From an uncultured Clostridiaceae bacterium (lineage in GTDB: Bacteria > Bacillota > Clostridia > Lachnospirales > Lachnospiraceae): a stretch of DNA of 36,833 bases. Made by a program: the position numbers and the translations under genes. How positions within the stretch are numbered: the stretch's first letter is position 1; each line of letters opens with the position of its first letter. This document shows, piece by piece, positions 1 to 36,833 of this stretch. The notes under the pieces were generated by a model. The model worked only from the letters and a program-made list of their open reading frames with translations. It was not told the origin of the DNA and made no database searches. The DNA lies in assembly GCA_946185495.1 (NCBI GenBank), contig CAMHJT010000006.1:1-36833 (forward strand). Reading direction: 5' to 3'.

Positions 1-649
1 TATCCACAGCATTGTGCCGTCCGATATCCTCCGCCGTATAAAACACCGAGCCTTTTCTGGCCAGGATACAGGCGTGGGTTCCCTGCGTCCTGCGGTGAAG
101 CCCGGTTTCCTTCTGAAACTCCCCGGCCAGGGCAAAAGCCCACTCTGTCTTCCACTCTGTTCCTTGCGCAGGCTCCGGTATCCCTGTTCTCAGATCCTCT
201 CTCCCCATTTCCTCTTCACCGGCCTGCTGTTCCCAAGCTGCAGGGACAACCGCCACCCGGCCTGTATCTCCGGTGCTTGTTGTAACAGAGAACTGGCACC
301 GATTCTTTGCTTTATCCCGTTCCCATCCAACGCCACTCCCATCAGGGACTGCAGCTTTCTGTAAACCCCTCTCCTGCCTGTCATTCAAGAAAACCTCCGC
401 TATTCTCCCGGATTCCTGAAAACGGATCTCCCTGATGGCGTCAAGGCTATGAATCATGCCTGACGTGAGCAGCCTTCCCGCCACCAGCTCCTTTAGACAG
501 CTCCTTGTACAGACCAGGCGAAATTCTTGTGTGCCATCCACCGTCACCGTCAGGAGATGCTCCTTCAGTACCTCTGTCATTCCGGATTCCACATGCCCGT
601 CGGCATACAGAAGCTTTGTCTCCACTTTTGCCGTATTCTCTTCACCCAT
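1..649 (-). CDS. fdhD: Formate dehydrogenase accessory sulfurtransferase FdhD (C-terminus beyond window)
   Basis: FdhD passes sulfur from a cysteine desulfurase to the molybdenum cofactor before it enters formate dehydrogenase. I read 216 codons from the ATG at 649 to the window edge. The best family signature is EDIGRHNAVD at about residues 207-216, preceded by a TGLHRRTQGTHAC segment (about 182-193) matching the family's TGG-x-H region. The ATG overlaps the end of the MOSC-MogA gene by 8 bp (ATGGGTGA), with GGGGGG about 9 nt upstream as ribosome binding site, so translation is probably coupled. One oddity: the Cys-x-x-Cys loop carrying the sulfur-transfer cysteines in well-studied FdhD proteins is not visible. 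The matching stretch around residues 115-130 holds a single cysteine (C118). The family call is firm; catalytic competence by the usual mechanism is not. Confidence 0.88.
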   Translation of the reverse strand, partial: MGEENTAKVETKLLYADGHVESGMTEVLKEHLLTVTVDGTQEFRLVCTRSCLKELVAGRLLTSGMIHSLDAIREIRFQESGRIAEVFLNDRQERGLQKAAVPDGSGVGWERDKAKNRCQFSVTTSTGDTGRVAVVPAAWEQQAGEEEMGREDLRTGIPEPAQGTEWKTEWAFALAGEFQKETGLHRRTQGTHACILARKGSVFYTAEDIGRHNAVD

Positions 650-1574
650 CCGCGTTTTCCCCCCTGAGGATCGAAAGTCCATGGGGCAGGACCGGCAGCA
701 GATAATCCAGGCATTCCCGCACTGCCTTAGGGCTTCCCGGAAGATTGACGATCAGTGTCTGCCCCCGAAGGACACTGACTCCTCGGCTAAGCATTGCACG
801 TGGCGTGATTCTGAGACTTTCCGCCCTCAGCGCCTCCGCTATACCGGGCGCGTTCCTCTCGCCCGCCCTGGCCGTTGCCTCCGGCGTGCGGTCCCTGAGG
901 GAAAACCCTGTGCCGCCGGTGGTAAAGATCACATCCGGTCCTGCCTGATCCGCAAGGCGCACCAAGGTGTGAAATATCTTTTCTTCGTCATCCGGCAGAA
1001 GCACTCTCTCCAGAATCTCGTATCCCTCCGCCTGAAGCCGCTTCGCCATCACCTCTCCGCTCTGATCCCCGTAGATTCCTGCCGCTGCCCTGTCGCTTAC
1101 AGTGACAAGCGCTGCCCGGAACGCTGCTTTTTCACCGGCCGGCACGATCACGATCTTGTCGCCTGTCCTGACCATCCCACCCTTCAACACTCTCGCAAAG
1201 ACTCCCTCCACCGGCATAATGCACTTACCGGAAAGCCTGCTGATCTCGCAGCCGGAATGACAGGTCTTTCCGATCTGCATCAGCTCCAGAAGCACCTCCC
1301 CGCACTGGAATCGTGTACCCAGTGGGCAGTTCTTTAAATCATAGCCCTCCACCAGCAGGTTTTCCCCAAACGCTCCGGGCTTTAACTCCATGCTGCCGCC
1401 AAGCTCCTCCTGAAAACGCTGTACACTCTCAAAGGACAGCAGGCTGACCTGCCTTTCACTTCCTGCATGGGCGTCATGCTCCAGCCCGTACCCCTCTATG
1501 ATCCTGCATGTCCCGATGTCCTGCTTGACCGTCCCCTTGTCCCTGCTGATACACACAGCCCTGATATATCCCAT
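642..1574 (-). CDS. MOSC domain-MogA/MoaB-type molybdopterin adenylyltransferase fusion
   Basis: The 310-residue protein joins two cofactor domains. Residues about 1-150 are a MOSC domain (beta-strand rich, with the cysteine motif QIGKTCHSGCEISR), a family that binds or carries sulfur for molybdenum cofactor enzymes. Residues about 155-310 are a MogA/MoaB fold with TTGGTG, RDRTPE and NLPGSPKAV, the residues that bind molybdopterin and adenylate it before metal insertion. The reading frame stays open further upstream, but the ATG at 1574 is chosen because GGAGG precedes it by a few bases and the upstream residues are Arg-rich, unlike the family. It starts 1 nt after the moaA stop and its end overlaps fdhD, so the three are translated as a unit. 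Such fusions are known in Clostridia; the precise role of the MOSC half is inferred. Confidence 0.9.
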   Translation of the reverse strand: MGYIRAVCISRDKGTVKQDIGTCRIIEGYGLEHDAHAGSERQVSLLSFESVQRFQEELGGSMELKPGAFGENLLVEGYDLKNCPLGTRFQCGEVLLELMQIGKTCHSGCEISRLSGKCIMPVEGVFARVLKGGMVRTGDKIVIVPAGEKAAFRAALVTVSDRAAAGIYGDQSGEVMAKRLQAEGYEILERVLLPDDEEKIFHTLVRLADQAGPDVIFTTGGTGFSLRDRTPEATARAGERNAPGIAEALRAESLRITPRAMLSRGVSVLRGQTLIVNLPGSPKAVRECLDYLLPVLPHGLSILRGENADG

Positions 1575-1575
1575 A

Positions 1576-2580
1576 TTATCCTCCGATCTGAACCATTTTT
1601 CGCATCTCCTCTCCGGAAATGTGTTCCTCTTCCCCCGCCGCCGTTTCCTGCTGCAGAAAATGATGTGCCGCCGGCTTGCCCGATACCGCCTTCTCAATCA
1701 TGGAGGCAAGCTCCGCATCGGCAGCTCCGTTTCTCAGGTATTCCTTTACGTTGATTCCCTCGGCAGACTGCAGGCAGAGCTTTAAAAAGCCATCTGCCGT
1801 CAGGCGCAGCCGGTTGCAGGTATCACAAAACGGGCGCGACAGCGGACTGATCAGCCCGATCCGGCCTGTAAAGCCCGGAAACGCGTAATAAACCGCCGGC
1901 CCTCCCACTGTTACATCCCCGCCTGTCAGCTTTTCAGCCTTTCCAAAGCAGTTCTCCAGCAGACAGAGTACTTTATCAGCGGGCATTCCCCGAAACAGCT
2001 TTCCGCATCCAAGGGGCATCAGTTCAATAAAACGTACATCCACCGGCTCTTTTTGGGCAATCCGGGCAATCTCGGAAAGCTCCCCGATGTTCCTGCCCTC
2101 CACCGGCACCACATTGATCTTACAGGATAACCCCTCCAAGAGCGCTGCCCGTATCCCGCTTTTCACATCCGAAAGCGCATCCCGTCCAGTCATGTCCGCA
2201 AAGGTTTCCGGGCTTAAGGTGTCAAGGCTGACATTGACGCTGTCAAGCCCTGCCTCCTTCAGACGCCTTGCATTTGCTGAAAGCAGCACTCCGTTGGTGG
2301 TCATCGCAATTTCCCTAATGCCGGAAACCGCCCTCAGCTTTCTGACAAGAACAGCCGCGTCCTTCCGAACCATCGGCTCCCCTCCGGTCAGACGGACCTT
2401 TTTGACGCCAAGTCCTGCCATGATCCCTACGATCCGCTCGATTTCCTCATATGTCAGTATATCCTCATGCCGGAGGGGATCCACCCCTGCCTCCGGCATG
2501 CAGTATTTACACCTGAGATTACATTTATCTGTCAGGGAAACTCTCAGATAATTGATCTCCCTGCCATATCCATCTCTCAT
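1576..2580 (-). CDS. moaA: GTP 3',8-cyclase MoaA (radical SAM)
   Basis: MoaA carries out the first step of molybdenum cofactor synthesis, turning GTP into 3',8-cyclo-dihydro-GTP, which MoaC then uses. The 334-residue protein opens with MRDGYGREINYLRVSLTDKC. It has the radical-SAM cluster motif CNLRCKYC, a GGEP motif (LTGGEPMVRKD) and the second cluster site CDTCNRLRLTADGFLKLC near the C-terminus. It ends in the conserved Gly-Gly tail needed for activity. An ATG at 2625 is in frame, but 2580 has GGAGG at good spacing and matches where family members start. The promoter side is the 23-bp tandem repeat tract behind modB. The MOSC-MogA gene begins 1 nt after its stop. Confidence 0.96.
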   Translation of the reverse strand: MRDGYGREINYLRVSLTDKCNLRCKYCMPEAGVDPLRHEDILTYEEIERIVGIMAGLGVKKVRLTGGEPMVRKDAAVLVRKLRAVSGIREIAMTTNGVLLSANARRLKEAGLDSVNVSLDTLSPETFADMTGRDALSDVKSGIRAALLEGLSCKINVVPVEGRNIGELSEIARIAQKEPVDVRFIELMPLGCGKLFRGMPADKVLCLLENCFGKAEKLTGGDVTVGGPAVYYAFPGFTGRIGLISPLSRPFCDTCNRLRLTADGFLKLCLQSAEGINVKEYLRNGAADAELASMIEKAVSGKPAAHHFLQQETAAGEEEHISGEEMRKMVQIGG

Positions 2581-2638
2581 ACTCTCATCCTCCGCAAAGA
2601 GGCTTCCGGTCCTGCTCCCATCCACCCCAAAGCCTGTT

Positions 2639-2763
2639 ATCCTGCCGCCGAAAGCGCCTCTATCCTGCTGCCGAAAGCACCTCTATCCTGCCGCCGAAAG
2701 CGCCTCTATCCTGCCGCCGAAAGCGCCTCTATCCTGCCGCCGAAAGCGCCTCAATCCTGCCGG
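2639..2763. repeat. Five tandem 23-bp repeats between modB and moaA
   Basis: A 23-bp unit (starts ATCCTGCCGCCGAAAGCG, ends CCTCT) is repeated at 2639, 2662, 2685, 2708 and 2731, with a partial copy to 2763. Copies 1, 3 and 4 are identical; copy 2 differs at two bases and copy 5 at one. The last codons and the stop of modB lie at the right end of the tract, so the repeats are essentially the modB-moaA spacer. Read on the transcribed strand each unit carries a small CGC/GCG hairpin and a purine-rich AGGATAGAGG segment. There are no spacers of unique sequence, so this is a minisatellite-like tract, not CRISPR. Confidence 0.93.
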
Positions 2764-3410
2764 TACTGCCTGCCGGTCCAGAAGTTTGCCGCGGCCATCA
2801 CCGCAAAGGAGATCATCACAATCAGAATCACCCATTGGTACGCATATTCCCTGTTGCCGCTCTGCATCGCGGTATAGACCGCAACCGACATGGTTCTCGT
2901 CCTGCCCGGCAGATTGCCCGCCAGCATGATCGTCGCGCCAAACTCCCCCAGTGCCCTGGCAAAGGAAAGCACGGTACCCGCCGCAATCCCCGGCCACGCA
3001 AGGGGAATATACACCTTAAAAAAAATCATCCGCCCGGACAGCCCATAGGTTCTGGCAGCATCCACCAATTCCCGGTCCACGCCCTCAAACGCAGCCCTGG
3101 CCATCCGGTACATCACAGGAAAGGACACAACCACTGCGGCGATCACAGCCCCCTGCCATGTAAAGACAACGCGCACCCCGATCCGTGAGAGCGCATTGCC
3201 TAAAAAAGAGTTCCTTCCAAACAGGATCAGTAGAAAAAAGCCAACCACCGTCGGCGGCAGCACCATCGGCAGCGATAAAAAAGCGTCAATCAGAAACTTT
3301 CCCCGCTTCATGGAGGATACCGCCTTCGCGCAGAGCAGTCCGGTAAAAAAAGTAAGCGCTGTGGCTGTAAGCGACACCTTCAGCGATATCCATAACGGTG
3401 AATAATCCAT
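2751..3410 (-). CDS. modB: Molybdate ABC transporter permease ModB
   Basis: ModB is the membrane channel of the molybdate importer and should work with ModA and a ModC ATPase. The 219-residue protein has about five hydrophobic segments. It carries the cytoplasmic EAA loop ELVDAARTYGLSGRMIFFKVY followed by IPLAWPGI, where the ATPase docks, and the ModB-type sequence ALGEFGATIMLAGN. Length is normal for ModB. It starts 6 nt after the modA stop. No modC gene follows: the next gene is moaA, after the 23-bp repeat tract. The ATPase must be encoded elsewhere or borrowed from another transporter. Confidence 0.94.
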   Translation of the reverse strand: MDYSPLWISLKVSLTATALTFFTGLLCAKAVSSMKRGKFLIDAFLSLPMVLPPTVVGFFLLILFGRNSFLGNALSRIGVRVVFTWQGAVIAAVVVSFPVMYRMARAAFEGVDRELVDAARTYGLSGRMIFFKVYIPLAWPGIAAGTVLSFARALGEFGATIMLAGNLPGRTRTMSVAVYTAMQSGNREYAYQWVILIVMISFAVMAAANFWTGRQYRQD

Positions 3411-3416
3411 GCCGCA

Positions 3417-4460
3417 TCACTCCACTCTTGAAAAACCATAGCTCTCAAATACGTTAAGCACTGCATCCGATTTCAGGTACTCCAAAAATTCCCTGATTTC
3501 TGCCTTATCCGCAGCCTCAGCGGTAATTCCCACCGGATAGACCACCTTTTTGCAGGATCCCTCCAGTGCCTGGGCCACAACCTTAACCCGGTCTGTCGAG
3601 CCGGCATCCGTCGCATACACCACGCCACAATCTACCTCGCCCTCTTCAACCCAGGAAAGCACAGTCCGGACATCCGTGCCAAGATTTGCTTTTGCCTGTA
3701 CCGCATCCCAGATTCCCAGCGTCGTAAAGACCTCCTGGGCATACTGCCCTGCAGGCACACTCTCCGGATCTCCCAGGCCGATGATCTCCACCTCATCCTT
3801 TGCCAGATCCTCAAAGGCTGCAATATCCTTCGTTCCATCGGCAGGCACCACCAGCACCACCTTGTTTTCCAGAAGCTGCGTGACGCTGTCCCTGTCCATC
3901 AGGTCTTCGTCTGTCAGCGCGTCCATCTGCTTTGTGGACGCAGAGAAGAAGAGATCCGCCGGAGCCCCCTCCTCGATCTGCGTCTGCAGCGCGCCGGAAC
4001 TTCCATAGGAAAAGATCAGCGTCACGTCCTCATGGGAAGCCTCATACTCAGCCTTTAACTGCTCACATACATCCGTAAGGGAAGCCGCCGCAAGGATCAC
4101 CAGCTCCGTTTTTTCTGCGCTGTCTGTACTCCGGGCAGTATCGCTGTCCTCACCCGAACCCTCTTTGCCGCCAGCGTCTGTGGCGCCGGCAGCGTCAGAA
4201 GCTCCCACCGCATCCGAAGCTCCCGACATATCCGAAGCCCCCGCCGCATCCGAAGCTTGCTCCGCATCCGAAGCTCCCTCCGCATCCGAAGCTTGCTCCG
4301 CATCCGAAGCTCCCTCCGCATCCGAAACGAAAGCCTGTTCCGAATCCGTGTCTGCTCCCACCTTGCCGTCCGCCTTGCCGCAGGCCGCGAGACCGACTGC
4401 AAGCAGCATAAACAGCGCTGGCATCCACAGCCTTTTTTCAATTGTCCTTATCCATTTCAT
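3417..4460 (-). CDS. modA: Molybdate-binding lipoprotein ModA with low-complexity linker
   Basis: The 347-residue protein captures molybdate (or tungstate) outside the membrane and delivers it to ModB. Residues 1-26 form a lipoprotein signal peptide with lipobox LAAC, the lipidated cysteine being C27. Residues about 46-99 are an Ala/Ser/Asp repeat linker. The binding domain runs from about residue 118 to the end: VILAAASLTDVC opens it, and FSYGSSGALQTQIEEGAPAD is the oxyanion site typical of ModA. AAGGAT upstream of the ATG supports the start. The linker presumably holds the domain away from the membrane through the cell wall. Which oxyanion is bound cannot be told from sequence alone. Confidence 0.94.
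   Translation of the reverse strand: MKWIRTIEKRLWMPALFMLLAVGLAACGKADGKVGADTDSEQAFVSDAEGASDAEQASDAEGASDAEQASDAAGASDMSGASDAVGASDAAGATDAGGKEGSGEDSDTARSTDSAEKTELVILAAASLTDVCEQLKAEYEASHEDVTLIFSYGSSGALQTQIEEGAPADLFFSASTKQMDALTDEDLMDRDSVTQLLENKVVLVVPADGTKDIAAFEDLAKDEVEIIGLGDPESVPAGQYAQEVFTTLGIWDAVQAKANLGTDVRTVLSWVEEGEVDCGVVYATDAGSTDRVKVVAQALEGSCKKVVYPVGITAEAADKAEIREFLEYLKSDAVLNVFESYGFSRVE
4182..4325 (-). repeat. 18-bp coding repeats in the ModA linker
   Basis: Eight tandem six-residue units of pattern Ser-Asp-Ala-(Glu/Ala)-(Gly/Gln)-Ala, encoded by 18-bp repeats, make up residues 46-93 of ModA. The first four alternate SDAEGA and SDAEQA nearly perfectly at the DNA level, suggesting recent expansion or recombination. 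The later units (SDMSGA, SDAVGA, SDAAGA) have drifted. Confidence 0.9.
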
Positions 4461-4547
4461 ATCTTTACCATCCTTATTTTCATTCTATTCCCGGAAGCCC
4501 GTCCCTCCGGGATCAGCCCGGGATCAGCCCGGTATCTCCGTCATGCG

Positions 4548-5096
4548 TCAGTTTATGCCAGGAATCACCCCTTCGGATTCCGACACCGCTGCCTGACCTA
4601 TACCACCGGCAGGAACAGCATCCGGCTCCCTGACAAAATGTCCCGTTTTCCCTCCGTCCTTTTCGAGCAGACGGATCTCGTCGATCACCATCGTTTTATC
4701 GACAGCCTTTAACATGTCATAAACCGTAAGCAGCGCCACAGAGACACCAGTCAGTGCCTCCATCTCCGCCCCCGTCCTGCCTGTCAGCCTGACGGTGCAG
4801 AAGCATTCGACACAGCATTCCTCCGGCAGGACTTCAAACTCCACTTTTACACTGGAAAGCATCAGCGTGTGGCATAACGGGATCAGATCCGGGGTCCGCT
4901 TTGCAGCCATGATCCCTGCGATCCTTGCCGTCCCCAGGACATCGCCTTTCTTTGCCCTGCCCTCTGTCACGGAAAGCACCGCCTCCCGGCTCATATGGAT
5001 CCTGCCCGCCGCGACCGCGATCCGCTGCGTCTCCTTCTTGCCGGAAATATCAACCATCACCGCGCTTCCATTTTTATCAATATGCGTAAGCTCCAT
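4548..5096 (-). CDS. moaC: Cyclic pyranopterin monophosphate synthase MoaC
   Basis: MoaC converts the MoaA product into cyclic pyranopterin monophosphate. The 182-residue protein has the family core [16 protein letters not shown], the active-site region [39 protein letters not shown] and [19 protein letters not shown]. The start at 5096 shares one base with the stop of the preceding gene (TGATG), and GGGGAG lies just upstream, so an in-frame ATG at 5162 is not preferred. After the usual family end (GGKTGHF) there is an extra tail of about 28 residues with no recognisable motif. modA follows after 87 bp, which contain a directly repeated GATCAGCCCGG. Confidence 0.95.
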
Positions 5097-6172
5097 CAGA
5101 TCATCACGCTCCCCTTTCCGAATCCGCAGTTTGGAAAATGGCAGACCGGACAGGACAGGCATAAGCCTCCCTCCCCGTAAGCCGCAAGCTCCCCTGCGGT
5201 AAGCCGTTCTCCTGCCAGAATTCTGGGCAGGACAAGGTCAAAAACCGTCCTTTTTGCATACATGATACAGCCGGGAAGCCCGAGCACCACTGTCTCCCCT
5301 GATTTTCTTCCGAACCTTTCCGCGTCAAGATAAGACAGTAAAAACATAGCCCCCGGCAGCACCGGCGCGCCGTAGGAGATGATCTCCGCACCGGTATCCC
5401 GGATCGCGCCGGGCGTCCGGTCATCCGGATCCACACTCATGCCGCCGGTCACGCAGACCAGCTCCATGCCCTTTGCGGCAAACGCCAGCACAGCGTCCCG
5501 GATCGCCTCCCTGTCATCTGGCAGAATAACCTTATCCTCCACCACAACGCCGTATTCTGAAAGCTTCGCAGTCAGGACGGGTGCAAATCCATCCCGGATC
5601 CGACCAAGCGCCACTTCATTTCCCGTAATGATCAGTCCTGCCCGCCGTATGCCAAAGGGCAGGATTGACAGCAGCGGTTCTCTTCCCGCCGCCTCTTTCG
5701 CCCGCTCCATTTTTTCCGACTCGATCACTAGGGGAATGATCCTTGTTCCGGCCAGCTTATCACCGACTTTCACCGGAAGATTTTCCTGCCTCGTCGCGAT
5801 CATCATTTCTCCAAGGGAATTGACGCCGTATAACCTCCTGCTGTCAACCTTAAATAATCCGTCCACCGCAGCCGTGATCTCTATCTTTCCCTCACTGGGT
5901 AGGGACGCTTTCATTGTCACCGGGGATGTCCCCATACAGAGATCCCTCAGGATCTCTGCGGCATCATTTTCATGCAGCAGGCTCCCTTCCCCGTCTCCAA
6001 GCTCATAGACATACAGATGCTCCTTGCCACAGGACAAAAGAACAGGGATATCCTCTTCCCTCACGATATGTCCCTTCTTGAATACAGGCCCTTTTTTTAT
6101 TCCGGGAAGGATCTGTGTAATATCATGGCTGAGCACCATCCCGGCAGCTTCCTCTGTTTTCACCAGTTTCAT
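5096..6172 (-). CDS. MoeA/MoaB-fold molybdopterin-binding protein with Cys-rich tail
   Basis: The 358-residue protein has a central MoaB/MogA-like fold (pfam MoCF_biosynth type): [15 protein letters not shown] at about residues 175-190, [17 protein letters not shown] further on, then [20 protein letters not shown]. The N-terminal half (about 1-170) lacks the usual MoeA linker domain and resembles the Clostridial 'molybdopterin-binding protein' family. The C-terminus carries [17 protein letters not shown], four cysteines in a short stretch that could bind a metal or cluster. A canonical moeA is also present (7600-8826), so this is a paralogue with a separate, unknown duty, perhaps cofactor binding, delivery or modification for a particular enzyme. 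It heads the second half of the cofactor cluster and its stop overlaps the moaC start. Confidence 0.82.
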
Positions 6173-6224
6173 CGTATCGTCTCATTTCTCCTCTATAAAC
6201 ACAAGTCTTTATCCATCCTGATCC

Positions 6225-6296
6225 GACCGGATACCGTTTACATAACTCCTCCCAAAGCACAGCCGGGATTATGTTATCCTGATACTTAATCCGGTC
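6225..6296 (-). promoter_or_regulatory. Structured leader candidate upstream of the moaC-modA-moaA half-operon
   Basis: On the transcribed strand GACCGGAT (6296-6289) pairs perfectly with ATCCGGTC (6232-6225). It encloses a second helix in which CATAATCCC (6273-6265) pairs with GGGA and TTATG of 6253-6241, with a GGAG bulge. The two-level structure ends 53 nt before the ATG at 6172. It sits at the head of seven genes for molybdate uptake and cofactor synthesis, where a molybdenum- or cofactor-sensing RNA would make sense. I do not see the conserved core I would expect of the classical Moco RNA motif, so the function is only inferred. Confidence 0.4.
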
Positions 6297-6320
6297 AGAG
6301 TTTCCTTGTAACCGCTTGGC

Positions 6321-6358
6321 ATATACTATTTTGGCACGGCCTGCGCAGTAAATGTGCA
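6321..6358. repeat. Dispersed palindromic element, copy A (3' of mobA-mobB)
   Basis: This 38-bp sequence (core TTTGGCACGG...GCGCAG...AATG-GCA) matches 23023-23060 at 31 of 38 positions. On the minus strand it forms a TGTGCA/TGCGCA stem around CATTTAC. It lies about 10 bp beyond the mobA-mobB stop, and the other copy lies 6 bp beyond the polC stop. It has no T-run, so it is not a typical intrinsic terminator. It is best described as a REP-like intergenic repeat. Confidence 0.7.
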
Positions 6359-6368
6359 CACTAGGTAG

Positions 6369-7487
6369 TTACGTCCCTTTTTTACTGTACGCAAGGATAC
6401 ATAAAAATATCTCCCTGTACTGCTTAAGTCCAAACACCGGACAGGATACTTCCTCTGAAGCAACACAGTCACTCACCACACAGATCAGCGATGCGGGATC
6501 ACAGACACTCTGTTCAAAGATCCCTTTCCGTACCACCTCGACCTTCGGATAGCCGGAGGCCTTCAGCCCCTCGATCACAAGGATATCAATCCCCTTATAT
6601 AAGCGGACCAACAGCCCGGCCAGTTCCTCCGCTTCCACATGTTCCCTCACGGTCACTGCGCAGCGGCTGTCCGAAAAGACCGCAAAGCACTCCGCCCCGG
6701 CCTGCCGGAACCTGTCCGTATCACTTCCCGGCACATCCGAAAAGCAGTCATGCCCGTCGTGCTTGATCACGGCTGTCCGCAGGCCTGCCTGCTTAAATTC
6801 ATTGATCAGCCGCTCGATCAGCCCGGTCTTGCCGCTGTCCGAAAACCCGCTGACACAGAAAATAAAAGGAGGTTCCGCTTCCCTAAGCTCCTCCCTTGTA
6901 TTGATGTTCCTGACCATGCTCCTGTCAAAACAGGAAAACGCAAGAGGCACATACTTTGTCCTGACACGCCCAAACACCTCCCGCAGCCTGTAGCGGCCCT
7001 CGCGGATCAACTCCTCCAGCTCCGGGAGGACACTCTTTTTATAGATCGCGCACAGGGGCTGGATATGCTCCTCGTCCGCGATCACATAGCAGTCATAGTC
7101 AGAGCAGATAAATTCCGCCAGATATAAAAGCAGCTCCTTTTTCACAAAGGGCATATCCACAGCGCAGACGAACACATACTCCCCGGAAGCCTCCATAAGA
7201 AGCCTCCGGATCCCCTCTATGGGTCCGATCTCCCTGTTTTCATCGCATACAACGGGATATCCCGTGAATGCATAGGCATCCTTATTTGCCGCAGAGATCA
7301 GCACCTCAAAATGGCCTCCAAATTCCTTTAAAAGCCTGTCCATAAAACGTTCGTTTCCAATCCTGACAAGTGCCTTGTCCTGCCCCATCCTGCTGCTTTT
7401 CCCGCCTGCCACAATTCCGACAGAGATCCGGGAAGCTGCTGTTTTACTGCCATTGATCCTGTCCATCTGCTCCGTCTTCCTTTCCAT
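6369..7487 (-). CDS. mobAB: MobA-MobB fusion: molybdenum cofactor guanylyltransferase plus GTP-binding partner
   Basis: The 372-residue protein fuses two enzymes of the last cofactor step, making the bis-guanylate form used by formate dehydrogenases. Residues about 20-205 are MobA: GIVAGGKSSRMGQDKALV nucleotide site, CAVDMPFV metal site and QPLCAIYKKS. Residues about 210-372 are MobB with Walker A GFSDSGKTGLIERLI and the KHDGHDCFSDVPGSDTDRF segment. It lies downstream of moeA by 112 bp and upstream of the structured leader. The start at 7487 gives a 20-residue leader before the first MobA strand; an in-frame Met at residue 8 is the alternative. Guanylylated cofactor fits the neighbouring formate dehydrogenase. 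Confidence 0.93.
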   Translation of the reverse strand: MERKTEQMDRINGSKTAASRISVGIVAGGKSSRMGQDKALVRIGNERFMDRLLKEFGGHFEVLISAANKDAYAFTGYPVVCDENREIGPIEGIRRLLMEASGEYVFVCAVDMPFVKKELLLYLAEFICSDYDCYVIADEEHIQPLCAIYKKSVLPELEELIREGRYRLREVFGRVRTKYVPLAFSCFDRSMVRNINTREELREAEPPFIFCVSGFSDSGKTGLIERLINEFKQAGLRTAVIKHDGHDCFSDVPGSDTDRFRQAGAECFAVFSDSRCAVTVREHVEAEELAGLLVRLYKGIDILVIEGLKASGYPKVEVVRKGIFEQSVCDPASLICVVSDCVASEEVSCPVFGLKQYREIFLCILAYSKKGT

Positions 7488-7500
7488 TTTTGTCTTCGCA

Positions 7501-7524
7501 ACTACTCATCAAGTGCTGAGCAGT
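7501..7524. repeat. Palindrome with TGAGCAG arm (member 1)
   Basis: ACTACTCA (7501-7508) and TGAGCAGT (7517-7524) form an 8-bp stem, one pair being a wobble, around TCAAGTGC. The sequence closely resembles the palindrome at 33949-33976 read on the opposite strand. It lies just before the mobA-mobB start, in the 112-bp spacer after moeA. Function unknown. Confidence 0.6.
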
Positions 7525-7599
7525 CACTTTTCTTCATCCATATGCCTCATCGCCAGGCAGAAGACGCTCCGGGTTCATTGCACGGGAAAATAAGACGGG

Positions 7600-8826
7600 T
7601 CATCCCCATTTTATGACCCGAACCTCATCTCCCGGTTCTGCCTTCCGCCCTGCCTCAAGATCCATATAGCAGTTGCAGGAGGCCATATTGCCAAATACGG
7701 AAGCCTTGTGGGACTCTGCCGGCAGATAGACCCTGCCGTCCTCCTCCCGTGCCCGGATCAACCGGCGTCTATTGTTTACCTTGGGATAGGGATCCGCAAG
7801 CACCGCCTTCTTTATGACAGGGAGAAACTCCCTGCATCCCATATACGCTGCTGCCATATGCGGAAAATAGTAATCAAAATTCGCAAGAGCGGCGTAGGGA
7901 TTCCCCGACAGGCTCAGCACGATCCGGCCGTCATACAGGCTCGCCATGGTGGGCGTCCCCGGCTGGATCAGAGCCCGGGTAAATAAAAGCTCCGCCCCCA
8001 GTCCGTCAAGCACGCCGGGGATCAGGTCCCTTTTTCCCACCGAAACACCGCCTGTTGTGATGACGACATCCGCCTGCCTGGCTGCAGCCTTCAGCTTTTC
8101 CGAAAGCAACGCCTCATCGTCCGCACATAACTCCTCGCTGACAACCGACAACCCCATGCGTTCAACGGAATATCGGAGCATGACGCCGATACTCCCATAG
8201 ATCTTTCCCGGAGCAGGTGCTTCACCGGGTGCAAGCAGTTCACTGCCCGTAGAAAGCAGCGATACCCGTAAGGGACGCCGGACCTCCACCATATGAAGCC
8301 CCAGCGAAGAAAGGAGCCCAAGCTCCACCCTTCCAAGCCTTGCCCCGGCCGGAACAGCCAGCACTCCCTTCCCAATCTCCTCCCCGGCAGGACAGATGTT
8401 TTCGCCCTCCCGGACAGAATGAAACACACAGACCTCATCGTCTCCCTGATCCGTGTCCTCCTGTTTTACTACAGCGTTAAAGCCATCCGGCACAGGGGCA
8501 CCTGTCATGATCCTGACAGCCGTCCCCATCCGGCCGCGATATCCATCCGCATCCATGCCGGCAAGGATCTCTCCCACAACCTTCAGCCTGACGGGAGAAC
8601 TGTCCGACACGCCCTCCAAGTCTTCCGCCTGTACCGCGTATCCGTCCATGGCTGACCGGTCAAAGGAGGGCACAGCCTCCTCCGCATAGATATCACGGGC
8701 AAGGATCCGACCCCCTGCCTGCGAAAGCGGCAGCTGCTCTGTCTCCCTGATGGGAGTTATATGTTCCAGTATCCTCTCAAGACAGGTTTCCAGAGAAAGT
8801 CCTGTCACTTCTTTATATCGTTTCAT
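7600..8826 (-). CDS. moeA: Molybdopterin molybdotransferase MoeA
   Basis: MoeA inserts molybdenum into adenylated molybdopterin. The protein of about 408 residues has the domain order of canonical MoeA. The N-terminal part carries PSFDRSAMDGYAVQAEDL and GTAVRIMTGAPVPDGFNAVV. The central MogA-like fold has LLSTGSELLAPGE and VVITTGGVSVGKRDLIPGVL, followed by SLSGNPYAALANF. A C-terminal beta-domain closes it. The ATG at 8826 has AGGAG at ideal spacing, so I prefer it to an in-frame ATG 15 nt upstream. It follows the formate dehydrogenase gene by 71 bp and belongs to the same run of genes. Length and motifs are complete, so it should supply the normal metal-insertion activity. Confidence 0.95.
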   Translation of the reverse strand: MKRYKEVTGLSLETCLERILEHITPIRETEQLPLSQAGGRILARDIYAEEAVPSFDRSAMDGYAVQAEDLEGVSDSSPVRLKVVGEILAGMDADGYRGRMGTAVRIMTGAPVPDGFNAVVKQEDTDQGDDEVCVFHSVREGENICPAGEEIGKGVLAVPAGARLGRVELGLLSSLGLHMVEVRRPLRVSLLSTGSELLAPGEAPAPGKIYGSIGVMLRYSVERMGLSVVSEELCADDEALLSEKLKAAARQADVVITTGGVSVGKRDLIPGVLDGLGAELLFTRALIQPGTPTMASLYDGRIVLSLSGNPYAALANFDYYFPHMAAAYMGCREFLPVIKKAVLADPYPKVNNRRRLIRAREEDGRVYLPAESHKASVFGNMASCNCYMDLEAGRKAEPGDEVRVIKWG

Positions 8827-8897
8827 TCCAACTCCTGTCATCTTCTTTCCCGTCGATCGTGCCCGGTCCTCTCCGCATCCCTTTGTTCCACATCACA

Positions 8898-11618
8898 CTA
8901 CAGCTTTTCTATCGCTACCGCACACACCTTGTACTCCGGTATGCGCGCGAACTCGTCCAACGCAGCGTTCGTCAGACGGTTCACCGGAGAATCCGGAAAA
9001 TGGAAGGGCATCCATGTCTCTCCCTCCGAAACCTTGCGTCCGACTCTCGCAGTCGCGGTAATCTCCCCGCGTCTGCTGCGCACCCTGATCCGCTCTCCGT
9101 TTTCTATGCCGAGACGTCCGGCATCCTTATAATTCACCTCGATAAAGCCCTCGCCTGCGATCTCATTCAGCCCTTCGGCGCGTCCGGTCATGGCAGCGGC
9201 GTTATACTGATAGAGGATCCTTCCCGTCATCAGGATCAGCGGGTATTCCTCATCCGGCAGCTCCGCGGAGGGCGTGTATGCTGCGGGATAAAGCAGTGCC
9301 CTCCCCCTGGCCGGACGGACAGCGTGCATGATGGGGGTTCCCGGATGGTTCTTGTCCGGGCACGGCCACTGCAGGCTCTCCCCGTCATCCAGCCGTTTAT
9401 GGGAAATGCCTCCAAAGCTCGGCGTCACGGAAGCGATCTCATCCATGATCTCAGCCGCCGTCATGCGCCTTTGCGGATACCCCATGGCATTCATCAGGTC
9501 CGTCAGGATATCCGTATCCAGCCGCATATCTCCCGGAAGCTCCACAGCCTTCCGGATCCGCTGCACCCTTCTCTCCGTATTGCTGAAGGTGCCTTCCTTT
9601 TCCGCGTAGCTGACGGCCGGCAGGACCACATCCGCGTATTTCGCCGTCTCTGTCAGGAACAGGTCCTGCACCACCAGAAAATCCAGGCTTTCCAGCGCGC
9701 GGATGATATGCGCCGTATCCGGATCGGAGATCACCGGATCCTCGCCCTGAATATAAAGCCCCCTGATCCTGCCCTCGATCGCCGCAGGAAATACCTCCGT
9801 GGCCTTCAGTCCCGGCTTGGGATTTAACGTAACGCCCCATGCCTTCTCAAACTTTTCCCGTACCGCGTCGTTGTCCACCTTCTGGTATCCCGGATAATCC
9901 GTAGGCTGTGCACCCATATCGCAGGCTCCCTGCACATTGTTCTGTCCACGCAGCGGATTGACGCCGCAGCCGCTCTTGCCGAGCTTGCCGCAAAGAAGCG
10001 CCATATTGGACATGCTCATGACGCCCTCTGTGCCTGTGGAGTGCTCTGTCACGCCAAGGCAGTAAATGATCGGCGCCTTCGCGGCCGTCGCATACATCCT
10101 GGCCGCCTCACGCAGCATCATGGGATCGATATGGCAGATCTCACCCACCTTTTCCGGCGTATACTCCTTCACCAGCTCCCGGATCTCCTCAAATCCTTCC
10201 GTATATTCCCTGATATAGTCATGGTCGATCAGATCCTCCTCGATCAGGATGTGCATCATACCATTGGCAAAGGCAACATTGGTGCCGGGTCTTAACTTCA
10301 GATGGATATCCGCATACCTTGTAAGGCCGATGTCCCTGGGATCCACCACGATCAGCCTGGTGCCGTTCTTTACCGCCTGCCGGATCTGCATTCCGACCAC
10401 AGGATGCGCTTCCTCCGGATTGGAGCCCACCAGCAGGATGCAGTCCACATCATGGGTGATATCGTAGATGGGATTGGTCATCGCCCCCGATCCCAGCGTC
10501 TTTGCAAGCCCGGCAACCGTCGCGGAATGGCAGACCCTCGCGCAGTTATCCGTATTGTTGGAACCAAAGCAGGTCCGCACCATCTTCTGCACCATATAGA
10601 TATCCTCGTTCGCGGAACGGGAGCAGGCAAAACCCGCAAGCGCCTCCCCTCCGTACTGCTTCTTCAGTTCCATAAAGCGCTCTGCGGTATAGGAGATAGC
10701 CCTGTCCCAGTCCGCCTCCTCAAATTCCCCGGTCTGGCGGTTTTTGATCAGAGGTTTGATCAGCCTGTCTTTGGAATGAATAAAGTCAAAGCTGCCGGAC
10801 CGCCCCTTGACACAGAGCAGCCCATGATTGGAGGGACCGTCCGCCGGCTCCACATTCACCACCCGGTTATCCTTTACGATCAGGTAAAACTGGCAGCCTG
10901 TGGCGCAATGCGGACAGGTCGTAAGCACCCGTTTTATCTCCCATTCCCGGAAATGCTGTCTGCGCTTTAATGTCAGGGCGCCTGTCGGACAGACAGAAGC
11001 ACAGTTGCCGCAGGACTCACATCCGCTCTCCTTATAGCCCTCCCCAAAGGGCACATCCAGAATATGAAAGGTTCCAAAGCGCGCGTTCTTAAGCGTTCCA
11101 TTTCCCGCAGCCCTGCTGCACGCATTGACGCAGCGCTGGCAGTGGATACATTTGCTCGCATCATAGGAGAGATACGGATTCTCCGCGACAGGCTCCTTCT
11201 TCTCCTCGAGCTCCCTGCGGTATCCCCTGTATTTGCTATGCCTTACATCATATCGGTTGCAGAGCTTCTGAAGCTCACAGGCGCCGTTTGCTGGGCAGCT
11301 CATACAGTCAAGGTTATGATTTGCCAGAAGAAGGTGCAGCATTTCCTTACGGTACAGTGAAAGCTTTTCCGAATCCGTATGGATCACCATGCCGTCCTTC
11401 AGCTTCTCCTTACACGCAGCAAACATATGGTCATACCCATCGATCTCCACCATGCACATACGGCAGGAGCCGATGTCGCTCACCTTTGCCAGATAACACA
11501 GCGTGGGGATCTCCATTCCGTTTTCTCTCGCCGCCTCCAGGATCGTAGTTCCCTCCTGTACGGAAAGCTCTTTCCCGTCAATGACCACCGAAAGCATTTT
11601 TGTATTCTCCTGATTCAT
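8898..11618 (-). CDS. fdhA: Formate dehydrogenase catalytic subunit, cysteine type, with ferredoxin-like N-terminus
   Basis: The 906-residue molybdo- or tungstoenzyme oxidises formate to CO2 or runs in reverse. The N-terminus is a ferredoxin relay: [2Fe-2S] ligands C41, C52, C55, C69; a His-Cys3 cluster site H101, C105, C108, C114; and two [4Fe-4S] sites at C157-C167 and C200-C210. The catalytic part follows, with a [4Fe-4S] site C235, C238, C242, C269. The active-site segment NCARVCHSATVAGL puts C363 (codon TGC) where selenocysteine sits in E. coli FdhF, with the partner His next to it. LLCVKGR, GSNPEEAHPVVG and GQNNVQGACDMG fit the family. The start at 11618 overlaps the upstream stop (ATGA) and has AAGGAGG 9 nt before it; the frame is open further upstream but without support. 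Cytosolic, no signal peptide. Confidence 0.94.
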   Translation of the reverse strand: MNQENTKMLSVVIDGKELSVQEGTTILEAARENGMEIPTLCYLAKVSDIGSCRMCMVEIDGYDHMFAACKEKLKDGMVIHTDSEKLSLYRKEMLHLLLANHNLDCMSCPANGACELQKLCNRYDVRHSKYRGYRRELEEKKEPVAENPYLSYDASKCIHCQRCVNACSRAAGNGTLKNARFGTFHILDVPFGEGYKESGCESCGNCASVCPTGALTLKRRQHFREWEIKRVLTTCPHCATGCQFYLIVKDNRVVNVEPADGPSNHGLLCVKGRSGSFDFIHSKDRLIKPLIKNRQTGEFEEADWDRAISYTAERFMELKKQYGGEALAGFACSRSANEDIYMVQKMVRTCFGSNNTDNCARVCHSATVAGLAKTLGSGAMTNPIYDITHDVDCILLVGSNPEEAHPVVGMQIRQAVKNGTRLIVVDPRDIGLTRYADIHLKLRPGTNVAFANGMMHILIEEDLIDHDYIREYTEGFEEIRELVKEYTPEKVGEICHIDPMMLREAARMYATAAKAPIIYCLGVTEHSTGTEGVMSMSNMALLCGKLGKSGCGVNPLRGQNNVQGACDMGAQPTDYPGYQKVDNDAVREKFEKAWGVTLNPKPGLKATEVFPAAIEGRIRGLYIQGEDPVISDPDTAHIIRALESLDFLVVQDLFLTETAKYADVVLPAVSYAEKEGTFSNTERRVQRIRKAVELPGDMRLDTDILTDLMNAMGYPQRRMTAAEIMDEIASVTPSFGGISHKRLDDGESLQWPCPDKNHPGTPIMHAVRPARGRALLYPAAYTPSAELPDEEYPLILMTGRILYQYNAAAMTGRAEGLNEIAGEGFIEVNYKDAGRLGIENGERIRVRSRRGEITATARVGRKVSEGETWMPFHFPDSPVNRLTNAALDEFARIPEYKVCAVAIEKL

Positions 11619-13447
11619 CTGCCTGTGCCTCCTTCCATGGAACCACATCCGTAGTGGTCACAACGCAAACATCTTCCAGCTTCTCTCATCGCTTCTTCAT
11701 ATGTGATGGGCAGCTCAACCTCGTTGAAGCTGCATCTTCTCTCAAAGGGATCCACTTCCTCCACCTCCATGCGTCCGGTGGGCACGCACCGGTTGGGCAT
11801 CGCAGGAGCGGGACTGACATCGCAGGCAACCTTGTGATGATATCCCAGATATTCATCGATATTATAAGCAGCCACCTGTCCGGCCGCTATGGCGTTGATT
11901 GCGGTGGAAGGACCTGTCACACAGTCCCCGCCGGAAAAGACGCCATCCATGCCGTCCACCATACAGGCCTCGTCCGCCCGGATCCGGCTGCGTTCCACCG
12001 GAACGCCGGCGCTCTCAAATGCGGCCACATCGCTTCTCTGCCCAACACCCAAGATCAGCACATCACAGGGAAAACGGTAGGGATAATTGCTGGAATGCTC
12101 TGTCTTCACAAAACCGTACTCGTCATACTCCGCCACGATCTCCGGCTGCAGCCAGACTGCGCTGACATGCCCCGTCTCCTTGTCCGTCTCGATATGTAAA
12201 AAGCTGAGCAGGGTACGGAACCGCACGCCCTCCTGCATCGCCCCCTCCACTTCCGAATCCAGTGCGGTGATATCATCCCGCTTTCGGGTAAAGACATGGA
12301 CAGATTCCGCATTCAGCCGCACCGCAGTCCTTGCCGCATCCATCGCCACATTTCCGCCTCCGATCAGCGCAACCCGCTTACCGGTCAGATCCATTGGACG
12401 GCCGTTGGCCACCTCCTGCAGAAAATCCGCGGCGGGGATCACGCCTTCCGCGTCCGCATTCTCCACCGGCATCCGGTTACCGAGCTGCGCCCCAAGGCCG
12501 AGATAAACCGCGTCATACTGCGACTGAAGCTCCGCAAAGGAGACATCCTCCCCGATCCTTGTCCGGCAGTGCACCTCGATCTCCCCCGCCTTCAGGATCG
12601 CGTCAATGTCCTGATCCAGCCGTTTCTTCGGCAGACGGTATTCCGGGATCCCGTACCTGAGCATGCCGCCAAGCTTCTCATGCTCGTCATAGATCACGAC
12701 CTGATGTCCCATCATGGCAAGAAAATAAGCTGCGGTAAGCCCGGAGGGACCTCCTCCGACAACCGCGATACGCTTTCCCGTGCCGGCATTTTTTGCCGGC
12801 GTCTGCACCGTATCCGCACTGGCCTGATCCACGGCAAATTTCTTCAGGCCGCGGATATTGACCGGAGCGTCAATGATCGTCCTGCGGCACTTGATCTCGC
12901 AGGGGTGTTCGCAGACCATGGCGCAGGCTGTCGGGAACGGATTTTTATCCCGGATCATATTGACGGCCCCCGCGTAATCCCCCGCCGCGATGAGGGAGAT
13001 ATACCCCGGCACATTGACATGGGCCGGACACATGGTGATACACGGAATGGTCTGGGATGCATTCTCGCCACATCGCTTATGCCTAATATGGCTTTCGTAT
13101 TCATCTGCGAATTCCTTCATGCTGTCAAGGATCAGGTTCGCGGCTGTCACCCCCACCGCGCAGTCCGAGGCCTGTGCGATCATCCCGCACATGTCGCGGA
13201 TCTCCTCTAAGGTTTCCATGGTCGCGTCCCCATTTAAGACCTTGTCAAGCATCCTGTCCACCTCCACCAGCCCGTCCCGGCAGGGAACGCATTTCCCGCA
13301 GGACTGGTGCATGGAGATCTGAAACAGGGAGCGGTAAAGCACCAGCGGGCACATTCCCGGAGGATATGAGATCATCCTGGAACGGAATCGCCGCAGCACA
13401 ACGTCCATTCGCTCATTCATGTTTCCTTTTTTTGCTAATTTCCTCAT
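11615..13447 (-). CDS. NuoF-type iron-sulfur stub fused to GltD-like FAD/NAD(P) oxidoreductase, formate dehydrogenase partner
   Basis: The 610-residue protein probably links the formate dehydrogenase to NAD(P). Residues about 20-120 resemble only the C-terminal iron-sulfur domain of NuoF/HydB (SCGKCVPCRDG, C50, C53, C56, plus C96), without the FMN/NADH-binding body. Residues about 130-590 resemble the glutamate synthase small subunit. There are cluster cysteines at C136, C140 and C175-C187, an FAD motif VVGGGPSGLTAAYF (about 229-242) and a second nucleotide motif LIGGGNVAMDAARTA (about 361-375). The C-terminal FSGGDCVTGPSTAINAIAAG is typical of this family. The start at 13447 has AGGAG 9 nt upstream. 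Its stop overlaps the catalytic subunit start by 4 bp, so the two are made together. Direction of electron flow and cofactor preference are inference. Confidence 0.88.
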   Translation of the reverse strand: MRKLAKKGNMNERMDVVLRRFRSRMISYPPGMCPLVLYRSLFQISMHQSCGKCVPCRDGLVEVDRMLDKVLNGDATMETLEEIRDMCGMIAQASDCAVGVTAANLILDSMKEFADEYESHIRHKRCGENASQTIPCITMCPAHVNVPGYISLIAAGDYAGAVNMIRDKNPFPTACAMVCEHPCEIKCRRTIIDAPVNIRGLKKFAVDQASADTVQTPAKNAGTGKRIAVVGGGPSGLTAAYFLAMMGHQVVIYDEHEKLGGMLRYGIPEYRLPKKRLDQDIDAILKAGEIEVHCRTRIGEDVSFAELQSQYDAVYLGLGAQLGNRMPVENADAEGVIPAADFLQEVANGRPMDLTGKRVALIGGGNVAMDAARTAVRLNAESVHVFTRKRDDITALDSEVEGAMQEGVRFRTLLSFLHIETDKETGHVSAVWLQPEIVAEYDEYGFVKTEHSSNYPYRFPCDVLILGVGQRSDVAAFESAGVPVERSRIRADEACMVDGMDGVFSGGDCVTGPSTAINAIAAGQVAAYNIDEYLGYHHKVACDVSPAPAMPNRCVPTGRMEVEEVDPFERRCSFNEVELPITYEEAMREAGRCLRCDHYGCGSMEGGTGR

Positions 13448-13476
13448 ATTTTTCTTCTCCTCTTAAAATACCAGTT

Positions 13477-15101
13477 TCATCTGTCATCATCTCTGTGTTC
13501 CAACAGCTCCGTCAGACAGGTATGCTTCTTCGTCACCTCGCTATAGTTCACGCCCACCAGCAAAACCCGGCGGTGATTTCGGAACCGCCTGATGTAATTC
13601 CTGTCCTTTATGCACTGCAGCGCATGTTCCGCCGAATGGTTGTATTTCAGTTCCAGAATGACCGGCAGATCGCCTTGGGCAAGCGGCTCGAACAAAAAAT
13701 CCACATACCCCTTTCCTGCTTTATCCTCCCGCGTAATCCTATATCGATCCAGCGCAGAAAGATATCCGACCGTCACCACGCACGCAAGGCTGTTTTCATC
13801 GTTGTATTGAAAAAACGGAATCTTCTCATCATGCAGGTTTTCGATCAAAGCAGCAACTTCAGCATCCTTCCTTTCCAGTGTCGCGTTCAAAAGCTTCCTG
13901 GATTCCTCAATCGTCTGTTTCAGTCCCAGTGACCGAGATGCCAATGCCTCTTGAAATTTCATCATCAGCTCGTGATTCGGAATCCGCAACTCATCCTTGT
14001 GATAAGTCAGAAAGCCATATACCACCATGGCCGAAAAAATCTCATCCCTTGTGCTGATCTGTGTCTTCTCCACAGCAAATCCCGAAAGCCTGATAGAAAG
14101 GGACTCCCCTCCCACCATGCGGATGACATCCTCCCGAACATCCTGCACATTATGCCGGATCAGATCCTGTACCTCATTCATCGGTCCGGTGCCTGTCCAG
14201 TTGTTCTGGCAGCATCCTTCCGCAAGCGCCTTGGAGACAGAAGCTGGATTAAACACATGCATCCCATCATATCCCCGCACATATCCGTCATACCAGAATG
14301 ACAACTCCTCCAGCGTAGGAGATTGAAATCCCTTTTCCCGCATCTTATGACGGATCTCATCCTTTGTCAGACCGAAATAAGGATAAAACATCGCATCCTG
14401 AAAGGACGTAAACTCATGAAACATATTGGGGGGGAACCGCTGGAATATTTTGCGATGGGCAAAATTCCGGTCATGTAAGCAAAATGCACGTATTTCTTAT
14501 CCTTCAGCAGCGCTTTCAGCAGATCAAGGTACGCGATCTTGTCCTCCACGGCCATAAAACGCATTTCAAAAACAGCATCCCACTCATCGATCACAAAAAT
14601 ATAGCTGTCCCCGGTCTTCTCCAGGATCTCCGGAATAGACGCGTCGGCATGGAATGATAAGTCCGGATACGCCTCCGTAATGTCCTCCAGCATCCGCCTG
14701 TAAAAAGCGCTGATAAAATCCTCATAGGATTTTGTCTTCTCCGTCACAAGATCGATCATGTTGAGACGGAACACCCTGTGCTTTCCCTGTTCGGACCAGC
14801 ATACGGGCAAGTCCGGATCTTCTCTTAACGCCGCCAGCTGCTCTTCCTTCCGCTTCCCGATCGCAAGCCCCTCAAACAGGCTTCTGCTCTCCCGTGCTGT
14901 TGCCTGATCAAAAAAGGCGGCAATCATGTTGGCAGCTGTAGACTTTCCAAAACGCCTCGGACGCGTAATACAGATATAAGGATTGATCTCCTGCGAATAC
15001 CTGTAAACCTCCTCGATCAACAGGCTTTTATCCATATATGTTTTTTTGCGCGCCTCTTTCCTGAACAGCGCGTATCCCGTTCCGCTATTTAGAAAATTCA
15101 T
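13477..15101 (-). pseudogene. AAA-ATPase-like / PD-(D/E)XK nuclease family gene, frameshifted in a G7 tract
   Basis: Two adjoining frames make one protein of the AAA-ATPase_like plus PDDEXK_9 family, common and mobile in gut anaerobes and of unknown role. The first part (15101 to about 14430) has a Walker A-like RPRRFGKST and Walker B FVIDEWDAVF. The second part (to 13477) has the nuclease-like core, Asp in YVDFLFEP and ILELKYNHS. The frames meet at a run of seven G on the plus strand (14428-14434). With eight, the protein would read SSGSPPNMFHEF and be about 541 residues, the family's usual size. The single-base change could be a real disruption, slippage at a homopolymer, or a sequencing error. 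It starts 6 nt after the recQ stop and ends 29 nt before the formate dehydrogenase genes. Confidence 0.85.
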
Positions 15102-15107
15102 GCCCTG

Positions 15108-17414
15108 TCAGTCCTCCCTCCCCAGAAAATGCTCCACGATCATCCTCTGCGCCTGCTCGTTATAGTAAAGATCCAGATACTCCGTCCCTTTCTGGCTGAT
15201 CCTTGTCTCCAGCAAGATCCCCTTACGCTCCCCCTCCGCCGTCAGGTATTTTGTCCGCCTGCCGTTCTCATACTTTTCACCGGCCAGGCCCTCCGCCTCG
15301 ATCCAGCGCAGGATCTCCGCACCGGATGTCTTTTTGTATGTCTCATGGTCCACAAGGGCATAAAGCGCCTCGGCAATCTCCGGCGCGCGGTACTTCTCCG
15401 CGTAAGGAAATGCCGCAGCCTGCTCCCTGCTTATGGCAAAGGGCTTCTTTTCCCTGCGACGCGCTGTCCTTACAGGCTCCTCGTTTTCCACAATGTCCCC
15501 GTAATACAGCTTTTCCCTCTGTCCGCCCGTAAACTCCCTGATCGCATCCAGAAACTGGCGGCCGTATTTTTCAAATTTGTTTTCTCCGACACCGGACACC
15601 TCCAGCATCTCTTCCCTTGTAAACGGAACCAGCGTACACATGCCGACAAGGGTTTTGTCACTGAACACGACATATGGCGGCACGCTCTCCCTGCGGGCGA
15701 TCTCCATCCGGAGCGCCCGCAGCGCGTCGAACAGCGCAAAGCCTCTGGAATTGAGGTCAACGGAAGCGGATTTCTGTCTTCTTTCCGGTGCCGCATCCGC
15801 AGCAGCCACGGGTTGCGCCTGTTTCTTTGGAACACGCAGGATCACAGGTTTCTCCCCGGACAGGATTCCCTGCGCCTTTAGCTCCACCCGCAGCAGCCCG
15901 TATCTGTCCTCCGTCTGCCTCAGATCCCCTTCTGCCACCAGCCACGCGATCATCTTCTTGATCTCCGCCTCGCCAAGATGTTTAAGCGCGCCGTAGCTTT
16001 GATATTCCATGCAGCCGTATTCCTGAAGCTTTCCCCGGCGGGCGCCCGCCAGAGTTCCTGCAATGACATTCACGCCATAGCGTCCCCGCGCCTCCCGCAC
16101 GCAGGCAAGCACCTGTTTCGCCTCCTCCGTGCGGTCACATTCCTCATATTCGCTCTGACAGGCTGAGCAGTTTCCGCAGGTATCCTCTGTTTCCTCTCCA
16201 AAATACCGCAGAATGTAAGCCCGCAGGCAGCCCGTCGAGGTACAGTAATTGGTCATCGCCCGCAGCCTTGCCGCGTCCCTCCGGCGGACAGCCTCCATGT
16301 CCTCCGGGAGCATCCCTTCTTCAAACTGCTTCTGTTCCAGCAGATACCGGTTGATCATCACATCCTGTGCCGAATACAGCAGGATGCACTCCGCCGGCTC
16401 CCCGTCGCGTCCCGCCCTTCCGGCCTCCTGATAATAATTCTCCATGCTCTGGGGCATGTTGTAGTGAAGGACATAACGGACATTGGATTTATCAATCCCC
16501 ATGCCGAAGGCGTTGGTTGCCACCATGACAGGCTTGCGGTCATAGATAAAATCCTCCTGATTTTCCCGGCGCTCCCAATCAGCCAGCCCCGCGTGGTATC
16601 TGGTCGCCGCGATCCCCTCAGCTTCCAGCTTCTGACAGAGCTTGTCCACATTCTTCCTCGTCGCGCAGTAAATGATCCCGCTCTCGTCAGCATGCCTTTT
16701 GACATAGTGACGCACATATTCATCCTTCTTCGCCGTCTCCACCCCGAAATACAGGTTCTTCCGGTCAAAGCCCGTCACCAGCACCTTAGGATCCACCAGC
16801 CCCAGCACGCAGAGAATGTCATTTTTGACCTCTTCAGTCGCGGTTGCGGTAAATGCGCTGACGATGGGCCTGACAGCCAGGTTTCTGATAAACTGCACGA
16901 TCTTTAAGTATCCCGGCCTGAAATCCTGTCCCCACTGGGAAATGCAATGGGCCTCATCCACCGTCACCATGGAAATCTCCGCCTGCTGCGCGAAACATAT
17001 AAATTCGCGGCTCTCCAGTCTCTCCGGCGCGACATAGATGATCTTATACCGTCCCTGCGCCGCGTACTGGAGCGCCTTCGTGATCTGCGCCTCCGTCAGG
17101 GAGCTGTTGATATACGCCGCGTGTATGCCTGCAGCGTTCAGCGCCTTGACCTGGTCCATCATCAGGGAGATCAGCGGGGAAACCACCAGCGTAATCCCCG
17201 GCAGGAGGAGCGCCGGAATCTGGTAGCAGATGGATTTACCCGCGCCGGTCGGCATAATGCCAAGGGCGTCCCTGCCGGAGATGATCGTCTGCACCATGAT
17301 CTCCTGTCCTGGACGAAATGAACTGTATCCATAGTATTTTTTTAATGCCGCCAGGGGCGATGCCTGTTCTCTCACCTGCAACTGCGTCTCTCCTTTTCCA
17401 ATATACTGATACAT
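15108..17414 (-). CDS. recQ: ATP-dependent DNA helicase RecQ
   Basis: RecQ is a 3'-5' helicase for recombination and stalled-fork repair. The 768-residue protein has Walker A MPTGAGKSICYQIP (about 54-67), DEAH (about 153-156), SAFTATAT, helicase motif VI YYQEAGRAGRDGEP, and the zinc-binding RQC cysteines CGNCSAC. An HRDC domain covers about residues 545-625. After it comes an extra C-terminal winged-helix-like segment (EIAEALYALVDHETYKKTS onward) ending at HFLGRED. The ATG at 17414 has no clear ribosome binding site. A TTG at 17381 follows AAAAGGAG at good spacing and would remove 11 residues before the helicase core, so the true start may be internal. The 115 bp to the tRNA terminator hold a short GC-rich hairpin and no gene. 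Confidence 0.95.
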   Translation of the reverse strand: MYQYIGKGETQLQVREQASPLAALKKYYGYSSFRPGQEIMVQTIISGRDALGIMPTGAGKSICYQIPALLLPGITLVVSPLISLMMDQVKALNAAGIHAAYINSSLTEAQITKALQYAAQGRYKIIYVAPERLESREFICFAQQAEISMVTVDEAHCISQWGQDFRPGYLKIVQFIRNLAVRPIVSAFTATATEEVKNDILCVLGLVDPKVLVTGFDRKNLYFGVETAKKDEYVRHYVKRHADESGIIYCATRKNVDKLCQKLEAEGIAATRYHAGLADWERRENQEDFIYDRKPVMVATNAFGMGIDKSNVRYVLHYNMPQSMENYYQEAGRAGRDGEPAECILLYSAQDVMINRYLLEQKQFEEGMLPEDMEAVRRRDAARLRAMTNYCTSTGCLRAYILRYFGEETEDTCGNCSACQSEYEECDRTEEAKQVLACVREARGRYGVNVIAGTLAGARRGKLQEYGCMEYQSYGALKHLGEAEIKKMIAWLVAEGDLRQTEDRYGLLRVELKAQGILSGEKPVILRVPKKQAQPVAAADAAPERRQKSASVDLNSRGFALFDALRALRMEIARRESVPPYVVFSDKTLVGMCTLVPFTREEMLEVSGVGENKFEKYGRQFLDAIREFTGGQREKLYYGDIVENEEPVRTARRREKKPFAISREQAAAFPYAEKYRAPEIAEALYALVDHETYKKTSGAEILRWIEAEGLAGEKYENGRRTKYLTAEGERKGILLETRISQKGTEYLDLYYNEQAQRMIVEHFLGRED

Positions 17415-17529
17415 GTCAGCTGTTCATGCCTGTCCGGACAGCTGTGATCATCGGGCAGAATGTTTCACCCTGCTCGTCTCGCGGGGCGCATCCGGCTTCA
17501 GCCGGGATATTCCCATACGCGCCCTGCGC

Positions 17530-17568
17530 AAAAAAAACAAGCCGGAAATCTTATGATCTCCAGCTTGT
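17530..17568 (-). terminator. Intrinsic terminator of the tRNA-Glu gene
   Basis: On the minus strand, just after the tRNA, ACAAGCTGGA pairs with TTCCGGCTTGT around a loop of about 11 nt. A run of seven or eight T follows directly. This is a textbook rho-independent terminator, so the tRNA is probably its own transcription unit and recQ starts separately. Confidence 0.9.
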
Positions 17569-17575
17569 AATCTAA

Positions 17576-17647
17576 CAGCCAATAGGGGAATCGAACCCCT
17601 GTTTCCGCCGTGAGAGGGCGGCGTCTTAACCGCTTGACCAATTGGCC
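17576..17647 (-). tRNA. tRNA-Glu (anticodon CTC)
   Basis: The 72-nt minus-strand sequence folds as a cloverleaf. The acceptor arm is GGCCAAT with ATTGGCT (first pair G-U). The D arm contains AAGCGGTTAAGA, the anticodon stem CCGCC/GGCGG carries loop CTCTCAC, and the T arm is AGGGG-TTCGATT-CCCCT. Loop positions 34-36 read CTC, giving Glu for GAG codons. CCA is not encoded. It has its own promoter and terminator. Confidence 0.97.
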
Positions 17648-17667
17648 TCTGTCCTTACGACTTGTTT

Positions 17668-17696
17668 ATAATAACACAGTTTCAGAACAATTGCAA
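17668..17696 (-). promoter_or_regulatory. Promoter of the tRNA-Glu gene
   Basis: On the minus strand TTGCAA and TATTAT are separated by exactly 17 nt, and the tRNA 5' end lies 20 nt beyond the -10 box. Both boxes are one mismatch or so from the housekeeping sigma consensus. Confidence 0.75.
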
Positions 17697-17774
17697 GTAC
17701 TTTTTTTATTTTTTTTAAATTTTTTTTTAGACCTTTTTTTCAGGCTTTCTCAGGCTCCGAAGTTTGAGACGATT

Positions 17775-17850
17775 GAGATGACACAACAGCCGGCATGGAG
17801 CCCAAACAGCCGGACACCGTATGACCTCCTGTCATCTCTGTGTCCGGCTG
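17775..17850. repeat. 76-bp palindromic repeat, copy 1
   Basis: This sequence matches 21827-21902 at 66 of 76 positions. Its core is a large hairpin: CAGCCGGACAC (17807-17817) pairs with GTGTCCGGCTG (17840-17850), extended here by AAA/TTT to 14 bp, with an inner ATGAC/GTCAT stem. GAGATGACA at the left end can instead pair with TGTCATCTC (17830-17838), giving an alternative fold. It overlaps the 3' end of the leucine-rich-repeat pseudogene and could act as a transcription terminator, though only three T follow. Confidence 0.85.
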
Positions 17851-18154
17851 TTTCGTTAGTCCGATTCTTAAATTGATCTGATCCTTGCTTTTTTTCAAAC
17901 CTTTCTTCACAAACAATTTTTTGTAAGTCTTCTTCATGCTCGACGGCACCTTGATCACCGTCTTCGGGCCAAGGCCCTTGAACGCACCGCGGGACAGTGT
18001 CTTAGATGTCAGCCCGGTACTTCTGACTGTCAGCATCCTTAATTTTTTACACCCGTTAAATGCGTTGCTTCCAATTTCCCTTACGTTTTTGGGAAGGGAG
18101 AGCACATTCAACTTCGCGCAGCCATAAAAGGCTTGGCTATTTTATAATTCATGG

Positions 18155-18183
18155 TTGACAAAAGAACATATGTTTGCTATAAT
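18155..18183 (+). promoter_or_regulatory. Perfect consensus promoter inside the mobile element
   Basis: TTGACA (18155-18160), a 17-nt spacer and TATAAT (18178-18183) match the housekeeping sigma consensus at all twelve positions. Transcription would begin near 18190 and run inward across the element, antisense to the host gene. The -35 box overlaps the inner edge of the left terminal repeat. No open reading frame of note follows, which points to a non-coding RNA product. Confidence 0.85.
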
Positions 18184-18189
18184 ACTTTA

Positions 18190-18373
18190 TATCGAATAAA
18201 AGATATGGGGTTACTTTCTAAAACATCCTTGAATAGTGTAAAATCTTAAAGGTAAAGGCCGAAACCTAACAAAGGCCTTGTTCGATATTCAAATTATACA
18301 GGTAGCCTGAGTCACATCAGGTAGAGGCATTAGGCTTATGCCATTAAAAGAGCGGAACAGAATTTTGTTCCGT
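18190..18373 (+). ncRNA. Candidate structured RNA encoded by the mobile element
   Basis: About 185 nt follow the consensus promoter. ATATCGAA (18189-18196) is exactly complementary to TTCGATAT (18281-18288), forming a long-range closing helix. Inside it AAGGCC (18255-18260) pairs with GGCCTT (18274-18279), and its loop contains ACCT (18264-18267), complementary to AGGT just 5' of the stem (18250-18253), a possible pseudoknot. Downstream are hairpins CCTGA/TCAGG (18306-18321) and GGCAT/ATGCC (18326-18342). The final stem CGGAACA/TGTTCCG (18353-18372) could end the transcript, although its T-run is weak. I do not identify the class; autonomous Clostridial RNAs such as raiA, or transposon-associated guide RNAs, are worth testing. 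The exact ends are estimates. Confidence 0.65.
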
Positions 18374-18977
18374 GAGTTTATAAATATCAACCACGAGTTA
18401 GTAAATAGCCAAAGGCTTTATTTCCAATGGACGAGACATTTTCTCCCATCGTCACGCTTTTCAGGTTTTTGCAATTTGAAAACACAGATTCCCCGATCAT
18501 CCTGACATTCTTGCCAATTGCCACCTTCTTAAGCTTCCGGTTGCCCTCAAACGCTCCTTCGTCAATTGAAACAACCGAATAGCTGATTCCATCTACGATC
18601 ATGCTGTCCGGAATCGATACCGATGTACAGTCAGCCGGACAAAGCACATATTCCGCTGTGCGTTTCTGTGTGGATGTGATACAGTATAAATTCCCCTTCT
18701 GATCCTCGATCATCTGGCCATCTTTTACAACGTCCGAATCCCTGTTCTGTGTTCCAATGCCCACTTGCCTCTGAGTCTCTTCAGCCGCCTGACTTACCGC
18801 CTCATCAAAGGACACATTTGCCGTGTTCTCCTCTGATGCCGGAACCGGCTCCGAGATAATTTCTCTGCCAGTATCAGCTGATGATCTTTCCATCTCATCT
18901 GGTTCATATTCTACACGGCCTGTAGGCTGCTCCACTCCAATGGATCCTTCATCCATATTATCTGCTGTCTTTTCTGC

Positions 18978-19184
18978 AGACTTTTCCATGAGATCATTAT
19001 TTCCAGTCGTAGTGTTCGGCTCTCTCACAGGATCCTCTGTGGTCGCCTCCTCATTCACAATATCATTATTTCCTGCCGCAGCAGCTGGCTCTCTCACCGG
19101 TTCCTCTGTGGTCGCCTCTTCCTTCACAATATCATTATTTCCTACCGCAGCAGCTGGCTCTCTCGCCGATTCCTCTGTGGTCGC
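18978..19184 (-). repeat. Three 69-bp coding repeats in the leucine-rich-repeat pseudogene
   Basis: Three tandem 23-residue units (pattern ATTEE-x-x-REP...GNNDIV-x-EE) precede the leucine-rich part. They are close but not identical, and part of a fourth unit lies upstream (AAGNDNLVKK). Such acidic Thr/Pro-rich repeats usually form wall-spanning stalks. Confidence 0.85.
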
Positions 19185-19404
19185 CTTCTTCACAAGATTG
19201 TCGTTTCCTGCCGCAATGGAAGACTCACTTTCCTGATCCTATGCAGCAGGCTCCACCATTTCAACGTCATCGTCTGCCTCCGCAGTATCAGCTTCCTCTT
19301 CCTTCTCCCTTCCCTTCAGCGCAGGGATCAATTCCTTTTCCACATGCCCGGCGTCGTTCCGGCATACCCGGATCCTCAATCCCTCCTTTTCCGGCGTTGG
19401 CTCC

Positions 19405-21660
19405 TCAACCACGATCCATTCTCCATACGCATGACCAGTCACTATAGATTACAGAATTTCCATTCTGCCTGCAGGCGCGTACCTGCACATAATACTTCTT
19501 CCCCGTTTCCATCTCCATCGTAAAAGAGGGACTCTCACCTGCCTCTACGCGCAGCGTGGCTGCTCCATCCATCTGTCTGTTAAGCGCGTACCGCACCTCA
19601 TAATAATCTGCAGCTCCCGCAGGTTCAATGCCAAGCTCTGCCCTGGAGCCGATCCTTGCCACCGTTCCAATGGCCGGCCTCTCCGGTACGCCAAAGTCCG
19701 GGCTTGCCTCCGTATCCGGATATGGGATCAGCTTCCATTTCTGTCCCGGGCTGCCGTTGCCGGCATACACCTGGATCCTATTTCCGTTCTCCGTACTGCC
19801 GCCTGCCGTTTCCAGATAATTTCCTCCGCAGGCGCTGATAATATGATAATAGCCGTCGTCTGTTTTCTTGATGACCCACTTCTGTGCCGTCGTCCGGTTG
19901 GCCGTATAGATTAAGACGCCCGCGCCGGATCGGAAGTTTGCCCCGTAGACATCCACCGCATTCTTTGTCAGCGTATGAAGGATCTGGTAATACCCGTCTC
20001 CAAGGTATGAGATATCAAAGGTCTGCTTGGGATCATCCACGGATTTCCGAAGCTGAATGGCTGTACAGGGTTCCGATGAGTAATTGTAAACATCCAGGCA
20101 CATCGTTTCATCCAGAGCGTTCGCGATATGATAGGTGCCATCCATGAAGGTCTGCTCCCCTTTCACCTCTTTCCCTGTGTAGGGAATGAACTTGAATTTC
20201 TGTGAGTCCATCCCATTGCCGGTATATACCCAGATGTTCGTCCCATCATCCCTGGCGCCGCCCCGCACATCGAGATAATTGAAGCCGCAGGCGCTCACAA
20301 TATAGTAATAATCTCCTTCCGCCTTTTTGATGATCCACTTCTGCGCATTGGAATCCGCGTTTGGCTTACAGCTTCGCACATTGGTACAGGCGGTGCTTTT
20401 TCCATCCTCCACATCCATCGCCATTTTAAGCTCCGAGTTCACGATCTGATAGTACCCGCCTCCCAGCCAGGTGACGTCAAAGCTCTGCATACAGTTATCC
20501 AGCGAGGAATATAATTCAATGTTGGTTCCATCCGCTGTTGATTCCCCTTTCACATATACGCACTTGCCCTCATCCAGCTTGCTGGCGATATGGTACCTTC
20601 CATCCGCGATTGTCCGCTCGCCCTTTATATCCTTCTCCACAAACGGGATAAATTTCCATTTCTGCGCATCGGTTCCGTTGGAGGTCCATGTCTGAATATT
20701 GGTCCCGTCGGCAGCCACGCCCGCGGTGACGTCAAGACAGTTATATCCACGGGGAGAAATGAGCGTATAATAGGTACCGTCACCCGATTCCTGAATGATC
20801 CATTTCTGCGCATCCGTCTGATTGGACTCATAGCTGATCACATTGGTGCCGGGAGTGCAGCTTCCCCCATGGACATCCACCGCCTTATTGATCTCAGAGT
20901 TCACGATGCTGTAAAATCCATCTCCAAGATATTTCACATCAAACGCCTGAATTTTCTGGTATTTCAGCGTATTCAGCTCTATCGAGGCAGTATTTTCAGA
21001 AGAACCGTCCTTGACATTCAGGCACTTCCCATTATCAAGCGCCGATACGATATGGTATCTTCCGTCCTGGATCGTCTGCTTCCCGATCACCATGTACTCT
21101 GTCAGATGCAGCGCCTTACACACGATATTGCAGCTTAAGGTATGCTGGTAGGCAGTATTATGGTTAAGCTTCAGCGCTTCATTGTTGTGCGCTCCGTTAT
21201 GCGCGTAAAAGGTAGCCCTTCCATTTGCATCAAAGCCGCCGCAGAAAACAATATGCGGGCTGACCTGATGAGTGTTGCAGTACTGGTACACCACATCCCC
21301 TGCCGCCAGCTTTCCCTCATTCAGGCTCTTGGGAATATAGCCGTTCTGATCAAACGCAAGCTCCACGCTCTGCACCCCGGTGGCAGACGTGATCGCGTTA
21401 TACACCGCCGTTGTTGTCTTGTGCTGCGGAATATTGATCCCTCCCGCCCTCACACAGTTCGCCACAAACTCGGCACACAGCGTTCCGTCATTGTTGTTCC
21501 AGTTGGACGCCGCGTACTGAAGCGCTGTGCCCGCATTGTAATACGGCACCCCCGCAGCCTCAGTTCTGAATTTCACCGCAGGCATCACCTGAAGCAAAGC
21601 CGCCAGCATTGCCAATGCCAGCCCTTTACAGCATACTTTTTTTCCTGTCTTAAACTTCAT
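19405..21660 (-). CDS. Secreted papain-fold amidase/peptidase with three ricin-type lectin domains
   Basis: The 751-residue protein begins with a signal peptide (Lys-rich start, hydrophobic core about 11-29, TEAAG near 33-37). Residues about 38-190 resemble a cysteine amidase or CHAP-like domain: C62 in DGTLCAEFVANCVRAGG and H136 in SPHIVFCGG look like the catalytic pair. Three ricin B-type beta-trefoils follow (about 195-345, 370-510, 535-680), each starting YHI and carrying (D/A)QKW repeats that usually bind sugars. A short fibronectin III-like region ends the protein (YYVQVRACR...YSDWS). It probably cuts peptidoglycan or host-associated glycoprotein material. The start at 21660 has AAAGGAG 8 nt before it. 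The frame continues upstream without support. The downstream pseudogene overlaps its last codons in another frame. Confidence 0.85.
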   Translation of the reverse strand: MKFKTGKKVCCKGLALAMLAALLQVMPAVKFRTEAAGVPYYNAGTALQYAASNWNNNDGTLCAEFVANCVRAGGINIPQHKTTTAVYNAITSATGVQSVELAFDQNGYIPKSLNEGKLAAGDVVYQYCNTHQVSPHIVFCGGFDANGRATFYAHNGAHNNEALKLNHNTAYQHTLSCNIVCKALHLTEYMVIGKQTIQDGRYHIVSALDNGKCLNVKDGSSENTASIELNTLKYQKIQAFDVKYLGDGFYSIVNSEINKAVDVHGGSCTPGTNVISYESNQTDAQKWIIQESGDGTYYTLISPRGYNCLDVTAGVAADGTNIQTWTSNGTDAQKWKFIPFVEKDIKGERTIADGRYHIASKLDEGKCVYVKGESTADGTNIELYSSLDNCMQSFDVTWLGGGYYQIVNSELKMAMDVEDGKSTACTNVRSCKPNADSNAQKWIIKKAEGDYYYIVSACGFNYLDVRGGARDDGTNIWVYTGNGMDSQKFKFIPYTGKEVKGEQTFMDGTYHIANALDETMCLDVYNYSSEPCTAIQLRKSVDDPKQTFDISYLGDGYYQILHTLTKNAVDVYGANFRSGAGVLIYTANRTTAQKWVIKKTDDGYYHIISACGGNYLETAGGSTENGNRIQVYAGNGSPGQKWKLIPYPDTEASPDFGVPERPAIGTVARIGSRAELGIEPAGAADYYEVRYALNRQMDGAATLRVEAGESPSFTMEMETGKKYYVQVRACRQNGNSVIYSDWSCVWRMDRG

Positions 21661-21826
21661 GATCATCTCTCCTTTCCATGCCTTTGCCTTGTTTTTTCTG
21701 TATCCTAATACTACAACAAATGCATGGCTCAAAGCTAAAAATGTAAAGATTCACAAAGTTTTGGTAAAATTTGACCAGGCGCATGGAGACAGATCCTGTT
21801 TCAGATTGGAAACCAGCATGACCATA

Positions 21827-21902
21827 GAGATGACACTCTAACCGGCATGACACACAAACAGCCGGACACCGTATGACCTTCTGTCATCTCAGTGTCCGGC
21901 TG
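21827..21902. repeat. 76-bp palindromic repeat, copy 2
   Basis: This is the second copy of the element at 17775-17850, with the same length and layout. CAGCCGGACAC (21859-21869) pairs with GTGTCCGGCTG (21892-21902), with inner ATGAC/GTCAT. It lies in the 334-bp gap between the zeta-type kinase stop (21995) and the amidase start (21660), about 90 bp after the kinase gene. It may act as its terminator. Nothing else in that gap is convincing beyond the A/T-rich region before the amidase. Confidence 0.85.
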
Positions 21903-21994
21903 AATGGTAGCTACGCCTTTTCACGAAACCAATTGAACAGGTTACAGGCAGAAATATGTACCTATTTCGGTGATCCCAGCCCTACGTCTGTATC

Positions 21995-22579
21995 TCAATT
22001 TTCATATTCTTTTACGCCTGTAAGATCAGCTATTCTTTCATAATCCCAGTACTTGTTAGACCAGTGATAGCAGATATCTCTTCTCTTCTTAAAAATCCTA
22101 AACGGTTCATTTGAGTTGTCATATACATGCAGGATATCGCACACTTTAACCAACTGCGGTATCAACGCCAATGCCTTCGCATAGCGTGAACGAATCTTGT
22201 CTTCCGGTACTCCATGTCCGCCAAGCGCTTCCCTTGCGTTTACTCTTGCGACATTAATGCCCGCATCTATTGTAAGTACATATATTCCTCTGACAAAATA
22301 TCCATTCTCCCTTGCCTTCTTTAAAAGGTTAAGATTCCGCTCTGTTGATAATACAGTCTCAAAAGTAAAATCCCTTTTCTCCGCTATCATTTTCTCCCGA
22401 AGTTCTTCAGCTTTTATGGCTGCTTCAAGATCACTACAGAGAGTTGTTTTCTTTATGTCATCAGCATTTATATAGTCTCCAACCGTCTTTGCCATTCGAG
22501 TAATTGTAGATTTCCCACTTCCATTCGGCCCCGCAAACACCATGACTTCAGGAAGCTTTATTCGGTTATTATCCGACAT
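21995..22579 (-). CDS. Zeta-toxin-like P-loop kinase
   Basis: The 194-residue protein has Walker A VFAGPNGSGKST near the N-terminus, FTFETVLSTERN, and the zeta/UNAG-kinase-like block ARVNAREALGGHGVPEDK followed by IRSRYAKAL and YDNSNEPFRIF. Family members phosphorylate UDP-N-acetylglucosamine or related small molecules and can poison cell-wall synthesis; some chromosomal ones are ordinary kinases. The start at 22579 has GGGAGG at good spacing and overlaps the preceding small gene by 11 bp, the arrangement of an antitoxin-toxin pair. An in-frame ATG at 22630 lies inside the small gene and is less likely. The toxin role is inferred from family and layout. Confidence 0.85.
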   Translation of the reverse strand: MSDNNRIKLPEVMVFAGPNGSGKSTITRMAKTVGDYINADDIKKTTLCSDLEAAIKAEELREKMIAEKRDFTFETVLSTERNLNLLKKARENGYFVRGIYVLTIDAGINVARVNAREALGGHGVPEDKIRSRYAKALALIPQLVKVCDILHVYDNSNEPFRIFKKRRDICYHWSNKYWDYERIADLTGVKEYEN

Positions 22580-22760
22580 ACTCTCGCCTCCCGTCAGGAA
22601 ATTCAAGATACGCCTGCTTCCTTTCATCATCGTATCCTGCTACCGGCAAACCTTTGATTTTTCTAATCTCATTATCTATTCTGATTGACTCCTTAAACCT
22701 TTGTGTCAATTCCTCATCAGTAATCCCACAAGTAGAATCCAATTCATTTGTCACGGTCAT
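22569..22760 (-). CDS. Small protein preceding zeta-like kinase, putative antitoxin
   Basis: The 63-residue protein, rich in charged residues, overlaps the kinase gene by 11 bp and has AGGAGG just before its ATG (22760). It has no helix-turn-helix that I can see. The middle (DEELTQRFKESIRIDNEIRK) is probably helical and the C-terminal part reads AYLEFPDGRREYVG. I do not recognise a family. Size, order and overlap suggest the neutralising partner of the kinase. Confidence 0.7.
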   Translation of the reverse strand: MTVTNELDSTCGITDEELTQRFKESIRIDNEIRKIKGLPVAGYDDERKQAYLEFPDGRREYVG

Positions 22761-23022
22761 AGTGAACCCTCCTATCGAATCAGTTTTTCATAATAACCCC
22801 TTGTCTCTAATACCAAATTCTTCGCACATCTTATCAAACCTTGTCTGTTCTTTTTCCTTCACAGCCTTGGACGCGTCGTATGTAAACTTCCCTCTTTGCC
22901 TTTTCCGCTCTCTCTGTAACAAAAGTTGGAGAAGTGAAGAAAAAAGCGCACCTCCTCCACAGACTCCAACTGTTTCTTTAACTCTTAATACGCATACATG
23001 GAAAAGCACGCTGCGCAGCTAA
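22761..23022. other. Gene-poor spacer between polC and the zeta-type pair
   Basis: There is no convincing gene here. A palindrome with AGTTGGAG (22924-22931) and CTCCAACT (22964-22971) encloses a purine-rich stretch. A short minus-strand frame ending near 22796 contains KEKEQTRFDKMCEEFGI, weakly like the start of RelB/DinJ antitoxins, but it lacks the rest of the fold. It may be a remnant or chance. Confidence 0.4.
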
Positions 23023-23060
23023 ATATACTGCTTTGGCACGGTCCGCGCAGCGAATGCGCA
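23023..23060. repeat. Dispersed palindromic element, copy B (3' of polC)
   Basis: This is the second copy of the element at 6321-6358 (31 of 38 identical). On the minus strand it is part of a strong hairpin, GGTCTGCGCA with TGCGCGGACC (one wobble) around TTCGC, which begins directly after the polC stop. It has no T-run. It could protect or terminate the polC transcript. Confidence 0.75.
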
Positions 23061-23066
23061 GACCTG

Positions 23067-26000
23067 CTACAGATCAAATATACTCAGCTGGCTCGACTCC
23101 GGCAGCCCGTCTAAAAGCCCCAGGCTGCTCAGCTTCTCGATGGTGGATTTCCCGATCTTCGCCCGCAGCCGCAGATCCTCCTTGGAGATAAACCTACCCT
23201 GCTTCGCGGCCTCCTTGATCTGCGCGCCCGCCTTGCCGGCCACACCCTCCACGGAATTGAAGGACGGCATGATCTTTCCGTCTATGACCTTGCAGCTTAC
23301 ATCATCCGCCTGATAGATATCGATGGGCAGAAACTCAAAGCCCCTCGCGTACATTTCCTGTACCAGCCGCATATCCTTTAACGCGTCCTCCTCCGTACCG
23401 GACCGCTGGTCCTTCGGCTTGGCCATGATCTCCTTCATGCAGCGTTCCAGCACATCCCTGCCCCTGCACATCGTCTCATAATTAAACGCCTTGGCGCGGA
23501 TACTGAAATAAGCCGCGTAATATGCCAGCGGATAGTTCACTTTAAAATAAGCGATCCGCCACGCCATCATGACATAAGCGGCGGCGTGCGCCTTCGGGAA
23601 CATGTACTTGATCTTCTTGCAGGACCAGATATACCAGTCCGGCACATTATGCTTGAGCATCTCCTCCTCCATGTGCGGCTGCAGCCCCTTTCCCTTCCGG
23701 ACACTCTCCATCGTCTTGAAGGCCAGGCCCGGCTCCAGTCCCATATGGATCAGGTAGACCATGATATCGTCACGGCAGCAGATGGCGCCGGACAGCTCTG
23801 TCTTGCCCTCCTCGATCAGCGTCTGCGCGTTTCCCAGCCACACATCGGTACCATGGGACAGGCCTGAAATGCGCACCAGGTCCGAAAAGCTCTTGGGCTT
23901 GGTGTCCACCAGCATCTGGATGACAAAATCCGTCCCGAACTCCGGTATGCCCAGAGAGCCCGTCGGCGTACCCCCGATGTCCTCCGGCGTAATGCCAAGC
24001 GCCGAGGGATCATGGAACAGAGACATCACCTGCTTGTCGTCGAGAGAAATGGTGGTGGCCTTGATCCCTGTCATATCCTCCAGCCATCTGATGATGGTCG
24101 GATCATCGTGCCCCAGAATATCCAGCTTTAAAAGGTTGCTGTCGATGGAATGGTACTCAAAATGGGTGGTGATGATATTAGTGTTGACATCGTTGGCGGG
24201 CTTCTGAATCGGCGTAAACTCATAGATCTCGCGGTCGCTCGGCACGACTACCATGCCGCCGGGATGCTGCCCCGTCGTCCGCTTCACGCCCACGCAGCCG
24301 TTGGCGATCCTCGTCAGCTCGCATCTGCGCTTGACCTGATCCCGCTCCTGATAGTATTTATAGACAAGCTGCTCCGCAGTCTTCTGCGCGATCGTGCCGA
24401 TGGTACCGGCCCTGAACGCGTGCCCCTTGCCGAACAGCTTCTCTGTATAGGCGTGGGCGCAGGCCTGATACTCCCCGGAAAAATTCAGGTCGATATCCGG
24501 CTCCTTGTCCCCGTAAAAGCCCAGAAACGTCTCGAAGGGGATGTCATGTCCCTCCTTCTTCATCATGGTCCCGCACTTCGGGCAGGCCATATCCGGCATG
24601 TCACAGCCGGAGCTTCCTGAATAGCTTTTCACCAGATCGGATTCAAAGTCCACATAAAAACATTTCGGGCAGATATAATGGGCGGAAAGCGGATTCACCT
24701 CCGTAATGCCCGCCATGGTCGCCACAAAGGAGGAGCCCACCGATCCTCTGGAGCCCACCAGGTATCCGTGGTCAACGGAATCCCACACCAGCTTCTGCGC
24801 GATGATATAAAGCACCGCGTAGCCGTTGCCGATGATGGAATTAAGCTCCTTCTCCAGCCTGCTCGTCACCTGCTCCGGCAGATTTGGGCCGTAGACCTCG
24901 TGCGCCTTGTCATAGCAGATGGAACGCAGTGTGACATCAGAATCCGCAATCACCGGCGGACATTTATCCGGGCTGACCGGATAGATCTTCTCCACCATAT
25001 TGGCGATCATCACCGTATTGTCAATGACGATCTCCCTGGCCTTGTCGCTTCCCAGATATTCAAATTCCGCCAGCATCTCCTCCGTCGTGCGGAAATACAG
25101 CGGCGGCTGGTTGTCCGCGTCCTTAAAGCCCTTGGACGCCATCAGCACCGCCCGGTAAATGCTGTCCTCCGGATCCAGGAAATGCACGTCGCAGGTCGCG
25201 ACCACAGGCTTATTGTAAGTCTCACCCAGCTTTACGATCACCCGGTTCAGGTTCTGGAGATCCTCGTCCGTATTGACATTCGGGTATTTTTCCTCCGCCT
25301 TCATAAAGGCGTTGTTGCCGATGGGCTGTATCTCCAGATAGTCGTAAAACCGCACGATCCTGTCAATCTCGTCATCCTCCGCGCCGTCCACGACCGCGCG
25401 GAACAGCTCGCCCGCCTCACAGGCAGAGCCGAGGATCAGTCCCTCCCGGTACCGGTTGATCAGGCTCTTGGGCATGATGGGACGCTTATTAAAATACTCC
25501 ACATGGGAGGCTGAGATCAGGCGGTTCAGATTCACCCTGCCGATCTCGTTTTTTGCCAGAATGATCCCGTGGTATCTCTTGGATTTTTTGATGATCTCCG
25601 CAGAGGCTGCTCCCATCACGCCCAGCTCATCCAGATTGTGGACATTCCGCTCCTTCAGCATGGAAAGAAACCGGATAAAGATCTGTGCCGTCGCCTCCGC
25701 GTCGTCCACCGCCCTGTGGTGATTCAAAAGCCGGATCCCCAGATGCTTGCACAGCCTGTCCAGCGTGTATTTTCCAAGCTCCGGACAGAGCATCTGCCCC
25801 ATCGTCATGGTATCCAAAATCGTCTGGTCCACCGAAAGCCCCAGATCCCTGGCGTATTTGCGGATAAAGCCTGTATCAAAGGCCGCGTTGTGTGCGACCA
25901 GCACGCTGTCTCCCACAAACGCAAGAAACTGCGGCAGGATAACGTCGATCGCCGGCTCTCCCATCACCATGTCGTCGGTAATGGAGGTCAGCTTCGTGAT

Positions 26001-27554
26001 CTGGTAGGGAATCGGAACCTCCGGATTAACAAAATGGGAAAACCTCCCAGTGATCTCTCCCTTTTCGACTTTCACCGCTCCAATCTCAATGATCCTGCTG
26101 AATTTGGGATTTAAGCCCGTCGTCTCAATATCAAACACCACATAACTGTCCTCTAAGGACTGACCCTTAGGCCTTACCACAAAATCCTTGAGGTCGTCGA
26201 CAAAATACCCCTCCACGCCATAGATGATCTTAAAAGGATCGTCCTTCTTGATGCAGTGGTTCGCCACCGGAAAAGCCTGTGCCACGCCATGGTCCGTGAT
26301 GGCGATGGCCGGATGCCCCCACGCCTTAGCCCTGGCTATGATCTTGTCCACATCCACCACGCTGTCATTGTCGCTGAAGACCGTATGCATATGCAGCTCG
26401 ACGCGCTTGTCCAGGGAATTGTCCTGCCGCTTGGATGTAAAATCCGGGATCGGCTTGATGCCGGTGATCGTATTCAGCGTGATCTCGCGCACATAGGTGT
26501 CATAGGCCGGCACGCCCTTCACCCGGTAGAACTGCCCCTCCTTGAAGTCATTTTTAAGGAGCGCCCAGTCCTCCTTCTCCACAAAGATCTTGCCGGAGAT
26601 GGAGTCCGTAAAATCCGTAACAGCAAAAGAGATCAGAAGCTTCCCGTTCCGGAGTTCCCTCTCCTCCATGCCAAAGATCTGGCCGCGGACTACGATGTCG
26701 CCCATTCCCTCCGTAATCTCCGATATGACTGCCTCCATGCCCTCCACATTTCTTCCGTAGATCACCTCCGGATCCGCAACCTTCGTCTTGCCATAGGCCT
26801 GACGACCATAGTTTCCCTCTCTCGGCTTTGTACGATCCGCAGCCGCCTGCCCTGTCCGGAGCTGTTCCTTCCCCGTCTGTTTCGGTTTCGCCTGTTCTGC
26901 TCCCTTATTCGCCTGTGCCGGATCCTTTTTCTTTGCTTCCTTCTCCTCCGTTTCCTCCTGCTGCCCTCTGTTCTGCCGCGTCTGCATCATAATCTGCTGC
27001 ACTTCGAGATGCAGCTTATGCTCATTGGCCTTGCGGATCGAGTCCTTCTGCTCCTCCGTAAAATCAAAGCCAACCCGGATCTCATATCCAAACCGCTCGC
27101 TGTACACCTGCTCCAGATACTTTTTGATATCCGCGGAACGGGTTCTTGCCAGAAAGGTATCATCCAGCGTCAGATGGATGATATTGCCGTCGATATACCA
27201 TTCCGCGTTCTTGACCAGACGATACAGTACAGAGGACTCTGCCTGCAGCTCCGTCAGCAGGCTGTCCCGGTACACATCCGTCAGCTTACTGATATCATAC
27301 TGGCCGGAAAGATCATAGAATTCAATCAGCCGGACGCGCATATTCCCCTGAAACAAAAACTCGCCCAGCAGATTTTCGATCAGGTAAATGTCCTTCTTCT
27401 CGATCAGGATCGGACTCTCCGTATACAGCTTCAAGGTCTTCTCCGACTTTGCGAGGACCACCCTCTTCACCATGACCTGTTCAAACAGCTCCCGCATATC
27501 ATCAGAGCAGTGAAACCCCGGAAATACATCAAAAAATACTTTCTTTTCTTCCAT
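23067..27554 (-). CDS. polC: DNA polymerase III alpha subunit, PolC type
   Basis: PolC is the main replicative polymerase of low-GC Gram-positives and has a built-in proofreading exonuclease. The 1495-residue protein has the expected order. An N-terminal domain is followed by a charged, low-complexity stretch (about 190-250), then an OB-like domain and a PHP domain beginning VELHMHTVFSDNDSVVD. A DEDD exonuclease is inserted in the PHP domain (VVFDIETTGLNPKFSRIIEIG to HHRAVDDAEATAQIF). Then come zinc-finger cysteines CPKC and CPKCG, and the polymerase palm with PDIDLNFSGEYQ. It ends at SQLSIFDL. It lies downstream of ispG after a 228-bp gap that contains a long inverted repeat. Length is slightly above typical because of the charged linker. 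Confidence 0.98.
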   Translation of the reverse strand: MEEKKVFFDVFPGFHCSDDMRELFEQVMVKRVVLAKSEKTLKLYTESPILIEKKDIYLIENLLGEFLFQGNMRVRLIEFYDLSGQYDISKLTDVYRDSLLTELQAESSVLYRLVKNAEWYIDGNIIHLTLDDTFLARTRSADIKKYLEQVYSERFGYEIRVGFDFTEEQKDSIRKANEHKLHLEVQQIMMQTRQNRGQQEETEEKEAKKKDPAQANKGAEQAKPKQTGKEQLRTGQAAADRTKPREGNYGRQAYGKTKVADPEVIYGRNVEGMEAVISEITEGMGDIVVRGQIFGMEERELRNGKLLISFAVTDFTDSISGKIFVEKEDWALLKNDFKEGQFYRVKGVPAYDTYVREITLNTITGIKPIPDFTSKRQDNSLDKRVELHMHTVFSDNDSVVDVDKIIARAKAWGHPAIAITDHGVAQAFPVANHCIKKDDPFKIIYGVEGYFVDDLKDFVVRPKGQSLEDSYVVFDIETTGLNPKFSRIIEIGAVKVEKGEITGRFSHFVNPEVPIPYQITKLTSITDDMVMGEPAIDVILPQFLAFVGDSVLVAHNAAFDTGFIRKYARDLGLSVDQTILDTMTMGQMLCPELGKYTLDRLCKHLGIRLLNHHRAVDDAEATAQIFIRFLSMLKERNVHNLDELGVMGAASAEIIKKSKRYHGIILAKNEIGRVNLNRLISASHVEYFNKRPIMPKSLINRYREGLILGSACEAGELFRAVVDGAEDDEIDRIVRFYDYLEIQPIGNNAFMKAEEKYPNVNTDEDLQNLNRVIVKLGETYNKPVVATCDVHFLDPEDSIYRAVLMASKGFKDADNQPPLYFRTTEEMLAEFEYLGSDKAREIVIDNTVMIANMVEKIYPVSPDKCPPVIADSDVTLRSICYDKAHEVYGPNLPEQVTSRLEKELNSIIGNGYAVLYIIAQKLVWDSVDHGYLVGSRGSVGSSFVATMAGITEVNPLSAHYICPKCFYVDFESDLVKSYSGSSGCDMPDMACPKCGTMMKKEGHDIPFETFLGFYGDKEPDIDLNFSGEYQACAHAYTEKLFGKGHAFRAGTIGTIAQKTAEQLVYKYYQERDQVKRRCELTRIANGCVGVKRTTGQHPGGMVVVPSDREIYEFTPIQKPANDVNTNIITTHFEYHSIDSNLLKLDILGHDDPTIIRWLEDMTGIKATTISLDDKQVMSLFHDPSALGITPEDIGGTPTGSLGIPEFGTDFVIQMLVDTKPKSFSDLVRISGLSHGTDVWLGNAQTLIEEGKTELSGAICCRDDIMVYLIHMGLEPGLAFKTMESVRKGKGLQPHMEEEMLKHNVPDWYIWSCKKIKYMFPKAHAAAYVMMAWRIAYFKVNYPLAYYAAYFSIRAKAFNYETMCRGRDVLERCMKEIMAKPKDQRSGTEEDALKDMRLVQEMYARGFEFLPIDIYQADDVSCKVIDGKIMPSFNSVEGVAGKAGAQIKEAAKQGRFISKEDLRLRAKIGKSTIEKLSSLGLLDGLPESSQLSIFDL

Positions 27555-27604
27555 CCTGTCTCTCCACCATTACTGTCAGCATACTTCATCTTCGCCTATA
27601 CACA

Positions 27605-27753
27605 GGTTTCCGGGAGAGTTTTGATTCACAACGTAGGGATATTTGCGAACGCCGGTCCTTGGTGAGCCGACAAAGGAGGCGAACCTAGTACCGCTGCGTG
27701 AGCAACTAAGCGCAAGCGTGCCCGAAGTGTGAACAAAACTCTCACCGGAAACC
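27605..27753. repeat. 149-bp inverted-repeat element between ispG and polC
   Basis: Arms of about 26 nt (GGTTTCCGG...TTCACA at the left, TGTGAA...CCGGAAACC at the right) are complementary apart from two one-base bulges. They enclose 97 nt with further self-complementary pieces (GCGAAC, GGCGAACC, GCGTGAGC and AAGCGCAAGCGTG). The spacer holds no reading frame of note. It could be a palindromic mobile repeat or a structured leader of polC. Confidence 0.8.
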
Positions 27754-27782
27754 GTCCGGTCAGCCGTAGAACAGTATCGTTC

Positions 27783-28838
27783 CTATTCCTTCCAGTTCTT
27801 AAGCTCTTCCTCCAGCACAGCCAGCATCTGATCCTCCGGCACCTTCTTCACAATCTCGCCATGCTTGATGAGGAGACCCTCCCCGTTGCCTCCTGCAATG
27901 CCGAGATCCGCTTCCTTCGCCTCACCCGGACCATTTACCACGCAGCCCATGACCGCAAGCTTGATATTCAGGTGCTCGTAATCAGCGGCCAAATTCTCCA
28001 CCTGGTTTGCAAGGCCGATCAGGTCAATGGATGTTCTGCCGCAAGTCGGGCAGGATACGACCTCAATGCCGCCGGTGCGGAGCCCCAGCGTTTTTAAGAT
28101 CAGCTTGGCGGATACCACCTCGTTGACAGGATCTCCCGTCAGGGATACCCGGATCGTGTCCCCGATTCCCTGATGCAGGATCAGGCCCAGCCCGATCGCC
28201 GACTTGATATTCCCGCGCAGGATGGTTCCGGCCTCCGTGATCCCCACGTGAAGGGGATAATCCGTCTGGTCCGCGATCAGCTCATGCGCCCTCACGCACA
28301 TCAGCACATCCGAGGACTTAATGCTGATCACCATATCCTCAAACCCGAACTCCTCCAGTATATGCACCTTGTCCAGTGCGCTCTCCACCAGCCCCTCTGC
28401 CGTCACGCCGTGGTATTTTTCCACCAGCTCTTTTTCCAGTGAACCGCTGTTGACGCCCACGCGGATCGGCACATGATACTGCTTTGCGGCCTCCACGACC
28501 TCGCGGATCCTCTCCTTCCCACCGATATTGCCGGGATTGATCCGGATCTTATCCGCACCGTTCTCCATAGCGAGAATGGCAAGCTTGTAGTCAAAATGAA
28601 TATCCGCCACGATTGGAATATGAATCTGCTTTTTAATCTCGGAAAATGCCCTGCAGGCCGCCTCATTGTTGGCGGTAGACCGTATGATCTCACAGCCTGC
28701 CTTCTCCAGCTTCAGGATCTGGGCAACCGTGGCCTCCACATCCTCTGTTTTTGTATTTGTCATGGACTGGATCAGGATCGGGTTTCCACCGCCGATCACC
28801 CTGTCTCCAATCTGTATTTTTCTCGTCCGTTCTCTCAT
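27783..28838 (-). CDS. ispG: 4-hydroxy-3-methylbut-2-enyl diphosphate synthase IspG
   Basis: IspG reduces methylerythritol cyclodiphosphate in the MEP route to isoprenoids, using a [4Fe-4S] cluster. The 351-residue protein has IQSMTNTKTEDVEATV, VADIHFDYKLAI and INPGNIG at the front. The cluster ligands are in SCPTCGRTSID and VMGCVVNGPGEA. The start at 28838 has GGAGG just upstream; an ATG 18 nt earlier contains that site. It works in the same pathway as dxr (30264-31427), with uppS using the product, so three isoprenoid genes share this block. About 140 bp separate it from rseP, with no clear signal beyond a CACCGA/TCGGTG dyad. Confidence 0.97.
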   Translation of the reverse strand: MRERTRKIQIGDRVIGGGNPILIQSMTNTKTEDVEATVAQILKLEKAGCEIIRSTANNEAACRAFSEIKKQIHIPIVADIHFDYKLAILAMENGADKIRINPGNIGGKERIREVVEAAKQYHVPIRVGVNSGSLEKELVEKYHGVTAEGLVESALDKVHILEEFGFEDMVISIKSSDVLMCVRAHELIADQTDYPLHVGITEAGTILRGNIKSAIGLGLILHQGIGDTIRVSLTGDPVNEVVSAKLILKTLGLRTGGIEVVSCPTCGRTSIDLIGLANQVENLAADYEHLNIKLAVMGCVVNGPGEAKEADLGIAGGNGEGLLIKHGEIVKKVPEDQMLAVLEEELKNWKE

Positions 28839-28979
28839 TTTTTTCCTCCATTTCATTCATCTATCAGGTAATTGTGAAGCCCGAAATGCAAGATCAGGCT
28901 TTAGCAGGATATGTGTTTTTCACCGACATTTGAACAATAGTTACGAATGAACCTATCGGTGAGGCACAATCCTCCGGCA

Positions 28980-30038
28980 TCACAGCAGCTTCATCACATC
29001 CTGGAACATCACGATCACCATCAGCCCGACCAGCAGCATGAAACCTACCGTATTTACAAAAGCCTCCTTCTCTGTCGGCAGCTTCTTCCTGAAAATCAGC
29101 TCAAACAGAAGAAACACGGTTCTGCCTCCATCCAACGCCGGGATCGGCAGAAGGTTCATCACTCCCAGATTGGCGCTTAACAAAATGGAGAAATTTACCA
29201 TATTCAAAACCACATTGATGATCGCTGTGGATGTGTCTCCCTGCGCGCTCTCCTTCGCCTCGTCAATGGTATCGCTCATCATGGAAACGATCCCCACCGG
29301 TCCGGAGAGATTCTCCACTCCGAGCTTCCCGCTGATCAGATACTCCAGGCTCAAAAATGTGGTTTTTATCTGGTAGCGGATCTCCCGCCCGGCATTCCGC
29401 AGGGTTCCAAAGACACCGGTTTTTTCTCTGGCACCGCCGTACACGCCCATGAGATATCCGTTTACCGTCTTCATCGGCGTAAAGGTGCAGTTCAACTCCT
29501 CCCCATCCCTGTCGAGAGTCAGCGTGATATCCCTTCCAGAACGGTTAAACTGGTTATAAACCATGATCTCCTGAAACTTATAAACCGTTTTCCCGTTGTA
29601 TGCTTTGATCACATCCCCCTCCTTCACACCAGCCTCCTTTGCCGGACTGTTCTCGGAAAACCCGGTCACCTTGGGAATGTCAAACCCTGCATATGCGATC
29701 AGAAAGAAAGAGAGCACAAATGCGAGGATAAAATTAAAGAACGGACCTGCCAGAACGACAGACAGCCTTGCCCATACTGATTTAGTACTGAAGGAACGCT
29801 CATCCTCCACATCCTCCTCCTCGCCCAGCATCATGCAGTATCCGCCCATTGGAATCAGCTTCAGGGAGTATTTCGTCTCCTTTTTCTGGAAGGACCACAG
29901 CGTTGGCCCCATTCCCACCGCAAATTCAATGACGTCGATCCCGTTTCGTTTTGCCAGCAAAAAATGTCCAAACTCATGAAACGCAATGATCAATCCAAAA
30001 ACCAGAAGCGCAATCAAAACATTTATGACAGTATTCAT
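28980..30038 (-). CDS. rseP: Site-2 intramembrane zinc metalloprotease RseP
   Basis: RseP (RasP/YluC in Bacillus) cleaves membrane-embedded segments of regulators and leftover signal peptides. The 352-residue protein has the zinc site HEFGH (about residues 21-25) in the first membrane helix and a PDZ domain in the middle (DIPKVTGFSENSPAKEAG, EGDVIKAYNG). The second metal motif is LLPIPALDGGRTVF, followed by a last hydrophobic segment. The ATG at 30038 is preferred because the membrane helix then sits at the N-terminus as in the family; an ATG at 30059 is possible. Confidence 0.95.
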   Translation of the reverse strand: MNTVINVLIALLVFGLIIAFHEFGHFLLAKRNGIDVIEFAVGMGPTLWSFQKKETKYSLKLIPMGGYCMMLGEEEDVEDERSFSTKSVWARLSVVLAGPFFNFILAFVLSFFLIAYAGFDIPKVTGFSENSPAKEAGVKEGDVIKAYNGKTVYKFQEIMVYNQFNRSGRDITLTLDRDGEELNCTFTPMKTVNGYLMGVYGGAREKTGVFGTLRNAGREIRYQIKTTFLSLEYLISGKLGVENLSGPVGIVSMMSDTIDEAKESAQGDTSTAIINVVLNMVNFSILLSANLGVMNLLPIPALDGGRTVFLLFELIFRKKLPTEKEAFVNTVGFMLLVGLMVIVMFQDVMKLL

Positions 30039-30166
30039 ATTCTCACACCTGCTCTCCATTCATGCTTTTTTATAATATCCACAGCCCGTCAGGCTTATCT
30101 GAAAAGCTGCGTAATCCTCATTCTATACAATATACCATTTCAGATGAGATTATCCATCGAAACACT

Positions 30167-30301
30167 CATTCGCAAAATGCCTCCTCATGCAAGCATGGTC
30201 GGCACTTTGCTCATTTTTTCATGTCGCCTGTCGGCTCCATGTTTGCATTCGCAAAATGCCTCCTCATGCAAGCATGGTCGGCACTTTGCTCATTTTTTCA
30301 T
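30167..30301. repeat. Two identical 56-bp hairpin repeats, the second containing the dxr stop codon
   Basis: 30167-30222 and 30246-30301 are identical over 56 bp, separated by 23 bp. On the minus strand each folds as GCAAAGTGCC with GGCATTTTGC (10 bp, one wobble), plus an inner CATG/CATG stem with a CTTG loop. Copy 2 encodes the last nine residues of dxr and its TGA. Copy 1 lies in the spacer before rseP. This looks like a duplicated palindromic unit that has become part of the dxr 3' end. Confidence 0.92.
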
Positions 30302-31427
30302 ATACCCATCTCTCGGTATCAAGGATCTGCTCCACTGTCGGTGACGCAATCACTTTGTGCGCGTCCATGCACTCCCGTATAATCTCATAGATGCTTAGGA
30401 ACGGAATCTCACGGTTCAGAAATGCCGCCACAGCCAGCTCATTTGCCGCATTCAGCACAGTTGGCATGGAACCGCCGGTCTCGATTGCCTCATACGCGTA
30501 CTTCAGGCCCAAAAAGGTATCCTGATCCGGCTTCTCAAATGTGATGTCCCTCAGCACTGAGAAATCAAGCCTCTGTCCCGGAAGGAACTCCCTCCTGGGA
30601 TAAAAAATGGCATACTGGATCGGAAGCTTCATATCCGGCGTCCCAAGCTGCGCCATGACAGCGCCATCCTCAAATTCCACCATGGAGTGGATCACACTCT
30701 GGGGCTGCACCACCACCTCGATCTGTGACGGTTTCACATCAAAGAGCCATTTTGCCTCAATGACCTCCAGTCCCTTGTTCACCATGGAAGCGGAATCAAT
30801 CGTGATCTTCCTTCCCATGGACCAGTTTGGATGCTTCAGCGCCATTTCAAGTGTCACGCTTGCGAGCTGCTCCCTGTCCATGCCCCTGAATGGCCCGCCT
30901 GACGCGGTGAGCAGCAGCTTATGGATCCGGTTATGCGGTTTTTCCCCGTTTAAGCACTGGAAAATTGCCGAGTGCTCGCTGTCCACCGGAAGAATCGAAA
31001 CTCCCTTCTCCTTCGCCATCGGCATGATGATATGCCCGGCTGTCACCAGCGTCTCCTTATTGGCAAGACCGATCTCCTTGCCAGCTTCAATCGCCGCGAT
31101 GGTCGGCTGAATTCCGATCATTCCCACAACCGCAGTAATGAGCATATCTGACTCCGGTATTCTTGCAACCTCCAGCATTCCCTCCATGCCGGACACCACC
31201 CTGCAGGCCGGCATTACATCCGCGATCTTCGTTCGGAGGCTTTCAGCCAGCTCAGCGTTCCAAACTGCCGCCAGCCTGGGATGGAATTCCCGGATCTGCC
31301 TTTCCAGAAGTTCGATATTACTTCCCGCCGACACAGCTACCAGCGAAAGCTCCTGATGGTTTCTTATAATCTCTATCGTCTGGGTGCCGATGGAACCTGT
31401 GGATCCCAGTATCGCAATTTTCTTCAT
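30264..31427 (-). CDS. dxr: 1-deoxy-D-xylulose 5-phosphate reductoisomerase
   Basis: This enzyme (Dxr/IspC) makes 2-C-methylerythritol 4-phosphate, the committed MEP-pathway step, using NADPH. The 387-residue protein starts MKKIAILGSTGSIGTQT, the family's nucleotide-binding motif. It contains PVDSEHSAIFQCL, LTASGGPFRGM and HPNWSMGRKITIDSASM, the substrate and metal site. TGAGGAGG precedes the ATG at good spacing. The last nine residues (MSKVPTMLA) are encoded by a palindromic repeat duplicated just downstream, so the extreme C-terminus is probably not under selection as protein. Confidence 0.98.
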   Translation of the reverse strand: MKKIAILGSTGSIGTQTIEIIRNHQELSLVAVSAGSNIELLERQIREFHPRLAAVWNAELAESLRTKIADVMPACRVVSGMEGMLEVARIPESDMLITAVVGMIGIQPTIAAIEAGKEIGLANKETLVTAGHIIMPMAKEKGVSILPVDSEHSAIFQCLNGEKPHNRIHKLLLTASGGPFRGMDREQLASVTLEMALKHPNWSMGRKITIDSASMVNKGLEVIEAKWLFDVKPSQIEVVVQPQSVIHSMVEFEDGAVMAQLGTPDMKLPIQYAIFYPRREFLPGQRLDFSVLRDITFEKPDQDTFLGLKYAYEAIETGGSMPTVLNAANELAVAAFLNREIPFLSIYEIIRECMDAHKVIASPTVEQILDTERWVYEKMSKVPTMLA

Positions 31428-31672
31428 ATATTCCTCCTCAATAAACCATAGTTGATATCTGGCATCCTCCGGTCGGATGCCGATACTGTATGTCCAGCCC
31501 GAAATATGGGAAAGAACGGTATCGGGCCCCTCAAAAATACATGCTGCTTATAAAGAATTATGCCAGCCGAAGCTGACATATTCTTTCATCCGCATCAGCC
31601 CAAATGGTTCTGAACGGTTACGCAGCGTACAAAGCCCCGCATCCTAAGCCGCCCGCCGCATGGTTATATTTT
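31428..31672. other. 245-bp cdsA-dxr spacer with stable hairpins
   Basis: No gene is present. On the plus strand GGCATCC (31461-31467) pairs with GGATGCC (31475-31481), extended by TATC/GATA. GCCGATAC can alternatively pair with GTATCGGGC about 40 nt on. On the transcribed strand GTCAGC-TTCG-GCTGGC makes a stable tetraloop hairpin at about 31563-31578. This could be a 5' leader of dxr. Confidence 0.45.
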
Positions 31673-32467
31673 CTATAATACATTAAATAAGTCTACCAGA
31701 TAATAAATGATCGGTGCTGTGAAGATCACGCTGTCAAACCGGTCCAGAATCCCGCCATGTCCGGGAATCAGATGGCTGTAATCCTTGATCTCATTATCCC
31801 GCTTGATCGCCGACGCCGCCAGATCGCCGATCACGGCCGGAATTGCGCCCAGCGCGGCGATTATGCCACAGTATACCGGCTTAAACGGAATGCTTTCCCG
31901 AAACGCCATCGCAACGGCAAAGCCCAGCAGCCCGGCTCCGAGCAGTCCTCCAAAGAAGCCCTCCACACTCTTATTCGGGCTCACCTTCGGCGAAAATTTG
32001 TGTTTGCCAATGGCACTTCCAACAAAATAAGCAAACACATCATTTCCCCAGCTTGAGATGAGGATAAAGCAGGCCAGCAAAAGCCCCGCCTCCATGGAAC
32101 GCACCTTGTATACATGGGATAACATCACTGTCACATAGAAAAAGCCTACAAACGCCTTCGTCATCTGCTGGTCCGAATACTTTGGAAACCGCAGTACATA
32201 AATCGCCAAAACGATCATCAGTATCATAATGATCACTGGAAACAAAAGCGCTTCACGGTGAAAGTACAGCAAGAGATAATACACTATCGTCCCAATATAA
32301 TCAGCTACCGCAAAGGAAGTCTTCTCCATGCCGTACACCTTCAGGAATTCATACACACCGCCCAGGGAGACCAGCGTCAGCACGAGTGCCGACACAATTC
32401 CTCCGGATAACAACATGACAAACGTAACCACAGCTACAATAAAACCACCGATCAATCGTTCCTTCAT
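31673..32467 (-). CDS. cdsA: Phosphatidate cytidylyltransferase CdsA
   Basis: CdsA makes CDP-diacylglycerol, the branch point of phospholipid synthesis. The 264-residue protein is almost entirely hydrophobic segments, with the family signature at the C-terminal end, SAIKRDNEIKDYSHLIPGHG followed by GILDRFDS. Length is typical. It begins 3 nt after the uppS stop, so the two are co-translated. All residues of the metal-binding signature are present. Confidence 0.97.
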   Translation of the reverse strand: MKERLIGGFIVAVVTFVMLLSGGIVSALVLTLVSLGGVYEFLKVYGMEKTSFAVADYIGTIVYYLLLYFHREALLFPVIIMILMIVLAIYVLRFPKYSDQQMTKAFVGFFYVTVMLSHVYKVRSMEAGLLLACFILISSWGNDVFAYFVGSAIGKHKFSPKVSPNKSVEGFFGGLLGAGLLGFAVAMAFRESIPFKPVYCGIIAALGAIPAVIGDLAASAIKRDNEIKDYSHLIPGHGGILDRFDSVIFTAPIIYYLVDLFNVL

Positions 32468-32470
32468 ATT

Positions 32471-33220
32471 TTACACCCCGCCAAATCGACGTTCCCTTCC
32501 ATTATAGTATCGGATTGCCGTCAGCAGATCCTCTTTATCAAAGTCCGGCCATAATACGTCTGTAAAATAAAATTCTGTGTAGGCAAGCTGCCATGGCAAA
32601 AAGTTGGAGAGCCTTTCCTCTCCGCTGGTACGGATCAAAAGATCCGGATCCGGAAGACCTGCTGTGTCCAGATGGGCTGAGATCGTATCCTCGGTGATCT
32701 GGTCGGGATCCAGCTTATTCTCTGCCGCCTCCTTCGCAATCCGCATCACTGCCCGCCTGATCTCATCGCGGCCGCCATAATTGATCGCGATCGTAAACTT
32801 CAGGCCTGTAGCGGTCTTTGTCACCTCTTCCAGCTCATTGATCTTCTCCACAATCTTCGGAGCCAGACCGGATTTATCCCCGATCACACGTACCTGCATA
32901 TTGTTTTTTGTGGAACGCTCGATACAATCGATCAGGTATTTCTGCAGAAGCTTCATCAGGGCCTCTACCTCATCCATGGACCGTTTCCAGTTCTCTGTAG
33001 AAAAGGCGTAGACTGTGATATACTCAATCCCCATATTATATCCGTCTTCAATAATCTGCTCTACAACCTTTGCCCCCTGCACATGCCCGTAATTCCGGGG
33101 CATATTCTTCTTCTTCGCCCATCTCCCGTTTCCATCCAGAATAATGGCAACATGCTTCGGCACATTTAAATTTTCTTCCCGGATTGCCCGTAATATCTTC
33201 TCCAAAATGACCTCCTCCAT
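32471..33220 (-). CDS. uppS: Undecaprenyl diphosphate synthase UppS
   Basis: UppS extends farnesyl diphosphate to the C55 carrier lipid for wall polymers. The protein of about 249 residues has HVAIILDGNGRWAKKKNMPR (catalytic Asp), TVYAFSTENWKRS, INYGGRDEI and RTSGEERLSNFLPWQLAYTE. The ATG at 33220 lacks a clear ribosome binding site of its own. A TTG at 33205 follows GGAGGAGG at good spacing, so the real start may be there, shortening the protein by five residues. It lies between frr and cdsA, the usual order. Confidence 0.96.
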   Translation of the reverse strand: MEEVILEKILRAIREENLNVPKHVAIILDGNGRWAKKKNMPRNYGHVQGAKVVEQIIEDGYNMGIEYITVYAFSTENWKRSMDEVEALMKLLQKYLIDCIERSTKNNMQVRVIGDKSGLAPKIVEKINELEEVTKTATGLKFTIAINYGGRDEIRRAVMRIAKEAAENKLDPDQITEDTISAHLDTAGLPDPDLLIRTSGEERLSNFLPWQLAYTEFYFTDVLWPDFDKEDLLTAIRYYNGRERRFGGV

Positions 33221-33277
33221 CAAAGCGGTTTCCCGCCTCTTCCTTCCAGCTTTCGATGACAGCCGGCTTAATATGCT

Positions 33278-33823
33278 TTATACCGTCATTATCTCCTTGG
33301 TCTTGCTCTCAATCGCCTTCTCAATCAGATCCACATACTTATCTGTAAGCTTCTGCACCTTCTCCTCGTACTCCTTCTGCTCATCCTCGGAGATCTCATT
33401 GGCCTTCTGCTGCTTTTTGATATGGTCGTTTGCGTCCCTGCGGATATTGCGGACTGCAACCTTCGTGTTCTCGCCCTTCTTCTTGATATCCTTCGCAAGC
33501 TCTTTTCTGCGTTCCTCTGTCAGCTCTGGAAAATTCAGGACAATGGACTTGCCGTCATTATTCGGATTCAGCCCCAGATCAGAGCAGAGGATCGCCTTCT
33601 CAATCTCCTTTAAAAGAGATGTCTCCCAGGGCGTGATCAGAATCGTCCTCGCCTCCGGCACGCTCACATTGCCACACTGCTGAAGCGGCGTGGGCACACC
33701 GTAGTATTCCACCTTGATCTTATTCAGTATATTAGGATTGGCGCGGCCGGCGCGTATATTCACATACTCGTTCTCCAGACCTTCCAATGATTTTTTCATT
33801 TTCTCTTCAATTTCCTTCAACAT
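33278..33823 (-). CDS. frr: Ribosome recycling factor
   Basis: Frr splits post-termination ribosomes together with EF-G. The 181-residue protein has the family core: LENEYVNIRAGRANPNILNK, YYGVPTPLQQCGNVSVPEAR, PWETSLLKEIEKAI and NIRRDANDHIKK. The triple-helix and beta-domain layout and the length are normal. It lies 166 bp after pyrH, a gap holding two palindromes. Confidence 0.98.
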   Translation of the reverse strand: MLKEIEEKMKKSLEGLENEYVNIRAGRANPNILNKIKVEYYGVPTPLQQCGNVSVPEARTILITPWETSLLKEIEKAILCSDLGLNPNNDGKSIVLNFPELTEERRKELAKDIKKKGENTKVAVRNIRRDANDHIKKQQKANEISEDEQKEYEEKVQKLTDKYVDLIEKAIESKTKEIMTV

Positions 33824-33948
33824 CAGACTATCCTCCTATCATTTTACACTGTCTATTCATACTGCTTCATAACCGCTGCCGGTATTTGCGCTTTGATACC
33901 GTAAAGCTGTTATCTCACGGAAACACCCTGCTTTAAAAAGGCTTATGA

Positions 33949-33976
33949 TACCTGCTCAGCACCTGTTGAGCAGGTA
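33949..33976. repeat. Palindrome with TGAGCAG arm (member 2), 3' of pyrH
   Basis: TACCTGCTCA (33949-33958) and TGAGCAGGTA (33967-33976) form a perfect 10-bp stem around eight bases. It starts 13 bp beyond the pyrH stop. The minus-strand sequence resembles the palindrome at 7501-7524, including the GTGC half of the loop. GGCTTATG flanks it on both sides. A T-run is present only about 10 nt further on, so terminator function is uncertain. A second dyad (CGGTAT/ATACCG) lies nearer frr. Confidence 0.7.
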
Positions 33977-33989
33977 CGGCTTATGCTTC

Positions 33990-34691
33990 TCAAGCCTCAA
34001 TACAGGTTCCGCTGAATTTCCCTGTCAGCGCTTTGATAATGCTGTCCTCCTCATTCAATCCGAACAGCATCATCGGCATATGATTCTCCATTGCGAGCAC
34101 CGCAGAAGCCAGATCAATGACTCCCAGCTTCTGATCCACCACGTCCTTCATCTGCATGGTATCGTACTTTTTCGCATTGGGATTCGTCTTCGGATCACTG
34201 TCATAAACGCCGTCGATCGCCTTACCCGACAGGATCACATCCGCCTCAATCTCAATCGCCATCAGAACCGTGGACATATCCGTTGAAAAATAGGGATGTC
34301 CTGTTCCTCCCGCAAAAAATACCACCTCTGACCGCTCCAGTGCCTGTACCGCTGCATCCTTCGCAAACAGCTCCGTCATGCTGCCGCAGGCAAAGGGCGT
34401 CATAATTCTTGTCTTTAATCCTGTACTACGGAACATATCCGCCGCGTAGATACAGTTCATCACCGTTGCCAGCATCCCGATCTGATCCGCCTTTACCCGG
34501 TCCATGCGCCCGGAGGTTCTTCCTCTCCAGAAATTGCCTCCTCCGATCACGATCGCTACCTGATGCCCGGCCTCCACTACAGCCTTGACCTGGCGGGCAA
34601 CCTCCAGCACTGTATCCTCATCAAAGCCTTGATGCTTCTCACCCGCAAGCGCCTCGCCGCTCAGCTTCAATAAAATACGATCTGTCTTCAT
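33990..34691 (-). CDS. pyrH: UMP kinase PyrH
   Basis: PyrH phosphorylates UMP to UDP. The 233-residue protein has RILLKLSGEALAG at the N-terminus, IVIGGGNFWRGR, DRVKADQIGMLATVMN, FFAGGTGHPYFSTD and ADVILSGKAIDGVYDSDPK, all typical of the amino-acid-kinase-fold UMP kinases. The ATG at 34691 has GAGGAG upstream; an ATG five codons earlier is less supported. It heads the frr-uppS-cdsA-dxr block. Confidence 0.98.
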   Translation of the reverse strand: MKTDRILLKLSGEALAGEKHQGFDEDTVLEVARQVKAVVEAGHQVAIVIGGGNFWRGRTSGRMDRVKADQIGMLATVMNCIYAADMFRSTGLKTRIMTPFACGSMTELFAKDAAVQALERSEVVFFAGGTGHPYFSTDMSTVLMAIEIEADVILSGKAIDGVYDSDPKTNPNAKKYDTMQMKDVVDQKLGVIDLASAVLAMENHMPMMLFGLNEEDSIIKALTGKFSGTCIEA

Positions 34692-34799
34692 CTCTACACT
34701 CCTCATCTCATCCGTACCAGCCTGCCGAACAGCAAACGTTCACCCATAATTCTATCCGGCATATATAACAGTTACGTCAAATATTAAAATGATCAACCA

Positions 34800-35867
34800 T
34801 CAGGCAAAAAAATTCTTGACATCGATATCCGAATAGCTCTGGGAACAGAAGCCTTCAATCACGGCACCGTTATTGATCTGCACCGTGCGGGACTTAATAT
34901 TGCCCATGATCACAGCAGTGGAATCAACGATCACCGGTCCCTGCACATCAATGTCTCCGTTGATCGCGCCAGCGATCACAGCAGAATCTCCGGTGATGCT
35001 TCCGATTATGACCGATCCGACTCCGATCTTCACGCTTCCCTCGGAAAGGATATCCCCCTGAATCCTCGCATTATTGGCGTACAGCTCGCCGGCCTCCACA
35101 TTACCGGTCACGCTTCCTCCTACCACAACCTTGCCCTTGCAGGAGACGTTTCCCTCAATCGTGCCCATGATCTCAATGGAATCCTCTGTCTGAATATCTC
35201 CCTTCAGGCTCGTATTCATCGTGATATGGGTTACGGAGCGGTCTGCCTTCTCGGCACGCCTGCCCGATAGATCCTGCGCTGTCTCTGCTGCCTGATTCTC
35301 CATACTATCATCCTCCAGATCTGTGTCCTGAACCGGCGTCATTCCATCCTGAGATTCCTGTGCGGGCATATCCGCCTGCTCCTCCGCTGCCTCCGCGGCT
35401 CCGGACGCCTCCGCGTTCTCCCTGTCAATCCGCTCCGTAATGCTGTCCAGAAGCGCATCCAGGCCGACATCCTTCTGTTCTGAGTCCCCTGCGTCATTCT
35501 TGTCGGACAACCGGGATAAAAGGTCTCCCACCGTCATGTCATCCATGGTATTGACTTCCATATCATCGTCTAAGAGCATGCCCTGCTCTCCGTTCCCATA
35601 GAGTTCATTGTCCAGCAAATCATCGATATGTTCTGTCATGTCTTCCGGTGCAATCTCCGTATCCCGATCTGCAGATTCCTTTGCTCCCCGCCTGCCCTTC
35701 TTCACACGCTTGTCCTTGCGGCTGTTCTTTCCCTTGGACTTCTTGTCATTCTTCGTGCCCAGAAGTTCGTCAAACGCGTCATTGTCATCAAACATCTCGT
35801 TGTTGTCCGGCGTCAATTCCTCCACCGCTTCAGACATATCATCCTTCAAACCTTTAAAAAAACCCAT
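34800..35867 (-). CDS. Bactofilin-domain protein with long acidic N-terminal region
   Basis: Bactofilins polymerise into filaments that organise envelope sites. The 355-residue protein has its bactofilin beta-helix at about residues 220-345, with regular six-residue turns (GDIQTEDSIEIMGTIEGNV, VVVGGSVTGNVEAGELYAN, IIGSITGDSAVIAGAINGDI). Residues 1-215 are unusual: a short MGFFKGLKDDM start, a Lys/Arg-rich block (about 48-65), then a long Asp/Glu-rich region. The helix itself is the usual size, so the N-terminal arm probably binds partners or the membrane. AGGAGG precedes the ATG at 35867. It has its own promoter and sits directly before pyrH. Confidence 0.9.
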   Translation of the reverse strand: MGFFKGLKDDMSEAVEELTPDNNEMFDDNDAFDELLGTKNDKKSKGKNSRKDKRVKKGRRGAKESADRDTEIAPEDMTEHIDDLLDNELYGNGEQGMLLDDDMEVNTMDDMTVGDLLSRLSDKNDAGDSEQKDVGLDALLDSITERIDRENAEASGAAEAAEEQADMPAQESQDGMTPVQDTDLEDDSMENQAAETAQDLSGRRAEKADRSVTHITMNTSLKGDIQTEDSIEIMGTIEGNVSCKGKVVVGGSVTGNVEAGELYANNARIQGDILSEGSVKIGVGSVIIGSITGDSAVIAGAINGDIDVQGPVIVDSTAVIMGNIKSRTVQINNGAVIEGFCSQSYSDIDVKNFFA

Positions 35868-35948
35868 CGTATCCTCCTGTTTTATACGCGGCCCCACCCA
35901 GTGTGGCACGGAGAGCCTGCGATCTTGCTTTATAGCAATACTTCAGAC

Positions 35949-35977
35949 ATTATATCATAGTTCTGTCAAAAGTAAAA
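35949..35977 (-). promoter_or_regulatory. Promoter of the bactofilin gene
   Basis: On the minus strand a perfect TATAAT is preceded by TGA, making an extended -10. A weak -35 box TTTTAC lies 17 nt upstream. The start codon is about 80 nt downstream. It probably drives bactofilin and perhaps pyrH and beyond. Confidence 0.7.
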
Positions 35978-36035
35978 TCATTTTTTGACTTGTATCAGCC
36001 ATGATTCCCATGCGTTACCTGAAAACCATTCCTTA

Positions 36036-36833
36036 CTACTTCACCTTTGCATTTTTAGGAAGCTTTCCTTTCTTTCTGAAAATCCGCTCATACTGTCCGC
36101 GCTTACCGCCTGGAACCCTGATCACAGCCTTAGCGCTGATCCCCTTCCATGTTCCTTTTCCTACAGCAGCGTTTTTCAGGCGTTTCGTCTTGATCCGGAT
36201 GTCAGAAAGCTTCTTGCAACCTGCAAAACAATTCTTGCCAAGCTTCACAGTGGAGGCCGGGATCGTCAGTTTTTTCAATGACGCACATTTGGCAAAGGCG
36301 CCGTTCGATATGGTTTTTACCTTTTTGCCTATTGTCAGCTTTTTCAATGCTTTGCATCCATAAAATGCATTGGCTCCAATGGATTCCACCTGATTTCCTA
36401 TCACGATCTTCTGAATATTCTTATTTCCTTTACAGCTTTGATCCGCGATCGCAGTCACCGTATATACGTCTCCATTCAACAGAATCGAGGCGGGAATCCT
36501 CACCGTCTTCTTCCTGCCCTTATACATGCTGTAGGTGACTGTTCCTCCTTGTCCGGACAGCGATGTCACAACATAATCCGCCTCTGATCCGGCGTCATAA
36601 TAATGACCGCCCAAAACAATTTCCGCTGTACCCGGCTGCGTTGCTTCCGTGTTCTCTGTTCCACCCGGCTGACTCGTCGGCTGCTCCGCTCCCGGATTCA
36701 CCGTTCCGCCCGGCTCGCTCGTCGGCTGCTCCGCTCCCGGATTCACCGTTCCGCCCGGCTCGCTCGTCGGCTGCTCCGCTCCCGGATTCACCGTTCCGCC
36801 CGGCTCGCTCGTTGCCGGCTGCTCCACTCCCGG
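36036..36833 (-). CDS. BspA-like leucine-rich-repeat surface protein (N-terminus beyond window)
   Basis: I see 265 C-terminal residues; the frame is open to the right edge. The visible part starts with about three and a half Pro/Gly/Glu-rich 15-residue repeats, followed by a small beta domain (GGHYYDAGSEADYVVTSLSG). Then come BspA-type leucine-rich repeats of 22-23 residues (KIVIGNQVESIGANAFYGCK, KLTIGKKVKTISNGAFAKCA). The basic tail (VIRVPGGKRGQYERIFRKKG) resembles the tail of the pseudogene at 17740-19442. These proteins are exported and displayed, often as adhesins. No anchor motif is seen at the C-terminus. The 168 bp to the bactofilin start hold a promoter only. Confidence 0.88.
   Translation of the reverse strand, partial: PGVEQPATSEPGGTVNPGAEQPTSEPGGTVNPGAEQPTSEPGGTVNPGAEQPTSQPGGTENTEATQPGTAEIVLGGHYYDAGSEADYVVTSLSGQGGTVTYSMYKGRKKTVRIPASILLNGDVYTVTAIADQSCKGNKNIQKIVIGNQVESIGANAFYGCKALKKLTIGKKVKTISNGAFAKCASLKKLTIPASTVKLGKNCFAGCKKLSDIRIKTKRLKNAAVGKGTWKGISAKAVIRVPGGKRGQYERIFRKKGKLPKNAKVK
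36661..36833 (-). repeat. 45-bp coding repeats (EQPTSEPGGTVNPGA)
   Basis: Full units lie at 36688-36732 and 36733-36777 and are identical. A third at 36778-36825 has a 3-bp insertion, and a partial unit lies at 36661-36687. The repeat runs off the window edge, so the copy number is unknown. The identity between units indicates recent expansion or ongoing homogenisation. Confidence 0.92.

Follow-up and report, generated by a model that had tools for sequence, protein, structure and literature searches.

The 276-bp element in the middle of the window, the whole 36,833-nucleotide stretch of DNA that was analysed, is probably a non-autonomous mini-derivative of a tnpB-carrying IS1595 transposon. 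It would carry a LexA-repressed, stand-alone omegaRNA that takes its guide from the flanking DNA, with TnpB and the transposase supplied in trans. Judged from its sequence, the feature is best filed as a MITE of an IS1595-TnpB element carrying a stand-alone omegaRNA-like gene. Its parts are as follows (window coordinates; G, C and L numbers in the text are our handles for genomes, contigs and loci):

17740-19193, minus strand: leucine-rich-repeat gene split by the MITE into the pieces 18387-19193 and 17740-18111.
18127-18134, no strand: left copy of the target duplication, AAAGGCTT; its first A closes a TA^A motif (18125-18127), the putative TnpB target-adjacent motif.
18135-18410, plus strand: whole element, a MITE of 276 bp with inverted ends, a target duplication and 18 matches in its own genome.
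18135-18158, plus strand: left terminal inverted repeat, GGCTATTTTATAATTCATGGTTGA, matching the right end at 20 of 24 bases.
18155-18183, plus strand: promoter TTGACA-17-TATAAT, homologous with the parental transposase promoter.
18163-18176, plus strand: LexA (SOS) box AGAACATATGTTTG in the promoter spacer, present in 54 of 55 left ends against a shuffled rate of 0.2%.
18189-18301, plus strand: 5' half of the RNA, in MITE copies only; helix 18189-18196/18281-18288 and pseudoknot-like AGGT/ACCT with AGGCC/GGCCT, conserved and without covariation.
18302-18410, plus strand: 3' half, matching the parent from the tnpB stop codon to the right end; putative omegaRNA scaffold.
18326-18342, plus strand: helix B, GGCAT/ATGCC, three of its five pairs changed in a compensatory way; the loop (18331-18337) is able to form a pseudoknot with 18303-18309.
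18352-18373, plus strand: hairpin C, GCGGAACAG-AATT-TTGTTCCGT, a hairpin in all 26 aligned sequences, 23 of them distinct.
18387-18410, plus strand: right terminal inverted repeat, TCAACCACGAGTTAGTAAATAGCC, from an inverted-repeat search and the alignment of right ends.
Within 18387-18410, plus strand: small stem-loop CAAC CACGA GTT in the right inverted repeat, about 10 nt or less from the guide start, found by inspection.
18411-18418, no strand: right copy of the target duplication, AAAGGCTT, identical to the opening bases of the putative guide.
18411-18430, plus strand: flanking DNA outside the element as would-be guide, its length assumed, placed according to the TnpB omegaRNA anatomy given in PMC10278001.

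The first-pass annotation of this DNA described a mobile unit that has no protein gene, holds a promoter and a structured RNA, and exists in many copies, and that description was borne out. The 35-nt arms at 18124-18158 and 18387-18421 form an inverted repeat that is 77% complementary, and the 24-nt ends proper lie inside an 8-bp target duplication. Removal of the MITE and one copy of the duplication leaves the leucine-rich-repeat frame open, with 404 codons from stop to stop versus 283. The search for copies that the annotation had proposed returned 18 blastn matches in the element's own genome, the window copy included, of which 4 span at least 279 of the 301 query bases; many lie at contig ends and several copies are truncated. 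The contigs C1, C17, C46, C126, C131 and C154 of this genome start or stop within MITE copies and, because contigs break there, the draft understates both the number of copies and the presence of any intact parent. Among the 397 genomes of the family, 27 match the MITE at E <= 0.001, mostly over short stretches; longer matches beyond its own genome are those at 81% in G027 and right-half matches in other genera. At the loci examined, short matches at query positions 19-50 proved to belong to promoters of other genes that contain a LexA box and not to copies of the element. Short copies in G117 were considered as omegaRNA-only units with a fixed left border; the borders of further copies varied, so these are decayed ends. 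No match to the element was found in plasmids and phages (blastn) or in viral contigs (two pattern scans). The element is thus a short sequence without a transposase that has inverted ends, a target duplication, several copies and an identifiable parent. Elsewhere in the window, two overlapping minus-strand frames (13477-14424 and 14367-15101) look by eye like two parts of one frameshifted AAA-ATPase-like gene, and a further minus-strand frame (21995-22630) resembles a zeta-toxin-like kinase (AGPNGSGKSTI, by eye).

The parent, which the first-pass annotation had missed together with the TA^A rule at its insertion sites, is an IS1595-family transposon that also encodes TnpB. Contig C182 of the same genome holds a 50-bp match to the left end followed by the remains of an IS1595-type transposase, and in G090 and G128 the DNA upstream of a match to the right half of the MITE is tnpB, its stop codon lying inside GTAGCCTGA. 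Both of these genomes contain complete elements (L066, positions 2702-5302, in G090 and L067 in G128), in which the left end and a LexA-box promoter are followed by a DDE transposase, tnpB and a structured 3' region that reaches the right end. The transposases, of 351 and 348 amino acids, score 37.1 and 38.7 bits with PF12762 (cut-off 27) and 153.7 and 152.8 bits with NF033547 (cut-off 75), placing them in the IS1595 family as ISXO2-like DDE enzymes. The tnpB products, of 442 and 459 amino acids, are over the cut-off of NF040570 (guided_TnpB). Searched with these two transposases, 84,980 species genomes yielded 47 loci, titled Lachnospiraceae, Clostridiales or other Clostridia, with one each from Eubacterium, Ruminococcaceae and Scatonaster; many come from rumen. 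In 21 of the 47, tnpB lies directly behind the transposase, and the other 26 end at most 47 nt past the last transposase match, so that tnpB always follows within the visible sequence. Exact target duplications flank 11 of the 15 loci with both ends (8 bp at seven, 9 bp at four); the remaining four are L087, L094, L107 and L123, two of which are near matches by eye. Inverted ends and an 8-bp target duplication are traits of the IS1595 family (ISfinder), and the parent has them. It does not belong to IS200/IS605 or IS607, as its transposase is of the IS1595 type, not a Y1 or serine recombinase, and its duplication is of 8-9 bp. The MITE retains the parental ends, promoter and 3' region, while its own 5' RNA half takes the place of both genes.

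Neither an intact transposase nor an intact TnpB was found in the MITE's own draft genome, where PF12762 gave no match and a protein search recovered only decayed pieces of the two. A TnpB of the parental family was likewise not found in the G027 and G281 drafts, both of which hold MITE copies. In the draft of G102, several contig edges bear tnpB-side right ends although no TnpB was found; since drafts break at these repeats, absence of TnpB from drafts is weak evidence, though unfavourable. PMC10278001 states that it omitted TnpBs whose transposase is neither a Y1 nor a serine recombinase, and hence such TnpBs are known in general. No report of an IS1595 and TnpB pairing or of an omegaRNA-only MITE was found in the open-licence literature.

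The parental TnpB has the RuvC-I (GIDLG) and RuvC-III (NADVN) residues. In an alignment with Cas12f the usual RuvC-II glutamate is out of place (IVIGNN versus IQMERL), and an invariant glutamate lies in an ESYTS motif. We propose that the ESYTS glutamate may stand in for that of RuvC-II. One active ortholog of a rearranged TnpB clade is described in PMC10278001. An AlphaFold model of the protein, of low confidence (mean pLDDT 63), matches Cas12f and TnpB complexes, with a best E of 2e-14.

The 3' half of the MITE appears to be the omegaRNA-like right-end region of the parental tnpB. In the account of TnpB omegaRNA anatomy in PMC10278001, the RNA occupies the stretch between the end of tnpB and the element's right end, and the flank serves as guide. 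The scaffold has this position in the parents, and the window copy has it without tnpB: its right 109 nt (18302-18410) align with parental right ends in a set of 26 sequences, made up of 19 tnpB-side right ends and MITE copies. All five pairs of helix B are formed in 100% of alignment cells, three of them with changes on both sides, and the pseudoknot helix between the loop of helix B and TAGCCTG is paired in 94.9%, with no double changes. The 3' structure as a whole surpasses 500 of 500 shuffles in both percent paired and covariation score. The sequence of hairpin C ranges from GCGGAACA/TGTTCCGT to CCGGGGTG-GAAA-CACTTCGG and others. Its first six pairs are 94.2% standard against at most 88.4% in shuffles, although the pairs of each sequence were positioned by its own fold, a choice that favours pairing. 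Hairpin C was also considered as a terminator and rejected, being terminator-like on the minus strand only; on the plus strand no T run follows it, as a read-through guide RNA would need. The stem-loops are thus conserved, one of them within about 10 nt of the candidate guide, and the 13 MITE right flanks available are 13 distinct sequences, so that this guide lies outside the element and differs from copy to copy. The annotation's outline of an RNA-bearing mobile unit stands, but the RNA is only in part a cargo of its own: the 3' half, by its homology with the parental tnpB right end, is a piece of the parent, not something captured. Its suggestion of a known RNA class held between transposon ends was the nearest guess, in that the homology points to omegaRNA, a class that Rfam does not hold as such.

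The 5' half is a different matter. The predicted fold of 18187-18373 has an energy of -45.7 kcal/mol, where shuffled sequences average -34.6 (z -2.8, with 3 of 200 shuffles as good); the corresponding values are z -1.7 and 12 of 200 for the minus strand of the same stretch, and z -2.0 and 7 of 200 for the longer stretch 18189-18426. The exact 8-bp helix (ATATCGAA/TTCGATAT) and the AGGT/ACCT pairing (18250-18253 with 18264-18267) are in the sequence as the annotation described them, in what turns out to be the MITE-specific half. The compensatory changes it called for occur in helix B and hairpin C and are lacking from the 5'-half helices among 9 aligned copies; as these helices are invariant, covariation neither supports nor denies them. 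By blast the 5' half was not found in the parental loci at hand, and its covariance model found it in 3 of the 397 family genomes (its own, G027 and G101): as MITE copies in G027 and as a remnant in G101, with a partial version seen by eye in G281. The 3' strand of the long helix (GGCCT..TGTTCGATAT, window 18189-18288) resembles an inverted copy of the parental 5' leader (ATATCGAACA..AGGCC), and the 5' half may have arisen by inverted duplication of that leader.

Two other accounts of the RNA turn on this half. That an unrelated structured RNA, such as a riboswitch, a bridge RNA, raiA or HEARO, was captured between transposon ends is hardly credible. The searches made gave no source for the 5' half, as capture would allow, but the cmscan check suggested in the annotation (raiA, HEARO and others) matched no Rfam family in the element at the gathering score, the sole match in the window being a tRNA, and permissive settings added three chance matches (E 5.3 to 6.9). 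The homology of the 3' half with the tnpB right end and a parental transposase that is DDE IS1595, not of the IS110 type, also speak against capture. It is quite improbable, too, that the RNA, instead of being a guide, regulates parental expression as an antisense RNA, a decoy or a LexA sponge. The strand TGTTCGATAT does resemble by eye the -10 region of parental left ends and many copies bear a LexA box, but blast of the 5' half revealed no antisense complementarity beyond short stretches, and a regulator would leave the right-junction rule and the conserved scaffold unexplained.

The promoter is as the first-pass annotation gave it: TTGACA (18155-18160), a 17-nt spacer and TATAAT (18178-18183) agree with the consensus at 12 of 12 positions, and a TG precedes the second hexamer. 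The LexA box within it had been missed. Called with the Firmicutes LexA consensus, GAAC-N4-GTTC with at most one mismatch lies between -35 and -10 in 54 of 55 left ends (0.2% of shuffled spacers), 42 of them with exact half-sites, and 27 left ends have a second box 3' of the -10 hexamer. In the element's own genome a LexA-type box is also found upstream of what we take, from its translation, to be recA, and in congeners such boxes occur in promoters of the lexA region, whose genes we named from their translations. Counted over its own genome the pattern is unenriched (9 matches versus 10 for the reversed pattern), so that the evidence rests on its placement in promoters. A LexA box overlapping a promoter is the sequence layout of an SOS promoter, and the MITE promoter is very likely designed for SOS control. 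Outside this family of elements, L062 (G374:C91, about 1501-1538) encodes a TnpB-like protein of ordinary IS200/IS605 look (by eye) that begins directly 3' of a LexA-box promoter, GAACATATGTTTGATATAAT, and a second match of this kind lies in G374:C42; SOS control of TnpB may extend beyond the IS1595 type.

With promoter, scaffold and 5' half described, it can be asked whether the MITE is a passive deletion derivative, in which the omegaRNA region was kept as the neighbour of the right end and the promoter and RNA structure are relics of an unused RNA. MITEs as a rule retain parental ends, its own draft has no intact tnpB, several copies are truncated, the 5' helices are without covariation, and in one MITE copy (L004) promoter and box have decayed (TCGATA..TGCAGT), all of which such an origin would accommodate. 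Against it, the retained 3' region of about 109 nt goes far beyond the 24-bp end, and of 8 MITE left ends examined, 7 still have both the promoter and the LexA box. In addition, hairpin C of copy L008 has a G-C to A-U double change relative to the other MITE copies, and the 5' half, not found in parents, is common to MITEs of different genera. The annotation had named copies that keep their ends and lose helices or promoter as adverse to its reading. Compensatory changes preserve helix B and the terminal hairpin, and the promoter persists in most full left ends and is decayed in L004. On balance we consider passive descent unlikely.

These elements also follow a rule at their insertion sites. 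TAA, its last A being the first base of the duplication, is present in 54 of 55 left flanks, starting at -10 in 35 and at -11 in 19, which puts TA^A 8 or 9 bp ahead of the left end; at other offsets TAA occurs in 0-2 of 55. The 55 left ends come from 58 pattern matches, of which two chance matches and L018, a 27-bp fragment with neither promoter nor TAA, were dropped (with L018 the count is 54 of 56), and the sole exception retained is L067. On the other side, all 32 right ends are followed directly by an A. These remain from 41 pattern matches after nine were dropped, namely reversed left ends, chance matches, the double end of L101, and L068, which was lost to a narrow filter and also starts with A. 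At L101, near 842-873, a 32-bp palindrome, GGCTATTTTCAACTCTGTAGTTGAAAATAGCC, consists of two right ends head to head and is perhaps a minimal double-end remnant. For the MITEs alone, TA^A is present in 8 of 8 left flanks and A follows 13 of 13 right ends. The mirrored motif TTA occurs in 10 of 33 right flanks (33 ends were taken for this count), against about 0-2 of 33 at other offsets. The rule is therefore one-sided (54 of 55 versus 10 of 33, Fisher p 2e-12), with the reservation that the ends compared are related by descent and their counts are not independent events; across the 11 complete sites, TA^A is found at 10 and the mirrored TTA at 3 (p 0.0075). Duplications of 8 and 9 bp differ on the left side only, and the right junction always begins at A. 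A fixed AT-rich motif 5' of the putative target is also what an omegaRNA element would be expected to have.

In the simplest reading of these flanks, the transposase would favour TAA..TTA, and TnpB, needing TA(A) before a guide match, would select or drive one orientation. That TA^A reflects the transposase's target taste alone, with TnpB having no role in where copies lie, seems to us rather doubtful. The TTA excess on the right does show a favoured TAA..TTA, so that part of the TA^A rule belongs to the transposase itself. The rule is nonetheless near absolute on one side only, and the variation in duplication length is absorbed on the left while the right junction stays fixed at A; neither would come from a symmetric enzyme unless its two ends were treated differently. 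TA^A is found at 1 of 5 sites of the nearest named IS, ISSag10 (42.5% identity, lnu(C), no tnpB), and at 0 of 2 sites of a similar element in G251, but IS1595 transposases vary in taste and at that identity ISSag10 is a weak control. Elements of this kind, IS1595-family with a passenger lincosamide nucleotidyltransferase, were seen at L146-L148 (G251, a look-alike) and on plasmids at L179-L182 and L217 (annotated there as ISSag10/lnu(C)).

At the window copy, the empty site would read CATA^AAAGGCTTTATTTCCAATGG, the motif followed by a full match to the putative guide. In the filled site, AGCC precedes the right-hand match, and on the left only 8 matching bases stand behind the motif; another TnpB is reported in PMC10278001 to need about 12 guide bases.

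Taken together, the mini-derivative proposed at the outset would operate as follows. Upon DNA damage, the LexA-repressed promoter would yield the stand-alone omegaRNA, which would read through the right end and take the first bases of the flank as its guide. An autonomous copy would provide TnpB in trans, and the MITE RNA would then direct cutting of any chromosome copy in which the site (TA^A plus target) is still empty; the MITE would be restored when the break is repaired from the filled copy. Cutting of the filled site itself would be avoided, since TA is missing in front of the guide match at the right junction and the match at the left junction covers only 8-9 guide bases. Transposition to new sites would rely on an IS1595-type transposase acting in trans. 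More tentatively, it is possible that the MITE is a guide-RNA-only homing element: an SOS-controlled unit that would gain a new locus-specific guide with each insertion and use a borrowed TnpB to cut empty alleles, and so a protein-free, RNA-guided drive. The 5' half could then be a module of its own, replacing a tnpB-encoded part of the scaffold or competing for the TnpB of the autonomous element.

Knowledge of TnpB has so far been founded on elements that Y1 or serine recombinases mobilise. A DDE transposase of the cut-and-paste type that leaves target duplications, paired with TnpB, allows a role of TnpB in filtering or driving insertions to be examined apart from the transposase, and the one-sided TA^A would be a readable trace of such a role. 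Driven by a promoter and encoding no protein, an omegaRNA element would amount to a naturally occurring parasite of an RNA-guided nuclease and a natural model for designing compact guides, and the LexA box would link transposition and guide production to DNA damage, when recombination repair is at hand.

Among known systems, the closest to the RNA is the TnpB omegaRNA (reRNA) of IS200/IS605 and IS607, which, as described in PMC10278001, likewise fills the stretch between the tnpB end and the right end, with conserved stem-loops, one of them near the guide start, a guide from the flank and an AT-rich 5' motif. The elements here differ in their DDE transposase, inverted ends and target duplication, and in a MITE RNA with its own promoter and no tnpB. 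IS1595-family elements with passengers, such as ISSag10 with lnu(C), share the transposase family, the 8-bp duplication and ends of the form GGCTNTT..; here, however, the passenger is tnpB with its omegaRNA, and a LexA box and the one-sided TA^A are added. Like other insertion-sequence MITEs, the window element is short, lacks an open reading frame, has inverted ends and a target duplication, and exists in many copies mobilised in trans, but unlike them it is predicted to give a promoter-driven transcript that resembles a guide RNA. Fanzor1 of eukaryotic DDE transposons, as presented in PMC10711439, also combines a TnpB-related nuclease with a DDE transposase, whereas the present pairing is bacterial, of the IS1595 type, and has an RNA-only derivative. 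The bridge RNA or seekRNA of IS110/IS1111 is, in the descriptions we draw on, another structured noncoding RNA of an insertion sequence; it guides a DEDD recombinase, whereas the relevant protein here is TnpB. Finally, the parental TnpB resembles CRISPR-Cas12f in sequence and fold, while its gene order is that of a transposon.
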